From NCBI GenBank assembly GCA_958296045.1, contig CATQHT010000001.1, forward strand, positions 620,001 to 684,000: DNA of 64,000 nucleotides, written 5' to 3'. Below are positions 1-64,000 of this stretch, in pieces. This stretch comes from Rhodothermales bacterium (GTDB taxonomy: Bacteria > Bacteroidota > Rhodothermia > Rhodothermales > Bin80). The position numbers were made by a program, and so were the translations under genes. A model generated the notes under the pieces. The model was given only the letters and a program-made list of their open reading frames with translations, made no database searches and was not told the DNA's origin. Numbering within the stretch: position 1 is the first letter of the stretch; every line of letters starts with the position of its first letter.

Positions 1-212
1 TCCGCTAGGCCCCGCTGGCGCGCCCACGCGCCATAGGCCATAGGCGCGTCATACTGGGTCCGCTGCACAGGGTCGTGCGTCAGATATGCGATGCACAGAC
101 GCTCAAACGCGCTGCCCTTGAGGCGCTCGTAGTTGGACTCGGCCGCGGCCGCCTGCTGGCGCCACTTGTCAAGAATCTGATCTATCGTAACGCTACTTCG
201 GGAAGAAATCAT
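1..212 (-). CDS. N-terminus of a DEAD/DEAH helicase / type ISP-like restriction enzyme (partial)
   Basis: An open minus-strand frame starts with ATG at 212 and runs off the left edge (70 codons visible). Residues 23-38 include ESNYERLKGSAFERL, followed by a YLTHDP segment and, near the edge, AYGAWARQRGLA. A charged helix, then FE(R/K)L, a TDP-like turn and a W-A-x-x-x-GL block are familiar from the start of the predicted helicase / type ISP restriction-modification family, where a PD-(D/E)xK nuclease domain follows. That family link is from memory of the pattern, not an alignment. No good ribosome binding site is visible. Element IS21-B copy 1 begins 74 bases upstream of the start codon and could have separated the gene from its promoter. 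The rest of the gene lies outside the window. Confidence 0.6.
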   Translation of the reverse strand, partial: MISSRSSVTIDQILDKWRQQAAAAESNYERLKGSAFERLCIAYLTHDPVQRTQYDAPMAYGAWARQRGLA

Positions 213-280
213 CGCAGAAGACAATTCCAGGGAAAGGCGAGTATCGCTGAAAATAATGCATGCGTGGACATCGAACTATG

Positions 281-285
281 AGACC
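281..285. repeat. Target-site duplication of IS21-B copy 1 (left copy)
   Basis: AGACC at 281-285 is repeated at 3040-3044, directly abutting both ends of the element. A 5-base duplication is within the usual range for the IS21 family. Confidence 0.75.
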
Positions 286-299
286 TGCGTATTCCGCTT

Positions 300-382
300 C
301 AAATCGACCAGTGGTTCCACGGGAAATCGACCACCGATTCCACGGCAAATCGACCAGTGGCTCCACGGCAAATCGACCACCT
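300..382. repeat. Tandem transposase-binding repeats at left end of IS21-B
   Basis: Four direct units with a period of about 22 bases carry the core AAATCGACCA followed by a variable T/C-rich TTCCACGG block. The same array is present at the corresponding end of copy 2 (about 60480-60566, minus strand). Multiple direct sites at the left end are the known architecture for IstA binding in IS21 elements; function here is inferred. Confidence 0.7.
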
Positions 383-563
383 GAGCTGGCGCCCGCGCCC
401 CCCCGACCGGTGGCGGCGGGGTGTAGGAGGTCGGTTAACGGGCCTGCCAAATTGGCAGTCTGGCGGAGTTAGAAACGGGTTATTGTTGCCTGTCGCGGGT
501 GATGGCGGCAGGTCAAGCGCAGGTGGTATCGTACCCTCTTTACTTACCAAGAGAGGGGTACTT

Positions 564-2126
564 ATGCCAAACAAGAGGGTTGTTATGCGTGTTTTGTGGG
601 ACGTTCTGCGGTTGTCTGCGGAGTCTGATTTGAGCGTACGTGGTATCGGTCGTGCGCTGGGAATATCGCACAGCACGGTACTTGGTTACTTGCGTCGTGC
701 TAAGGCAGCGGGTGTGCATTGGCCTTTGCCCGAGGGTATGCCGGAGGCCAAGTTGAAGGCATTGCTTTATGGTCCGCCGGAGGTTGCCAAGGAGACGCGT
801 CCGTTGCCGGACTGGTCCGAGGTGGAGCGTAAGATGCAGGTCAAGGGGTTCACGCGGCGCCTGATGTGGGAGCGGTACAGGCGGGACCACAGCGATGGTT
901 ACGGCTACAGCAATTTCTGCGCTCTTTACTCTGCCTGGAAGAAGGAATTTGGCCAGGTGACGGTTCCGATGGATCATCCTGCGGGTCATTCGGCCTTCGT
1001 GGACTATGCAGGCATGCGCCTGGAGGCGATAGACCAGCTTACGCGTAAGCGGCGTCGGGTGGAGATCTTTGTTGGTGTGCTGGGATTCTCCAATTATCTC
1101 TACGTTGAGGCGACGTGGACGCAGCGTCTTGGGGACTGGCTGGGCTCGCATCGTCGCATGTTCGAGGCTTTCGGGGCGGTGCCTTCCTATGTGGTCTGTG
1201 ACAATTTGAAGAGTGGCGTGCGCAAGGCCCACCGATACGATCCAGAGATCAATCCGTCGTATCAGGACCTTGCGATGCACTACAAGACCGTGGTTGTGCC
1301 TACGCGTCCCGGGAAGCCCAGGGACAAGGCCAAGGTCGAGCAAGCCGTGTTGCATGCAGAGAGGCGCATTCTGGCTCCGTTAAGCGATAAGCGTTTCATC
1401 GGTCTAGCGCACGTGAACCGGCACATTCGTGTCCATCTGAAGGAGCTTAACGAGCGGCCTTTTCAGAAGCTGGAAGGCAGTCGTAAGAGCTGGATTGACA
1501 CGTGGGAGCGATCAGCGATGAAGCCCTTGCCGGCGGAGCCGTACGAGCACGCGGAGTGGCGCAAAGCCAAGGTGCACAGAGATGCGCACATCGAGGTGCG
1601 CTGGCACCGTTATAGCGTTCCTTATCGATAGGTAGGTCGTTCGGTACAGGTTCGCCTTACAGATACCACCCTGGAGGTATTTTTTGACGACAAACGGGTG
1701 GCGACGCACCCGCGTAGCCACCAGAAAGGGGTCACCACCAAGGATGAACACATGCCGGACGCCCAACGCCAAATGAACGATATGAGCCGCTTCGTAACCG
1801 AGGCAGAACGCATCGGGCCGGACACACACAATATCGTGCGGCAGATCATCGATGCTGAGCGGCACCCGCTGATTCGTTACCGCACGCTCATGGGCCTGCT
1901 CCGCTTGGCTCGCATCTACGGTAAGAGCCGCATGGAAAACGCGTGTACGCGGGCAATCGCTATCGGCACCCGCTCGTACAGGAGCATCGCGTCCATCCTG
2001 AAGAATGGACTCGACAAGCATCCGCTGGACTCGGAGTCTCCGCCTCCCATAGACCATGACAACATCCGGGGCCCAAGCTATTACGACACCAAATCGGATT
2101 CTCCTCACCAAACCTCGAAGGACTGA
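564..2126 (+). pseudogene. istA: istA transposase of IS21-B copy 1, interrupted by a nonsense codon
   Basis: The full-length frame would encode 520 residues: an N-terminal helix-turn-helix (GIGRALGISHSTV region), then an integrase core with D147, D213 and E259 as the probable DDE triad, then a C-terminal region ending in QTSKD. The ATG at 564 is preceded by GAGAGGGG at 551-558. Codon 356 (1629-1631) is TAG; the intact copy at 58744-60306 has TAT (Tyr) there, so this is a single G/T change. A downstream in-frame remainder (1632-2126) is otherwise preserved and overlaps the istB start as TGATG. The truncated 355-residue product keeps the catalytic core but loses the C-terminus. Confidence 0.88.
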
Positions 2127-2905
2127 TGCTCCTACACCCTACCCTTGACAAGCTCGAGCAGATGCGTCTGCATGGCATGGCGCGCGCGCTGCGTGATCAG
2201 CTTACCCAACCGGAAATGGAACAGCTCCCGTTCATGGACCGCCTGGGCCTATTGGTTGACCACGAGGAGATCGTGCGATACAACAATCGCCTGCGGTCGC
2301 GCCTACGCCGCGCCCGGTTACGCCAGGAGGCCTCCATGGCCGATCTGGACTATCGTCGCGGTCGCAATCTGGATCGGCGCCTGATGGCCTCGCTTTCCAC
2401 CTGCGACTGGGTGGGCAAACATCACAATGCGATCATTACCGGACCCACCGGTGTCGGCAAGAGCTTCGTGGCGTGCGCGCTGGCGCATAAAGCCTGCATG
2501 GAGGGGTTCACCGTACGCTACCACCGACTGCATCGTCTTCTGGAAGATCTGCAACTCGCGCACGGGGGCGGACGCTTCCTGAAACTGCTGAAGCAGTTGA
2601 CGCGCTTCCACCTACTGGTTCTCGATGACTGGGGGTTGTCACGAATCAGTGCGCTGCACCAGCGGGATCTGCTTGAGCTCATCGATGATCGGTATCAGAA
2701 AGGATCCATCGTCGTTACCAGCCAGATGCCTGTGAGTGTGTGGCACGAAGGCATGGAAGACCCAACACTCGCAGATGCTATCCTGGATCGCCTCATTCAC
2801 AATGCACACCACATCGCGCTGAAGGGAGAGTCCATGAGACAGCGTCTGCCAAAATGGCAGAACCTTCCAGAGAAGACAAGCGTAACTGACGCCAGACAGC
2901 CGTGA
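2126..2905 (+). CDS. istB: IstB-type transposition helper ATPase of IS21-B copy 1
   Basis: 259 residues, the usual length for IstB, the AAA+ helper that assembles on target DNA and stimulates IstA. Walker A is GPTGVGKS at residues 106-113 and Walker B is LLVLDDWG near 165-172; the IstB motif SQMPVSVWHE and [14 protein letters not shown] follow. The ATG at 2126 overlaps the last base of the istA stop (TGATG), consistent with translational coupling. Only three substitutions separate it from the copy at 57965-58744. The ATPase looks intact although its istA partner is broken. Confidence 0.92.
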   Translation: MLLHPTLDKLEQMRLHGMARALRDQLTQPEMEQLPFMDRLGLLVDHEEIVRYNNRLRSRLRRARLRQEASMADLDYRRGRNLDRRLMASLSTCDWVGKHHNAIITGPTGVGKSFVACALAHKACMEGFTVRYHRLHRLLEDLQLAHGGGRFLKLLKQLTRFHLLVLDDWGLSRISALHQRDLLELIDDRYQKGSIVVTSQMPVSVWHEGMEDPTLADAILDRLIHNAHHIALKGESMRQRLPKWQNLPEKTSVTDARQP

Positions 2906-3044
2906 AAATGGTACCCAGAACAGTCACGATGCAGCGCTATCCAGCGCGGACTCAGCACGCCGAATCAGGTGGTCGATTAACCGTGGAATCGGTGGTCGCC
3001 ATACCGTGGAACGAGTGGTTTTTTTCCGTGGAATATGCAAGACC

Positions 3045-3253
3045 CACGCAACATCGAATCATGTGCGTAGATGTGCGCTCTGGTTCCCGGATTGGGCGGA
3101 AAACTCGCAAACTGGTGTCGGGATCTGCAGGGCCCGAAAAGGCTTTTCGCCTTCCGCCTGTTAACGCCCCCTATCTTTCTGTGCTAAGGCCACCGTCCCT
3201 TCCTTGGCCAGCCTGCCGTTGACACGATCTCCAAGGCGCAGTGGTTGGCCTCG
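3045..3253. other. Intergenic between IS21-B and mutS
   Basis: About 200 bases downstream of mutS on the minus strand. I see no gene, no RNA gene and no convincing hairpin plus T-run terminator here. Confidence 0.4.
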
Positions 3254-5881
3254 CTACTGTTTCTGGGCCATCGATTTGAGCCTGACCAGCGTCACAAGGG
3301 CTTGGATAGGCGTCATCCTGTTCGGGTCGAGGGAACGCACCTCTTCGGTTATTCGGCTGCTCGTATCTGAGGCAAACAGGGTCTGCCCAGATGGTTTACT
3401 TCTTGCCTGCGGGTGCGGGCTGGACTTCTCGACCGCCTCGTTTGGCTTGCGCTCGAGCTGCTCTAGAATCTCCCGTGCCCGCTTCAACACAGTCTCTGGA
3501 AGGCCAGCCATGCGGGCCACCTCCAGGCCGTACGAATGGTCGGTTCCGCCGGGCACGAGCTTGCGAAGGAAAATCACCCTGCCCTCATGCTCCCGCACCT
3601 GAATGCTAAAATTGCGGATGCGAGGAAATCGCTTGGCCAGCGCATTGAGCTCATGATAGTGCGTGGCAAACAGCGTGCGCGCGGCAATTCGGGGCGTCTC
3701 ATGCAGATGTTCAACCAAAGCCCACGCGATAGACAGCCCGTCAAAGGTGCTGGTGCCGCGACCGACCTCGTCGAGCAATATCAATGAGCGAGGCGAGGCG
3801 TTGTGAATGATGCTCGCGGTCTCATTCATTTCTACCAGGAACGTGCTTTCTCCGGCTACCAGGTTGTCAGAGGCACCGACCCGGGTGAAGATGCGATCCG
3901 TCAGTCCGATGTGCGCGCTGCGGGCTGGGACGAAGGAGCCGGCTTGAGCGAGAAGCACTATCAGGCCGGTCTGCCGCAGAACCACGCTCTTGCCCGCCAT
4001 GTTGGGGCCCGTGATGATAAAGATCTGCTTCGCCGCGGCATCCATCTCGATGGTGTTCGGGATGAAGGCCTCCACAGACTGCTCCACGACCGGATGCCGA
4101 CCATCGACAATTACTAAGCGGACTGAGTCATCTACCGAAGGTCGGCAGAAGTCGTGATCGGCAGCAACGTCGGCGAGTGCAGTATGGCAATCCAGGTCCG
4201 CCAGGATGGCTGCAGTGCGCTGCAGACGGGCCGCATCGCGCGCCACCTCTGACCGGAGGTCCATAAACAGCTCCCGCTCCAGCTCAGAAAGCCTCTCTTC
4301 AGCGCCTACAATCTGCTCCTCATACTCCTTGAGCTCTCGGGTCACATAGCGTTCAGCGTTTACCAGCGTCTGCCTGCGCACATAGTTGTCGGGTACCTTG
4401 TTCCTGTGGGCATTCGTCACCTCAATGTAGTACCCGAACACCTTGTTGAATCCCACCTTCAATGAAGGGATGCCTGTACGGTCGATTTCGGCTTGCCGCA
4501 TGGTGGCGATCACGTCGCGTCCGCTGCGCGCCAGCGACCGCAACCGGTCAAGCTCCTTATGATACCCGTCCCGAAAGGCACTGCCGTCGCGCAGCGAAGC
4601 CGGCGGGTTGTCCACCAGGGCGTGCACGATTTTGGCACATGTAGACCGGCAATCGTCCATCGACTTGCCCAGCTTTCGCAGCCGCCCTGACCCCTTCTCT
4701 TCAAGTAGTGCCTTAAGTGAGGGCAGTATCTGAAGCGTCTGGCGCAGTGCACCAAGGTCACGCGGTGAGGCCTGACCGGTGCAGATGCGTGCTACGATGC
4801 GCTCAATGTCGCACATCGGGGCAAGCATTTCCTTCACGGTGCTGCGCAGGTGCGCGTCCTTTACCAGCGCTTCCACGGCGTCGAGGCGATCCTCTACCGC
4901 TTTAACATCGTACAGCGGAGCGCCGAGTCTGCGACGCAGCAGGCGGGCGCCCATTGGCGTCCCCGTGCGATCCAAGAGCGTAAATAGCGGGCCATCACGT
5001 CTTCCTTGACTGGTGTTGGCAATAAGAGATAGGTTGGCCCTGGTCTGCGGATCCAGGCGCATGGCGCCCTCATGGCGTCGTCGCGTGATGCGTCTAATGT
5101 GGGATAGATGTCCTTGGTGGGACTCTCCCAGATAGTGTAGTACAGCGCCAGCAGCTACCACCCCGTGCTGAACCGACTCCACGCCGAATCCCTTTAGCGA
5201 ATGCGTACCGAAATGCTTGAGCAGCACTTCGCGGGCGTAATCCGTGGTGAACACCCAGTCCTCCTGGGCAGTGGTGACAAAGTCCTTAAACCGGAGCGCC
5301 TCCAGGCGACTGCGGTGCTTCTTTTCTACCAGAATCTCGCGGGGTACTAGGTCATAAATCAGGTGGTCCAGCTGCTGAGGGGTCGACTCTGTGACCAAGA
5401 ACTGCCCGGTGGACACATCCACATATGCTACGCCCACCACCACCTGCCTCCGTCGTGGCAGTTTCGCCCAGTGCAGCGCTGCCAGGTAGTTGACCTGCGT
5501 GGGGTTGAGCAGGTTTTCGCGCAGCGATACGCCAGGGGAAACCACTTCTACGACGCCGCGCCTTACAAGCTGACGCGCCTTTTTTGGGTCTTCCAACTGC
5601 TCGCAGATCGCAACCCGCAGCCCAGCCTTAATCAGCTTGGGCAGGTGGTTATCGAGGGCGTGGTGTGGGAACCCAGCTAAAGGCACCTTGCCGGCTCTCC
5701 CGCTGGCTCTTTTGGACAAGACGATACCCAGCACTTCGCTCGCGATCAGCGCATCCTCGTCAAACGTCTCATAGAAATCGCCCATGCGGAACAGCAGCAG
5801 CCGGTCTGGGTGTTTAGACTTGATGCGGTAGTATTGTCGCATCAGCGGGGTTGCGCCCCGCTTCGGACTTTTTGGCGCCAT
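3254..5881 (-). CDS. mutS: DNA mismatch repair protein MutS
   Basis: MutS recognises mismatches and small loops and recruits MutL; mutL is in this window too. The 875-residue product starts at ATG 5881, preceded by GAGGG at a good distance; an in-frame ATG at 5959 would add 26 atypical residues. The N-terminal mismatch-binding motif GDFYETF is near residue 34. Connector, lever and clamp regions follow. The ATPase has Walker A GPNMAGKS at about 625-632 and Walker B LILLDEVGRGTSTF near 698, with the TH(Y)H switch FATHYHELN downstream. Length and motif order are those of a full MutS1. The upstream neighbour, a deacetylase, ends 93 bases before the start. Confidence 0.97.
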   Translation of the reverse strand: MAPKSPKRGATPLMRQYYRIKSKHPDRLLLFRMGDFYETFDEDALIASEVLGIVLSKRASGRAGKVPLAGFPHHALDNHLPKLIKAGLRVAICEQLEDPKKARQLVRRGVVEVVSPGVSLRENLLNPTQVNYLAALHWAKLPRRRQVVVGVAYVDVSTGQFLVTESTPQQLDHLIYDLVPREILVEKKHRSRLEALRFKDFVTTAQEDWVFTTDYAREVLLKHFGTHSLKGFGVESVQHGVVAAGAVLHYLGESHQGHLSHIRRITRRRHEGAMRLDPQTRANLSLIANTSQGRRDGPLFTLLDRTGTPMGARLLRRRLGAPLYDVKAVEDRLDAVEALVKDAHLRSTVKEMLAPMCDIERIVARICTGQASPRDLGALRQTLQILPSLKALLEEKGSGRLRKLGKSMDDCRSTCAKIVHALVDNPPASLRDGSAFRDGYHKELDRLRSLARSGRDVIATMRQAEIDRTGIPSLKVGFNKVFGYYIEVTNAHRNKVPDNYVRRQTLVNAERYVTRELKEYEEQIVGAEERLSELERELFMDLRSEVARDAARLQRTAAILADLDCHTALADVAADHDFCRPSVDDSVRLVIVDGRHPVVEQSVEAFIPNTIEMDAAAKQIFIITGPNMAGKSVVLRQTGLIVLLAQAGSFVPARSAHIGLTDRIFTRVGASDNLVAGESTFLVEMNETASIIHNASPRSLILLDEVGRGTSTFDGLSIAWALVEHLHETPRIAARTLFATHYHELNALAKRFPRIRNFSIQVREHEGRVIFLRKLVPGGTDHSYGLEVARMAGLPETVLKRAREILEQLERKPNEAVEKSSPHPQARSKPSGQTLFASDTSSRITEEVRSLDPNRMTPIQALVTLVRLKSMAQKQ

Positions 5882-5974
5882 GGAAGCCCTCATTAACAAA
5901 GGTTGTGCGGCTGCCGTCGAAGCTGTAGGCAGGTTGCAGCTTGGCATGGCCGAAGCCAATGGCTGTAACCTGCG

Positions 5975-7381
5975 TTACGGCGCTCTGCCCAGCCAAGCAG
6001 TCAGCGCGCCACGAAGAGAACTTATACACGCATGGTGGGCCGCGGCCCAAGCCAGCGTCTCCGTAAAGTGCTTGCCCCACCCTGGGTGATCCATCTCGTC
6101 CCAGAGCACTCCGTGCCAAAGCATGACGGCTGCCCCTCCAAAGTACCGGCATTGCGCAAGGATCTCCTCGGTGGCCTCTCGTGCCCGCTGCCTATTTAGG
6201 CCCCGGCGGTTAAAGAGCGCTGATTCCATCACGGCGAGCGGCATCTCCCACAAGGTTGCTGTCCTGTTGGCCGCGCAGTCGAACTTCAGAAATGGCATGC
6301 ATGTGCCGTGGCGGAATCCCTCGTGCTCCGTAAACCCCAGTGTCGAGTCAATGCGCATGCCAGCCCACTGTTGGATGCGTGGCGTTGCTGGAACCTCATA
6401 ACGTAAGAAGTGCTGGCGAATGCTGATGGGTGTTTCGCCAACTGACGAAGTCAGCGCGCCGAGTTCTTCCTGCAGGAATACCGGATGGGTATGGGCATGG
6501 TAGCTCGGGTGCAGGCCGATTTCAAATCTGTCTTGCACCAGCGCTTTGATGTACTGTTGCAGGAATGGATGCATAAGGCTGTAGGCCACGTCGAAGGGGC
6601 CGCGGGCTGCCGCCTTCAGAAACACTGTACCTGTGCCGTGACTGCGGATCGTTTCGAGGATGCGTTGGAGTGCCTGTTGATAGATATCGCCCGGGCGCGA
6701 GGCATCGCGAAGGAACAGGCCGAATCGCGCAAGGCGCGCTGCCGCGTTCTTCTTGCGCCTGTTAAGGACGAGATATTCTACCGATTCACGGTACACCATG
6801 CCCTTACGCCACTTCGTCACGTAATCCACGTCAATGGTTGGGCAGAGGGCCCAGGTGGCGCCATCCCACTGGCGCGGCGAAACGGGGATGCCGTGCCTTA
6901 GCAATTGTTGCAGCAGCTGATGGCGATAGGCGTCAACAACGGGGCGTGTCGTGATATCGAGCGTATGCTGCAGGGAATCGCGATGCTGGAAACGGGCGTG
7001 GGAATCTCTGGCACTGATGACATGCTCCTGCCATCCCGACAGCCAAAAGAAGGCGGATGAGACTAGGTCATCGAGATTCGGTGTGGCGCCAGGAAAGAGT
7101 ACGGGCCAGGGCAAACCATCCCAGTAGCGCAGCGTCGCCTGCTGCTCCTTGTACGGTATCCTGGAGTTGAAATAGGCTTCAGCGTGTCGCGCCAGAGGTA
7201 AGTTCAGTATGCCATCAGGCAGTGATGTGTCCGTCGTGCCGTAGTAAAGGTCCCCTGTTTGTAGCGTGTCGCGGCTGACCCATACAGGGTCTAGGCCGAG
7301 CGGTACCAACAGCATCTGTAGCGCATACCGGGCTTTGGGAGTAAACGAGGCGCTTACAGCTACACAGCAACGAATTTGCAT
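5975..7381 (-). CDS. Polysaccharide deacetylase family protein (DUF7033 type)
   Basis: 468 residues with no signal peptide. The layout matches the Bacteroidota family in which a DUF7033 N-terminal region precedes a polysaccharide-deacetylase (NodB-like) domain: a TIDVDY motif near the middle replaces the classical TFDDG, then EIGLHPSY supplies metal-binding His residues, then RQHFLRY and DSTLGFTEHEGFRHGTC. These genes usually sit with envelope or surface polysaccharide functions, and the predicted role is removal of N- or O-acetyl groups from a cell-surface polymer; the substrate cannot be told from the sequence. Same strand as mutS and upstream of it, so co-transcription is possible. The ATG at 7381 gives a normal length. 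Confidence 0.85.
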   Translation of the reverse strand: MQIRCCVAVSASFTPKARYALQMLLVPLGLDPVWVSRDTLQTGDLYYGTTDTSLPDGILNLPLARHAEAYFNSRIPYKEQQATLRYWDGLPWPVLFPGATPNLDDLVSSAFFWLSGWQEHVISARDSHARFQHRDSLQHTLDITTRPVVDAYRHQLLQQLLRHGIPVSPRQWDGATWALCPTIDVDYVTKWRKGMVYRESVEYLVLNRRKKNAAARLARFGLFLRDASRPGDIYQQALQRILETIRSHGTGTVFLKAAARGPFDVAYSLMHPFLQQYIKALVQDRFEIGLHPSYHAHTHPVFLQEELGALTSSVGETPISIRQHFLRYEVPATPRIQQWAGMRIDSTLGFTEHEGFRHGTCMPFLKFDCAANRTATLWEMPLAVMESALFNRRGLNRQRAREATEEILAQCRYFGGAAVMLWHGVLWDEMDHPGWGKHFTETLAWAAAHHACISSLRGALTAWLGRAP

Positions 7382-8570
7382 CGTGGTTCACATTGGCTTG
7401 CCCATGCCGCGGGTCCACGTCAAGAACAGCAGCGTAGCGCCAGCTAAGCGCCTTGTTTTGGCATGCTGGCCCTCAGTCCTGCATCCGCTGCTTGGTGGCT
7501 GTCAGAAAATAGCATCCTGACCTGCGCAGCAAGCTACTTCATGCAAGATATATCCGGTCTGACCCACACAGCAAGCACATAGTCGCTAGCGGGGAGCGTA
7601 ACTCGAACGCGCTCAATGCTGTCCAACGACAACTAGAATTGAGTCCAGCGCGTTGGTGGACACAGGGGGGCCACCGGATTGGCCAGCGCGAATCCGCGAA
7701 ACCTAGCGAGATCGAGAGGAAGATGGGGATTGCTCATCACGATGCTACACACCTTGACCAGAAGGCCCGCCGCTTCAGCCTTACCGATGGAACAGCCGCA
7801 ACGTATCGGTCACCGTCTGGCATTCCCGTTGAGCAGCAAGACCAATACTCAGCGCTTTACGTAACGTGGTCGAGACGGAATCGTGAGGCCTTGGTCGACG
7901 CGCCGCCTTCAAGCGGAGGCGCCTGCTTAGCAGCGGTTAGATGGTGATCTCGGTCACAATCCTGCCGTGACTGGCACCTATCGAGCACATCGAACAGATT
8001 CGGGCCTGGATGTGCTACTTTACGGCTAGTAATCGTGCAGAATACTGGCTTCGGAAGGGTTTCGTCCAGTGGTTCGGAATGGAACAGATATCCAAACGGC
8101 ATGTGCATCGCGCGCGGAATTTGTTCTAGCTGCGTGACGGCAGGATGCGCCTTTCTCGCCTCCTAGCGCGGCGCGTGCTGGCACTTCGCCGCCAACGCGG
8201 CGCACTCTTTCCCATCACGCTCACATATCCAGCGGATGACGCTGATCCTTAAAGGGGCTCGAACAGTTGGCATGGTTCCGCCCAGCATTCTACGCTTAAC
8301 GCTCAATTCTGCAAGTAGCCCCACAGCGTATCGTCTGTTCGCCTCGACGATACAGAGCGTTGGTCCTGCCCTTAGCCTCTTGGGTTCACGAGCCGAGTCA
8401 AAGAGGCAGGGTATGCGTTCCGCCGCCTGAAGGAGCCTGGAGAGTGACTGCAATTCCAACGAGCCCAGCATCCGCCTGACTTTGCAAATTCGGTATGAAT
8501 CCGAAGGCGAGTCCGGTCACCCTGCAAGCCCTATAAGCCAGCAACAGTGCGCTCCGACAACCAGCCATCC
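7382..8570. other. Gene-poor region without recognisable features
   Basis: About 1.2 kb in which every open frame is short and has no recognisable motif, and base composition at codon third positions does not favour one frame. One small curiosity is GACAACTAGAATTG at about 7626-7639, closely repeated as GACAATTAGAATTG at about 10278-10291; it may be a worn mobile-element end, but I cannot assign it. I read this as decayed DNA. Confidence 0.4.
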
Positions 8571-9200
8571 CTAGTCCATTTGCTTGAGAAGCTCCTTAGC
8601 AGCTGGCAAGCCCAGCTGAGCTGCCGTCTCAAGATACGAAATGGCTCTGGGAATGTCTTGGGCCACATACCGGCCGTGACAGTACATGGCTCCTAAGTTA
8701 TAAATCGCCTCAGGATGGCCCTGCTCAGCAGAAGCCCTATACCAGTAGAATGCTTTTCTAAGATCACGCGACCCGCCCGATCCAAGCTCGTACATGGCAC
8801 CTAAGTTACTCTGCGAACGAGCGTGACCGTCCACCGCAGCTTCAAGGTACCACTCACGAGCCTTCTCAGGCGAAACCGGTACGCCCTGCCCTTTTTCATA
8901 CATGCGTGCTAAGTTGAATATTGCCTTCTTTACCCCCTGCTCAGCTGATTTCCGATACCATCGGGCCGCTTCCTCAAAATCCTGAACAGTTCCGTCGCCC
9001 TTGGCATACATCAGACCCAGATTAAACTGCGCACCCCAATGTCCCTGCTTAGCGGCAAGGCTCACCCATTTGAATGCCTTTCTGAAGTCTAGAGGTACCT
9101 CAGTGCCTATCGCGAATAAGACGCCCAAATTGAATTGCGCATCGGCGTCTCCCCGCTCTGCCTTCCTGCGGAGTCGGCGAACTTTTTCCCAAGCATCCAT
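8571..9200 (-). CDS. Sel1-repeat (TPR-like) protein
   Basis: About 209 residues built from five to six 36-residue Sel1 repeats, recognisable as A(E/D)GDADAQFNLG, QGHWGAQFNLGLMYAKG, QGVKKAIFNLARMYEKG, DGHARSQSNLGAMYELG and QGHPEAIYNLGAMYCHG. Sel1 repeats form alpha-alpha superhelices that act as protein-interaction scaffolds; the partner is unknown. No signal peptide is seen, so it is probably cytoplasmic. The frame is open to an ATG at 9278, but the repeat domain starts right after the ATG at 9200, which I prefer; no clear ribosome binding site decides it. It stands alone in a decayed region, with no functional neighbour. Confidence 0.85.
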   Translation of the reverse strand: MDAWEKVRRLRRKAERGDADAQFNLGVLFAIGTEVPLDFRKAFKWVSLAAKQGHWGAQFNLGLMYAKGDGTVQDFEEAARWYRKSAEQGVKKAIFNLARMYEKGQGVPVSPEKAREWYLEAAVDGHARSQSNLGAMYELGSGGSRDLRKAFYWYRASAEQGHPEAIYNLGAMYCHGRYVAQDIPRAISYLETAAQLGLPAAKELLKQMD

Positions 9201-9397
9201 GGCTGTTCTGGCTGAGTTGGAAACTGCAACAGAGCTCTGGTACAGGTCCGTGTGTCGGCAGGTTTCTTCAGAGCACATCAGTGGTGCGGCGTGGCGTTAC
9301 GTCGCACCGCAGGTCGAGACTTGTCGCAGTGCCGCAGGACCGATGCACACCGGTCGAGTTCATGCTCTAGTGGCTCCGCAAATCGTGGGGTATATCG

Positions 9398-9622
9398 TTA
9401 AGCCTCACGATACTCATGTGGCCATTCGGCCGTGATGGTCGGCAGAGACAGGATATCCAAGGAGGTCAACACAAATGCAGAGGATATCACCAACTCGGGG
9501 ATAGCTATCGGCCGGCCTCTCAGATATACGCCCACGGTTATCGCGTGTTGCTTAGGGTCGCGGAACAAATAAATTAGCCTGACCGGAACCATCGGCTCCA
9601 TAACTGCGCAGATGCTATGCAC
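9398..9622 (-). CDS. Small hypothetical protein
   Basis: A 74-codon frame with moderately coding-like codon use (VRLIYLFRDP, YLRGRPIAIPELV). No family recognised, no signal peptide, and no plausible partner nearby. It could be the remnant of a longer gene. Weak call based only on frame and codon pattern. Confidence 0.3.
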   Translation of the reverse strand: MHSICAVMEPMVPVRLIYLFRDPKQHAITVGVYLRGRPIAIPELVISSAFVLTSLDILSLPTITAEWPHEYREA

Positions 9623-10067
9623 ACCAATATCCGGTCCCGCCTGAATGTCGGAAATAGTCCTTATTTACGTTTCACGTTGCGCCCTTAACGCTGCTTTCGG
9701 GATGGCCCTGCGCGAGGGGGTGTCGTACACGGACGTCTTACGCCGAGCCGTTGTCGATGAGGCCCTGATTGCGTACTCGAAGCGGATACGGGCTGCCCAG
9801 ACGGCACGCCTGAAAGCCGGCCCACGAGAGCGCTCGTAGCCTTGCTCCTGAGCCAGACATACCGCTGCCATACAGAGAAGGCGGGCTATGCCCGCTTGCG
9901 GCGGATGTTCGTAAACGGTACGTGGGTGCGCCAGGCTAACTGGTGCCAGTACAGGGAGTGAAAGTCGCCCGATGTGAAGGAGTAACCGTCCGCGCATTTC
10001 CTCGAGCCGTGCGTTGGTACCCGCGAGGGTGCTAGCGAAGCGTCGGTAGAGGTGCGGGTGGGCAGGG

Positions 10068-10283
10068 CTAATGAGCACCGAAAATGTTATCGTCCGGGAT
10101 GCCGAGGCTTTCTGCATGGTCGAAGGCAACACCTTCTTCGCCGTTAATGGTGAGGCGGAGGAGGGTCCCGTGGTGTCCAAGAACCCAGGCACGCACGTAC
10201 GTTCTGCATCGGCTCTGTGTACCGATAATATGCGCAACACTCGTTGGCTCAGCGATTATGCTGCATTGCATGTTCAGCGACAA
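10068..10283 (-). CDS. Possible small CDS or 3' remnant
   Basis: A 71-codon frame whose last ~45 codons look coding: mostly C or G at third positions and a protein-like run (HGTLLRLTINGEEGVAF, SLGIPDDNIFG) ending at a TAG stop. The first 20 residues look random, so this may be the 3' end of a degraded gene. A longer overlapping minus-strand frame (9665-10240) and a plus-strand frame (10071-10349) are less protein-like. Function unknown. Confidence 0.3.
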   Translation of the reverse strand: MSLNMQCSIIAEPTSVAHIIGTQSRCRTYVRAWVLGHHGTLLRLTINGEEGVAFDHAESLGIPDDNIFGAH

Positions 10284-10494
10284 TTAGAATTGCACATGGC
10301 GCGACGTTTACGCGGCGTTGAACGTGTTGTATCGGGGCCTTTGCCCTGATGGATGGGCGGCGAGCCTATCGTACGCGCAACACATGTCCGCTCACCCGGA
10401 CGCTGAGCGGCATCCGCCGTTGGATGCTGTGGCGGGTCTGGGGAGTGTACAGAATCGTGCTCGTGAGCTGCATCCGCATGGGTGTTGCGCACCC

Positions 10495-10610
10495 ACGAGT
10501 TCAGGCGAAATTGACCACCGGCCAACTAGGCGGACATGTTAATTTTTCGCCAGCCCTTAGCATAACAAGGCCACGTCAGTTGAGGACATGGGTCGAATTA
10601 AGCAGTTGTT
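10495..10610 (+). mobile_element. Possible left-end remnant of another IS21-like element
   Basis: The stretch contains GGCGAAATTGACCACCGGCC followed by GGACATGTTAATTTTTCG, spaced like IS21 end repeats, then about 50 bases later a short frame MGRIKQLF resembling the first residues of an IstA-type protein before homology stops. No istA body or second end is present. Tentative. Confidence 0.25.
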
Positions 10611-10661
10611 TGTACCGCAGGTAAAGGTGATCCATGCCGACTATGGGAACCTTGGACGCTG

Positions 10662-10931
10662 GTGCATGCCCAAGGCGCTGTGTCTGATTCATCGCCAGCT
10701 CCTGACGATAAGCGGCTGTTTCTTCTGCTGCAGAAGGTAGGGCTGGACGCGGAACAGGCCAACACGTTCGTACAAGAGCTTCGTACCTTGGCTGCCGAGA
10801 ATCTTATCGCTCGCTTCGAGGCCAAGCTAGATGCGCACAACGCAGCGATGACTGCGCGCATCAACATGCTAACGTGGGTGATCGGCGTTGCATTCGCGTT
10901 GCTGCTCGCACTGGATTTCCTGCCAGTGTAG
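10662..10931 (+). CDS. Small coiled-coil protein with C-terminal membrane anchor
   Basis: About 89 residues from GTG at 10662 (another GTG at 10680 is possible). The middle is a charged amphipathic helix (FVQELRTLAAENLIARFEAK, about residues 37-56) followed by DAHNAAMTARINML and a C-terminal hydrophobic segment (IGVAFALLLALDF). This is the organisation of short CCDC90/DUF1640-like tail-anchored coiled-coil proteins often found next to mobile or accessory genes. Role unknown. A longer minus-strand frame overlaps it but lacks any protein-like pattern. Confidence 0.5.
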   Translation: MHAQGAVSDSSPAPDDKRLFLLLQKVGLDAEQANTFVQELRTLAAENLIARFEAKLDAHNAAMTARINMLTWVIGVAFALLLALDFLPV

Positions 10932-12136
10932 CGCACCGGAGACGCGGGGCTCGGCAGTGTAGCATTGAAGACGCAGCGCACATCCGTGCGGATCTAAGGA
11001 GCGATAGCGGCAAAGGAGTCGCTCAAAAAGGATTGGGATTCTAGACTACACCTCTTCGATGAGTGTCTTCATGCCGTAAGGAGCACGGTCCGCTCCAGTT
11101 TACAGCAGAGGCAGCACGCCAACGACTGGCCCGATGATCAGATTTAGCAAGGTCAGGCCGATGCTGACTGCCTATGTTAGCTTATTCATAGGGGTAGTTA
11201 TCGATTCCGCCTTGAATTCAACATCGATGATCTGCTGAAAAAGCAAGTAGGCATCCCGTCCATAGGCTTCGCTCCTCACTAGAGCATCTTACAGGGGGTG
11301 CTAGGTCACCGGTGCCAACCTCACGGTCCGCCCAAGACCCACGGAATAACACCCTTAGATAAGATCCACTCCTGCGAGGCACCAGGTCATCAGTGCCAGC
11401 CTTATGCTACGCGCCGAGGCCGGACCCTAGTGCTGCCTTGGACTAACAAGTGCTCGTTGACAATTTACCCAGACATATCATTGATCCGTCTGGATGGATC
11501 GTGCTACTGCTGGCGTAGCGCCTACGGAGCCGGGGAGGTTGGTGAGCCAATGCCATTCTGGACGTGTTCGTAATGCGTTCCGTGCTGCAGACTGCGATAG
11601 GATGCACCGTTTACGAGGGATTGCGCAATCCCCCTTGGGAAACGTAATGCTAGCCATCCGCGGCCTTTGGTATCAAATCAGCGCCTAATCTGCGGTAGCC
11701 ATTTATTGCGTACATCGCGGAGTGGATATCAGCGTTCAGAGGCTGCAAACCGAGGGCGGGAAGTGTCGGTCCTGGTCCTATCCGCCGATTGGACGAGCTG
11801 ATTCTCGGAAAGGGATCGCTGCGCACCCACTTGTTCTTGTGAGAACATGCTAGAGCTTGGCCCCAGATTCGCGGACAGTCGGCCATCCTGCCCGCCAGCC
11901 TCGTCCTGGGGCCGTACCAGCGGACTAGGAGCCACTGGCACTGCCAGCACCAGGACTCGGAATTCAATGCGCATGCGCGGTCAGCCCTGTAACAGCCACG
12001 CGGCAATCGTAGGTGCGGCAGTGCACACTGTAATCAACATCCAGGCATCGCCCACTGCCCAATCCCGCAAACTATCGGGCGCAGGATTCGTTGTGACCTC
12101 AGTAGTGAGAGTGATTAACAGATCATCGAGTAGACA
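10932..12136. other. Decayed region with a probable small membrane-protein pseudogene
   Basis: No intact gene. On the minus strand at about 11280-11049 a coding-like string reads VEFKAESITTPMNKL, stop, AVSIGLTLLNLIIGPVVGV, stop, which looks like a short membrane protein broken by nonsense codons. Around 11297-11410 two diverged ~30-base stretches (GGTCACCGGTGCCAACCT and GGTCATCAGTGCCAGCCT) suggest an old duplication. The remainder up to the HD gene shows no feature I can support. Confidence 0.35.
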
Positions 12137-12139
12137 GTG

Positions 12140-13429
12140 ATGCGGGCTGCAGCAAGCATGGTGCTCTCCGATCCAGTCCACGGGTTCATCAGTGTGCCAA
12201 GGGGCGTGATTGATGTGCTCCTGCATACGCCACACGTGCAGCGCCTGCGCAGAATCCGGCAGCTAGGCGTCGGCTTCCTGGTATTTCCAGGTGCCGAGCA
12301 CTCCAGGTTCACGCACGCGATCGGTGCGATGGCGCTGATGCGCAAGACGCTGGACATCCTTGCCAACAAAGGTACGCCTGTGTCGGAAGAAGAAAAGCTG
12401 GCCGCTATGGCCGCTGCCCTACTGCACGACGTCGGGCATGCTCCGTTTTCTCACTCGTTCGAGTATTGCCTCATACCCGGTGTCGCGCACGAGGCCATCA
12501 CTGCCGCGCTTATCGGCTCGCTGGCCCAGGAGATTGGACCGCCGCTGGACTTAGCTCTGGCTATGTTTGAGGGTTCGTATGAGCGGTCGTTTTTTCATGA
12601 CCTGATTTCAAGCCAGCTCGACATGGACCGGCTTGACTATCTGCGCCGCGACTCTCACTTCACCGGAGTCATCGAAGGCCGAATTGGTGTCGAAAGGATC
12701 CTGCGCACAATGTGCGTGCATCCGAAGAGCGGTGGCCCCGGCTCCCATGTCGCTGTGGAATGGAAGGGCGTATACGCCGTGGAAAACATGCTGATCACGC
12801 GCCACCTGATGTACTGGCAGGTGTACTTGCACAAGGCTGTCGTCGCTGGGGATCAGCTGCTGAGTGCAGTGGTCCGGCGGGTCCGCCAGTGCGTGGCCGA
12901 GGACAATACCGGTGCCCTACATGGTATGACCCCGGCGCTGGCCTACTTCATGGAACGGTCACTGGATGCATCCGCCACTGATGACGCTGATGTGCTGGAC
13001 GCTTTTCTTCGGCTGGACGACTCAGATGTGGTCAGCAGTCTAAAGAGCTGGCAACGCAGCACCGACAAGGTTCTGGCGGACCTTGCGCGGCGTTTCCTGC
13101 GGCGAGACATGCCGCGCTGCACATTCCTGGATGCCCCACCCACTTCAAGTGCCGTCCATGAATGGCAGGACCAAGTCGCTTTGTGGCTTTGCGCAACAGG
13201 TCTGTCTTTGCCTGAGCACGCTGCTCAGGATGTGGGGTATTACCTGACGACGGATTGTGCGCGCGGCGCGGCGTACCCGCTGGGCGCCGGACCCATTCGG
13301 GTGTTGACCCGGGACGGACAGCTGCGAGAGCTGTCCGCCGTGGCGGATACGCCTGCCCTTAAGGCCTTAACATCCATAGTAGAAAAGCCGTTCGTATGCT
13401 GCCCGAAAGGGATCAGCCTTGTCCGTTAA
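12140..13429 (+). CDS. HD-domain phosphohydrolase (dGTPase/SAMHD1-like)
   Basis: 429 residues. The opening SDPVHGFISVP is characteristic of the stand-alone HD phosphohydrolase group related to dNTP triphosphohydrolases. Metal ligands are visible: H59 in SRFTHAIG, H96-D97 in HDVGHAPFSH (with H100 and H105), and the distal Asp in SSQLDMDRLDYLRRDS around 161-163. The family hydrolyses dNTPs or related phosphorylated nucleotides; the substrate of this member is unknown. Start: GTG at 12137 and ATG at 12140 are adjacent, and another ATG lies at 12158; I use 12140. It stands alone, with decayed DNA upstream and an IS downstream. Because SAMHD1-like enzymes can limit phage by dNTP depletion, a defence role is conceivable but unproven. 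Confidence 0.88.
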   Translation: MRAAASMVLSDPVHGFISVPRGVIDVLLHTPHVQRLRRIRQLGVGFLVFPGAEHSRFTHAIGAMALMRKTLDILANKGTPVSEEEKLAAMAAALLHDVGHAPFSHSFEYCLIPGVAHEAITAALIGSLAQEIGPPLDLALAMFEGSYERSFFHDLISSQLDMDRLDYLRRDSHFTGVIEGRIGVERILRTMCVHPKSGGPGSHVAVEWKGVYAVENMLITRHLMYWQVYLHKAVVAGDQLLSAVVRRVRQCVAEDNTGALHGMTPALAYFMERSLDASATDDADVLDAFLRLDDSDVVSSLKSWQRSTDKVLADLARRFLRRDMPRCTFLDAPPTSSAVHEWQDQVALWLCATGLSLPEHAAQDVGYYLTTDCARGAAYPLGAGPIRVLTRDGQLRELSAVADTPALKALTSIVEKPFVCCPKGISLVR

Positions 13430-13823
13430 GCACTCAGCGGGTGGATCAAGAACGTTCTCGACTTTCGCCGATTCAGTGTTCGGGGCCAGGAAAAAGTCAG
13501 CGGCGAGTGGAATGTGATCTGCTTTTGCCTCAATCTGAGGCGTTTACATTCGATGAATCTAGTACTTACATGAGTAATATAGGATATAGTAGCTATATTC
13601 TACTACACATAACAGACATGTCGACGAAAATAGATCCGTTCGTTGTCATTCCCGTACCATTCCGGTGCCATGCTGGTCAGCAACGGAATTGCTCGAACTG
13701 TAGTGTTTTCTGCGGCGCAGCCTCCTAGGTGGTAAGCTCGGTCATTACTGGGCCGTGGGGTGCACTACGTTGCACCCAGCACGTTCGCGGATCCAGCGGA
13801 GCATCTCAGGGACACCGGCACGC
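13430..13823. other. Intergenic between HD gene and IS21-A copy 1
   Basis: About 390 bases with no gene. A small AT-rich inverted repeat, GATATAG-TAG-CTATATTC, is at about 13583-13601. No promoter or terminator can be argued. Confidence 0.4.
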
Positions 13824-14006
13824 TGCAAATTCCGATGGAAGTGCGCCACCGATTCCGGAGCAAGTGCGCCACGTACATGCACATGTGTGCATGGTAGTTG
13901 TTGGGGCTGTTGGAGCTGGTTTGATCGGGGGTATAATGTCGTGTAGAAGGTCCCCTTGTCATCGTTATTCTGGGTCTTTGTTTAATCAGACAAGAGGCCC
14001 AGAGCC

Positions 14007-15587
14007 ATGGCAACCCATCGTATTCCCATGAAGAGAGTCAAGCGCATTTTGGTGCTTTACTTTGAGCGATCCTACTCTGAGCGCCGCATCGCTCAGCATG
14101 TAGGAGTTGGTCGTCGTACGGTATCTCGCACGCTTTCGCGGTTGAAGCTGTCGGGATTGACCTGGGCGCAGTGCAAGGAGTTGAGCGATATCGATCTGGA
14201 GAACAAGCTTCACGGCTCGTCTGCGCCGCAGCGCGCCACGGATCGTCCATTACCGGACTGGGATAAGGTTCACCGGCAGTGGCTGGAGTTCTCGTATTTG
14301 ACGCTGCGAATGCTATGGCTCGAGTACAAGGAGGAGCATCCGAATGGCTTGGAGTACAGTCAGTTCTGCAAGCGGTATGGTGACTGGCGCAGGAGCGATC
14401 CGAGCGTGGACATGCGCCTGGAGCATCGGGCGGGCGACAAGCTTTTCATAGACTACTCGGGCAAGCGGCCGTCGCTTATTGACCCGTCAACGGGCAAGGC
14501 GCGCGAGGTGGAGCTGTTCGTAGCAGCGCTGGGCGCTTCGCATTACGTCTATGCGGAGGCCACGCTGACGCAGAAGCAGAAGGACGTGTGTATGTCGCTT
14601 CGCCGCTGCCTGGAGGCGTTAGGGGGCGTTCCCCGCATGGTGGTGCCCGACAACATGAAGACGGCCGTAGCCCGCGTGCACCGGGGCGACGTACCGAAGA
14701 TCAACGCCAAATTTCAGGAGCTGGCCGATCATTACGACTGTGCTGTGGTGCCTGCTCGTCCACGACATCCACAGGACAAAGCTATCGCGGAGAAGTCGAT
14801 TCAGCTTGTTCAGAGGCAGATCTTAGCACGGCTTCGGCATGAGCGCTTTCTGAGTCTTGCCGATCTTAACACCGCCATACAACGCTTGTTGGTGGACCTC
14901 AATGCCCGGCCCTTCCAGAAGAAGAAGGGCAGCCGTCAGAGCTGGTTTGAAGAGGTGGACAAGCCGGCCCTGCGTCCGTTACCGCCAACGCCCTATCGTT
15001 ATTCGGAATGGACTAGCAAGCGGAAGGTGCAGACCAATTATCATGTGGCGATCCAAAACGCCTACTACAGCGTGCCCTATAAGTACGCTGGACGCACGGT
15101 GTACGCGCTGGTGGGCGAGAATACGGTACAGATCTTCCTTGATAAGGAGGATGATATGGGTATTGCCTCGCATCCCCGCTCCCCCTGGAAAGGGGATTAC
15201 GTGACGATAGAGGACTACATGGCCTCTCATCACCGCGCGTACAGCTCTTGGACACCGGAGCGATTCATACGCTGGGCCGTCACATTCGGGCCCAACATGC
15301 AGACGCTTATTGAAGCGAACTTCGGCCGTTTCCGCATCCCCGAGCAGTGCTACGTGCGTTGCAGAAGCCTGCTGAACCTAGCTAAGAAGCATGGCGCACC
15401 AGTCATGGAGCAGGCCGCTGAGGAGGCGCTCGAGCGCGGAAGGCTCAGCTATCCCGCGGTCAAAGAAATCATTAACCAGATTGTTCGCAAACGCGGCACC
15501 AAGCAGCACCGCACCGTGGATCACGACAACATTCGCGGCGCCACCTATTACGGCTCCGCATCAACCCAAGGAGGAGACCCATGTTAA
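14007..15587 (+). CDS. istA: IstA transposase of IS21-A copy 1
   Basis: 526 residues. The N-terminal helix-turn-helix (RIAQHVGVGRRTVSRTLSR) is followed by an rve integrase core with D149 (FIDYSG), D215 (VVPDNMKT) and E262 as likely catalytic residues, and a C-terminal domain with YSVPYKYAGRTVYA. The IS21 hallmark HDNIRGATYY lies just before the stop. The start ATG at 14007 follows GAGGCCCAGAGCC. istB starts 6 bases before the istA stop. The frame is intact, unlike copy 2. Confidence 0.93.
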   Translation: MATHRIPMKRVKRILVLYFERSYSERRIAQHVGVGRRTVSRTLSRLKLSGLTWAQCKELSDIDLENKLHGSSAPQRATDRPLPDWDKVHRQWLEFSYLTLRMLWLEYKEEHPNGLEYSQFCKRYGDWRRSDPSVDMRLEHRAGDKLFIDYSGKRPSLIDPSTGKAREVELFVAALGASHYVYAEATLTQKQKDVCMSLRRCLEALGGVPRMVVPDNMKTAVARVHRGDVPKINAKFQELADHYDCAVVPARPRHPQDKAIAEKSIQLVQRQILARLRHERFLSLADLNTAIQRLLVDLNARPFQKKKGSRQSWFEEVDKPALRPLPPTPYRYSEWTSKRKVQTNYHVAIQNAYYSVPYKYAGRTVYALVGENTVQIFLDKEDDMGIASHPRSPWKGDYVTIEDYMASHHRAYSSWTPERFIRWAVTFGPNMQTLIEANFGRFRIPEQCYVRCRSLLNLAKKHGAPVMEQAAEEALERGRLSYPAVKEIINQIVRKRGTKQHRTVDHDNIRGATYYGSASTQGGDPC

Positions 15588-16339
15588 TCCATCCCATCGT
15601 AGCTAAGCTTGAACACATGCGCCTGGTTGGCATGGCCAGCGCTTTGCGAGATCAGCTCGTGACCCCAGATATGGCCGAGTTCGACTTTGAGGAACGCCTG
15701 GGACTGATGGTCGATGCCGAGATGGCACGGCGCGAATCACGTCGCTTGAATCTGAGACTCGGGCGCGCTAAGCTAAAGTGTCAAGCAAGTATGGCCGACG
15801 TCGACTACGGAAAGGGGCGTGGCCTCAGCAAACGACTCATGCTGCATCTGGCCAGCTGTCAGTGGATTCAGCGGCATGAAAATGTCATCATTACCGGCGC
15901 GACAGGCACGGGCAAGATCTACTTGGCCTGTGCGCTGGCTCATAAGGCATGCCTAGAAAACTACCGCGCACAATACCACCGCCTTTCGCGACTCTTACAG
16001 GATATGCACCTCGGGCGCGCCGATGATACCGATCGGAAACTCCTGCGTAAGATGTCAAAGATCGATGTATTGATCACCGACGACTGGGGTACCAGCGAAG
16101 TGAACGTCACGCAACAACGCTACCTCCTGGAGCTGTGCGACGACCGATACCAGAGTCGGTCCACCATCGCGACCAGCCAAGTCCCCGTGGAACAATGGCA
16201 CGACACCATGGAAGATCCTACCTTGGCCGATGCCATCCTTGACCGACTGGTTCACAATGCACACCACATCTCACTCAAGGGTGAATCCATGCGCAAAACA
16301 CACGCCCTGCGGAGCATCAAACCCTACGACCAGGCATGA
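15581..16339 (+). CDS. istB: IstB helper ATPase of IS21-A copy 1, with altered P-loop
   Basis: 252 residues, preceded by an AGGAGGAG ribosome binding site at about 15569-15576, with IstB motifs LITDDWG (Walker B) and [20 protein letters not shown]. The Walker A reads GATGTGKI at residues 106-113: the Ser/Thr that coordinates Mg-ATP is Ile (ATC at 15917-15919), whereas IS21-B and -C have GPTGVGKS. A single base change from AGC would explain it. The protein is otherwise full length, so this copy of the element may be impaired. Copy 2 retains only the last ~75 codons. Confidence 0.9.
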   Translation: MLIHPIVAKLEHMRLVGMASALRDQLVTPDMAEFDFEERLGLMVDAEMARRESRRLNLRLGRAKLKCQASMADVDYGKGRGLSKRLMLHLASCQWIQRHENVIITGATGTGKIYLACALAHKACLENYRAQYHRLSRLLQDMHLGRADDTDRKLLRKMSKIDVLITDDWGTSEVNVTQQRYLLELCDDRYQSRSTIATSQVPVEQWHDTMEDPTLADAILDRLVHNAHHISLKGESMRKTHALRSIKPYDQA

Positions 16340-16441
16340 CACATACACATGTGTGCAAAGGCCGATTTCGTGCCCCTGACGCAAGACGTAGGGTGGCGCG
16401 CTTGAAGCCGGAATTGGTGGCGCAGTGGATCGGAATAGGCA

Positions 16442-17040
16442 CGCCGTTCGGCTTTTTACACGAGCGCTGTATCCAGAGCACCAAATGGATACGGGTACAG
16501 AACAAGAAAACACGTCGCTACGAAGAGCACTGCTATCGCTGGATGTCCGATCTGCCGATTCGGAACACGGACGATGCCGTACACGGCACATGGGTGGAAA
16601 TGACCGTGCGGGTACGCCAAAAGCAGGGCACCTACAAGCGGACCTTCTACACGACGTTTTTCACCAGCCTGACGGTAACGAAGCACAATGTGCAGGAGGT
16701 TGCTCATTGTGGGCGGGCGCGCTGGAAGATCGAGAACGAGTGTTTCAACTGTATCGCACGACACGGACAGAACTTCAAACATAACTTCGGGCATGGCAAG
16801 AATGGGCTGGCAAACCTGTTAGCCACCCTCAACCTGTTGGCGTTTGCCCTGCATACGATGCTCGACCAGGTAGAAGGGTTGTGGAAGCAATGCCGAGCAT
16901 CCTACCAGGTGCGGCGCGCTTTCTTTGAGGCGTTGCGGGCGCGAACGAATGACTATCCTATTCCCGACTGGCGAAGTCTCTGGGAAGGCATGCTGTACCG
17001 TCGTTCGCCTCCGCTGGCGCCTTCCGCTGCCAGAGCCTAA
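16442..17040 (+). pseudogene. C-terminal part of a DDE transposase (IS4/ISNCY-like), truncated by IS21-A
   Basis: The first ~36 codons of the open frame (16336-16441) are IS21-A terminal sequence; from 16442 a transposase C-terminus follows: RYEEHCYRWMSDLPIRNTDD, GRARWKIENECFN and HNFGHGKNGLANLLATLNLL. The KIENE...HNFGHG signature is typical of a DDE transposase group often labelled ISNCY/IS4-like. The N-terminal half is missing, and the left flank of IS21-A copy 1 does not supply it. The 3' end appears natural (stop at 17038-17040). Confidence 0.8.
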
Positions 17041-17535
17041 ACGACGGTATGCGATAAACAGGATAACCGGGAATTCCAGAGGCCTGGAAAGCCGTGGTGT
17101 GTCTTGGGCGGATTGATGGCGCCCCAAATGTAGCTTCTCCTGCCCGTTTCCGTCCACCAACCGACTATCTCACAGCCCGCGTGCGCGTAGCCTACCGCAA
17201 AACACGATCCGTTCCCCCACCGAACGCCCCAAATTTAGAATCGCTGGTAAGGTCCTCAGGGGGTTGCTCGGTGTTCTGGAAGCGGACGATGCCGACCGGG
17301 GGACGCGGGTCCACGCAGGGTTCGTGGCTATGGTGATCGAAGCGTTCACGCGGCCAGGATCACGGGGGCAAGCTGAATGAGTTGGGGAAGCTGGTTCAGG
17401 TATCGGATCTGAGTCAGAGGCTGCGGCGGGCTGGGGTCGGGATAGGGTGAGTTCGTGCTCGTGGAGAGGTCGAATGAACACCTGAGGAGCGCACGGGCCT
17501 TGATGGAGAAGATGGTGGGGTAAAGGTGCGGGACT
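17041..17535. other. Intergenic, no clear feature
   Basis: About 495 bases, probably including the right end of the truncated DDE element. A short plus-strand run near 17250-17340 (GVLEADDADRGTRVHAGF) looks mildly coding, but there is no start or family. Nothing else supported. Confidence 0.35.
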
Positions 17536-17736
17536 CTATCCTTGCTGACCCTTCCGGACGATTGACTGTCCAGAGCTGCGGACAGGCTTGCCCCCCAGCG
17601 CGGGTTCCAGCCGGTAGCCACCCACTTTGATCCCTACCTCCGCGAGCTGTTTCACGGCCTGCTGGCTTCGATCAATTGCCGTTCGATCAATTCCCGGGTT
17701 TTTCTTGAGAATCCTTGCCAAGTCATCCTTTTCCAT
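17536..17736 (-). CDS. Small protein encoded next to SDH-type protease
   Basis: 66 residues (MEKDDLARILKKNPGIDRTA at the N-terminus), charged, without signal or membrane segment, starting 22 bases after the stop of the protease gene and on the same strand, so probably co-transcribed with it. I recall short proteins of this style (ILKKNP motif) beside SDH-family proteases, but I cannot name a family. The sequence looks genuinely coding and the start ATG is unambiguous. Possible roles are adaptor or toxin-antitoxin-like partner; this is speculation. Confidence 0.6.
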   Translation of the reverse strand: MEKDDLARILKKNPGIDRTAIDRSQQAVKQLAEVGIKVGGYRLEPALGGKPVRSSGQSIVRKGQQG

Positions 17737-17758
17737 CCGCAGGCCTCCTGTTTGGGCT

Positions 17759-18624
17759 CTAGAAAAAGTAGAGCGTGTGGACGAAAGATAACAAGCCGTT
17801 TCGCGCCATGTGGTCTCGCAGAAACCAGAAGTAGTCCCAGACGGCTTGCTTGAGCGCTGGGTCGGCGCCGAAGTCCGTGATCTTCAGTGACAGCTCTGCC
17901 TGCAGGGTCTCCATGTCGATTCCTCGACCGTGCGTCAACCACCGCTTCTGGTCGTTCAACTGCGTCGCGATCCAACCGGCTCGCTCTTCCTTCATTTCCT
18001 GAGTGACCTGAATTCCTCGGGTTTCCGTTTCGACCCAGTCCTTGAACTTGTAGCTGGTCAGCCACCGTTTCAGCAGGTTGATCGACAGATTGCGGGCGAG
18101 TTCGAACTGATGGAGTTCCGCCAAATCAAGCTTCTGGAGCAGGACCAACTCCGCGGTCGACAGTGTCTCGCTGCTGCTCTTCTCGATCAGGTTCTCGTAC
18201 TGCGCCAGGTAGGACAGCGCTGGCACGAGACGGTCGTCCAGTTGAAGTTGCGGATCGATCGGCCCCAGACAGGAGTGATAGTCCATCAGGATATCGTCAC
18301 CCGACATGGCCAACACGGTCCCTGCCGACATCGCCCGATCCGGGATTACGAACCTGACCTCCGTGTAGTGGTGTCGAAGCACGCGGACAATCCGCTCAAC
18401 GACCTCGACAATCCCCCGAGCGCGTCGAGGATCACGACCAGATTCGGCCTCCGATCTTCCCTGGCCTCGATCGCGATCTTTACCCGTTGTTCCACTACGG
18501 GCTGCATCGGCGAAATGATGGTGAGTCCGTCGGCATCAAGCATCTGTTCGATGCGCTCAAGACCGACGCTGGCCCACGCGCGGGTACTGTCCTGCGTAGT
18601 CGGTGGCATGGGAACGTTGGACAA
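17759..18624 (-). pseudogene. SDH-family Clp-fold serine proteinase, single-base frameshift
   Basis: Two overlapping minus-strand frames make one protein. The first (ATG 18624) ends in NLVVILDALGG; the second continues IVEVVERIVRVLRHHYTEV, then RFVIPDRAMSAGTVLAMSGD and MDYHSCLGPIDPQ. These are hallmarks of the SDH_sah / SppA-like Clp-fold serine protease family; the Ser in MSAGT is the likely nucleophile. The frames join if a C5 run at 18413-18417 (G5 on the coding strand) had one more base (GGGGGG). About 288 residues would result, the normal family length. Homopolymer loss could be a real mutation, a contingency switch or an assembly error. The small ORF at 17536 follows. Confidence 0.8.
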
Positions 18625-18817
18625 TTCTGATCCTCTCTTTCTCTTCTGTGCTGGTTCAAATCTTCGAATCCCTTCTTCGGGATTGCACCATTTCTAGTTG
18701 GGTTGGAGCGGTCGTTGCGAGGCTACTGCCGTAATGTACGTCATTCTTGGCAATGTGTCACGCTGTTCGCCGATGTTAACTGAATCTTGACTCACCTCTT
18801 TCGCGTTGCCTCGCGTT

Positions 18818-19075
18818 TACTCAATGACGCCTATCAACGCCATCCCGAACGCTTCCCACGAGGCGCTCCAAGAGTCCCCAGACCTCCTAAACGAGCATGG
18901 ATTAACCCACCAGCATGAGATGACCACCGTAACCAACAAGGCAATGACGCAACGCCAAAACCAGCCGCCTGCAGCGGCCGCACGGCCCAACATGCTCGCC
19001 GTTACGATACACTATTTGAAACCGCAATCTGTACCAAAACCGTTTGCACACTCCGCCGGTGAGCTTCTCAAGTTG
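18818..19075 (+). pseudogene. IS3-family orfB C-terminal remnant
   Basis: In one frame the sequence reads NDAYQRHPERFPRGAPRVPR and then AWINPPA, the conserved tail of IS3-family OrfB transposases (AYxxHPERFxxGxP...WINPP), followed by a degraded stretch with stops. It matches the segment at 52597-52850 at the nucleotide level. It borders the 3' end of the AAA ATPase gene at 19083. Confidence 0.7.
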
Positions 19076-19082
19076 CGTCGCA

Positions 19083-20414
19083 TCAGTCTTCGTTCCGACC
19101 ACGCAACTCCACGGTAAGGTCCCATCTGTCTCCGATGATCTCTGGTGAATGCGTAGCAACAATCGCTCTGAATTCGGTAACACATGCCGCCTCCTCGAGA
19201 TCCTGCACCCACTGTTCTTGCCAAGTGATGTGGAGCGAAAGTTCTGGCTCATCAATGAGAACGAGTGAATTGCTCGAAGCTTTAAACAGCAACTCGTAAA
19301 GCATGACTAGCTCGTGCTGCTCCCCCGAAGAGAGTTTCTCCAGATCCAAAGCAGTGCCGTCGATCTTGGTGACGCTCAGTCCCTCTGCGTTGACCGCTAC
19401 TTGCTTATGACGAAAGCGGCAGTTAGCGATTCTCTTGAAGGTGCTTACCTTGTTGTACAGCTCATCGAAGACCGCTAGTTTTTGCATTGCGTCGTGCGCG
19501 TACACCGCGAGTACGCCGCGCTGCGATTCATCAACGCGACTCAAATCGGGAATATCGAGGCCGTGCTGGTTCCCTGCTATCAGGCCCACGTCCTCCAGTT
19601 TCATGCGCATCCGGTCTATTGCGTCAAGGTCTTCGCGCAACGCTTCAACCGCGCGGCTCGAATGCATTTGGTCGGTAACCAACCGATTGGGAAAGGTGCG
19701 GTCAAGTAACTGGGATTTCGCTCCGTATTTAGCAATGGAGTCCTTGATGCGGCGACTGAGCTCTTGGGAATAATGGCTCACGGTCCGTGTTGTCTTGATT
19801 GCACGGTTATGCCGCCCCGGCCGTAATACGTGGGTCAATCGCTCAGTATCGATCAAGCGCACTGTAACGGAGCGCCTCATGTCCTGCAGCCAATCGGGGC
19901 CTTGAAGGAGGGCCGGTCTAGGTTGAAGACGCAGGGACTCCCAGTACGTTGTCCGTATATCGTCAAAATCGAATATGTACCCGGTCTCCAAGTTGAGCCA
20001 TTTGTCGTAATCAACTCGTTTAAGTTCCGGTATGATATCTTCTATAGCAGAAGCCGGAATCCTGCGGCTATCTTGGGCGAATGGAACGCGGGGAGGCTGA
20101 AAGATGTCGGTCGAATCTCCGAGTTTACGGATCAATGTAAGTGGCACCCGATCTCCAGTTTGACCGTGGCTCGCCGAATCTCTTCGCACGACCAGCTGCG
20201 TGCCGTCATCGAACGCAACGTCGACCTCTCTAAACGGGATGCTGCTAAGACGGCTTAGCGGCTCATTAAACAGTACATCGATGAGCTTCAGAATCGTGGT
20301 CTTACCGAAGCCGTTCGGACCGATGACCAGCATGATGCGCTCGCCGCTGGCAAATGCGAGATCGTGGTCAAAGTCGTTGAATAGACCCGTGACACGGATA
20401 CGATCGATTTTCAT
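19083..20414 (-). CDS. Stand-alone AAA/SMC-like ATPase, putative defence ATPase
   Basis: 443 residues with the OLD/RecF-like arrangement: Walker A GPNGFGKT at 32-39, a long insert with coiled segments, an ABC-type signature LSSGEQHE around 361-368, Walker B SLVLIDEPELSLH around 384-396 and a switch His in ATHSPEIIGDRWDL near 422. Such stand-alone ATPases occur in anti-phage modules (for example as PtuA-like or OLD-like partners) and act on DNA or a toxic effector. No HNH, TOPRIM or reverse-transcriptase partner is visible in the neighbouring 1 kb, which is occupied by an IS256 remnant upstream and an IS3 remnant downstream. Function therefore uncertain; intact in frame. Confidence 0.8.
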   Translation of the reverse strand: MKIDRIRVTGLFNDFDHDLAFASGERIMLVIGPNGFGKTTILKLIDVLFNEPLSRLSSIPFREVDVAFDDGTQLVVRRDSASHGQTGDRVPLTLIRKLGDSTDIFQPPRVPFAQDSRRIPASAIEDIIPELKRVDYDKWLNLETGYIFDFDDIRTTYWESLRLQPRPALLQGPDWLQDMRRSVTVRLIDTERLTHVLRPGRHNRAIKTTRTVSHYSQELSRRIKDSIAKYGAKSQLLDRTFPNRLVTDQMHSSRAVEALREDLDAIDRMRMKLEDVGLIAGNQHGLDIPDLSRVDESQRGVLAVYAHDAMQKLAVFDELYNKVSTFKRIANCRFRHKQVAVNAEGLSVTKIDGTALDLEKLSSGEQHELVMLYELLFKASSNSLVLIDEPELSLHITWQEQWVQDLEEAACVTEFRAIVATHSPEIIGDRWDLTVELRGRNED

Positions 20415-20565
20415 GGAGATCCTCCGAGTTGCGTCGCCATTATGCTAAGACAAACCAGAAGGTGCGGCGGCCATGATTCTCCGAATGTGGCTTGCGCCGG
20501 ATGCGGCGCCGGATACCAAAGGTGTCGAGGCATGGCTTCAAGGGTTGTTGGGCATAGGGCAGCAG

Positions 20566-21419
20566 TCATCGGTTTGGGGAGGGCTCAATCGAGTCTTGGG
20601 GCACACTATCTAGCAGAGCCTTTTGCAGCTTCGCCAGATGCTCCGCAGAGGGTAGTGTGCGTAATCGCGATTCGATGTTCAATATGGCCATCGCCACCCA
20701 CCGCTGACGCTGACTCGAGTTCACCCAGCGCTTGACCTTGCGTAAGCGGGCGCCGAGTCGACTCTTCAGGTTCTCAATGATGTTTGTGGTCAGCAAACTG
20801 CGCCCCAGTTCCTTCACGCCCCCCAGTCGGTGCAGCGTCAGGGTCTCCTTCATAGCCTCGGCCAGACTGTTGGCCGCTCGCATGTTCTGCTGCTGCAACT
20901 CCTGGTGAAACGTAGTCAACTCCTTTTTGGCCTCCTGGTACATTTCCTTCCGGTATGCGGCCTGCATTCGGCTCTTCGCCCGCCTTTTCTCTTACTCCTT
21001 CGTAATCTTGCTGGCTCCATTCTCCCGTTGGTGCTAAGTCCACTGCTGCACCTGCGCACGATGGCAAAGAGCGTTGCGGATCGCCTTGCGCAGCCCCTTG
21101 GCTGCATCAACGACGACAAGCAGGTCCTTATCAAAGGCACTTACAGGTAGCGCTTGACGGAGGGCGGGGTTTCCGCGACTTTCCGCTCCGTGCCAGACTG
21201 GCCCTGGAGCCGATCCAGCGCCTCCAGGGTGCTGGATTCTTGGGCAGCGTCAGAAGCTGTCCGATATCGCTTTTCGCTAAGCTTCGCGGTTTCGCAGTTG
21301 GGGCTGGTGGCCTCCACATCGTATCCGTCCAGAAGTCCGGTTATTTGAGCGCCCCAATTTAACTCCAGAGCGCAACACATGATTTGGTGGGACATATGGA
21401 CTGACAAGCGTGTTGGCAT
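20566..21419 (-). pseudogene. IS256 (mutator) family transposase remnant
   Basis: The last 133 codons (20967-20566) carry IS256-family signatures: SLLTTNIIENLKSRLGARLR, VKRWVNSSQRQRWVAMAIL and a terminal HLAKLQKALL. Upstream, out of frame, pieces such as LLVVVDAAKGLRKAIRNA and HQRENGASKI belong to the central catalytic region, and a string around 21400-21330 resembles the ALELNWGAQITGLLDGYD region. Several frameshifts and a missing N-terminus make it non-functional. Confidence 0.75.
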
Positions 21420-21704
21420 CCCGGTGGTTGCGTAAGGGATAGACCCAAGTTTATCAATGTAGTGGATTTGTTACGTGAGGTAACACATCCCTGACATACA
21501 GGGATGGTCAGAAGGGCGGGGTTTACCGGTGTGTTTTACATGTTCGCGTGCCTTTTAGAGCGGCGTCTTACTTTCATTCTGCGGGTGTACGTGCCGGTTT
21601 TGAGCCCCACTGCGCGGAAGACTTTACGGTGGAACGGCTTGAGGTCCTGGTCTTTCTTGAGCAGGGTACAATGGGTTGCGTTTTGTGGGAGCACGGTTGT
21701 TACG
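21420..21704 (-). pseudogene. Short transposase-like tail of unidentified family
   Basis: The minus-strand string VTTVLPQNATHC, LLKKDQDLKPFHRKVFRAVG (about 21710-21590) resembles the plus-strand string ITTVLPKSKHRYIVLKVDQK and LTPFLQRIIHCLGMSYDP at about 26785-26895, on the other side of IS21-A copy 2. Two diverged inverted remnants of one mobile family seem to flank that element. I cannot name the family. Confidence 0.35.
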
Positions 21705-21777
21705 TGCAAATTCCGATGGAAGTGCGCCACCAATTCTGGAGCAAGTGCGCCACGTACATGCACATGTGTGCATGGTA

Positions 21778-21785
21778 GTTGTTGG
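21778..21785. repeat. Target-site duplication of the IS66 element (left copy)
   Basis: GTTGTTGG at 21778-21785 is repeated at 24813-24820 on the other side of the element. The uninterrupted sequence is seen in IS21-A copy 1 after the CATGGTA at about 13890. Eight bases is the standard duplication for IS66. Confidence 0.92.
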
Positions 21786-22076
21786 GTAACCGTCCCGTAG
21801 ACTACATTGAATGCAGGCCGTGTGGCCATCTTATGTTTTGATGGGGTTCTATGTGGTTATGCCGTAGCCTCTGCTCCAGGCAGGTTGGGAGCATCCTCAG
21901 TCGTGACCTGACGGCTTGGATTTGCGATACCGAGCAGGTCTCTATGGGATTGCTTCAGGCATGTAGTGGTCGTCACCGGCGGGGAATAAGGGTCCCGTAG
22001 TGTACATATTACGCTGAGGGGCTTGAGTTGCCGATATTGTTACATCGGTCAGTGAGCAGCTTAACTGGGGGATGCA

Positions 22077-22391
22077 ATGGCATCGTTACGTCGTAGTTCG
22101 GAGGACATGTTTCCGCTGGTGGCGCGTTTTTTGGTGGTGCGCAGAGTCTGAAGGCGTTGTGCCTTGGGCACGGCTTGTCGGAGCGTGGTTTTTAATACTG
22201 GCGCAAGAAGTACGCGGCATCTGTGTCTCGGGCTTCGGGCGCCTTGGTGGAGGTATCGTCACTGGAGGTACATGAGCCGGCGTTGATAAAGGTCGAGTTT
22301 CCAGGCGGCGCGCGTCTGCGCGGGTACACGCCCGTATTGGCGGACTTTCTCGGATCGGCGTTACAGCGTGAGCGGAGCCAGTCATGTTAGC
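22077..22391 (+). pseudogene. tnpA: IS66 tnpA (Orf1) with frameshift and stop
   Basis: ATG at 22077 after GGGGG. It reads MASLRRSSEDMFPLVARF, then shifts frame at a T6 run near 22124-22129, continuing GGAQSLKALCLGHGLSERGF, a TAA, then YWRKKYAASVSRASGALVEV and LIKVEFPGGARLRGYTPVLA. The helix-turn-helix-like start and the YWRKKY motif are typical of IS66 Orf1. The reconstructed stop (TAG at 22389-22391) overlaps the tnpB start, as in intact elements. Broken by at least two lesions. Confidence 0.7.
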
Positions 22392-22722
22392 ATTGGGGCC
22401 GTCGCACGTGTTTCATTTTTACCGGGAGCCTACGGACATGCGCAAGGGCTTTGACGGGTTGTGCGGTCTGGTGCGCTCGGGCATGAAGCGTGATCCTTTC
22501 TTGGGCGATGTGTTCGTTTTCATCAACCGCCGTCGGACATATATCACATTTCTGGTTTGGGACCGCAGCGGCTGGGTTTTGTACTACAAGCGCCTCGAGT
22601 CGCGGACGTTTGAGCTTCTAGAGACCGCGACGCCTTTATGGACGGAGCTCATGATGCCCTTGGACGGGGTGCAGCTTTCGACGGTACGCTATCGACGCCG
22701 GTTTCGGGGTTCCGATTCATAA
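22384..22722 (+). CDS. tnpB: IS66 family accessory protein TnpB (Orf2)
   Basis: 112 residues, the usual size. Motifs FYREPTDMRKGFDGLCGLV, GDVFVFINRRRTYITFLVWD and GWVLYYKRLESRTFELL are diagnostic of IS66 Orf2. Its biochemical role in transposition is still unclear for the family. The start overlaps the end of the broken tnpA. The C-terminus (RYRRRFRGSDS) is slightly atypical but the frame is intact. Confidence 0.93.
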   Translation: MLALGPSHVFHFYREPTDMRKGFDGLCGLVRSGMKRDPFLGDVFVFINRRRTYITFLVWDRSGWVLYYKRLESRTFELLETATPLWTELMMPLDGVQLSTVRYRRRFRGSDS

Positions 22723-22777
22723 GTATCTTCACATAAAATTCTCGAAACTACTTGCAAATGCCGTGAGTTAATAGGGC

Positions 22778-24412
22778 GTGCCAAGTATCCCTGCCCAGGA
22801 GCACCCCTGTCCGCGTTGCGCGAGGCTCGAGCCGGACCATTGCGCGGTGGTCGAGCGACTTCGTTCGGAGCGTGACCATTGGCGGCGCCTGCATAGCGAG
22901 GAGCGTACGCAACGGCGGCGGTTGGAGGCAACGCGCGCAGGTCTGGCCGAGGATATGGCCAAGCTCAATGACCAGCTCAGTGAGCTCTCCCAAAAGCTCT
23001 TCGGCAGCACAAGCGAGCGCTTAAAGGCGCCTGTGAGCGACGACATCCGCGCGACAGCGGATCAGAAGCCGCCACAGTCAGCGACAGCAGATACGTCGGC
23101 CTCGCGTCCGGGTGTACAGGGCACACCGACTAAGGACCATCGCGCGAACGCCAAACCCAAGACGCGGCGCCAAGGGCAGCGTAGCAAACTGCCAGACGAC
23201 CTGCCAAGGGAAGAGATCTTTCTTAACCCCGAAGGGGACCTGGAAGGCTGGAAACCGATTCGAATTGAGAGTACCAAGGTGGTAGCGTGGGTGCCAGGGT
23301 ACCTGAAGGAGATCCACTATAGGCGCCGCGTATTTGCGCATAGCACCGATCCTTCGAAGGGGCTGCGTATCGCTCCACTCCCTGCGCGCACTATTCCCAG
23401 CGGGCGAGTACATGAATCGTTGCTGGCGCACCTTGTTACGTCCAAAGTCGAGGATGGTCTACCGCTTTACCGCCTAGCCAAGATAATAGAGCGCGGCTCG
23501 GGCTATAAGATCCCATCGTCCACCATGGGAAACTGGATGGATAAGGTAGGCTTTGACCTGGAACAGCTCGCGCTTGCCGTGGCCGATCAGGTACGCAAGA
23601 GCGGATACCTGCAGGTGGACGAGACCACGATCCGCGTGCAGGATCGCAAGAAGAAAGGGTCCACTCATCGCGGATACTTCTGGGTCTACCATTGCCCTAA
23701 ACAGAAGCTGCTGGTCTACCAATACGCACCCGGACGCGGAAGCAAGGTGCCAAGAGGATTCCTGCATGGGTTCCAGGGCGTGCTGCATACCGACGGATAT
23801 GTCGCCTACGAGACCTTCATTCGGGATGTCGGCATCATACTGGCCAACTGCTGGGCCCATACGCGACGCAAATTTTACCAAGCCCTCCGTACCGATCCCG
23901 ACAGAGCTGCCTTCGTGCTGAAGGAAATAGGAAAGCTCTACCGGATAGAAGCGCAGCTGCGCGAGAACCATGCCTCTGCAGAACAACGACGCATCGCGCG
24001 GCAGCAAAAGGCCAAACCCGTATTGCGCCACCTTAAATCGTGGCTCCAGCAGCAGAATACGCTCCCAAAGGGATTACTGGGCAAGGCCAAGCACTACACG
24101 CTGGCGCGGTGGGACCGGCTGTGCCGATACATCGACGACGGACGCCTGGAAATTGATACCAACGCCGTCGAAAGGGCCATGCGCACGGTTGCGATCGGCC
24201 GCAAAAACTACCTCTTCTGCGGATCCCACCACGCAGCCAAGCAGATGGCCACCTTCTACACGCTCCTGGCAACGTGCCGGTTGCATGGCGTTAATCCCGT
24301 AAAATGGCTCGAAGATGTGCTGCCACGCATTGCAGCGGGACATCCAGCCAAAAAGATCCACCTGCTACTACCTCACCAGTGGCAGCCACTCCATCCCCCG
24401 GCACCTCCATAG
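22778..24412 (+). CDS. tnpC: IS66 family transposase TnpC
   Basis: 544 residues from GTG at 22778 (preceded by ATAGGGC). Order of parts: an N-terminal coiled-coil/leucine-zipper stretch with LSQKLFGSTSERL, a zf-IS66-like region, then the DDE domain with D281 (YLQVDETTIRV), D339 (LHTDGYVAY) and E465 (DTNAVERAMR), and the C-terminal FCGSHHAAKQMATFYTLLAT and NPVKWLEDVLPRI. All expected catalytic residues are present and the frame is intact. With tnpA broken, autonomous mobility is doubtful. Confidence 0.95.
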   Translation: MPSIPAQEHPCPRCARLEPDHCAVVERLRSERDHWRRLHSEERTQRRRLEATRAGLAEDMAKLNDQLSELSQKLFGSTSERLKAPVSDDIRATADQKPPQSATADTSASRPGVQGTPTKDHRANAKPKTRRQGQRSKLPDDLPREEIFLNPEGDLEGWKPIRIESTKVVAWVPGYLKEIHYRRRVFAHSTDPSKGLRIAPLPARTIPSGRVHESLLAHLVTSKVEDGLPLYRLAKIIERGSGYKIPSSTMGNWMDKVGFDLEQLALAVADQVRKSGYLQVDETTIRVQDRKKKGSTHRGYFWVYHCPKQKLLVYQYAPGRGSKVPRGFLHGFQGVLHTDGYVAYETFIRDVGIILANCWAHTRRKFYQALRTDPDRAAFVLKEIGKLYRIEAQLRENHASAEQRRIARQQKAKPVLRHLKSWLQQQNTLPKGLLGKAKHYTLARWDRLCRYIDDGRLEIDTNAVERAMRTVAIGRKNYLFCGSHHAAKQMATFYTLLATCRLHGVNPVKWLEDVLPRIAAGHPAKKIHLLLPHQWQPLHPPAPP

Positions 24413-24812
24413 AAGGATGCGCGGAGCAAGACCATGAACCATACTCTGCTACCTCCATCCGTACGTAATACTGCACCTACGATCCGCCCTTGCATACGCG
24501 GCTATACCTGCGTGACTACGCCGCCTACATGCCAAAACAGCACTTCAATCCCAGTCCGCACTGCAGCCACATAGCCGCTCGATCATTGACTAGGTGCGCC
24601 CTCAATAGAAGATCACCCGCACCCGCAACCAGACTCCCAAAGAACATCGGCGAATAGCGATACCTGTCAGAGCTACCAATCATGGCTGCTCTGCCGAGTT
24701 GAGGATACCTCAACCTGCCCGAAGCCGAGGCTACCGCATAGCCATAGAAGACCGCACCAAAATATAAGCAGGGCAAACCTCCCGGCTTAAATGCTGTCTA
24801 CGGGACGGTTAC
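24413..24812 (-). repeat. Extended right end of IS66, with a conserved small frame
   Basis: The 400 bases after tnpC hold no gene on the plus strand. On the minus strand an 83-codon frame (24776-24525) contains MPCLYFGAVFYGYAVASASG and LGRAAMIGS; close relatives are readable at 52449 (MPCLCLGVVLYGYAV) and 56539 (PCLCWGVVFFGYAITSASG), in the same position relative to the IS66 terminus. This could be just nucleotide conservation of the long inverted repeat, or a small protein. Confidence 0.5.
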
Positions 24813-24922
24813 GTTGTTGGGGCTGTTGGAGCTGGTGTGATCGGGGGTATAACGTCGTGTAGAAGGTCCCCTTATCATCGTTATTCTGGGTCTTTGTTTA
24901 ATCAGACAAGAGGCCCAGCGCC

Positions 24923-25694
24923 ATGGCAACCCGTCGTATTCCCATGAAGAGAGTTAGGCGCATTTTGGTGCTTTACTTTGAGCGATCCTACTCTGAGCGC
25001 CGAATCGCTCAGCATGTAGGAGTTGGTCGTCGTACGGTATCTCGCACGCTTTCGCGGTTGCAGCTGTCGGGATTGACCTGGGCGCAGTGCAAGGAGTTGA
25101 GTGATATCGATCTACAGAACAAGCTTCACGGATCGTCTGCGCCGCAGCGCGCCACGGATCGTCCATTACCGGACTGGGATAAGGTTCACCGGCAGCGGCT
25201 GGAGTGCTCGTATTTGACGCTGCGAACGCTATGGCTCGAGTACAAGGAGAAGCATCCGAATGGCTTGAGGTACAGCCAGTCCTGCAAGCGGTATGGTGAC
25301 TGGCGCAGGAGCGATCCGCGCGTGGACATGCGCCTGCGGCATCGTGCGGGCGACAAGCTTTTCATAGACTACTCGGGCAAGCGGCCGTCGCTTATTGACC
25401 CGTCAACGGGCAAGGCGCGCGAGGTGGAGCTGTTCGTAGCAGCGCTGGGCGCTTCGCATTACGTCTATGCGGAGGCCACGCTGACGCAGAAGTATAAGGA
25501 CGTGTGTATGTCGCTCCGCCGCTGCCTAGAAGCGTTAGGGGGCGTTCCCCGCATGGTGGTGCCCGATACATTGAGACGGCCGTAGCCCGCGTGAACCGGG
25601 GCGACGTACCGAAGATCAACGCCAAATTTCAGGAGCTGACCGATCATTACGACTGTGCTGTGGTGCCTACTCGTCCACGACATCCACAGGACAA
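24923..25694 (+). pseudogene. istA: istA of IS21-A copy 2 (5' part only, frameshifted)
   Basis: Matches the first ~255 codons of the copy at 14007 with scattered substitutions. At about 25565-25575 the sequence GATACATTGAGACGG replaces GACAACATGAAGACGG, shifting the frame right at the second catalytic Asp (VVPDN); reading continues in another frame to PRHPQDN at 25694, where homology stops abruptly at the group II intron fragment. Confidence 0.88.
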
Positions 25695-25905
25695 TACAAG
25701 CGGTTGCGGCGCAGCAAGCGCCGTGCATACCACTGGTTAAAGTTTATGGCGCACCGAAACCCGAACCTGTTCGTTCACTGGCCGGAGCTCCACGGACCCT
25801 CTCTATTCAAATCCAGGCGGCTGCATGAGAAGAGCCGTGTGAGGTGAGAGTCTCACGCACGGTTTTGTGAGAGCCTGGGGGTGAGATTCCCCCAGGCTAC
25901 TCGAC
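25695..25905 (+). mobile_element. 3' end of a group II intron (maturase C-terminus plus domains V and VI)
   Basis: 25695-25775 reads YKRLRRSKRRAYHWLKF then HRNPNLFVHWPEL, the conserved C-terminus of group II intron reverse transcriptase/maturases. Domain V lies at about 25832-25865: GAGCCGTG pairs with CACGGTTT and an inner TGAG/CTCA stem carries a purine loop. It is followed by a domain VI-like hairpin (AGCCTGGGGG / CCCCCAGGCT at about 25872-25898) and the 3' boundary near CTACTCGAC (25905). The 5' intron and most of the maturase are absent, so this is an immobile fragment. Confidence 0.88.
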
Positions 25906-26075
25906 ATGCTAAGAACGTGAGGCTGCCTGTACGCCGCACCCTGCAAGCGGCGCTTCTGCTAGTAGCAGTAATGGGCGGCTATCAGAATCGAAGTCGCGAT
26001 GGACCGCCCGGCTTTCAGATCATGTGGCGCGGATTAGAACGACTATCCACCTTTTGCATTGCGTACGAAATGCTG
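25906..26075 (+). pseudogene. IS4-family transposase C-terminal fragment
   Basis: Immediately after the intron end the frame reads LPVRRTLQAALLLVAVMGGY and RDGPPGFQIMWRGLERL, the C-terminal motif (LGGYxxRxxDGPPGxxxxWRGLxRL) of IS4/Tn5-type transposases. No upstream part is present. It is probably what remains of the IS into which the intron had inserted before both were brought here. Confidence 0.65.
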
Positions 26076-26398
26076 CCAGCAGCGTATCGAGAAGGACTTG
26101 GTTACGACTATGGCCATGGGAGCAGTATACTTTCTTGACCCTGTCGCGCAACGACGCACGAGCCATAGGCACGCCACCACGGAGCAGCACGGGCATCGTA
26201 AGCAGCGGATACCCCTAAGGCATGTCTGAACGCACATTGAGTAACGGCATGTCGAAACCTTACGGACGATGAAGGGCAAAAAGTCAGCAAGGGTGCTCGG
26301 CATGATCACTCATAGCCGCGACCTGAGCACTATTGCTGGGCCTGAAGATAGATCCAATGCACCCGCTGAGTCGTCAGACTAGTTCACTATATGGGTAA
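26076..26398. other. Unassigned debris inside IS21-A copy 2
   Basis: About 320 bases between the IS4-type fragment and the istB remnant. No open frame of note and no motif I recognise. Presumably further mobile-element junk. Confidence 0.35.
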
Positions 26399-26627
26399 CG
26401 AGCAGCACTACCTCCTGGAGCTGTTCGACGACCGATACCAGAGTCGGTCCACCATCGCGACCAGCCAAGTCCCCGTGGAACAATGGCACGACACCATGGA
26501 AGACCCTACCTTGGCCGATGCCATCCTTGACCGACTGGTTCACAATGCACACCACATCTCACTCAAGGGTGAACCCATGCGCAAAACCCACGCCCTGCGG
26601 AGCATCAAACCCTACGACCAGGCATGA
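26399..26627 (+). pseudogene. istB: istB 3' remnant of IS21-A copy 2
   Basis: Encodes the last ~75 residues of IstB ([20 protein letters not shown], then [20 protein letters not shown]), nearly identical to the copy at 15581. The ATPase core is missing. Confidence 0.9.
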
Positions 26628-26729
26628 CACATACACATGTGTGCCAAGGCCGATTTCATGCCCCTGACGCAAGACGTAGGGTGGCGCGCTTGAAGCCGGA
26701 ATTGGTGGCGCAATGGATCGGAATAGGCA

Positions 26730-27462
26730 CAGTCCATGAAAGCTGGGATGCGCTCCGCTTCAGACGCAACCAGATCCATCGGATTACCACGGTGCTGCCA
26801 AAGAGTAAGCACCGCTATATTGTCCTCAAAGTGGATCAGAAGTTGACGCCATTCTTGCAGCGAATCATCCATTGTCTGGGCATGAGCTACGATCCCGCGG
26901 CGACAAGAAGCAAGGAGGAATACTCCAGTGAGCCGAGCGATCTGGAAAAACCTCCTAACCCATGAATCCTGTGATGCTCCTCATGCTTACCACCCGTACC
27001 CACTCCAGAAGGAGTAGCGTGAGCTGTGTCCGATTCGGACAGATGAGCCCCGATCAAGGGGCCCCAATACGACGAAGGACACGCAAGACAGGGGCGAACA
27101 CCCCCTAAACCACCACCGACCGCTCCGGTAATCAGCAAGGCTCCATAGCACCCGGAAAAACGCCCCCAAAACGGGGACAGGGGAGGTCCGATCTCTCACT
27201 TCACTACAAGTGACAAAGTCGAGCTAGGCGCATACTGCCGGAAGTCGTGCAAGCGCATGCCGGCGATATCGGCCCGTTTCCGCGGGCGCAGATACTTATC
27301 GGCGGGCATGACCCATGCAACGCCGCCACTCCTTAAGGCTCACTTACCCCGTGCCCTGCTGGTCAATAGCGGACATGGTCGGACTGTAAGACTTCCTGCG
27401 CTACAGACTCCTAGAACCCTGCCAGCGAATGCCCCGTGCATCCCTCTCGGGTGAGCACCAGA
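26730..27462. other. Flank of IS21-A copy 2 with transposase-like tail; otherwise empty
   Basis: 26740-26900 encodes in plus frame WDALRFRRNQIHRITTVLP and LTPFLQRIIHCLGMSYDP, a short remnant related (inverted) to the one left of the element. On the minus strand 27138-26890 there is a Gly-rich hydrophobic run (ALLITGAVGGGLGGV) without a start or family. 27140-27462 shows nothing I can support. Confidence 0.35.
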
Positions 27463-28419
27463 TCACATGAGGGCCGCGCGGCAGAAGTCCACGCACGTCT
27501 GCATTTCATCCATCACCGTAGATCCCTCTGGAATGTCATACTCCAGCTCAATCATGGCCGTGATTGGGTAGCCTTCCTCCTGCAGCAGCTGCAACGCCTC
27601 AACGATAGGCGTGTCGCCCGTGCCCCAAGGCACGTTCTCTGCGCCATTCTCAGGGCTGCGGCGATCCTTTAGATGCAAATGCGTGATGCGATCATGATAC
27701 TGCCTGATAACCGGCAACGGCGACGTTCCCAACCCCGCCACATAATGGCCGATATCCAGGTTGAGCATGTTCTGGGTAGAAAATGAGAGCGGCACGTCCC
27801 AGCTGAAATCCGGCTTCGCTACCTGGGTGTGATTGTGCATACTCGCTGCTAGGTCATGCTTGGTGGCAAACGGCCCCATCCGTTCTCCAGCTTCGTTGGA
27901 AATCTCAAATGAGATGCCGCGTGCACCCGCAGCGCGCGCAGCACGAAACGCATAGTCGATCTCCGCATCGGACCACCCCGGTTGTCCAAGCTTCAAGATG
28001 TCGATGTCCACGCCACCGTCACGGTACATATCGCCCAGCGCTGCGAAGCGCTCCATCGGCGCGCTAACGCGCCACTCGGCCATCGCAGCGCCATGCGCGC
28101 GGCGCGCTTCTCGATACTCGCGCCGCTCATCGGGGCTGAGCTCCCCGACACTGGTAGGACGCGCAGGCCCAGCCGGCGCACCAGCAAACGCTTCAGCAGG
28201 GCCACCCATGAGCTCTATTGTGGACAGCTCCAACTTTTGCATGTAGCCCAGGATCTCCTCGGCGCTGCCGGGAATCTGGCGAAAGCTGTACGAGATGGCA
28301 CCCAGCATCACTTTGCGCGGCCGGGCGACTAGCGGTGCGCGCCTTACCGGCAAGAGCAATGAGGTCGCGGCAGCCCCCGCGACTTTGAGAAACTGGCGGC
28401 GGGAATGGTTGTTCATCAT
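27463..28419 (-). CDS. Sugar phosphate isomerase/epimerase, Tat-exported
   Basis: 318 residues. The N-terminus MMNNHSRRQFLKVAGAAATS is a Tat signal (S-RR-x-F-L-K) with a hydrophobic core. The body resembles the AP-endonuclease-2-like TIM-barrel family (xylose isomerase-like), with ISYSFRQIPG, IELMGG, DIDILKLGQPG, NLDIGHYVAG, HLHLKDRR and a terminal IELEYDIPEG; the His/Glu/Asp residues in these motifs would bind a metal. The family acts on sugars in the periplasm; the substrate is unknown. The open frame extends 34 codons upstream, but the ATG at 28419 overlaps the hpt stop as TAATG and gives the signal peptide at the right place. Confidence 0.88.
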   Translation of the reverse strand: MMNNHSRRQFLKVAGAAATSLLLPVRRAPLVARPRKVMLGAISYSFRQIPGSAEEILGYMQKLELSTIELMGGPAEAFAGAPAGPARPTSVGELSPDERREYREARRAHGAAMAEWRVSAPMERFAALGDMYRDGGVDIDILKLGQPGWSDAEIDYAFRAARAAGARGISFEISNEAGERMGPFATKHDLAASMHNHTQVAKPDFSWDVPLSFSTQNMLNLDIGHYVAGLGTSPLPVIRQYHDRITHLHLKDRRSPENGAENVPWGTGDTPIVEALQLLQEEGYPITAMIELEYDIPEGSTVMDEMQTCVDFCRAALM

Positions 28420-28976
28420 TACGAGGCTTCTGGTACAGGGGAAAGGTAGTAAAGGGCTGGCAAGTTGCGCAAGCGTCCGCCAAGGTCCAGACCGTACCCT
28501 ACCACAAAGTCCGGGTTGCACCAGAATCCCACATGATCCACCGGTATCTTGGATCCGATCCTATTAAGCAGCGCTGCGACAGTTACCGAAGCCGCCCCCC
28601 GCTGCGCAAGGATGTTGGTGACGTGACCCAGCGTGCGTCCGCTGTCAACGATGTCCTCTACCACAATGATGTGGCGACCCACCACGTTAGCCGCCATCGG
28701 CATCGTTTCGTGAACGCGGCCGCTGCTCCTAGTTGACGAGCCGTAGGACGCCACACGCCAGAAGTCGACTTCACAGTCAAACTCGAATGTGCGCACCAGA
28801 TCTGCAAGGAACACAAAGGCACCGCCCAGGATGCCAACGACGAGCGGATGCGTTTCCCTGTGGGAAACGGTTAGCGACGCACCAATGGATGCGACCCGGG
28901 CCCGGATGCTGTCAGCATCCTGAAAAAGGTGCAGTCGGTGGGTATCCAACGTGGGGTATGCCATAGCAGCAGACAT
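28419..28976 (-). CDS. hpt: Hypoxanthine phosphoribosyltransferase
   Basis: 185 residues. It salvages hypoxanthine and guanine with PRPP. The PRPP-binding motif VVEDIVDSGRT is at 105-115, the upstream VGILGGAFVFLADL loop at 47-60, and VDFWRVASYGSSTRSSG covers the flexible active-site loop. The start is 28976 or an in-frame ATG at 28964. It begins directly after the tilS stop (28977), and the isomerase gene overlaps its stop codon, so tilS-hpt-isomerase are likely co-transcribed. The tilS-hpt pairing is a common bacterial arrangement. Confidence 0.95.
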   Translation of the reverse strand: MSAAMAYPTLDTHRLHLFQDADSIRARVASIGASLTVSHRETHPLVVGILGGAFVFLADLVRTFEFDCEVDFWRVASYGSSTRSSGRVHETMPMAANVVGRHIIVVEDIVDSGRTLGHVTNILAQRGAASVTVAALLNRIGSKIPVDHVGFWCNPDFVVGYGLDLGGRLRNLPALYYLSPVPEAS

Positions 28977-30353
28977 TCAGGAGTCCGCGCGCAGGGACAG
29001 CTCGATTCGGGCAAACTGGCGTGTATTCTTGCGTATGCGGTACGGCTCGGCCAAGCGGACACCAATGAGCCATACGATGTAGTGTCCGCTTAAGACCACG
29101 TGCGCATCCTTACGTTCGTTTACGGGGACTTTGTGATCCGTCAGGATGTCGCTCACCTTCTTGCTGTGCTGCATCCCTAAAGGCACCATCCGGTCTCCCG
29201 CTTGCCACCGTCGCACCGATAGCGGGTATTCCACGAGATCGCCATCCACATATGCCACCATGGGCGCCTCCGCCTTAAGGTCCTCAGGCCGCTCGCATAA
29301 TACCGTGAGCCGCAGTGTGCCTGCGTGGATACGGACACTGCGCTTGGCATCCAACAGCGCGATGCCTTCAGGCATGCCTGCTGCGCCCGCTGTAAAGTGC
29401 AGCACATGACGACCCCGCCAGACTGTGCCCGAACCCAAAACTACGCGCCGCCCCGGCTGGGAATCAATAAGAAGGATAATGCTGTCGACCGCCGATGTGG
29501 GCGCTCCCGGAATCCAACGCCTAAGTGCCTCGATGATGAGGCGCCGACGCCAGACTGGGGCTACGTCTGTAAGCGTCTGCAGGCGTAACCGGCCTGGTTC
29601 GCTGGCTGCGCGGGCGAACATCTTCTTGGATGCTGGCACAAACGACGCGTCCACGTATTCGCGCATCAGCGAGGCGCTACGAGCCGCGTTAGGTAACGCG
29701 CCAGGCCCCATCACCCGAGTGAGCACCGGTAAGACGTGTCTGCGCAGCGCGCCCCGGAGATAAGACGCATCCCTGTTGGACGGGTCGTCACGCCACGACA
29801 GCCCCTCGGCGAGAGCAAACTGGCGTATGTCTGAGCGCCGCTGGCGCAAGAGCGGCCGCACTAAGGTGGCACGGCCTAGCGAGCGTGTTGTCGGCATGCC
29901 AGCCAAGCCCTCTGGCCCCGCGCCCCGAAACAGGTTGATGAGCAGTGTCTCCGCCTGGTCCTCGCTGTGGTGGCCCACGGCTACGTACCCTATCTGACAC
30001 TCATGTGCCAGGGAGGCCATCGCTTCGTACCGCAACGTACGAGCGGCCATCTGGATGGAAACTCCCGCACTCCTGGCATGAAGCGCCGTGGCGACGCGCC
30101 GCACATGGAATGGGGTATCCCACGCGGCGCAGAACGCCTGAACATGCTCCTCATCACGGTCGGAGTCGTCTCCTCGAAGCAGGAAATTGATATGCGCGGC
30201 CTCTGGTGCAAACCCCAGACGCTTCAGCGTCACCAGCAACACCGTAGAATCTAGCCCTCCACTGCATCCAACAAGCACCCGAGCACCGGCTGGCATCAGC
30301 GCGAAACGCTCGATAAACACGCGCACGCCCTCCAAAAAGCGGCCTGAGGACAT
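28977..30353 (-). CDS. tilS: tRNA(Ile)-lysidine synthase TilS
   Basis: 458 residues. It modifies the wobble C of tRNA-Ile(CAU) to lysidine, an essential step. The PP-loop ATPase signature SGGLDS is at 31-36; GHHSEDQAETLLINLFRGAG and GLSWRDDPSN are further TilS motifs; a C-terminal TilS domain ends around VRLAEPYRI. The open frame extends to 30464, but the ATG at 30353 lies just before the SGG motif at the correct distance and 15 bases after the mutL stop, so I use it. Confidence 0.96.
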   Translation of the reverse strand: MSSGRFLEGVRVFIERFALMPAGARVLVGCSGGLDSTVLLVTLKRLGFAPEAAHINFLLRGDDSDRDEEHVQAFCAAWDTPFHVRRVATALHARSAGVSIQMAARTLRYEAMASLAHECQIGYVAVGHHSEDQAETLLINLFRGAGPEGLAGMPTTRSLGRATLVRPLLRQRRSDIRQFALAEGLSWRDDPSNRDASYLRGALRRHVLPVLTRVMGPGALPNAARSASLMREYVDASFVPASKKMFARAASEPGRLRLQTLTDVAPVWRRRLIIEALRRWIPGAPTSAVDSIILLIDSQPGRRVVLGSGTVWRGRHVLHFTAGAAGMPEGIALLDAKRSVRIHAGTLRLTVLCERPEDLKAEAPMVAYVDGDLVEYPLSVRRWQAGDRMVPLGMQHSKKVSDILTDHKVPVNERKDAHVVLSGHYIVWLIGVRLAEPYRIRKNTRQFARIELSLRADS

Positions 30354-30367
30354 TGGGTGGCGTGCTG

Positions 30368-32230
30368 CTACTGGGTAGGTTTGCTGAAACGGCGACTCAG
30401 TTCGTCTAATGTGATACGCAAGAGCGCCGGGCGGCCATTCGGCGAAGTGTACGGCTCCTGGCACAAGAACAACCTGTCAATCAGCGCAAGCATCTCCGGG
30501 CCGCTCAGGGCCGTGCCCGGCGGGATCGCGCCCTTGCGAGCCACACATAGCGCCAGCCTCTCATGTACACTCAGGTTAGGCTCCTCGGCAAAATCTCTGA
30601 ACTCGGCAATCACTGCCTTGAGCAGAAACTTCTCATGACCGGCATGCATTCCCTCAGGCACGCCGCGGACCGTGACGGTGCGCGGGCCAGACCGCTCTGC
30701 GTTGAATCCAGAAGCCTTCAACATCGGGGCAAGCTCCTCAAAGATCGCCATATCGTTCGAGCCCAAAGCGGTTGCCTCGGTAAAGAGCAGCTGCTGCGAC
30801 GGACCCTCCCCTCCTTTGATGCTCTCCAGCGCACGCTCATACAAGATGCGCTCATGCGCCGCACGCTGATCCAGAATCATCAGCCCCGTGCGCAGCGGCG
30901 TGCAGATGTAATGGTTGTGCAGCTGCCAGACGCGCGGGCGTGTGTGAGATGCGGAGTCCTTGGAATTTCCAGCTACCTTTTCACCGGAACGCTTCGGCTG
31001 GGAACCGTCTGTCGTGCGCTTGGAGGACTGCGCCTTTCCCTTAGACGCCGAAGGCCGGTAAAACAGGTCGGACGCTTCGCCTGCAGAGCGGGTGGCACCG
31101 CCACTGTCTGGCGTAGAAACAGTGGAGGAACGCTTCGAACCCCAAGCCTGTGCGGTATTGATGTTCGCCCGCCGGTTAGGATCGAAGTTCGGAACCATGT
31201 CTGCCGTGCCCAGCGCCTTGCGCACCACCGCGCGCACAAACCGGTACACGTCGCGGTCATTGCTAAACTGGACCTCCGACTTGGCCGGGTGCACGTTGAC
31301 ATCCACATGGCGTGGGTCTATCCGGATAAACAGCACATAGAATGGAAACCGTCGCTTGGATACCAAACCCTCGTAGGCGGACATCACCGCGTGCTGCAGC
31401 GACGGGCTCCGCACAATGCGGCCATTGACATACATGTAGCGTTCCTTTCGGCTTCGCCGCATCGCCTCTGTCCGGCAGGTGAGCCCGTAAACAGAGATGT
31501 AGCTGGTTTCTTCTCTAATAGCAATAAGTCGCGAAGCAAAGGACGGTTTGACAAATTGCCCCACACGTGCCCGCAGCGCCTGCGAATCGTCCTCATGCAG
31601 GCAGGCATTCATGCGGAACACTACGTTCTTGTTGTGGGCAAGAGAAAACGCAATGCGAGGATGAGCCAGTGCCTGTGCCAGAAAGGCGTCGCTGATATGA
31701 GAAAACTCAGTCGCTGGCGACTTCAGAAAGGCACGCCGCGCCGGCACGTTGTAGAACAGGTTGCGGACATCCACGCGAGTGCCGGTCGTGGCGGCGCAAG
31801 GCTCAGAAGCGATCACCTCGCCCCCGTGGACGCGCACCAAGTGCCCCTGAGCATCCTCCGCGCGACGTGTCGTCAGCGTAACCTGGGAGATGGCCGCCAC
31901 CGATGCCAGTGCTTCTCCTCTAAAGCCCAGCGTCCATATCTGGTCCAGCTCATCCACTGACCGGATCTTGCTGGTAGCATGCCGCGCAAAGCATCGCACA
32001 GCATCCTGTGGACCCATGCCCGTGCCATCATCAGTAACCGCAATCTGAAGGCTGCCCGCACGCCGGATGTCTGCGCTGATACGCTTGGCTCCCGCATCCA
32101 GGGAGTTTTCAAGCAGCTCTTTGAGCGCCGAAGCCGGACGTGCCACAACCTCTCCTGCCGCAATCTTGTTGGCCAACGACTGTGGCATGACATGGATGCG
32201 CGGGACTTGCGCCTCCTGGCGGTCTGTCAT
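30368..32230 (-). CDS. mutL: DNA mismatch repair protein MutL
   Basis: 620 residues. GHKL ATPase motifs are in order: NKIAAGEVVARPASALKELL, ENSLDAGAKRI, DDGTGMG, HATSKI and GFRGEALASVA. A low-complexity linker (about 345-430, Ser/Lys/Thr rich) leads to the C-terminal dimerisation domain. The endonuclease motif DQHAx2Ex4E appears as DQRAAHERILYE (about 452-463), with Arg for the metal-binding His, and the CPHGRP motif reads SPNGRP, so nicking activity is uncertain; several Bacteroidota MutLs deviate in the same places. It is co-directional with the small ORF upstream and tilS downstream. Confidence 0.96.
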   Translation of the reverse strand: MTDRQEAQVPRIHVMPQSLANKIAAGEVVARPASALKELLENSLDAGAKRISADIRRAGSLQIAVTDDGTGMGPQDAVRCFARHATSKIRSVDELDQIWTLGFRGEALASVAAISQVTLTTRRAEDAQGHLVRVHGGEVIASEPCAATTGTRVDVRNLFYNVPARRAFLKSPATEFSHISDAFLAQALAHPRIAFSLAHNKNVVFRMNACLHEDDSQALRARVGQFVKPSFASRLIAIREETSYISVYGLTCRTEAMRRSRKERYMYVNGRIVRSPSLQHAVMSAYEGLVSKRRFPFYVLFIRIDPRHVDVNVHPAKSEVQFSNDRDVYRFVRAVVRKALGTADMVPNFDPNRRANINTAQAWGSKRSSTVSTPDSGGATRSAGEASDLFYRPSASKGKAQSSKRTTDGSQPKRSGEKVAGNSKDSASHTRPRVWQLHNHYICTPLRTGLMILDQRAAHERILYERALESIKGGEGPSQQLLFTEATALGSNDMAIFEELAPMLKASGFNAERSGPRTVTVRGVPEGMHAGHEKFLLKAVIAEFRDFAEEPNLSVHERLALCVARKGAIPPGTALSGPEMLALIDRLFLCQEPYTSPNGRPALLRITLDELSRRFSKPTQ

Positions 32231-32256
32231 CTGTCAAGGCGGGGCCTCGGTGGGTG

Positions 32257-32460
32257 CTATGCGCCGAGCGCATTGTAGATATAGAAGGCGAAAAACAACA
32301 GTGCAGCAAGGTACAGGAGTGCCAGTGGACTACGCCGCCGCCGGGCGCGGCTCTTGATGCGCATACGGCGCTTGAGACTCTCGTCGCGCGAAGGATCGTA
32401 ATAACGTGGCTCGTAGGAAAACGTACGGTGACGGACCTTCCTCTTAAGAAAGATTCCCAT
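32257..32460 (-). CDS. Small conserved membrane protein upstream of mutL
   Basis: 67 residues: a basic N-terminus (KRKVRHRTFSYEPRYYDP, many Arg) and one C-terminal transmembrane helix (LALLYLAALLFFAFYIYNAL). The YxPRYYDP motif is one I associate with short Bacteroidota proteins encoded beside mutL. The orientation would be N-in by the positive-inside rule. Function unknown. Ends 26 bases before mutL begins, same strand. Confidence 0.7.
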   Translation of the reverse strand: MGIFLKRKVRHRTFSYEPRYYDPSRDESLKRRMRIKSRARRRRSPLALLYLAALLFFAFYIYNALGA

Positions 32461-32531
32461 AGCTGCCTGTCTGCCAGACCTAATTCAAGACTGTCTTAAC
32501 GCAGATAACCTATTGTGGTTCCTCTATGGCC

Positions 32532-33338
32532 TTATGCCCAGGTGCCAAGGGCCCACATGAACAGGTATGCCAAAGGCGCGGCAACCACCATCCCGTCAAA
32601 CCTATCCAGGATGCCGCCGTGGCCGGGGAGGAGGCTGCCAGAGTTATCCAGCCGCGCGGCACGCTTGAATCGACTCTCGGCTAGGTCGCCAGAAGCCCCG
32701 GCGGCGCCACAGATCACCGCAAGCGTCAGCATTGCCGCTATGCCGAAAGGGGCACCCATCGCGAAGTGCAAGGCTACCACAGCCACTAACGGTCCCACCA
32801 GACCAGCGATGTAGCCTTCCCAGGTCTTGTTGGGAGACGTCTTGGGCGCGAGCTTATGGCGCCCCCAACGGTGGCCAACCACCATGGCGCAAGTCTCCCC
32901 CACCCAGACAAGCAGAAAAATTGTCAGCACCAACAAAAAACCCTGATCCATGTTGCGTAGATACAACAGAAAGGAAAGCAGAGCCGCAGGGTACAACGCG
33001 CCAGAAACCGTGGCACAAAAAGCGTGCACGATGGCTTCTCGCTTAGAGAACGGCATCCAGATCAGGAGCATCACCAGCGGCACCATCGCCAGCCGGATGC
33101 CACCCGGAAGCAAGGGGTGGAGCGCCAGGAGCGCGCCGATACACAACCCGTTAAAGCGCCACGGCACAAAGCCCGCCCGCCTAAGAAGCCCGTACCACTC
33201 CCACTGACCCAGGACGGCCGCCAGAAATACCACGCCCCCGAAGACCCAGCCTCCGAAATGCGCGCTTCCAATGAGCAAGGTGGCGCCGACCAGAGAGGTC
33301 GCTATGCGCCTAAACATGTTGGAGCTGTACCAGCTCAT
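32532..33338 (-). CDS. cdsA: Phosphatidate cytidylyltransferase
   Basis: 268 residues with about eight membrane helices. It makes CDP-diacylglycerol for phospholipid synthesis in the inner membrane. The CDP-DAG synthase signature is near the C-terminus: ESRFKRAARLDNSGSLLPGH followed by GGILDRFDGMVVAAP. KTSPNKTWEGYIAG matches the KxSPxKTxEG motif. ATG 33338 gives MSWYSSNMFRRI; an in-frame ATG at 33317 (MFRRIATSLVG) is also plausible. Confidence 0.95.
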   Translation of the reverse strand: MSWYSSNMFRRIATSLVGATLLIGSAHFGGWVFGGVVFLAAVLGQWEWYGLLRRAGFVPWRFNGLCIGALLALHPLLPGGIRLAMVPLVMLLIWMPFSKREAIVHAFCATVSGALYPAALLSFLLYLRNMDQGFLLVLTIFLLVWVGETCAMVVGHRWGRHKLAPKTSPNKTWEGYIAGLVGPLVAVVALHFAMGAPFGIAAMLTLAVICGAAGASGDLAESRFKRAARLDNSGSLLPGHGGILDRFDGMVVAAPLAYLFMWALGTWA

Positions 33339-33401
33339 GCGTGGGAGGCCGGAATTGGGCGGACCGGTTGCGCTAAAAGGGAGAAGAACAAGCAGCGCAG
33401 G

Positions 33402-33668
33402 TTATCCCCTCGGATCGTTGCCCAGCGCAATCGCCGTCAGCTCCTCTTGGCTGATTGGCGGCGTTTCCAAGCACTTCGTGGCCTGAGCGACAAACGCGTC
33501 TGGAACCAGCACGGCAACCCTCGCCAGCATCCCATGCGTCAGGCAAAAGGCATGGTCCCGCTTGTTCATCAGTACCGCAGGTATGCTAGCATCGTCGAGG
33601 CGCGCTCTGACCAGCTCCGACTCATAGTCGGTTCCCGAAACAAACACTATGGTCCACCCAGTCTGCAT
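33402..33668 (-). CDS. DUF2007 domain protein (putative signal-transducing protein)
   Basis: 88 residues. The pattern WTIVFVSGTDYESELVRARL, then D..SIPAVLMN and a C-terminal VLVPDAFVAQATKCLE, fits the DUF2007 family, small ferredoxin-fold proteins of unknown role that are often near envelope or lipid genes. No signal peptide. Lies between cdsA (63 bases downstream) and the CPBP protease, same strand. Confidence 0.75.
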   Translation of the reverse strand: MQTGWTIVFVSGTDYESELVRARLDDASIPAVLMNKRDHAFCLTHGMLARVAVLVPDAFVAQATKCLETPPISQEELTAIALGNDPRG

Positions 33669-33674
33669 TAGCGC

Positions 33675-34601
33675 TCAACGTTGGCTTCGCCTGTGCATCA
33701 CTACGACGACCACGGCGAACAGGATCGTGCCCACAACCACGAGAACCCACGGAATGGCGAAGGCCTCGTCGCTACTGGTGCCAAGGGTCTTAAGGGGGCT
33801 ACTTGGCATGGCGTGATAAGCCAAGGCAGCCGCGTTGTTGGCAAAATGAACAATAACCGGTACCCACAAGCTCCCCGTACGCCATGACAGCCACGCCAGA
33901 TACGTGCCCAGCACCATCAACGGCAACGCCTGGGTCAGCCTAATATGAAACAGACCGAATGTGATGCCCGTCGCGGCGATGCCAAAGGCCACGCCCCATG
34001 CGCGCTCGAAGTTGCGCTGTATAATGCCGCGAAAAAAGATCTCTTCAAAAAGGGCCGGCGTCGCGGCCACCATGAAGAGTTTAACGAAAAAACTTCCCTC
34101 CTGGGATAACACTATCTCCAGCAACGCAAGCTGTTCTTCTTCTAGCGACCGCACAAAGTCTGGTAGCGGCAGACTTTCATTGATTTCGCCCAGCCATGCG
34201 ATCATCGGCAACATCGCCACTAGCCCCAAGAGGGCCAGCCCCGTTCCCGGCCAGTCAGCCCTGTTCATGCGCATGAGCGCGGCTGGGCGCGAAGACACCA
34301 AGCGCGCAACCAAGTACGCCGTAGCGCCTAGCCCTAAGGCTAGACCTATGGCATTACCGGCTAGAAACCCCATCACATCCTGCCCTATCGGCTCCGCTCC
34401 ACCCGTAGCCGCATCTGTCAGGGAGGTGCCGCCTGCCACCAAGATCCCGATCCAGGCAAGACCTCCGATAGCCAGGTAGGCGACAAACCCCAACAGAAGC
34501 GTGACGACGGCCACCCAAGCGGGGTGCCATCGGCCCATCGGCCCATCGGCCAAACCTTCGGGTGCCATAGAGAGGCTCACGGGCGGATCCAACCAATACA
34601 T
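33675..34601 (-). CDS. CPBP-family intramembrane metalloprotease
   Basis: About 308 residues with roughly eight hydrophobic segments. CPBP (Abi/Rce1-like) motifs are present: EEIFFRG with the catalytic Glu pair, FGLFHI and HFANN supplying metal or general-base residues. Members process prenylated or bacteriocin-like substrates, but the role here is unknown. The frame is open to 34643, only 3 bases from the tRNA gene; I prefer ATG 34601 (MYWLDPPVS), leaving a leader. Ends 6 bases before DUF2007. Confidence 0.88.
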
Positions 34602-34645
34602 GCTCCGTTTACGGACGGGCAGTGCCTCAGAACGCACCAGCACCA

Positions 34646-34722
34646 GCGCCCGTAGCTCAGCCGGATAGAGCGTCTGCCTCCGGAGCAGAAGGTCAGAGGT
34701 TCGAATCCTCTCGGGCGTACCA
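34646..34722 (+). tRNA. tRNA-Arg (anticodon CCG)
   Basis: 77 bases including an encoded CCA. The acceptor arm GCGCCCG pairs with CGGGCGT (one G-U), the D arm is GCTCAGCCGGATAGAGC, the anticodon stem TCTGC/GCAGA has loop CTCCGGA (CCG at 34680-34682), and the T arm is AGAGG-TTCGAAT-CCTCT. It reads CGG codons. On the plus strand between two minus-strand genes; no integrated element follows its 3' end. Confidence 0.97.
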
Positions 34723-34726
34723 CCGG

Positions 34727-36025
34727 TTATGCCGGTGCGGCGTCAAGCTGATCCTCCGAAGCCGCCACGATAGTCGCGACAGTCGCATCACCGGTTATGT
34801 TGCACGCGGTGCGACACATGTCCAAGATGCGGTCAACACCCAAGATGAGCGCGATACCTGCCGCGGGAACGCCAATACTCTGCAGGATGATCACGAGCAT
34901 GATGATGCCTGCGCTGGGGACCGCAGCGGTTCCAATGGAGGCCAGTACCGCAAGCAGAATAATTTCAAGCTGGGCGCCAAGACCCAGCGCGATGCCAAGC
35001 GTCTGCGCGATAAAGACCGCCGCAACCGCCTGGTAAAGGGCCGTGCCATCCATGTTGATGGTAGCGCCCAAAGGCAGCACAAACGATGACACCTCTTCCG
35101 ATACACCCAGGTTCTTTTCGGTCATCTCCATGGTGACGGGCAACGTGGCACCGCTGGACGAGGTCGAAAAAGCCACCAGCTGCGCAGGAGCTAGGCCCAC
35201 GAAAAAGCGCTTGAGCGACATGGGCGTAAAGACTTTGAGGATGCTGGTGTAGGTGACCCCCACATGCACCACCAGCCCTAAGAGCACTACAATCATGTAG
35301 AAGCCCAGTGCGCCAAGCAAGGACCATAAACCGTTAAGATCGTTCTGGGACACCTGGTTGATGGTGTCCGCCAAAAGGGCGAAGACGCCTACGGGCGCGG
35401 TCTTCATTATCAGCTCAACGATCTTAATTACCATCTCGTTGAGGCTGTCGAAGAACGAAAGCAGCGGTCGGGACTTTTCCGCTGGCAGCATCAGAAGGGC
35501 AATCCCGAAAAGGATGGCCACGAACACTACCTGCAACATGTTGCGGTTGCTCGAAGCGGAGCCGAAAATGTTGTCCGGCACCATATCCACGATGGCCTGC
35601 AATGGGCCCCGGTCCTCCATCGACTCACTAGCCGCATCAGTCCGCGCTTCGGCCATAGCGCTGTATTCGGCGGTAAGCTGATCTCTGACCTCATCGGGGA
35701 CCCCATTGCCAGGCTGCAGCAGGTTGACCAGCACAAGCCCAATAATCAGCGCCATGACCGTGGTGCCGATATAGATGGCTATCGTCTTACCGCCGATGCG
35801 TGAAAGCTTGCGTGTGTCCGACAAGGATGCGACCCCGGTGATGATGGATGCCAACACCAGCGGGACGGCAATCAGGAAAAGGGAGCGCAGGAAGATCGTG
35901 CCGAAGGGGCCGATCCAGTGGCGCGTGAACTGCCCCCACCCCATGGCCGCGGATAAGATCCCGAACAGAAGGCCAAGGATAAGCCCGAGGATGATCTGAT
36001 TGTGAAGCTTCTTAAGCCACGTCAT
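34727..36025 (-). CDS. Dicarboxylate/amino acid:cation symporter (DAACS family)
   Basis: 432 residues, eight transmembrane helices plus two re-entrant loops. Diagnostic motifs: STSSSGATLPVTMEM (HP1 serine-rich loop), PLGATINMDGTALYQ (TM7 NMDGT), VPSAGIIML (HP2) and DRILDMCRTACNITGD (TM8, where the Arg/Asp set substrate preference). It imports glutamate, aspartate or C4-dicarboxylates with Na+ or H+. The CRT in DMCRTACN suggests an amino-acid substrate, as in EAATs/GltPh-like members; this is inference. Confidence 0.95.
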   Translation of the reverse strand: MTWLKKLHNQIILGLILGLLFGILSAAMGWGQFTRHWIGPFGTIFLRSLFLIAVPLVLASIITGVASLSDTRKLSRIGGKTIAIYIGTTVMALIIGLVLVNLLQPGNGVPDEVRDQLTAEYSAMAEARTDAASESMEDRGPLQAIVDMVPDNIFGSASSNRNMLQVVFVAILFGIALLMLPAEKSRPLLSFFDSLNEMVIKIVELIMKTAPVGVFALLADTINQVSQNDLNGLWSLLGALGFYMIVVLLGLVVHVGVTYTSILKVFTPMSLKRFFVGLAPAQLVAFSTSSSGATLPVTMEMTEKNLGVSEEVSSFVLPLGATINMDGTALYQAVAAVFIAQTLGIALGLGAQLEIILLAVLASIGTAAVPSAGIIMLVIILQSIGVPAAGIALILGVDRILDMCRTACNITGDATVATIVAASEDQLDAAPA

Positions 36026-36106
36026 AGGGTGCCGTTTCGGTTATGAGTTTTGCAATATACGACAGACCCCAGTGTCCAAAGGGCCGTGTCTCCTGGCGCT
36101 TGCCGC

Positions 36107-37147
36107 TCAAAAGGTGACTCGCATCGTCAGCATTGGCTCCGTATCATACAGGCTCAGGCGTGCCTGGAGCCGGTCGTTGTGCAGCTTGGCGCCGATAGCG
36201 GCCTCGATGGCAGCTACCAAGTGATTGGCGACTAGCACAAGCGTCATCCGAGAGGCGCGCCGAAGGTGGTCATTCGCCGTGCCATGGGCCTCCGCATACG
36301 CGAAAAACCGGGCCGACACGTGCGCCTTGCTACCGTCGGGTGCCGCCTCTTCTGGATCTATGGAGTCGATAAACTGACCGGAATCATCAATCCAAGACGC
36401 CTGGCCATTGATAATGAGGTAATGATAATCGCTCCAGCCCGGTGCAAACTGGAAATATTTGCCGACCAGTTCATAGTACTGCTGCTCGCCAAAAAAGGGA
36501 AGCTGGTGCGAAAATCGCGCCCCGGTTGCCGAGTGATATACCTGAGTTTCGATGGAGCGGATCTGAAGGATGAGTCTCCGCACGGCCAGCTGCTCGGCAT
36601 GGGTCCAGCCGGCAGGATCGCTCAAGTTCACGCTGCGCACCCGTTCGTCTATCGTAATCGGGTCCACCGATACCGGCACCGCACCTGGCTTGGAGTTGAG
36701 GTAGGTCACGTAGTCGTTGAGCCATAGTGCATAGCGAACCGGGCTCCAGTACTGGTGGGCCGTGGCCTGGTACTCGTCACGCCCGCTGTGGCCCTGTGAC
36801 CACCACGACGCCCAGGCCACCACGATGCCAGCCTCCAGCGCCGCTGCCGCGCTGGCTTTGATCCAATGTCCGTTATAGAACTGGCCTGCCCCGGGTAGTA
36901 CGGCGGAGAGTCCAAACGCCAGCGGGATGCTCTGCCGGCGTGTCGCCACGCTGCCTGCCGCTTGAGGGTCGGCCAGCGGCGGTGGATACTTAAGCGCCGT
37001 GAGTAGCTCGCGCTGCGTGAACGACTGCCCTGGCACAGAAGGGGCTACCTGATGGGCGGCGGCTTTAGGTACGACAGCGAGCGCCGCCACAACGCAGGAG
37101 GCCGCCGCTAAGCCAACAGCCACGCGTTTGCTTTGGAGGGGCCTCAC
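36107..37147 (-). CDS. DUF5683-like membrane-associated protein
   Basis: 346 residues. An N-terminal hydrophobic signal/anchor (VAVGLAAASCVVAALAVVP) is followed by a region with LAFGLSAVLPGAGQFYNGHW, resembling the DUF5683 motif (SAxLPGxGQxYNGxxWK), and another hydrophobic segment (AAAALEAGIVVAWASWW). The C-terminal half has no recognised domain. Its start overlaps the thioredoxin-like gene by 4 bases, so it is the last gene of the porU operon. Exported or membrane-bound; function unknown. Confidence 0.7.
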   Translation of the reverse strand: MRPLQSKRVAVGLAAASCVVAALAVVPKAAAHQVAPSVPGQSFTQRELLTALKYPPPLADPQAAGSVATRRQSIPLAFGLSAVLPGAGQFYNGHWIKASAAAALEAGIVVAWASWWSQGHSGRDEYQATAHQYWSPVRYALWLNDYVTYLNSKPGAVPVSVDPITIDERVRSVNLSDPAGWTHAEQLAVRRLILQIRSIETQVYHSATGARFSHQLPFFGEQQYYELVGKYFQFAPGWSDYHYLIINGQASWIDDSGQFIDSIDPEEAAPDGSKAHVSARFFAYAEAHGTANDHLRRASRMTLVLVANHLVAAIEAAIGAKLHNDRLQARLSLYDTEPMLTMRVTF

Positions 37148-37788
37148 AGGTACGGGCGAACGTAGCGCTCGAACGTGTCGTAGTTGCCTGCGCCCAAAAT
37201 GAACTGGCGCACCAGACCCTCCCGATCGATCACGTAGGAGATAGGCCGCCCTCGCTCCAGTTCACTGCGATAAGGTTCAGGAGTAGCCTGGGGCGCGAAA
37301 TACCCCGACACCGTGTTCCTTGGCCAAAGATCCGCAAACATGTCCAGCTCCTCGCGCGGCTCGTCCGAGAGTGTGATGACGGTCAGTCCCTGATGTTCGA
37401 AGTCCCGCTGCAGGCGGTCCAGCTCCGGGAGCTCGGTGATGCACGGCTGGCACCATGTGGCCCAGAAGTTGAGCAGCACCACATTGCCTTCGTAGTCTGC
37501 CAGGCGTCCAGGTGTGTCGGTTGGAAGCATCCAGAAAGCGATGTCGCTGGCTGGCCGGTCCACGGCCGCGGCCTCTCCAGTCGCCTGCTCCTGGTATGCC
37601 AGCGCCAGCGCCAACAGGAATCCAGCGCACAGAATCAATAGCCCAGACAAGACCGTCCCTACCCACTCCATGCCGCCTTGCGGCTTGCGGCCTTCAGAGC
37701 GTCGCAGCAGCAACCAGAGAAAGGCAATGCCGGTGAGAACCATGCACGCGGCAATGACGGCAACGACAACCATGTTCATAGGCTGCAT
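37144..37788 (-). CDS. Membrane-tethered TlpA/ResA-like thioredoxin
   Basis: 214 residues. Two N-terminal hydrophobic helices (VVVAVIAACMVLTGIAFLWL and VLSGLLILCAGFLLALALAY) anchor a periplasmic thioredoxin fold with the redox motif W112-C-Q-P-C116 inside NFWATWCQPC and the AhpC/TSA-type context LLNFWATWC...ELPELDRLQ. It starts 8 bases after the beta-barrel gene and overlaps the next gene by 4 bases. In this operon it could keep cysteines reduced or form disulfides in exported proteins; this is inference. Confidence 0.9.
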   Translation of the reverse strand: MQPMNMVVVAVIAACMVLTGIAFLWLLLRRSEGRKPQGGMEWVGTVLSGLLILCAGFLLALALAYQEQATGEAAAVDRPASDIAFWMLPTDTPGRLADYEGNVVLLNFWATWCQPCITELPELDRLQRDFEHQGLTVITLSDEPREELDMFADLWPRNTVSGYFAPQATPEPYRSELERGRPISYVIDREGLVRQFILGAGNYDTFERYVRPYL

Positions 37789-37796
37789 ACAGACGG

Positions 37797-40700
37797 CTAA
37801 AGGTCAAACCCGAACAGGATGCCAAAGTGCCACAGCCACTGATGGCCGTATCGCACGGTACGGCTGCCTGACGGCGTTACAAAGTCTTCGTCCAGCACAT
37901 AGTCAAAGGCGTCCAGCCCATAGGTGGCGCTGGCAAACAACGCGGTCGGCACCAAGTAGTGCGAACCCAGCTTGAGTCGCAGCTCTGCCCCCATGTCGCG
38001 GCGGAGAACGCCGGATTGTGGCCACACCGCCGCTGCATCCGCATACAGGCGCAGATGCAGTTTGTCCAGGTAGGTGAAAAAGAACTGACGCCCGATGTTC
38101 GGCAATAGAGGCATGGTGTAGGATGCCTGCACCCACAACGCTCTGCTACCGCCAAGAGCATAGAAGGGGTATCCCCGGGCTGCGGTGAGGCCGCCCACAT
38201 ATTCGTTATAGAAACTCTCGCGGCTCTTGCCCAGGATCGCCGATCCAAACAGCCGCACGGTGGCGCCATGCGCCGCGCCGCGCACGCGGCCCGGCAGATG
38301 GACTCCCCACACGGCGTCTAGGCGCAGCCGATGAAATGCGTCCCTGCGGTACAGAGGGACCAGGAATCCATTGCGTATCTCAAACCGGTCAAGCAGACGC
38401 CCGGATTCCTGTTCGTAGGCAGCCTCCACTGTCAGCCCGACAGGAAATATGTCCGCGTCCCGATGCGCAGCTAAGAGCTCAAAGTATACCCTCAGCAGCG
38501 CGGTTCGGCCGATAAAGTAGCGGGAAGAAGACTTGGGTACCGACTGCAGAAGCTCTCGCGAATAGAACTGATCCGTCACTACGCGATACGGGCTGTAGCG
38601 GTAGCCGGCTTCTATGGCAAGGTTGGGCGTGACTTTGCTGCGTGCATACAGGCTGCCTTCCCAAAGCGCGTACGTGAGGTCGGTGTAGGTCGTGTCAGGA
38701 AAGCAAGCCGTACAAGGAAACTCCTCGATGGACAGACCATGTTCCACCCGTCGCCGAATGTTGAACAGCTCGACAGAAATCTGCGGCGACCATCGGCCTG
38801 GTAAGAGGGAGATGCCGCGCGCATAGTCAAACATCAGAAAGATGTCGCGCTCTAGCTCGAGCAGGCTGGAAGGCGCAAACGCGTTGCCGATGGACGATGC
38901 TGTGCGCGATGCCGGGCCGACCATAAGTCCAGCAAAGAGTCGCATCCCTTCGAGCATTTCTCGGCTGGACAGGTACAGGCCCACCTTGGTGTTGCGTAGC
39001 AACGTGCCAGCGCGGCTCCGATCTGGTAGCCTGCGGTCCATGCGGCTGCTGCGCCGCGACACATACTGATCAAATCGCAGGACAGGAAAGAAGCTGAAGT
39101 CCGTGAAGTCGGCCACATAACGCTGCGCGCTGTCGGCCACCTGAACCTGCGCTGCGGGTGGTGCCGCCTCCAATGACGTCTCGGCCGCAGGCGCGAACGC
39201 AGGCATCTCGTAGCGGGCTGGGTGCGGCACTGCTGTCGGCGTTGTGAGCAGCGCCACTTTGTAGCCATCCCAACGGTAGTGCGCGTACGCGATGGTGCCG
39301 TCCTGACGCACATCCGGCATGAAGGCGCCTCCTAGCACCTGGGTCAGCTGTTCGGTCTGGCCCTCGCGAAACCGATAAATGTTGAAAATGCCAGCGGCGT
39401 CGGAGCTGTAGTACAGATGCTCCCCCCAGACCGCTGGGGAGCGCTCATCGGCGCTAGTGGCCACCACAGACTCCAGGTCCGTGCCGTCGGCTCGTACCCG
39501 CCAGAGGTCTCGACCGTGGGCTTTGGGGGGCAGCAGCGCGAACACTATACTGTCCCCTTGCCAGGTGGGCTCGCTGACCTGCGTGCCATCATCAAAGGAG
39601 GTCACCCGACTGACGGTGCCCGAGGGCCGGTCCAGCACCATCAGGTTCGTAGTGCCGTCCTCTTGGCGCACAAAGGCGATTTGGCGCCCGTCAGGCGCGT
39701 AGGCAGGATGCGTGGCGCGTTCATCATGCGTCAGGCGCACCTCCTTGCGGTCTTCGGTACTTATCTCATACAGATCATTGTACAGGTACCCCTCGGCGGT
39801 AGGCCGCCGGCGCACGTAGACGATATGTTGACCGTCAGGATGCCATGTGACAGGACCGGCGACACTGCGCCTGAGGCGGTGGCCCAATGCACACGTATGA
39901 TCTGGAAGACTCGGGCCCAGATCATGTGACCATGAGGTGCCAGCGGCTAGGTCGCGCACGTATAGACTGGTCTGGCCATAGTGGCGGTCACCACTGGAGA
40001 CATATGCTAGACGTGCGCCGTCGGGCGCAAAGGCTGGGTAGTAGTTTGCATGTCCCCGCTCCTCTATGAGCTCACCCTCTCTAAGAGATCGCACCACGGG
40101 AGCGGTAGCCTCCGTGTAGGCGTCTATGAGGCTCTCCATCCATGCACGATAGACGTCAGTCGCCGCAATGCCGGTGACCGTCGCGAGCGCTCGCTCAATG
40201 TTCCAGTGGCGCCACTGGCCGAGTGCCCGGGTGAGCCGCGCCAGCACCGGCTCACCATATTCCTCTACCAGATAATGCGTGAATGCAAAACCGTGATTAT
40301 AGACGCCTTCGCGCATCAGGCTGGACTTGGAATAGAAGCTCCCCATCTCAGCCAATGTCAGTGGATGCCCAGCAAGCACGCGTGTGCGTAGCAGCATGTC
40401 GCGGTGCGTATCCCACCGGTCATAGTCCATAAAGGAACGCTGGTACTGTGCGGTGCCTTCGGCCAGCCAAGCCGGGTTGCTGAGCCCTGCCAGTGGATAG
40501 CTGACAATCACGTTCGGAAATCCATACAAGACATCCGGTCGACGCACATCCTCATAGTCAAGGATCTGGAGGTAGGCGAATGGCACCGATCGCGACATCT
40601 TCATGCTAGCCTGGACCTGCACAATATGGGTGAACTCGTGTGCGACCACGTTGTGCAGCCACGCATGGTCTCCCCTTAGCGGTGAGTCGAGTGCGGGAGC

Positions 40701-41039
40701 CCAGATCTCAATCTTATTGTCATAGAAATAGGCGGCGCCGTTGGCATAGTCCTCATAGTCTTTGAGGATGATGCGCACCTTACCTGCGGGCTCGTAGTCG
40801 TATAGCTCGGTGATCGGTCCGTAGACGGATTCCGCGATGCGGGCCACTTCGCGGGCGGACCGTTCGCTGCTGCCCCCTGAAGGACCCTCATGGTAGAGTA
40901 TCACGAAGTGGTCGGTGGCCAAGGTGTGCCATTGCAACTTCGGGCGTGCAAAGTCCATAAGTGACACGGACACCTGTCCAGAGGCTGTGGGTATGCCGAG
41001 CATCAACAAGGCTAGTTCCAGACAGATCGTGCGCCTCAT
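37797..41039 (-). CDS. Large outer-membrane protein: MA-type metallopeptidase domain, propeller and beta-barrel
   Basis: 1080 residues. Parts in order: signal peptide (MRRTICLELALLMLGIPTAS), a peptidase-MA-like domain with HEFTH (H134, E135, H138) in NVVAHEFTHIVQ, a TolB/PD40-type beta-propeller with repeated FAPDGARLAYVSS, YAPDGRQIAFVR and similar blades (about 330-640), and a C-terminal outer-membrane barrel resembling Omp85/surface-antigen barrels, ending ...WHFGILFGFDL. I choose ATG 41039 because it overlaps the stop of the upstream M6-like gene as ATGA and heads the signal peptide; the open frame runs 34 codons further. The role is probably surface or periplasmic handling of secreted protein. 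Confidence 0.88.
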   Translation of the reverse strand: MRRTICLELALLMLGIPTASGQVSVSLMDFARPKLQWHTLATDHFVILYHEGPSGGSSERSAREVARIAESVYGPITELYDYEPAGKVRIILKDYEDYANGAAYFYDNKIEIWAPALDSPLRGDHAWLHNVVAHEFTHIVQVQASMKMSRSVPFAYLQILDYEDVRRPDVLYGFPNVIVSYPLAGLSNPAWLAEGTAQYQRSFMDYDRWDTHRDMLLRTRVLAGHPLTLAEMGSFYSKSSLMREGVYNHGFAFTHYLVEEYGEPVLARLTRALGQWRHWNIERALATVTGIAATDVYRAWMESLIDAYTEATAPVVRSLREGELIEERGHANYYPAFAPDGARLAYVSSGDRHYGQTSLYVRDLAAGTSWSHDLGPSLPDHTCALGHRLRRSVAGPVTWHPDGQHIVYVRRRPTAEGYLYNDLYEISTEDRKEVRLTHDERATHPAYAPDGRQIAFVRQEDGTTNLMVLDRPSGTVSRVTSFDDGTQVSEPTWQGDSIVFALLPPKAHGRDLWRVRADGTDLESVVATSADERSPAVWGEHLYYSSDAAGIFNIYRFREGQTEQLTQVLGGAFMPDVRQDGTIAYAHYRWDGYKVALLTTPTAVPHPARYEMPAFAPAAETSLEAAPPAAQVQVADSAQRYVADFTDFSFFPVLRFDQYVSRRSSRMDRRLPDRSRAGTLLRNTKVGLYLSSREMLEGMRLFAGLMVGPASRTASSIGNAFAPSSLLELERDIFLMFDYARGISLLPGRWSPQISVELFNIRRRVEHGLSIEEFPCTACFPDTTYTDLTYALWEGSLYARSKVTPNLAIEAGYRYSPYRVVTDQFYSRELLQSVPKSSSRYFIGRTALLRVYFELLAAHRDADIFPVGLTVEAAYEQESGRLLDRFEIRNGFLVPLYRRDAFHRLRLDAVWGVHLPGRVRGAAHGATVRLFGSAILGKSRESFYNEYVGGLTAARGYPFYALGGSRALWVQASYTMPLLPNIGRQFFFTYLDKLHLRLYADAAAVWPQSGVLRRDMGAELRLKLGSHYLVPTALFASATYGLDAFDYVLDEDFVTPSGSRTVRYGHQWLWHFGILFGFDL

Positions 41040-43999
41040 TGGATCACCGCCACCTTGATGAGTCGTGTGTCGGTGGTGCCGTCCTGCGTGGTTGCTTTGA
41101 TGCGAGCATAATACAGCCCGCTGGCCACATCGGCCATCCACCGCACCTCGGTGGGGCTACCCCCTCTGACCTCCAGGGCCGTCTCGTGTACCACTGTGCC
41201 AGCTATATCCACCACGGTGATCGTTACCGTGGCATCGGTACCGGTCATCAGGCGCAGGTGCGTTATGCCATCGCGCACAGGGTTGGGCCAGTTATATGTT
41301 TCGGCGGCAACAAGCAAACGCTCCTGGGTTGCGGGGCCCGGGGCGCCGGTCCCGGCTGCAAACCTCTTGTTGGCGCTGCTCTGGTATCGTTCGCCCCACA
41401 GGGCGTCACCCAAGGACGTGACGGCATAGGACCGCAAGACAGCTTGGCCCGTGACTGCGTCCAGCCGGCCAGACGTGAGGCGTGGCGTGCCCGCGATACG
41501 GTGTCCTATGCTTAGTGGAAACCCCTCCAGGGCACGACCATCCTGCAACGCGTGCACCCGACCGCTATTGTCGGTCACGACGATGATGGCCGCCGCGTCC
41601 TGCCCGTTCACTGCTACCAGAGGCTGCCCTGTCAGGTGCGCTTCCATCAAGATTGGGTAGTGTGTCGCCATCGCACCTGCTCGCTCAAAGACTGCGAGCG
41701 TCAAGCCTGCGGTTACCACCACTTCGTGCGCGCCGTCCGCGTCGACGTCTGCCAGAGCCACCGATGCGGCTGGTGGAGCGGTCAGGCCGTAGCTTGCCAG
41801 ATCGATGACATGCACCTGCCCGTCGGTTTCCAAGATATGTAGCGCCATGGCAGCTGGGTGTGTCATGGCTCCCCACAGGCCGTCTACGTCCTCAGCGAAC
41901 ACGACTTGTCCGCCTTCGGCAATGCTCCAGCGCATCTTGCCGTCCATGTCGAATATGCCAGTGGTCGTCACCAATAGCAGCGTGCCGCCTGGGCTTAGGG
42001 CCAAGCTGCGACCGCCGCTAGGCAAAGACCGGACGCTAGTGGTACCACCGGGCGGGGCTGTAACAAGGAGAGATTGCGCAGCGCCGCTAAGAAGGGCGTA
42101 GGCGGTGCGATTGTCTGCCAGCATCACAGGGCCTTGGGGCTTGAGCGCCGATGCGCTTGTTGGAAGCACATGAGCCTCAACCAGCGAGAAGTCCGGCGCG
42201 GCAAGCCGCTTTATCACGTATTGGCCCTCTTCTTTGGCTAAGGCGACAAGGGTGTTGCCCTGCGCTGCGGGGCGAACCAGCGAAGGTATCGTTGCAGCGA
42301 TGGCTCCGCCAGCGCCGTGTATCGCCACCATGGTCTGCCCTGGCTGATCCGGGTCGAATACGAAAGAGAAGGTGTTGCCTCCTCCCACGGAGCTGCGCAT
42401 GCCCACCAGGGAGCCGAGCGGTATGTCGTCCAGTGGTGCGATGCCTGCTGCCCCCTCTTGGCGGTACATAAATGACATCACCGAGCCGGGCGCAGAGAAG
42501 TTCTCCAGCGTGACAAAGCCTGCGCCGCCCCCATTGGTAGCGCTCGATGGCACGGTGGCGGGCCCGAAGCGGTTCTCATAGAAACGGATTTCGCGTCCGC
42601 TGGGCAGTACCGCATGCACCGGGTTGCCCTCATAGAAAAAGTCGAACGGCGAGCCAGCCGTGTTGGCATAGCCCAGGTCCTGGGCCGCGTCTGCTTCTTC
42701 GAGGTCCAGCCCGCGGCGCTCAGGGTCCGCGTTGACGGCGCTTGTTCTCGTTAGGCGCTCGTCGACATGCCAGATGAGAAAGCCGCCTGGGTACTGGTTG
42801 TCGTCCGCATCGCGCCCTGGCAATGCAAAGTCGTAGTCGTCCACGCCGACCACGACGCCGCTGGCAAAGGCGTCCACAGAGAAGCGACTGAAGTCATCGG
42901 TGATGGCACTGATCCGCTGTTCTATCACGGTGCCGTCCTGCCACACACTCAGAACCAGCCCGTCTCCGTCAGGGTCCCGCTGCCGATTCTCGATAAGAAA
43001 ATACTCCGCCGACGAGATGCTGGCACGCGCGGCTTCACCGAACTGCAGGCTAACCTCGATGGGCCCGGGGCCAGTGAGCTCCTGTGGCTTCACCCAGCCC
43101 AGCTCTTGCCGGGTCCATGCGGAAGGGGCTGGGGGAAACAGTCCGGCATACGCAAAGATGCCCTGCGGATCCATAAGCCCGAAACCCCCGATAGCCGACT
43201 CGCCGGTGGCCGTGTTGAACAGGTCCGGGATGCCTAGGAAGCTGACAAAGCTGGATGCCAGAAGCCCATTGATGGAGAGCTCCAAGAGCAGCGAGTCTTC
43301 CGTGATGTTGCTGTATCCAAGGCGGGACTCGGTGCGCGGCACCAGCGCGCTGTTCGTGACCGGCAGGCCGCCGACCTGAAGCGGTGGCACGTCGTACGAC
43401 TCCAGCGTCGCCAGACCAAAATAGAGGGATGGCAGGTCGAGCGGCGTCTTTTGCAGCACGGTACCCAACAGCTCCACATCGCGACCAATCCCTGCATGAA
43501 AGAGCACAAAGAAGGTGCGCTCGGGGTCCAGCCCAGCTAGGTCCGGCAGGTCTTCATTGCCCGCGGCCAGCGTCCAGGCCTCTGTCAAGAGCTGCACCAG
43601 CTTTTGTCGCTCCCAGGTGCTGTCGGCGGCGGGACCCGTCGGGCTGTAGGTGCCCATCTCGCGCGAAAGGCGCACAATGGTCGGCAACAAGCGTGTTATC
43701 AGTGTCGTACGGCCACCGGATACGCTAGCGACGTAGTGCTCCAGAAATTCCAGGTGGGCGCCAAAGTATCCATCGCTGTGGGGAAGCGGATCCACGACGG
43801 GGGAGATGCCGTCTGGCCAGCGGAGACCCTCGAAGGTGCCGTCTCCGGTGGTGAAACGCGTCGTGTCAGGCTGAAACTCCACCCTGAGCGCTACCACATC
43901 GTAGTGCGGACTGGCCTGCGCAGCGGCGTCAGCGGCCACGATGCCGGCTGCTAATACGATGCAGATGCACAGTGCACGAGGGCCAATGCCTATATGCAT
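41036..43999 (-). CDS. M6-like T9SS cargo protein with degenerate active site
   Basis: 987 residues: a signal peptide (ALCICIVLAAGIVAADAAAQ), an M6/immune-inhibitor-A-like domain (about 25-400), an FG-GAP/propeller-like middle (YALLSGAAQSLL, LADVDADGAHEVVVTAGLTL) and a C-terminal type A sorting domain (YNWPNPVRDGITHLRL ... GLYYARIKATTQDGTTDTRL). In M6 proteases the metal site is HExxH before LGLPDLYD; here the equivalent is SSFVS (249-253) followed by FLGIPDLFN, so both His and the Glu are gone. The fold is probably kept, the protease activity is not. Starts 8 bases after porV; overlaps the next gene (ATGA). Confidence 0.85.
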   Translation of the reverse strand: MHIGIGPRALCICIVLAAGIVAADAAAQASPHYDVVALRVEFQPDTTRFTTGDGTFEGLRWPDGISPVVDPLPHSDGYFGAHLEFLEHYVASVSGGRTTLITRLLPTIVRLSREMGTYSPTGPAADSTWERQKLVQLLTEAWTLAAGNEDLPDLAGLDPERTFFVLFHAGIGRDVELLGTVLQKTPLDLPSLYFGLATLESYDVPPLQVGGLPVTNSALVPRTESRLGYSNITEDSLLLELSINGLLASSFVSFLGIPDLFNTATGESAIGGFGLMDPQGIFAYAGLFPPAPSAWTRQELGWVKPQELTGPGPIEVSLQFGEAARASISSAEYFLIENRQRDPDGDGLVLSVWQDGTVIEQRISAITDDFSRFSVDAFASGVVVGVDDYDFALPGRDADDNQYPGGFLIWHVDERLTRTSAVNADPERRGLDLEEADAAQDLGYANTAGSPFDFFYEGNPVHAVLPSGREIRFYENRFGPATVPSSATNGGGAGFVTLENFSAPGSVMSFMYRQEGAAGIAPLDDIPLGSLVGMRSSVGGGNTFSFVFDPDQPGQTMVAIHGAGGAIAATIPSLVRPAAQGNTLVALAKEEGQYVIKRLAAPDFSLVEAHVLPTSASALKPQGPVMLADNRTAYALLSGAAQSLLVTAPPGGTTSVRSLPSGGRSLALSPGGTLLLVTTTGIFDMDGKMRWSIAEGGQVVFAEDVDGLWGAMTHPAAMALHILETDGQVHVIDLASYGLTAPPAASVALADVDADGAHEVVVTAGLTLAVFERAGAMATHYPILMEAHLTGQPLVAVNGQDAAAIIVVTDNSGRVHALQDGRALEGFPLSIGHRIAGTPRLTSGRLDAVTGQAVLRSYAVTSLGDALWGERYQSSANKRFAAGTGAPGPATQERLLVAAETYNWPNPVRDGITHLRLMTGTDATVTITVVDIAGTVVHETALEVRGGSPTEVRWMADVASGLYYARIKATTQDGTTDTRLIKVAVIQ

Positions 44000-44007
44000 G
44001 CTCCGCG

Positions 44008-45210
44008 TTAGCGCGCCAGATCTATCAGCAGTGAGAAACGCATCGTGTTAGCCAACGGATGGTTCTCTTCAAGCGCATACACGTAGGAGAAGTCCACACC
44101 CAGGATGTTCCAGCGTATCCCGGCACCGAACGTGAGAAACTCACGGTCGCCATTGTACGGGTTCTCGTAGAAATACCCGGCCCGCGCCGCAAAAAGGTTG
44201 TCGTACCAGTATTCAAAGCCGGTGCCGATCATCAGCTGATCCAGGATGGACAGGGACTGGTGTTCCGCCTCCTCATCGGTCTCCATCTGATTCCTTACCT
44301 GGATAGGACGCCAAGCGGAAAAGATGGCCTTGTAGAATGGATCCGTGTTGTATTCCAGGGTGCAGGTTTCCGGGTCTGTCGGGTCAATACAAGTCTCGGT
44401 CACCCGCTGGTGCACCAGAATTTTGGAAAAGTCGTTGGCCAGCGAAATCTTGTTGTAGTCGTCGATCCGAAACGTTAGCGCGTGCCCAAAACGCAAATAG
44501 GTGGGGATCGGGTCGGCTTGCTCACCGTCGGAGTACTGAATCTTTGGACCCATGTTGGCTAGGTTGGCTCCGATGTTGTAGTTGACCTGCGTCAGGCCGA
44601 GCCAGAATTGGGGCACCTTGTATAGCACGCCGACATCCATCCCAACGGAGATGCCCGGGTTGGTTTTCTGTGCTCCCACCGTGACCGAGCCAAGGCTGGA
44701 GTAGATGAGGCGGGCACCGGTGCCAATAGACAGGTTGCTGCTGGGCTTGAAGGCCCAGGAAAGCCCGGCCGCCAGGTCATACGAGCGAAATTTCCCCAAT
44801 ACCTCGTTTTGCTCGTCCCGTTGCTCGTGTTCGCCCAGGAACAGGTAGGTGATATGGGCTCCGAAGGTGCCCCACCCGGGAAAGTGGCGCTTAGCCACAA
44901 AGAATTCGTAGTACAGGCCGGCATTGAATTCCGGAAGCCAGTTGGAATGAGTGATCCCAAACTCCATCCCGCGTTGGTCTGCCAGACCGGCAGGGTTCCA
45001 AAATATCGCGTTTGCGTTATCGGACAGGGCCACACCGGCATTGCCCATGCCCGCTGCGCGGCTGTCCGGCTCAATCATCAGAAACACGACGGCTGCCCTG
45101 CCCACCTGGGCCGATACGGGCCCAGCCAAGGGCAGGGCCGCGGCTGCCAGAAGAAGAGCTGTCCGGCAGAACGCATGCGAGAGCATACTAAAAGACGAGT
45201 GCATGAGCAT
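44008..45210 (-). CDS. porV: PorV/PorQ-family type IX secretion outer-membrane protein
   Basis: 400 residues. Signal peptide (LLLAAAALPLAGPVSAQ) then the family hallmark EPDSRAAGMGNAGVALSDNA and IFWNPAGLADQRG, and alternating beta-strands of a FadL-like barrel to a C-terminal RFSLLIDLAR. PorV shuttles cargo from the T9SS translocon to the sortase; PorQ-like paralogues exist, so PorV is inferred from its position directly after porU (21-base gap) and before a sorting-domain cargo gene. ATG 45210 is used; a second in-frame ATG lies at 45204. Confidence 0.88.
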   Translation of the reverse strand: MLMHSSFSMLSHAFCRTALLLAAAALPLAGPVSAQVGRAAVVFLMIEPDSRAAGMGNAGVALSDNANAIFWNPAGLADQRGMEFGITHSNWLPEFNAGLYYEFFVAKRHFPGWGTFGAHITYLFLGEHEQRDEQNEVLGKFRSYDLAAGLSWAFKPSSNLSIGTGARLIYSSLGSVTVGAQKTNPGISVGMDVGVLYKVPQFWLGLTQVNYNIGANLANMGPKIQYSDGEQADPIPTYLRFGHALTFRIDDYNKISLANDFSKILVHQRVTETCIDPTDPETCTLEYNTDPFYKAIFSAWRPIQVRNQMETDEEAEHQSLSILDQLMIGTGFEYWYDNLFAARAGYFYENPYNGDREFLTFGAGIRWNILGVDFSYVYALEENHPLANTMRFSLLIDLAR

Positions 45211-45231
45211 GAGTTGGTCGACAGTTAAACG

Positions 45232-48200
45232 TTAGCGTACGATGGCCAGCTTCTCGATGACTTCCGACACTTGTCGCTCGCCATCGGCGCCGTGGATCTC
45301 GACGCGCACCTTATACAGATACATGCCAGGTGACAGCCTAGCGTAGTCGTCATCGGTGCCATCCCAGATAATCTGCATAGCGCCCGAGGGTAGTGCTTCG
45401 TCGGTTTCTATGGTGCGCACGGGGCGCCCAGCCAGGGAATAGATGCGTACCTGTATATGAACAGGTGTGCCTGGTATTTGGTTGTGCTCAAAGACGAAGC
45501 GGGTTGGTCCGCCCGTGGGGTTCGGGTAATTGTACACATTGCGGACGACGAGTTGGGCGTCATCGGCAACGACAAACCGCAGTGTGGCTTCGCCGGAGTT
45601 GTTTAGCACATCCCAGACGCGCATCGACAATGTATGGGCTCCTGGCCTAAGCGGCTCATTAAACTGGTACTGCACGCGGCCCCGCTGGTAGGAGTCCTGT
45701 TCGCTTTCGTAGAGAGATCCGACGTTAACGGCATCTTCTTCATTTTCGTCGAGCACCAGCAGCATTTCGTGGCCGATGCCGGCGCCCACGGTGTTGACGC
45801 CACTCTCATCGAATATCTTCGCCAACAGCTGCGGCGTGCTGGCGGTCAGGCCACCGTCTGGGAAAGTTTCGTCACCCAGGAACAGCTCAATCACGGGTCC
45901 ATCGTCATCGTCAGGGATCTCCGCCGCGGTTCCGCCCACCACGATGTTGTTGGTGAATCCCTGGGCATGGTCCGTGGTGCCGGATGCATAGGCGGAGATG
46001 CGGCCCGCCTGGTTGCTGTACGAGATATCCTTGGGCACCACGAAGGTAGCCGAAAACCGCCCGTCCTTCACCTGCGTTCTGCCAGCCCAGATAAGGTCGT
46101 CTCGCACACGGTAGTAGGGGCGCGGCATGTGGCGTCGGATGTCCGGCGGGATCATCACGCGCCGCTCAGCATCGTAGACGGTAAGGCTGACGGTGCCGTT
46201 GAAGGAAGGATCGAATTGCTGGCTGACACTTTCCACGCGCCCTTGGACCGTCACGCGCTCCAGGGCTTTGATGTCCACATTCTCACGCGTCACATCCTGG
46301 TCGTTCACAGTTTCTATGACGACATGTGGCGAGGGCACGCCCACACGCATGGTGGGGTCTCCGAGCAGGTTGAATTTGCGATTGTTGCCTTCGTAGCCTA
46401 CGCGTGTATTTTTGGTGCGCAGCAGCGCATCACCCAGGCGGGACATGAGTCCTGCGTCGTCTCGCCGGAACAGCTCTTCGTTCAGCGCTACGTTCAGACC
46501 TACGTTCAGGGTGGTGGCGTCTCCAGAGGTATATACCGTCCGCACGGTGGTAAGTAGCGCGATGGCGCCTCCCTGGCTGTTGAGCAGTAGCACCTCTGCC
46601 CCGCTCTGCTCTTCGGTGTCATCCCACCGTCCGAAAGAGCATGTGGCCGTAATGAAGATGGGCAGCGCGTCGTAATTAGTCAGTGAGGCCGCATCATCTA
46701 TCACGAATAGATTTTCCTGAGCCAGCCCAACTTCGCTGCCATGGCCGCTGAAGTTGAACATCAGCACGCCATCGTTGATGGCGGTCAGGACATCCTGTCG
46801 CGCCCGCGGAATACGCCATCCGTTACGGAACTCACGTTGATATGAGATCCCATAGACCTTTTTCTGGTCGATATAGGGCGCGACCTGCTCCACCACGTTG
46901 GCGACTACGTCCGTATTCTGGGTGTGCAGGTCTTTGTCGTCCTGTGTCCCGCTTGACCCGGTTGGGCCGTCATCGGCAAGGAACACATACCGCTTGCGCC
47001 AAGCTCCGTATGTGTCGGCGCTCTCGTAGTGCTTGATCTTATCTAGGACCGTCTGTGCCTCCTGCACGGCGTTAACCGTGAAACGGCCAATACCCACATC
47101 CACACGTTCATTCAGGTAGTCGCTGGGTCCCCAGAACCCCGTGCGTGCAAAGGGCCAGAGACCTTCATTGTCGTCTAAGAGCCCGAAGTAGTCGTCGGTG
47201 GTGTACGAGACCTCTGGGATGAAGGACTCTTCGGTTTCAAACGGGGGAATCCAGTTCTCCAGCGCGTTGTCGCTTAGGTTGATGCCGCGGAAGTTGTAGT
47301 GCCCGTCGCCGAAGAACAGCACATAGCGAAGCATGTCCGCTTCACTGGACGCGCCGTCGTACAAGAACTTGAGATAGTCGCGAATGCCGCGCACATCCTG
47401 CAGTCCTCCAGAAAACTCGTTATAAATCTGCTGCACATCGGTGACCACGGTGCGCAGCCCTTCGCTTTGCCGTATGTCGGCCAGCGCTTCGGCCGAGGCC
47501 GCAAACTCCCCAGGCGTGATAATAACAAAGTGGGGATAGCTGCTGATGCCGTGCAGGTTCTGAGTGGACACGCGGCATCCGACATCGTCTGGGCACACCT
47601 CGCTTGCTATCAGGGGTGTCACATGGTTAGCATCGAATGCGATGAGCTCTCGTGGCAGGAGGCTGTCTTGAGCAGTCACTTGGATGCGGTAGTTGGCACC
47701 GGAGGCCTGGGTACCCAGCCACATGTAGGCGCCCGGCGTCGTTATGTCCAGCACGTACGGCTCGCTGGAGAATCCTTGCAGTGTGATCGTGAAGGTACCT
47801 TCAGACAGCAGTGGCGTATGCAGGCGCAGCGGTGCATCATGGCGCGACGGCGCCATCGGATAGAAGGCTCGCAGCCAGTCTAATGCCGCTTGCGGTCCTC
47901 CCGAGATAGGCTCCAGCTCCATCGTCATAGATGGCGCCTGACCAGCACTTACGTCCTGCGCAAATGCGGCTACGCCACTGCGTGCCACCGGCGAGGTGAC
48001 CCCGCTGGAAACGGCGCCCAGGTTGACCTGGGCTAGCGTCGTGCCGCCGGACCGGAAGGCCACGGTGGCCGCGGGATTGCTCTGGATCGCCACGTGCGCC
48101 AGGTACTCTATCCGGCCGCTTAGCAGGCCGGGCAGTGGGACGTTGTCCAGCACTGGCAACTCGACGCCGGAATCCACCAGGAGATGGCTGACCCAGGTGT

Positions 48201-49278
48201 GGCCACTTTCGCGACCCTGGGCCCAGAGAAACTCGTCAAAATCCACAAAGTGGCGCCCCAGGATCTGCGTAAGGTTTGTGGCGCTGGAGGCATTGGGATA
48301 AGGCTCCTGCGAGAATTCCGAGCTCTCTTGGTCGTCAATCTTGATGAAGTAGAAATTCTCGTTGGAGAACGGATGCACATAGTGTTGCCATTCGACTACG
48401 GGCGTGCCATCGTTATTATAGCGTAGCTCGCTGCGACCATCTCTAAGGTGGACGCTGTGCCATCCAGAGGGGCCGGTACCGTAGAACCACACGGCATCGC
48501 CACTGTCAAAGGATCCGTCTCCGCCACCTTGTATGAATACCGCCACCTCGGCTAGGTCCGCTGTGCGCGGTGCTCCATTGAAGGCAGGCACGGGCTTACC
48601 ACCATTGCCATACACTTTAACGTGTCGCGGATCGATGGCGTCTGGGGAAGCCGTCAATCCGGGAAGCGCCTCGAGAAAGGCCCGGTCAATCTGATAGATG
48701 CTCTCCTGGGTGATCGGGATCTTGAATATGGTGCCCGAAGCCAGCACGCTTTCGGTAACTGCGAGGTGCGGGTTAGCTCCGGCTGGCCTGACTGGTTGGC
48801 CGTCCTCCCACGTCACCTCCACCAGGAGGCGGCGGTACCGGCGCATCACGGAGCCGTCCATAGTCAGGGTGCGCAGGACCAGCGTGGCGACGGGATTTTT
48901 GCGAAAGATGCCCAGCCCGACGACTTGGGCAGGCTGCGAACCTGGCGGGTGTTTCACCTGGGGCACCAAGGTGGCATCCACCTCATCGTACTCTGCTGCC
49001 AGAATCCGCACTACGGGCATCGCCAGCGTCTTCAGATGCAGCGTGGCGGTGCGCTCAAAGAGCCCGCCATGGGTGAGCGCCGCCAGTCCCTGCGCGTCAA
49101 TCACCTCGCCGCTCGAGGGCATCGGATTGGCCCACGACGCTTCCAGCTCATAGACCACCCGTGTCTCGTCCGTTGTCAGCGGACGAAACCTGACCTCTTG
49201 CGCCGATGCACCGAGTGTGGCGACCTTGGCTGCCAAAAGCAGCACGATGTAGGCCTTGCAGGCCTTACGCATTCCCAC
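45232..49278 (-). CDS. porU: Type IX secretion system sortase PorU-like, C25 (gingipain) family
   Basis: 1348 residues. Signal peptide (KAYIVLLLAAKVATLGASAQ), N-terminal beta-rich region with IFKIPITQESIYQID and VKVYGNGGKPVPAFNG (a PorU hallmark), a C25 cysteine-peptidase domain (about 600-960) with catalytic H846 in NFSGHGSE and C880 in TATCSFGRWDD, Ig-like domains, and a C-terminal sorting domain with YNYPNPTGGPTRFVFEH and YKVRVEIHG. PorU cleaves the sorting signal from T9SS cargo and attaches A-LPS. First gene of a six-gene operon. Confidence 0.93.
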   Translation of the reverse strand: MGMRKACKAYIVLLLAAKVATLGASAQEVRFRPLTTDETRVVYELEASWANPMPSSGEVIDAQGLAALTHGGLFERTATLHLKTLAMPVVRILAAEYDEVDATLVPQVKHPPGSQPAQVVGLGIFRKNPVATLVLRTLTMDGSVMRRYRRLLVEVTWEDGQPVRPAGANPHLAVTESVLASGTIFKIPITQESIYQIDRAFLEALPGLTASPDAIDPRHVKVYGNGGKPVPAFNGAPRTADLAEVAVFIQGGGDGSFDSGDAVWFYGTGPSGWHSVHLRDGRSELRYNNDGTPVVEWQHYVHPFSNENFYFIKIDDQESSEFSQEPYPNASSATNLTQILGRHFVDFDEFLWAQGRESGHTWVSHLLVDSGVELPVLDNVPLPGLLSGRIEYLAHVAIQSNPAATVAFRSGGTTLAQVNLGAVSSGVTSPVARSGVAAFAQDVSAGQAPSMTMELEPISGGPQAALDWLRAFYPMAPSRHDAPLRLHTPLLSEGTFTITLQGFSSEPYVLDITTPGAYMWLGTQASGANYRIQVTAQDSLLPRELIAFDANHVTPLIASEVCPDDVGCRVSTQNLHGISSYPHFVIITPGEFAASAEALADIRQSEGLRTVVTDVQQIYNEFSGGLQDVRGIRDYLKFLYDGASSEADMLRYVLFFGDGHYNFRGINLSDNALENWIPPFETEESFIPEVSYTTDDYFGLLDDNEGLWPFARTGFWGPSDYLNERVDVGIGRFTVNAVQEAQTVLDKIKHYESADTYGAWRKRYVFLADDGPTGSSGTQDDKDLHTQNTDVVANVVEQVAPYIDQKKVYGISYQREFRNGWRIPRARQDVLTAINDGVLMFNFSGHGSEVGLAQENLFVIDDAASLTNYDALPIFITATCSFGRWDDTEEQSGAEVLLLNSQGGAIALLTTVRTVYTSGDATTLNVGLNVALNEELFRRDDAGLMSRLGDALLRTKNTRVGYEGNNRKFNLLGDPTMRVGVPSPHVVIETVNDQDVTRENVDIKALERVTVQGRVESVSQQFDPSFNGTVSLTVYDAERRVMIPPDIRRHMPRPYYRVRDDLIWAGRTQVKDGRFSATFVVPKDISYSNQAGRISAYASGTTDHAQGFTNNIVVGGTAAEIPDDDDGPVIELFLGDETFPDGGLTASTPQLLAKIFDESGVNTVGAGIGHEMLLVLDENEEDAVNVGSLYESEQDSYQRGRVQYQFNEPLRPGAHTLSMRVWDVLNNSGEATLRFVVADDAQLVVRNVYNYPNPTGGPTRFVFEHNQIPGTPVHIQVRIYSLAGRPVRTIETDEALPSGAMQIIWDGTDDDYARLSPGMYLYKVRVEIHGADGERQVSEVIEKLAIVR

Positions 49279-49324
49279 GCGCCTGACGATTTATGATTCC
49301 AGTGCGGACTTGTGTGATCCGCGG

Positions 49325-49332
49325 CAAAACTA
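49325..49332 (-). promoter_or_regulatory. Possible -7 element upstream of porU
   Basis: On the minus strand TAGTTTTG fits the Bacteroidota -7 consensus TAnnTTTG and lies about 47 bases before the porU ATG. No matching TTTG is found 19-21 bases upstream, so this is a weak prediction. Confidence 0.25.
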
Positions 49333-49411
49333 TCTGGGCGTCTAGTAGCTGTGGCCTATGGGAATCGTGTTGGTTTGGCAGCCTTGTTACGACAAGTGCC
49401 GCGCAAGGTTT

Positions 49412-50269
49412 CTAGAAGAGTTCAGCAAGCGGTCGGCTGTCAGCTAGGAAAAACCCCCGCTCGTTGCGTCCGACGTTGGCAATAACCGTGCCGGGATCGT
49501 GCTCAAAAAAGAGGTGATATCCCTCTTCGTGGGCTTCCTTGAGGAAACGCTGCTTTTCCATCATCGTCAACGCTGGCTGGGTATCATAGGCCATCACCCA
49601 CGGCCCTTTGACATGCTGCGTCAGCGGCAAAAGGTCTGCTACGAACACCAACGTGCCTTCGGGGCCGGTCACGCGCACGAGCTGCTGCGCCTGGGTGTGC
49701 CCGTAGATCACGTAAAGCCCAAGACCAGGAAAAAGCTCCCCCGCACCATGGACCAGGTTCAGCTGCCCGGTCCGTTGTAGCGGCAGGAAGTTGTCGCCTT
49801 TAAAGGAAGCAGCCTCCCGCACCGAAGGCGCGCAGGCGGTTGCCCAATGGTCCTGTTGAATGTGGTAGGCGGCATTGATGAATGTGGGAACCACCCTGCC
49901 CTCTTGGCGCACGGTGCTGCCACCGGCATGATCAAAATGGAGATGTGTCAGGATGACGTCCGTAACCTCTTCGGGCGAAAAGCCGGCGCGTGCAAGGCTG
50001 CCGTAGAGGTCATTGTGGGAATGGTCCACCGCAAAAGCGTCCTCAAACCAAGAACTTTCTTTGTGGCCCACGCCTGTATCGACCAGTATCAGCCGGTTCG
50101 ATGTTTCTAAGAGCAGGCATCGCAACCGGATGTCGATGCGGTTACGGCTGTCTGCTGCCACCTGGCGTTGCCATACGGCTTTGGGCACCACGCCGAACAT
50201 TGCGCCGCCATCGAGCCGCAAGCGCCCAGCCTCAATGGCATGTAGGCGGTAGGGACCGACGTTGGGCAT
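49412..50269 (-). CDS. MBL-fold metallo-hydrolase
   Basis: 285 residues, cytoplasmic. The zinc-binding motif HLHFDHAGG is preceded by TDVILT, with further ligands in QQDHW, GHTQAQQ, VFVADLLPL and FFEHDP, in the order of the lactonase/glyoxalase-II-like metallo-beta-lactamase group. The substrate is unknown; some close families open acyl-homoserine lactones. The ATG at 50269 overlaps the stop of the upstream Lon-domain gene (TGATG), so the pair is co-translated. Confidence 0.9.
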   Translation of the reverse strand: MPNVGPYRLHAIEAGRLRLDGGAMFGVVPKAVWQRQVAADSRNRIDIRLRCLLLETSNRLILVDTGVGHKESSWFEDAFAVDHSHNDLYGSLARAGFSPEEVTDVILTHLHFDHAGGSTVRQEGRVVPTFINAAYHIQQDHWATACAPSVREAASFKGDNFLPLQRTGQLNLVHGAGELFPGLGLYVIYGHTQAQQLVRVTGPEGTLVFVADLLPLTQHVKGPWVMAYDTQPALTMMEKQRFLKEAHEEGYHLFFEHDPGTVIANVGRNERGFFLADSRPLAELF

Positions 50270-50886
50270 CAAATCTCCTCGAAATCGAGATGGCCGTTGG
50301 ACTGGATGGTCGCCCTGAGAGCCTGGGCTTTCTCTACCCGGGGAATAAACTCTTCAAAGTGGTCCACTAGGAAATCGATTCGCGCCTGCTCACTGGACAT
50401 TTCCAGGACGGCCTGCCGCTGGTCCAGCGTCAGTCCGGCGCTCCTCGCGATCACAAAGGAAACACTCTCTTGAACTTCGTACGCAGAGGGGCGAATGGTA
50501 CGTCCAGCAATCTCCATAAGGCGCATATGCTGGGCGATCACGCGTTCTCTGGCTGTCGGCCGCGGCATCCCCTGGCGGTCTTGCAGGAACATGATTTCGG
50601 CGGTAAGGTACTGTTCTTCATCGTGGAGTATCAGTATCCTGAATCGTTGTTCGCCGGTGATCAGGATGTCGATACGCCCGTCGGAGTACCGCTGCAGTAC
50701 GCGTGAGATGCGTGCGGTGCATCCCACCTCGGACAGCTTTCCATCCTGTTTGCACAGTACGCCGACGGGCTCGCCCATTGAAATGCATTTTCCGGTCACC
50801 TCGCGCAGGCCTGGCTCGTCGATGCGCAGCGGCACGATCTGCGACGGGTAAAGCACCAGGCTCAGCGGAAACAGCGGCAACCTCAT
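50269..50886 (-). CDS. Lon protease substrate-binding (LON/PUA-like) domain protein
   Basis: 205 residues. Opens MRLPLFPLSLVLYPSQIVPL, the classic start of the Lon N-terminal domain (LPLFPLxxVLFPGxxxPL), with GCTARISRVLQRYSDGRIDI and GEQRFRI as further conserved parts. There is no AAA or protease domain, so this is the stand-alone form, presumed to bind unfolded or specific proteins. Transcribed divergently from the outer-membrane barrel gene at 50898, with only 11 bases between the starts, and coupled to the MBL gene. Confidence 0.9.
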   Translation of the reverse strand: MRLPLFPLSLVLYPSQIVPLRIDEPGLREVTGKCISMGEPVGVLCKQDGKLSEVGCTARISRVLQRYSDGRIDILITGEQRFRILILHDEEQYLTAEIMFLQDRQGMPRPTARERVIAQHMRLMEIAGRTIRPSAYEVQESVSFVIARSAGLTLDQRQAVLEMSSEQARIDFLVDHFEEFIPRVEKAQALRATIQSNGHLDFEEI

Positions 50887-50897
50887 GGCATGATCGA

Positions 50898-52262
50898 ATG
50901 AATTTGCCGTGCAAGTGTTTCTGTGGGGCGGTGCAGCGTGGCCTTAGCTGGGCCGTTTTTCTGTTGATGTTGTTGCTCCCGACTGCGGTTTCTCTGCCTG
51001 CTGCGGCACAGCCATTCCCATTCGGTTCTTATGGAGATCTGAGTGAACGGTTGCAGTCTGAGAGGTGGCATCGAGACCGACAGGTTTTTGCGCTGGGCGG
51101 GCTGTCACTTATTGGTGCACAGTGGCGCGTAGCCACGGCGGCGCGTCTTGAGCTTATCACTCGACCACTTTCTGCCCGTTTCGCGGGCACCTTCCGTGCC
51201 GGTCCTCTCGGGTACTATGCGCCTGACATCGATGAGCCATACGATGTGTTGCGTCTGGTGGAGTTTGTACGATACAACGCGCCTGTCGATGGTCCGCTGC
51301 ACCTGCGCGCAGGGTTTCTGGACGGCATAAGGCTTGGCATGGGGCACATCGTCAATTTCTACAGCAGCGCAGTCGCCTGGGATGAGCGCACGGTAGGCGC
51401 GGAATTCAGCTATGGCGGACGCTGGTTCACCGTGGAGGGATTCACAGCAGACGTATTGTTGGGCGGGGTTACTGGGGGCCGCGTTGCCGTCCATCCTGAT
51501 TTCCTGGCGAAGGGGTTATCAGCGCGCCGTACTCGGCTGGGGTTCAGCGCCGTGTCCGATCGTGCGCGCCCCAGGCGCATTGACGCATACAGTGCCGACG
51601 CGCAGATTGAGCTGTTTGCGACGGGCGACGTCCACTTTGTGCCGTATGTGAGCTACGCATGGTATCCCAGGTTTGGTGATGGCCTAGCCTTCGGTGCCGA
51701 CGTGGAGTCATACGACTTCCTGGACCTACTCAGCTTTCGCTTAAGGATCGGCGCGTTCTACAACAGCCGGCAGTTCATTCCCGGCTATGTCGGCGCGCTT
51801 TATAGCGTGCACAACCGGCATGCCAGGATTGTGCGCGCGTCAGGCGAAGGTGTGGCCGGTGTCTCGTTGGGCGAAAGCCGCGGCGCCAGCGATCTGGTAA
51901 CAGAGTTCAGGCTAGAGGTGCCGCCCGGCTTTTCGATGTGGTACTATTTTCGGCGCCATTTCGGGGGGCAGCGGCTTAGCGAGTTTCATTTCCGGTTGTT
52001 TGTGCTAAGCGCCCGCCGGCTTCGGTTTGGGGTGGGCATAGACAAGTTAGGGGCGGCCGGCTTTTTAGGCATCTTTGATGACTTCGGCGACTTGAGCGCA
52101 CTGGAATTCCAGACGGACTACCGCATAGTGCGTGCGCTGTATGTCAGCTTATCGGCGCGTTACAGTTTTGAGCGCGTCGGCAGCGTCACAGACGAGGCTC
52201 CCCGTTTCTTGGTGCAGCGCCGTTTCGAGCCGCTCGCGGGCTTTCGATTGGGCTTTGACTAG
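50898..52262 (+). CDS. Outer-membrane beta-barrel protein
   Basis: 454 residues from ATG 50898. An N-terminal signal (AVFLLMLLLPTAVSLPAAAQ) is followed by alternating amphipathic beta-strands with many aromatic residues (FTVEGFTADVLLGGV, HFVPYVSYAWYPRFGDGL, MWYYFRRHFGGQRL) and a C-terminal strand ending GFRLGFD, typical of an outer-membrane barrel. No specific family is recognised. The longer open frame (from 50703) overlaps the divergent Lon-domain gene and is not used. Confidence 0.8.
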   Translation: MNLPCKCFCGAVQRGLSWAVFLLMLLLPTAVSLPAAAQPFPFGSYGDLSERLQSERWHRDRQVFALGGLSLIGAQWRVATAARLELITRPLSARFAGTFRAGPLGYYAPDIDEPYDVLRLVEFVRYNAPVDGPLHLRAGFLDGIRLGMGHIVNFYSSAVAWDERTVGAEFSYGGRWFTVEGFTADVLLGGVTGGRVAVHPDFLAKGLSARRTRLGFSAVSDRARPRRIDAYSADAQIELFATGDVHFVPYVSYAWYPRFGDGLAFGADVESYDFLDLLSFRLRIGAFYNSRQFIPGYVGALYSVHNRHARIVRASGEGVAGVSLGESRGASDLVTEFRLEVPPGFSMWYYFRRHFGGQRLSEFHFRLFVLSARRLRFGVGIDKLGAAGFLGIFDDFGDLSALEFQTDYRIVRALYVSLSARYSFERVGSVTDEAPRFLVQRRFEPLAGFRLGFD

Positions 52263-52412
52263 GCGGCCGAAGCCGCGTGAGTGCTCGTCTTGGCGCAATC
52301 CATCCGGGCTTCTGAGCATTTGCATGCCAATTCCGATCATCAGAGTGTAGGGGTGCTGTATCTGCCAGATCTAGGCAGGGCCGTGCACCGCCAAGACCGG
52401 GACCCTTGCGGA

Positions 52413-52497
52413 GTAGCCGTCCCGTAGAATGGATTTAGCCCGGGAGACTTGCCCTGCTTATGTTTGGGCGTGGTCCTCTATGGCTACGCGGTATCCA
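52413..52497 (+). mobile_element. Solo IS66 right-end fragment
   Basis: Begins GTAGCCGTCCCGTAGAATGG and continues CTTGCCCTGCTTATGTTTGG and CTCTATGGCTACGCGGTA, matching the right terminus of the IS66 element at 24812 (reverse complement) and the fragment at 56503. Homology stops about 52497 where IS3 orfB sequence begins. No IS66 genes here. Confidence 0.7.
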
Positions 52498-52892
52498 ACT
52501 GCATGCACTATCACTTGCCATTGGCGCTCATGCGATTCAGTACCGTTCCTTTCCATCAGACCCAACAACGACTCGCTCAACGGCAGCCCGTTCTCAGTAA
52601 AGCATATCAACGCCATCCCGAATGCTTCCCATGAGGCGCTTCAATGGTCTCCAGACCATCTTCACCAGGCTGGATCAACCCACCAGCGGGAGACGACCGC
52701 CTTACCCGACAAGTCAATGAGCCAACGTCAATACTATCCGCTCGCAGCGGCGCAACGGCCCAAGACGGTCGTCGATACGAGCACCACTTGTATTCGCAGC
52801 CTGTACCAAAAGCGCTTGCACATTCCGATTGCAGCATCTTGAAAAAGCTGACCCATATGCAGCACCAAAACAGCTGGACAGAGCCCGTTTAG
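52498..52892 (+). pseudogene. IS3-family orfB C-terminal remnant
   Basis: One frame reads CMHYHLPLALMRF, HQTQQRLAQRQPVLSKAYQ, RHPECFP, a TGA, then GWINPPAGDDRL, aligning with the H-x-x-LALxTPxxVHF...AYxxHPERF...WINPP tail of IS3 OrfB. Starts and the catalytic core are missing. Similar in DNA sequence to 18818-19075. Ends next to the unknown gene of the DUF262 cluster. Confidence 0.75.
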
Positions 52893-52905
52893 TCGAATCC
52901 ATTGA

Positions 52906-53892
52906 TCAGTGATGCCTCTTCGTGTCCAGATGACGGCCAATGTAGCCGATTTCGATCCCGCGTGGGTTGTCGATCACACGTAGGTGGATCCGATAAGCGG
53001 AACCCACCATTGTATGTCGCTTGTACTCGGTTACTTCACCGTTCGGATCTCGAAACCTGCGCTGATCGCCGAATTGCTGCATGGTTTGTTCGCTCTCTGG
53101 ATTGCACTTGGGCAGATCAGGAAAGGCCATCGCCAGATTGCGGCGCCATGTGCGAGAGGCGTGGTCCAGGGTTATCAGCTTCCCGATCACTACCCGGAGT
53201 ATACACCGCGGGATCTCGTCAAGTTGGCTGTCCACATCGCGGCCGAACGTCAGATGAGGGAAGCAATCACCCTTTTTCTCGGCCAGCGCCGCTGGCACCC
53301 CCCGTAGACCTTGCCTGCTCCTCTCGATGAGAAGGTCTGATAGCCGTTCGGCTTGGGAAGACTCGGATAGGTTGAAAACTTCGACATCGGCCGTCTTTTC
53401 CTGACCGTTTTCAGCCAACCACAGGTGCTTTAGCTGAATCCGAATATCATACCATCGGTCCTCAGATCGAAGGCTGACGCCAATGCCTTCGAGGAGATAG
53501 GCGGCCCCAAGTCCCCGGGCATCCACCCGATCTATCGACTTACCTTCAGACCCCATTGAGACGAAGAACTCCGACAAGTGGAAGCGATTGCTTAGGGCTT
53601 CGCCAGCCTCCACTGGAAGGTCGCAATTGCTCGCAATGGTAAGCATGAGGCGCCTGTAGTCTGGATTGGCTGCCGATAACCATTCCGTCACAGTGTAACT
53701 AGGTGCCAGCTCTGCCTCCCAAAGATTGGTCTCCCCGACTGTCACTAGGGTCGCGGGGTGGCCTGCCATCATGGTCGCCATTGCGGTGACCATATCGTCC
53801 ATCCGTCGGCGGCCTTGGTGTGTAGTGGGAGCTGGTGCCTTGGCCGATAGCTCGTTGAAGAAAAACCAGATTTGAGTGTCTCCAGATGTCAC
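52906..53892 (-). CDS. Unknown protein, third gene of DUF262/DUF3696 cluster
   Basis: 328 residues from GTG 53892, which overlaps the stop of the upstream ATPase (GTGA). No family recognised. The N-terminus (IWFFFNELSAKAPAPTTHQG) is predicted alpha-rich; the C-terminal ~130 residues (CFPHLTFGRDVDSQLDEIP ... YRIHLRVIDNPRGIEIGYIG) look like a separate compact alpha/beta domain with a basic RIHLR..IGYIGRHL strand pair that superficially recalls RelE/ParE-like toxins. No catalytic signature can be named. By position it is the likely effector or partner of the ATPase. No signal peptide. Confidence 0.65.
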   Translation of the reverse strand: MTSGDTQIWFFFNELSAKAPAPTTHQGRRRMDDMVTAMATMMAGHPATLVTVGETNLWEAELAPSYTVTEWLSAANPDYRRLMLTIASNCDLPVEAGEALSNRFHLSEFFVSMGSEGKSIDRVDARGLGAAYLLEGIGVSLRSEDRWYDIRIQLKHLWLAENGQEKTADVEVFNLSESSQAERLSDLLIERSRQGLRGVPAALAEKKGDCFPHLTFGRDVDSQLDEIPRCILRVVIGKLITLDHASRTWRRNLAMAFPDLPKCNPESEQTMQQFGDQRRFRDPNGEVTEYKRHTMVGSAYRIHLRVIDNPRGIEIGYIGRHLDTKRHH

Positions 53893-55022
53893 CGGAAAGC
53901 ATGCGCTGGGTCCACGGCGGAGGTTGGTAAACCAATCAACCGGGAAAGGTTACGTTCATGCTGGTCAAAGAACCCTACAGGCCATACATCCAATTGGCCG
54001 CTGGAAGTTAACATAGGAGTCGTGACCTGTACCTCAAGTCCGTGCCGCTCGAAGTAGTGAATGACCACTTCGTCTGGGCGGAGAATTCCCTCGCGTACCG
54101 CGAGGCGCACACCGTTTAGCACATGGTCACTGTGGGTCTCCAGAATCACTTGCGTGCCGCTCGCTACAGCACGGGACGCCAGTTCGGCGAGCGCCGTTTG
54201 GCCGGCAGGGTGCAGATGAGCCTCTGGATTCTCAATGATGACCAGATGCTCAACTGCACCATGTGAAGCACGCTTCGGTGCCAACAGAGCAACGATCGGG
54301 GGGAGACCGTAGCTGATGCCAAAGCCTACGTTTGCGGCGCGAAACAGGGAGCTCGGAACATCATCTGATCTAGCAAATCGATAGCCGACAACGGCACGAT
54401 CGGCCTCTGGAATCACTTTGATCTGCAGGTCGGCCCCAGGGCTGATGACGCTCAGCCACGCGCTCGTTTGAGCTACAAGCGTCTTCTTAGGTTCGGAGTG
54501 GTATCGGACCGGCTGACGGATCGGGAAATGACCGAACCTGTCCAGATACCAAAGCACATACTCCCCGCGTTTCCCAAGGGGGGTGGCGGAAGAGTGTTCC
54601 TCCTCCAAGTACGGCAGAAGGTTCCGTGGGCCAAGCCGGTCAGCAGATAGATAGAAGACATCCCCTTGAAACCACTGCCTAGCACCTGCGCTGATTTCGC
54701 TAGAATCCAATTCTCCTCCACGCTGTGGAGAGTGGTTCTCAAGACATGCCTTGCCCCTTCCCGAGAAGAAGGACGCTTCCAGCCGGACAGAGTCCTCAGG
54801 GGCGTCGTTATGGAGTACGTCACGCCATGCCCCCAGATTCACCAGCGAACCACGCCACGGCTGCCCGGGGCCGGGCCCCCATCGTTGGCGGAGCGCCAAC
54901 AAAGCCTGAATCACACTGCTCTTGCCCGCGCTGTTGAGGCCAGAGAGAACGGTCAGTCCCCCGAAGCTTATAGTCTCGTCTCGGAAACACTTGAAATTAT
55001 GGAGTCGGATGTGGTCAATCAT
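53889..55022 (-). CDS. DUF3696-type SMC-like AAA ATPase
   Basis: 377 residues from ATG 55022 (the frame is open 41 codons further, but this ATG overlaps the DUF262 stop as ATGA and starts MIDHIRLHNFKCFRDETISF, the normal beginning). Walker A GLNSAGKS is at 28-35; the Walker B region reads VIIENPEAHLHP, with GQTALAELASRAV and ETHSDHVLNGVRLAV after it. The C-terminal LDVWPVGFFDQ is the DUF3696 signature. These OLD/RecF-like ATPases recur in phage-defence and restriction clusters. Middle gene of three overlapping genes. Confidence 0.88.
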   Translation of the reverse strand: MIDHIRLHNFKCFRDETISFGGLTVLSGLNSAGKSSVIQALLALRQRWGPGPGQPWRGSLVNLGAWRDVLHNDAPEDSVRLEASFFSGRGKACLENHSPQRGGELDSSEISAGARQWFQGDVFYLSADRLGPRNLLPYLEEEHSSATPLGKRGEYVLWYLDRFGHFPIRQPVRYHSEPKKTLVAQTSAWLSVISPGADLQIKVIPEADRAVVGYRFARSDDVPSSLFRAANVGFGISYGLPPIVALLAPKRASHGAVEHLVIIENPEAHLHPAGQTALAELASRAVASGTQVILETHSDHVLNGVRLAVREGILRPDEVVIHYFERHGLEVQVTTPMLTSSGQLDVWPVGFFDQHERNLSRLIGLPTSAVDPAHAFR

Positions 55023-56194
55023 GCCAGAACCTGCTGCACCACGTCCCGTGTCCGCCCGAAACGAATGTTCACTTTTTTCGTCGTATGAGTTCCCGTCGAG
55101 ATGCTCTCGAAGAACTCTGGATCTTCCATTAGTTGTGCGAGGCACTCGACAATGCGGTCCTTCTGACTCTTCAGTTCTTCGGCATAACCTTCTGGAACCT
55201 CTGCCAAAGCCACCGACAGGCTCTCAAACAGGGCTTTATTCACGGGATTCCTCGATTGCACCTTTCCTAGCCGACTTGGCTTCCTAAAGGCTTCTTGTCC
55301 AAAGATGTCGAATGCCAGTGACATGGCACGGCGAAAGTCAGCCTTCAACGACGATACATGTTCTTGCTGGGCGTTGTTTAGGGACTTCATCGCGCTCATC
55401 AGGAAATCGTCTAGTTTGCCTTCATGCCTAGTCACGCCCAACAATCGAAAGGCCAAGAAACGCAGCACACACTCCCGATCTGCCATCCGCTTATCACTCA
55501 CCGAATTGTCGGTTGCCTTGAGAAATTCCTCCGATTGGGCTAGCTCTCCTAGGAGGTCGCGGGCTGGTCCCGGATTGAGTGCATGGCGGATCTCCTGTGC
55601 CACCAGTGGCTTTCCTCCGGTGTTGATGCGCTTGAAGATGTTGAACATCACTTCGGGCGGAGTTCCTGGCTCAATAATATGGCAGGATAGCTGCGTTTCG
55701 GTGATCCTGCGCTGCATCGGGCGAGGAAGTTCGGCGAAGGAGAGGGCATCGAACTGGCTCAGGTACTCGAGCCCTTGGAGCTGGAGTGTCTCTTCCAAAA
55801 CAAATGCACGCACCGCACTCAGCCGTTGCAATCCGTCTACGACTTGCCAATTGTCGTCGTGGTCGGCCGCCATGTAGAAAACCGGAAGGGGAATCCGGAG
55901 GAGCATGGACTCGATCAAACGACTTTGCATAGGTCTCGTCCAGATGTTACCGCTGCGCTGAAAGTCGGGCTGGAGATTGATTTCTTCGAGGCGCATCCTA
56001 TTGACAACTAGACTCACCGTCGGTTGCCTCGTTGAAATCCTGATCTTCGTTGGATCGAAAGGCTCGTCAATAGCTGCGGCATCGGATGCATCCTCCGCTT
56101 GCTCCTTCTCAACCCCCTCGCCTTTCGTGGCTCCCTCTTCCTGAACGTCGATTGCGAAGTCGTTGGGCCGGTTCGCGGTCTCATCGCCCACCAT
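55019..56194 (-). CDS. DUF262-domain protein (ParB/GmrSD-N-like)
   Basis: 391 residues from ATG 56194; a longer frame to 56431 adds an unconvincing segment. An acidic low-complexity start (20-45) leads to a DUF262 domain: INLQPDFQRSGNIWT, SRLIESMLLRIPLPVFYMA and VVDGLQRLSA (DGLQR 120-124), the DGQxR motif linked to nucleotide binding or hydrolysis. There is no C-terminal DUF1524 HNH nuclease as in GmrSD enzymes; the C-terminus is an alpha-helical region. First gene of the cluster; its stop overlaps the ATPase start by 4 bases. Probably the specificity or NTP-sensing subunit of a defence module. Confidence 0.88.
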   Translation of the reverse strand: MVGDETANRPNDFAIDVQEEGATKGEGVEKEQAEDASDAAAIDEPFDPTKIRISTRQPTVSLVVNRMRLEEINLQPDFQRSGNIWTRPMQSRLIESMLLRIPLPVFYMAADHDDNWQVVDGLQRLSAVRAFVLEETLQLQGLEYLSQFDALSFAELPRPMQRRITETQLSCHIIEPGTPPEVMFNIFKRINTGGKPLVAQEIRHALNPGPARDLLGELAQSEEFLKATDNSVSDKRMADRECVLRFLAFRLLGVTRHEGKLDDFLMSAMKSLNNAQQEHVSSLKADFRRAMSLAFDIFGQEAFRKPSRLGKVQSRNPVNKALFESLSVALAEVPEGYAEELKSQKDRIVECLAQLMEDPEFFESISTGTHTTKKVNIRFGRTRDVVQQVLA

Positions 56195-56502
56195 GCTACT
56201 TGGTGCGGTTAGTGGTGCATTCGGAGGCGCGCTGATAGGGAATCCGCAGTTGCCTAGAGCCGTAACCCTAGGCAGTGCACCTGGGACAACACCCGGCTCC
56301 CGATTTGCACACGCATATTCGCGATCCCATTTCTGCCTCCTTCGGAACTGAAACGAAGCAGAGCAGGCCACGTTTCTCAGCGGTTTCCCGATCAGGCCCG
56401 TAATCGAACGTGGAGGTGCTGGGTGTAACAAGACAAGGTATCTGGATTCGGTTTCTTGCCGTATCCGTCTGATGGACTACATGTGCGTCAATCGGCCTTA
56501 AG
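56195..56502. other. Upstream region of the DUF262 operon
   Basis: About 300 bases between the DUF262 start and the IS66 end. It must carry the promoter of the three-gene cluster, but no convincing -7/-33 pair or operator-like inverted repeat is apparent to me. Confidence 0.3.
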
Positions 56503-56819
56503 GTAACCGTCCCGTTGAATGGATTTAGCCCGGGAGATTTGCCCTGCTTATGTTGGGGTGTGGTCTTCTTTGGATATGCGATAACATCCGCTTCAGGCTG
56601 GTTAGGGTTTCCTCGTCACGGCAGAGCAGCCATGACTGGTAGCGCTGGCAGATATCGGTATCTGCTGACGTTCTTTCGGGGCCAGATTGTGGGCGTGGTC
56701 GGTCTTCTTTTGAGCGTATACCTGGTCCATGAGTGAGCGGCCATACGGCCGCATTGTGGACGGGGATTGATGTACGTTTTTTGGCATATAGGCGGTCTAT
56801 GCGTAATGCGGCGAATTCG
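56503..56819 (+). mobile_element. IS66 right-end remnant flanking IS21-C
   Basis: Starts GTAACCGTCCCGTTGAATGG and follows the right end of the 24.8 kb IS66 (reverse complement) for about 250 bases, including GGCAGAGCAGCCATGA and the small conserved frame (PCLCWGVVFFGYAITSASG). Cut at 56819 by the start of IS21-C. The partner left-end remnant is at 62168-62425 in opposite orientation; no IS66 genes lie between apart from IS21 sequence. Confidence 0.75.
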
Positions 56820-56929
56820 TGCACCCAATCCGAGGTAAGCTGGACACCCGCGCTGGAGGTTGTCCAGCCGCGTTATGATGGTGACGTAAGCTGCCATGCC
56901 CTGTGGTTGCTGGGAGATTGTGGTTAGAA

Positions 56930-57694
56930 TCAAGATGAGTCTTCTGGGTTTTCCGGCACATGCACGTTAGCCATTTGCTTACGCATCGAGTCGCCGGTCA
57001 GCTGGATGCGGTACGCGTTGTGGATGAGGCGATCCAGGATAGCATCGGCGAGCGTAGGATTTTCCATGGCCTGATGCCAGCGTTCCACCGGGAGCTGGCT
57101 GGTAGCAATGGTGGAGCTGACCTGGTGTCGGTCATCCAAGATTTCCAGCAGATCATCTTGCTGCGCGTTGGTGAGTTTTTTTCGCCCCCAATCATCAACA
57201 ACCAGCACGCTAAGCCGCGACAACGTACGCAGCAGCTTCAGGAGCCGGCCCTCTGCTCGCGCCAGCGCGACGTCTTCGAGCATTCGTTGCAACCGGAAAT
57301 AGCGCACTTTAAAGCCTTTCAGGCAGGCGGTGTGGGCCAGCGCACAGGCAATATAACTCTTACCCACGCCGGTGGGGCCGGTGATGATCACGTTCTGCTT
57401 TTGGCGTATCCAGTCGCATCCGGCCAAATACAGCATGAGGCGACGGTCCAGTCCGCGATGCATGCGATAGTCTATGTCCTGCATACACGCCTGTTGCCGT
57501 AGCCGAGCGCGGCGAAGCCGTGACTTCAATCGAATGCTTTCACGCCGGTTGGCTTCGCGATCCACCAGCTCACCGAGGCGGTCCATGAATGCCACCTGCT
57601 CAATGCCAGGATGGTTTAGCTGATCGCGCAAAGCGTCGGCCATGCCATAGAAGCGAAGCTTCTCGAGCTGCTCTATCGTTGGGTGTGTCAACAT
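56930..57694 (-). CDS. istB: IstB helper ATPase of IS21-C
   Basis: 254 residues from ATG 57694 (MLTHPTIEQLEKLRFYG). Walker A GPTGVGKSY, Walker B SVLVVDDWGR and IstB motifs SQLPVERWHQAMENPTLADA are intact. The frame is open upstream through the istA tail to 57835 because of a 1-base deletion in istA, so istA and istB are now in one frame; the ATG at 57694 is the normal start by comparison with elements A and B. Confidence 0.92.
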   Translation of the reverse strand: MLTHPTIEQLEKLRFYGMADALRDQLNHPGIEQVAFMDRLGELVDREANRRESIRLKSRLRRARLRQQACMQDIDYRMHRGLDRRLMLYLAGCDWIRQKQNVIITGPTGVGKSYIACALAHTACLKGFKVRYFRLQRMLEDVALARAEGRLLKLLRTLSRLSVLVVDDWGRKKLTNAQQDDLLEILDDRHQVSSTIATSQLPVERWHQAMENPTLADAILDRLIHNAYRIQLTGDSMRKQMANVHVPENPEDSS

Positions 57695-57830
57695 GGAACG
57701 AAGCGTTGTTGTCAGGGGGGTCGGCGTAGTACTGGGAACGCGGATGTTGTCGTGCATGATGGGCGGGTCCTCCGCTGCCTGGTACAGGGTAAGCCGCTCA
57801 ATGCCACGTTTGAGAACATTAGCGATGCTG
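57695..57830 (-). pseudogene. istA: 3' end of istA of IS21-C (separated by IS21-B, frameshifted)
   Basis: Encodes SIANVLKRGIERL through MHDNIR, continuous with the 5' part at 60578 once IS21-B is removed. Near 57736-57742 one G is missing relative to the expected HDNIRGSQYY, which moves the end of istA into the istB frame. Confidence 0.8.
57825..57830. repeat. Target-site duplication of IS21-B copy 2 (left copy)
   Basis: ATGCTG at 57825-57830 is repeated at 60578-60583, abutting both element ends. Collapsing one copy restores the istA-C reading frame (RTSSIANVLKRG). Confidence 0.93.
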
Positions 57831-57964
57831 TGCATATTCCACGGAAAAAAACCACTCGTTCCACGGTATGGCGACCACCGATTCCACGGTTAATCGACCA
57901 CCTGATTCGGCGTGCTGAGTCCGCGCTGGATAGCGCTGCATCGTGACTGTTCTGGGTACCATTT

Positions 57965-58744
57965 TCACGGCTGTCTGGCTTCAGTTACGCTTGTCTTCTC
58001 TGGAAGGTTCTGCCATTTTGGCAGACGCTGTCTCATGGACTCTCCCTTCAGCGCGATGTGGTGTGCATTGTGAATGAGGCGATCCAGGATAGCATCAGCG
58101 AGTGTTGGGTCTTCCATGCCTTCGTGCCACACACTCACAGGCATCTGGCTGGTAACGACGATGGATCCCTTCTGATACCGATCATCGATTAGCTCAAGCA
58201 GATCCCGCTGGTGCAGCGCACTGATTCGTGACAACCCCCAGTCATCGAGAACCAGTAGGTGGAAGCGCGTCAACTGCTTCAGCAGTTTCAGGAAGCGTCC
58301 GTCCCCGTGCGCGAGTTGCAGATCTTCCAGAAGACGATGCAGTCGGTGGTAGCGTACGGTGAACCCCTCCATGCAGGCTTTATGCGCCAGCGCGCACGCC
58401 ACGAAGCTCTTGCCGACACCGGTGGGTCCGGTAATGATCACATTGTGATGTTTGCCCACCCAGTCGCAGGTGGAAAGCGAGGCCATCAGGCGCCGATCCA
58501 GATTGCGACCGCGACGATAGTCCAGATCGGCCATGGAGGCCTCCTGGCGTAACCGGGCGCGGCGTAGGCGCGACCGCAGGCGATTGTTGTATCGCACGAT
58601 CTCCTCGTGGTCAACCAATAGGCCCAGGCGGTCCATGAACGGGAGCTGTTCCATTTCCGGTTGGGTAAGCTGATCACGCAGCGCGCGCGCCATGCCATGC
58701 AGACGCATCTGCTCGAGCTTGTCAAGGGTAGGGTGTAGGAGCAT
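57965..58744 (-). CDS. istB: IstB helper ATPase of IS21-B copy 2
   Basis: 259 residues, three substitutions from copy 1 (HHNVIITG, AHGDGRF, SVTEARQP here). Walker A GPTGVGKS and Walker B LLVLDDWG are intact. The start overlaps the istA stop by one base (TGATG). Confidence 0.94.
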   Translation of the reverse strand: MLLHPTLDKLEQMRLHGMARALRDQLTQPEMEQLPFMDRLGLLVDHEEIVRYNNRLRSRLRRARLRQEASMADLDYRRGRNLDRRLMASLSTCDWVGKHHNVIITGPTGVGKSFVACALAHKACMEGFTVRYHRLHRLLEDLQLAHGDGRFLKLLKQLTRFHLLVLDDWGLSRISALHQRDLLELIDDRYQKGSIVVTSQMPVSVWHEGMEDPTLADAILDRLIHNAHHIALKGESMRQRLPKWQNLPEKTSVTEARQP

Positions 58745-60306
58745 CAGTCCTTCGAGGTTTGGTGAGGAGAATCCGATTTGGTGTCGTAATAGCTTGGGCC
58801 CCGGATGTTGTCATGGTCTATGGGAGGCGGAGACACCGAGTCCAGCGGATGCTTGTCGAGTCCATTCTTCAGGATGGACGCGATGCTCCTGTACGAGCGG
58901 GTGCCGATAGCGATTGCCCGCGTACACGCGTTTTCCATGCGGCTCTTACCGTAGATGCGAGCCAAGCGGAGCAGGCCCATGAGCGTGCGGTAACGAATCA
59001 GCGGGTGCCGCTCAGCATCGATGATCTGCCGCACGATATTGTGTGTGTCCGGCCCGATGCGTTCTGCCTCGGTTACGAAGCGGCTCATATCGTTCATTTG
59101 GCGTTGGGCGTCCGGCATGTGTTCATCCTTGGTGGTGACCCCTTTCTGGTGGCTACGCGGGTGCGTCGCCACCCGTTTGTCGTCAAATAATGCCTCCAGG
59201 GTGGTATCTGTAAGGCGAACCTGTACCGAACGACCTACATATCGATAAGGAACGCTATAACGGTGCCAGCGCACCTCGATGTGCGCATCTCTGTGCACCT
59301 TGGCTTTGCGCCACTCCGCGTGCTCGTACGGCTCCGCCGGCAAGGGCTTCATCGCTGATCGCTCCCACGTGTCAAACCAGCTCTTACGACTGCCTTCCAG
59401 CTTCTGAAAAGGCCGCTCGTTAAGCTCCTTCAGATGGACACGAATGTGCCGGTTCACGTGCGCTAGACCGATGAAACGCTTATCGCTTAACGGAGCCAGA
59501 ATGCGCCTCTCTGCATGCAACACGGCTTGCTCGACCTTGGCCTTGTCCCTGGGCTTCCCGGGACGCGTAGGCACAACCACGGTCTTGTAGTGCATCGCAA
59601 GGTCCTGATACGACGGATTGATCTCCGGATCGTATCGGTGGGCCTTGCGCACGCCACTCTTCAAATTGTCACAGACCACATAGGAAGGCACCGCCCCGAA
59701 AGCCTCGAACATGCGACGATGCGAGCCCAGCCAGTCCCCAAGACGCTGCGTCCACGTCGCCTCAACGTAGAGATAATTGGAGAATCCCAGCACACCAACA
59801 AAGATCTCCACCCGACGCCGCTTACGCGTAAGCTGGTCTATCGCCTCCAGGCGCATGCCTGCATAGTCCACGAAGGCCGAATGACCCGCAGGATGATCCA
59901 TCGGAACCGTCACCTGGCCAAATTCCTTCTTCCAGGCAGAGTAAAGAGCGCAGAACTTGCTGTAGCCGTAACCATCGCTGTGGTCCCGCCTGTACCGCTC
60001 CCACATCAGGCGCCGCGTGAACCCCTTGACCTGCATCTTACGCTCCACCTCGGACCAGTCCGGCAACGGACGCGTCTCCTTGGCAACCTCCGGCGGACCA
60101 TAAAGCAATGCCTTCAACTTGGCCTCCGGCATACCCTCGGGCAAAGGCCAATGCACACCCGCTGCCTTAGCACGACGCAAGTAACCAAGTACCGTGCTGT
60201 GCGATATTCCCAGCGCACGACCGATACCACGTACGCTCAAATCAGACTCCGCAGACAACCGCAGAACGTCCCACAAAACACGCATAACAACCCTCTTGTT
60301 TGGCAT
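58744..60306 (-). CDS. istA: IstA transposase of IS21-B copy 2 (intact)
   Basis: 520 residues from ATG 60306 (MPNKRVVMRVLWDVLRL), with the N-terminal HTH, the integrase core (D147, D213, E259 equivalents) and an uninterrupted C-terminus (SVPYRYVGRSVQVRL) where copy 1 has a stop. The frame is open upstream across the element's left end into istA of IS21-C, giving a 1077-codon open frame (61977-58744); the internal ATG with its GAGGGGTAC upstream is the expected start for the functional protein. Confidence 0.93.
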   Translation of the reverse strand: MPNKRVVMRVLWDVLRLSAESDLSVRGIGRALGISHSTVLGYLRRAKAAGVHWPLPEGMPEAKLKALLYGPPEVAKETRPLPDWSEVERKMQVKGFTRRLMWERYRRDHSDGYGYSKFCALYSAWKKEFGQVTVPMDHPAGHSAFVDYAGMRLEAIDQLTRKRRRVEIFVGVLGFSNYLYVEATWTQRLGDWLGSHRRMFEAFGAVPSYVVCDNLKSGVRKAHRYDPEINPSYQDLAMHYKTVVVPTRPGKPRDKAKVEQAVLHAERRILAPLSDKRFIGLAHVNRHIRVHLKELNERPFQKLEGSRKSWFDTWERSAMKPLPAEPYEHAEWRKAKVHRDAHIEVRWHRYSVPYRYVGRSVQVRLTDTTLEALFDDKRVATHPRSHQKGVTTKDEHMPDAQRQMNDMSRFVTEAERIGPDTHNIVRQIIDAERHPLIRYRTLMGLLRLARIYGKSRMENACTRAIAIGTRSYRSIASILKNGLDKHPLDSVSPPPIDHDNIRGPSYYDTKSDSPHQTSKD

Positions 60307-60577
60307 AAGTACCCCTCTTTTGGTAAGTAAAGAGGGTACGATACCACCTGCGCTTGACCTGCCGCCATCACCCGCGACAGGCAACAATAACCCGTTTCTA
60401 ACTCCGCCAGACTGCCAATTTGGCAGGTCCGTTAACCGACCTCCTACACCCCGCCGCCACCGGTCGGCGCGCGCCAGCTCAGGTGGTCGATTTCCCGTGG
60501 AACCACTGGTCGATTTGCCGTGGAATCGGTGGTCGATTTCCCGTGGAACCACTGGTCGATTTGAAGCGGAATATGCA

Positions 60578-61977
60578 ATGCTGCTTGTGCGGAAGATCTG
60601 GTGCACTAATGCCCACTTACAGGCCGCCTCGATGTGCTCGCCTGGATAGGCGCGCTTAAGGTCCAGGAGCCCCCAGCGAAAGCCCTGCTCAGGATGCCTG
60701 CGGCGCTCTATGATGGTCAACGCTACCTTCTCCGTGTTCGGACCGATCTGCGCGGCACGCTCAAGCAGGCGATGCTGCTGGGCGTACTCCTGATGATTCG
60801 AAGGCATATGCTCTGGATGTGTGCTCCATCCGTAGACCTTGGGGCATAACATGTGGGATGCTATACGTTGGTTGCTAAGGTATATCTCCACGGTAGCTTC
60901 CCCCACGCATACATTCACCTTGCGCCGGACATGCCGATACGGGACGCTGTAGAACCGCTTGTTCACCGCTACGTGATAATCAAAGCTCACCGTGGCCACT
61001 TTCCACTCCCTATACTCAAAGGGCTTCGGGGGTAAGGGGCGCATCGCGGGCAAGTCCACCGCCTCAAACTGACTGCGACGGCTCCCTTCGCGCTTCTGAG
61101 AAGGAGTGTTATTCAGGGTAACCAACCCCTTCGCAATCCGCTCATTGAGCATATCCAGCGTGAGGTAAGGGACAGTACCCAAGGCGGCCAGAATCCACTG
61201 CTCCACTACTTTGACCGCAGATTCGACTTTGGCGTTATCCCTTGGTTTTCTCACGCGAGCTGGCAGCGCTACCAGATCGTAATGCTCGCACATCTCCTGG
61301 TAGGTAGGATTGATTTCCGGATCGTAACGGTGCGCCTTCTTAACTGCCGCCTTCAAGTTGTCAGGCACCACCGCCGCCGGTACCGCACCGAAAAACTCAA
61401 AGGCCCGACGATGTGCGCCAATAAAGCTCCTCAGCGTCTGGTCTCCGGTGGCCTCCGCATACGTGTAACTGGAAAAACCCATCGTGGCCACAAAGACCTG
61501 AGCTGGCTTCCGCTGATCACGCACCTTTATCGTCATGCCCGCAAAGTCCAGATAGAGCTTCTCACCCGCCTTGTGGTGCAGATGCATGGTCACCTGCGTG
61601 CGGTGGCGCCAAGCACGATATAGGTCACAGAAACGACTGTAGCCGTAGCCGTCTGGATACGCTGCACGGTAAGACTGCCAGATCAACTTCAGCGTCATGC
61701 TCGACCGCGACATCTTCCGATGCACCACCTCCCACCTTGGCTCAGACTTGTGGCGCACAGAAGCCTCCGCATACAGGCGTGACTCCAAACCATGATCATC
61801 CAAATCCTCTGGCAGAGGCCAGGACAGACCCGCATGCTTTGCACGCTCCAAATACGCCCTCACCGTACTGGCTGAAACGGACAGACACTTCGCAATCTTA
61901 CGATTGCTATACCCCTCCCGGAAATGCAGCCGAAGCACGTCCCTAATCGCCCGCATAGACACTCGCTTGTTTGACAT
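60578..61977 (-). pseudogene. istA: 5' part of istA of IS21-C, interrupted by IS21-B
   Basis: About 466 codons from ATG 61977 (MSNKRVSMRAIRDVLRLHF): HTH (NRKIAKCLSVSASTVRAYLE), integrase core with LYLDFAG, VVPDNLKAAV and AKVESAVKVVEQW supplying the likely D, D, E residues, and the YSVPYRHVRRKVNV region. At RTSSIA the sequence runs in frame into the left end of IS21-B. The missing C-terminus is at 57695-57830. Confidence 0.92.
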
Positions 61978-62167
61978 CAGAAACTCGGTTGGTGATTGAG
62001 TCCCTGATATTAAGCGGCTGACGGATCCGCTCCGACACCGCCACTGCCATCAGCCAAAACCACACACCTATAAAGGCCTCTACTCAGCCCCGAGACAGGC
62101 GTCAGCAGCCCTCCACAAGTGTCCAGATTACCTCGGATTACCCGTCCAGCTTGCTTCGGATTATGCA

Positions 62168-62425
62168 ATCGGCAGACAGGCCAAGCTACTCAACACAATT
62201 GGTACGCTACGGGACACTTATTCTTCGCCGGTGACCACTACAACATGCCGAGGCCAATCCTATACAGACCTGCTTGGCAAAGCAAATCCAAGCTGTGCCG
62301 TCGCGGCTGAAGATACTCCCAACCTGCCTGGAGCCAACGCTACCGCAGGAACGCGTAGCGCCCCACCAAGGAAGACATAAGATTGACACAGCGCTTGCAT
62401 TGAATGCATTCTACGGGACGGTTAC
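62168..62425 (-). mobile_element. IS66 left-end remnant flanking IS21-C
   Basis: Read inward from 62425 it starts GTAACCGTCCCGTAGAATGC and follows the left end of the IS66 at 21786 for about 250 bases, including CCAGGCAGGTTGGGAG, GACGGCACAGCTTGGATTTG and GTGTCCCGTAG-type segments, up to the IS21-C boundary. No 8-base duplication with the remnant at 56503 (flanks GCCTTAAG versus GTATTTCG). Confidence 0.75.
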
Positions 62426-62606
62426 GTATTTCGAACATTCCAAGTCTCTAATGGTGAGTGTCCGAGTTCTCGCTGCTCATATCCAGACTTCCGCCCGATC
62501 CCGGTAAGCCGAGTCATCGACGTAAATGCTCGACACGTTAAAGCGCAGATCACGGATACCCGGCTTGCACCGAACCTCCGCAGCGACGCTGCACAACATT
62601 GAGACA
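62426..62606 (-). other. Coding-like remnant after the AAA ATPase gene
   Basis: On the minus strand a 102-codon frame (62785-62477) overlaps the end of the ATPase in another frame; its last ~55 codons look coding (GGIIVIAVQNQNGSVSMLCS, then FNVSSIYVDDSAYRDRAEVW). It may be a decayed downstream gene. No family recognised. Confidence 0.3.
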
Positions 62607-63923
62607 CTACCGTTCTGGTTCTGGACTGCGATCACGATTATCCCCCCGCCTAGCGCGGACACCCTGCCGTGCCGGGGTCGGCCTCTCCTCACCACGGGAC
62701 ATCGGCGGAAGGGTCTGGGCGGAAACGGCGTATTCCTGCAACAGCCAGGTACGCATGGACGGGATCGGGATTGATAGGCTTCCATTCGGCCTCTCGCTCA
62801 AGACTCCCTTGTGCAGCGCATGCTGAAAAACCGCTTGTGCGCCGTCTGGCGTCCTATGGCCAAGAAGGGCTGCGATCATGTCCGACTCCTCCAAGGTGCT
62901 TCCCTCCTCTCCCAGCAAAATTGCAAGCACCCTTCTGTCCGCGAGGCTGAGACCCTCAGCCCTACCCTCGTAGTATGCGACCCTGCGGGTCTGCCCTGTT
63001 TCTAATACCTCCAATGGCACCTCTTCTCGCAGCACGCCGCCAGCACCATATAGCCATTCGGCTGCTCGCGGCGCAAAGGCCTGTATATGCTGCGGCCAAC
63101 CGTGACATTCCGCCGCAAGCGTATCAATCCAGTGCTCCAAGTGATACGGGCTACCCGTGCCACCGCCGGCCTTTACCAGCCAGTCGCGGATCACCGCCCG
63201 TTCCGCCTTCGGCGATAGCCGGCCCAAATGCTGGACGCAGTCCTGCATGAAGCGGGAAATCCCGAACGTGCCGAACACAGCCCGGGATGTGCCCAGTCCG
63301 CCAGCCAGCAGTACCACCGGCGCGCCTATCTCACCGTTGTGTATGAGGTCCAGGTTCGCCGCTATCGCGGCCGCGGCTGGCGCGCCTCGACGTATTTGGA
63401 GGTTTTGCACCTCATCCAACAGGAGGAGGAGACCGCCGGGGCGGGCTGCATCCTTCAAGAGTTCGCGTATTTCGAGCCCAGCATGCTCTGAAGATCGCCT
63501 TACCGCCCGGTAGCGAAAAAGTGCAGCCACCGACGATAGTCCAGCCCTCCATCCGGCCTCCCTGTGCACCGTTGTCTGCGTAGCGTAAGGCACATCCAGC
63601 CGTGCCGCCAGTATTCTCGGGTCATACAAGGCACTATCCTGTATCTTCGCCACCCGCCATCCGTCCCCTGTCGCCCGCTGGGCACACTCGAACAGCAGAG
63701 CCGTCTTGCCCGCCCCTGGCCCGCCCTGAATGAGGAAGATAGTCCCGCGGTTGGACTGACGCGCGTAGCCCAGCCTCTTTGCGAAAGAGCGGAGTTCACG
63801 TGTGCGCCCGTGGAAAAATGTCGCAGGCCCCCGATCGTCATCAAGTATGGGAACCAGCTGCCGCGGTGGAACCACTGGCAGCGTAGCGCTCCGAGGGGGA
63901 AGCATGTCGGAGGAATGCTTCAT
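62607..63923 (-). CDS. AAA/STAND-type ATPase of unknown role
   Basis: 438 residues. FHGRTREL near 38-45 is the AAA_16-like entry motif; Walker A GGPGAGKT is at 67-74 and Walker B LLLLLDEVQ at 164-172; then an Arg-rich sensor region, a helical lid and a winged-helix-like C-terminus. The last ~35 residues (SRGEERPTPARQGVRARRGD) are low-complexity and may result from a frameshift. Similar orphan ATPases are common on plasmids and integrative elements. An upstream gene on the same strand ends at 63950. Confidence 0.8.
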   Translation of the reverse strand: MKHSSDMLPPRSATLPVVPPRQLVPILDDDRGPATFFHGRTRELRSFAKRLGYARQSNRGTIFLIQGGPGAGKTALLFECAQRATGDGWRVAKIQDSALYDPRILAARLDVPYATQTTVHREAGWRAGLSSVAALFRYRAVRRSSEHAGLEIRELLKDAARPGGLLLLLDEVQNLQIRRGAPAAAAIAANLDLIHNGEIGAPVVLLAGGLGTSRAVFGTFGISRFMQDCVQHLGRLSPKAERAVIRDWLVKAGGGTGSPYHLEHWIDTLAAECHGWPQHIQAFAPRAAEWLYGAGGVLREEVPLEVLETGQTRRVAYYEGRAEGLSLADRRVLAILLGEEGSTLEESDMIAALLGHRTPDGAQAVFQHALHKGVLSERPNGSLSIPIPSMRTWLLQEYAVSAQTLPPMSRGEERPTPARQGVRARRGDNRDRSPEPER

Positions 63924-63949
63924 GTAGTGAGGTGCCAGCCCCCAAACCG

Positions 63950-64000
63950 TTACAGACTGTGCATGCGCGCCAACGTGGTGGTCAGCTCCCGCTGCCGCAT
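63950..64000 (-). CDS. C-terminal end of an upstream gene (partial)
   Basis: Open from the right edge to TAA at 63952-63950, with the tail RQRELTTTLARMHSL. Sits 26 bases upstream of the AAA ATPase start on the same strand, compatible with an operon. Too short to identify, and it could be chance. Confidence 0.3.
   Translation of the reverse strand: MRQRELTTTLARMHSL

Follow-up and report, generated by a model that had tools for sequence, protein, structure and literature searches.

Three genes encoded on the minus strand occupy positions 52906 to 56194 of the window, i.e. the whole 64,000-nt stretch of a Rhodothermales bacterium contig that was analysed. These are nsnA (55019..56194), encoding a DUF262 protein (GmrSD_N, ParB-like NTPase) of 391 aa; nsnB (53889..55022), encoding an OLD/PtuA-like ABC-type ATPase of 377 aa with a C-terminal DUF3696; and nsnC (52906..53892), which starts with GTG and encodes a two-domain protein of 328 aa, the putative effector. 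Their coordinates, strand and lengths, as well as the 4-base overlaps, were correctly given in a preliminary description of this DNA, the junctions being GGCATGATTG between nsnA and nsnB (ATGA overlap) and CCGGTGACATC between nsnB and nsnC (GTGA overlap). For each gene, a frame this long would remain open by chance at the local G+C with a probability of ~3e-7 to 3e-6. Both the GTG start of nsnC and the GTGA junction are shared by L033 and L034, distant relatives from Caldilineaceae. A promoter scan of 52300-57000, a kind of scan that is uninformative for this phylum, found none.

The first two proteins belong to the families proposed for them earlier. NsnA matched Pfam GmrSD_N (E 4e-18) and contains the motif DGLQR at aa 120-124, with D120, G, L, Q and R124 invariant in 12 relatives. 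NsnB matched AAA_15/AAA_21 and, in its tail, DUF3696 (1.5e-10), with GLNSAGKS at aa 28-35; the Walker A motif (G28..S35), E264-NPE-H-H-P and ETHSDH show little or no variation among 20 relatives. In Pfam searches, no separate nuclease domain was recognisable in NsnA or NsnB, and the DUF1524/HNH nuclease domain was absent from all three proteins, in agreement with the earlier remark that the DUF262 protein lacks HNH.

Comparison with the PADLOC models assigned the three proteins, in order, to NsnA (E 1e-138, aa 22-390 of 391), NsnB (E 6e-99, aa 1-363 of 377) and NsnC (E 1.2e-55, aa 10-323 of 328), which, from the PADLOC naming and the system reported by Millman et al. 2022, we take to be the genes of Menshen. 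Menshen (NsnA-NsnB-NsnC) reportedly originates from that work, and its domains are said to have been analysed by Li et al. 2025. These full-length matches far exceed those to any other defence family, the runner-up for NsnA being PD-T4-2_A with 135 bits vs 461 bits for NsnA. On these matches, the trio is almost certainly a complete Menshen anti-phage operon, so that a cluster that looks like an orphan in Pfam turns out to be a known defence system. The proposal that it is of an undescribed or poorly described type thus fails, since the PADLOC run returned a complete match to a named system, the very outcome that the preliminary description had said would refute it. Its other proposal, an anti-phage module, is borne out by family membership, from which a defence function in this organism is also presumed.

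According to a review (PMC10952713), Menshen combines an OLD-type ATPase with a DUF262 gene, and its phage resistance, which is reported for Menshen and not for this operon, disappears when the DUF262 gene is deleted or mutated. One Menshen component is said to carry an OLD TOPRIM domain (PMC10952713). No match to TOPRIM was obtained for any of the three proteins in the Pfam search, and because the PADLOC NsnB model spans no more than 345 positions, almost all of them covered by the present NsnB without TOPRIM, this domain probably lies outside the Menshen core.

The third protein had been described as lacking a recognisable family. This is correct for Pfam, NCBIfam and PHROG, none of which gave a match, but PADLOC does have models for it (NsnC). 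Only chance-level matches (RNA polymerase and others) were found among PDB sequences. An AlphaFold2 model built from 20 relatives (pLDDT 85.6, pTM 0.72) divides NsnC into an N-terminal domain (53293..53892, minus strand; ~aa 1-200, with a FNELSA motif), probably for coupling or tethering, and a C-terminal domain (52920..53259, minus strand; aa 212-324) with a predicted RelE/YoeB/YafQ fold, a predicted RNase. The best structural match of aa 212-324 was YafQ at Z 7.9, with 82 residues aligned at 2.7 A (82 of ~90 residues in the best matches), followed by YoeB (Z 7.8), RelE and HigB (both ribosome-bound), ParE and the CRISPR effector Cami1. Almost every one of the top 39 entries belongs to the RelE superfamily, and the entry that comes next has Z 4.2. 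The Z values of the RelE-superfamily matches, 5.2-7.9 and thus all below 8, are by themselves no proof of homology. Foldseek also retrieved RelE-family toxins with the model, at probability 0.96-0.99. With the whole model, methionyl-tRNA synthetase came first in Foldseek but was rejected (probability <0.1, rmsd ~22 A).

Two further observations on the C-terminal domain are worth noting: 1) In a complete Menshen operon of another Bacteroidota genome (L042), which has intact NsnA and NsnB, the N-terminal part of NsnC matches the PADLOC model (2e-35) and aa 204-283 match Pfam YoeB_toxin (5.5e-16), this YoeB domain occupying the place of the RelE-like domain in the window's NsnC. 2) Among the 20 relatives, H293 is conserved in 16, R301 in 18, H303 in 15 and His or Lys at position 321 in 16. 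Residues of this kind (His/Arg/Lys) serve RelE-family RNases. Given the predicted RelE/YoeB-like domain, NsnC is most likely the effector, as had been suggested for the third protein, and this poorly understood subunit gains a testable predicted activity, that of a RelE-type RNase for which specific residues can be named.

Of the three subunits, NsnC varies most, having 16-27% identity to most relatives. Its N-terminal domain is common to NsnC relatives bearing other C-terminal domains; modelled alone, the N-terminal 200 residues (pLDDT 82.9) gave no clear fold match, the best Z being 3.1 with no PIN protein listed. The NsnC of another Menshen locus (L041, 6665-7513) has a C-terminal part similar to CARF-DUF2103 proteins (E 1e-6), providing sequence evidence of C-terminal domain swapping. 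Since the C-termini vary in this way, an RNase role need not hold across Menshen. Two proteins of ~740 aa (L062 and L063) end in an NsnC-type C-terminal domain, the former containing a coiled coil and matching PADLOC HEC-07, which suggests that other defence proteins also make use of the RelE-like domain.

The NsnC model was searched against 395 genomes of the same phylum (Bacteroidota) and 301 Chloroflexota genomes. NsnC was found in 10 of the former, the window's own genome included, and NsnA-NsnB-NsnC were contiguous at 8 of 10 Bacteroidota loci outside the window, so the third gene is indeed conserved beside the other two. One of the two remaining loci is cut by a contig edge inside NsnB; the other, in a genome of the same family (G215; L035, 5606-7400), is decayed, with NsnA intact (61-63% identical) and only fragments of NsnB and NsnC. 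In Chloroflexota, 17 genomes matched NsnC, and NsnB lay directly upstream of it at 13 loci; the others had fragments, no NsnB in a short flank, or proteins sharing only the C-terminal domain (e.g. that in L062). Two Caldilineaceae (Chloroflexota) MAGs contain the closest relatives, with 60-76% identity in all three proteins. In one of these MAGs (L033, 4563-5992), NsnB is split over two frames by a frameshift or an assembly error. No homologues of NsnC turned up in records of phages and plasmids, nor, in searches with peptide patterns, in viral contigs.

The tree of NsnA places the window together with the two Caldilineaceae (support 0.99) and leaves the same-family G215 outside, suggesting transfer between phyla. 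The operon has thus probably crossed phyla, with misbinning of a MAG contig being another possible source of this pattern. All 16 genomes of the family that were searched have the gene that neighbours the trio at 50.9-52.3 kb. In G215, this gene and NsnA are on separate contigs, so the trio probably does not belong to the ancestral neighbourhood. With insertion sequence debris in both flanks and relatives in another phylum, the horizontal acquisition proposed earlier is probable.

The earlier assignment of IS3 and IS66 remnants to both sides is broadly correct, as judged by comparison of repeats. On one side lie an IS66-end remnant (52413-52496), which is a direct repeat of the copy at 56503 and shows 82-88% identity to copies adjoining IS66 transposase genes, and an IS3-like 3'-end remnant (52504-52828), which is 78% identical to the 3' portion of a locus with an rve transposase (L078:7315-7640). 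On the other side lies an IS66-end remnant of ~292 bp (56503-56795) with ~20 copies in the genome, including one beside an intact IS66 gene in the window (24521-24815). The possibility that the repeats flanking the trio represent an unknown element was rejected, since their copies adjoin IS66 genes or the IS3-like locus. IS21 genes (IstB and IstA; 56930-61977), which were absent from the preliminary description, are located upstream of the trio. They comprise two IstB genes and two IstA frames fused into a single frame of 1077 aa (58744-61977), such as would arise from insertion of one IS21 into another or from recombination between them. Both the spread over Bacteroidota and Chloroflexota MAGs and the decayed state of the operon in a genome of the same family are compatible with a mobile and costly defence module.

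Several other ORFs of the window, all on the minus strand, were noted. A separate AAA_15 ATPase similar to AriA/PtuA (19083-20414; AriA 1.9e-25), with an IS3-like remnant (18820-19055) just downstream, is a possible second defence gene, one without an obvious partner. The region 17759-18382 encodes an apparently truncated fragment matching the ClpP-like SDH serine proteinase (PF01972). An AAA_16 ATPase is encoded at 62607-63923, and AAA proteins resembling it adjoin IS3-like remnants in L078 (7970-9331) and L079 (8090-9193), a recurring pairing.

For the mode of action, we propose that i) NsnA, with a ParB/GmrS-type NTP pocket in its DUF262 domain, and NsnB, an OLD/PtuA-like ABC ATPase, would together form a nucleotide-gated sensor and regulator, ii) NsnC would dock on NsnA/NsnB via its N-terminal domain, iii) infection would open the gate and release the RelE/YoeB-like domain of NsnC, and iv) this C-terminal domain would cleave ribosome-bound mRNA (or other RNA), halting both phage and host translation. 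The complex of the three proteins, its trigger and the RNase activity are elements that we infer; the RNase-effector step, which builds on the predicted fold, seems somewhat more likely than not to hold. A broader formulation, whose chances we consider evenly balanced, is that Menshen may be an ATPase-gated RNase family, in which a constant NsnA-NsnB sensor would be combined with an interchangeable NsnC warhead (YoeB, divergent RelE or CARF-DUF2103-like) and mRNA, not DNA, would be cleaved.

The main competing explanation, less probable but deserving consideration, keeps the operon as Menshen and has a nuclease effector in NsnA, then a ParB/Srx-like DNase, or in NsnB, then a nuclease of the OLD type, leaving NsnC as a specificity or inhibitor subunit with a degenerate RelE-like fold. 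A nuclease role has been guessed for the OLD component in a review (PMC10952713), the DUF262 protein has been termed a putative nuclease (PMC11980606), and the high variability of NsnC would also suit a role in recognition. However, NsnB has no TOPRIM and NsnA no DUF1524, and a degenerate fold would not need the conservation observed at H293, R301, H303 and H/K321. The operon could also be a toxin-antitoxin style element, in which NsnA and NsnB restrain a RelE toxin, NsnC, and which serves stabilisation rather than defence. The predicted RelE/YoeB fold, as well as the state of G215, with nsnA intact and nsnB and nsnC in fragments as expected if the toxin goes before its partner, are consistent with such an element, but large ATPase and DUF262 partners are typical of defence and phage protection has been published for Menshen as a class (PMC10952713), making this explanation improbable. 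That the trio is an undescribed defence system merely resembling known ones, as the missing Pfam, NCBIfam and PHROG matches of the third protein might suggest, is refuted by the full-length PADLOC matches, the identical gene order in other genomes and the publication of the same architecture as ptuXYZ (PMC11980606), and can be given hardly any weight.

The effector assignment preferred here, with NsnC as a predicted RNase, can be set against the systems already known. The locus shares with Menshen all three genes, at full length and in the same order, differing only in detail, i.e. in the divergent RelE-like C-terminus of NsnC and the lack of TOPRIM in NsnB. The system itself was thus already known, and what is added is the assignment of NsnC as the likely effector, the likely synonymy with ptuXYZ and the cross-phylum relationship. 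The ptuXYZ locus was described in 2025 as a novel defence locus encoding a DUF262 protein, a PtuA-like ATPase and a third protein, ptuZ, with a PIN-like N-terminal domain (probably inactive) and a C-terminal YoeB-like domain (PMC11980606). These features recur in the present trio, including the third protein with an N-terminal domain and a C-terminal YoeB-like BECR domain, whereas the PIN fold of the N-terminal domain was not reproduced for NsnC. Judging from the gene order, the domains and the bridging L042 operon, ptuXYZ, which has been published with 17 loci, is probably the same system as Menshen. The word Menshen is absent from the main text of PMC11980606, and no paper with both names was found in the literature searched; if the two are the same, they should be merged in databases.

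Among other systems, the type IV restriction proteins GmrSD, BrxU and SspE also have a DUF262 N-terminal NTPase domain, but the trio has no DUF1524/HNH nuclease and instead has a separate ATPase and a RelE-like partner. PARIS, Gabija and Septu share the OLD/PtuA-like ATPase (AriA, GajA and PtuA, respectively), whereas the trio has other partners and a DUF3696 tail, and lacks a TOPRIM, helicase or HNH partner. The mRNA interferases RelE, YoeB, YafQ and HigB, as well as Cami1, resemble NsnC in the predicted fold of its C-terminal domain; in contrast to them, NsnC carries this domain fused to an unrelated N-terminal domain and would be controlled by ATPases rather than by a small antitoxin.
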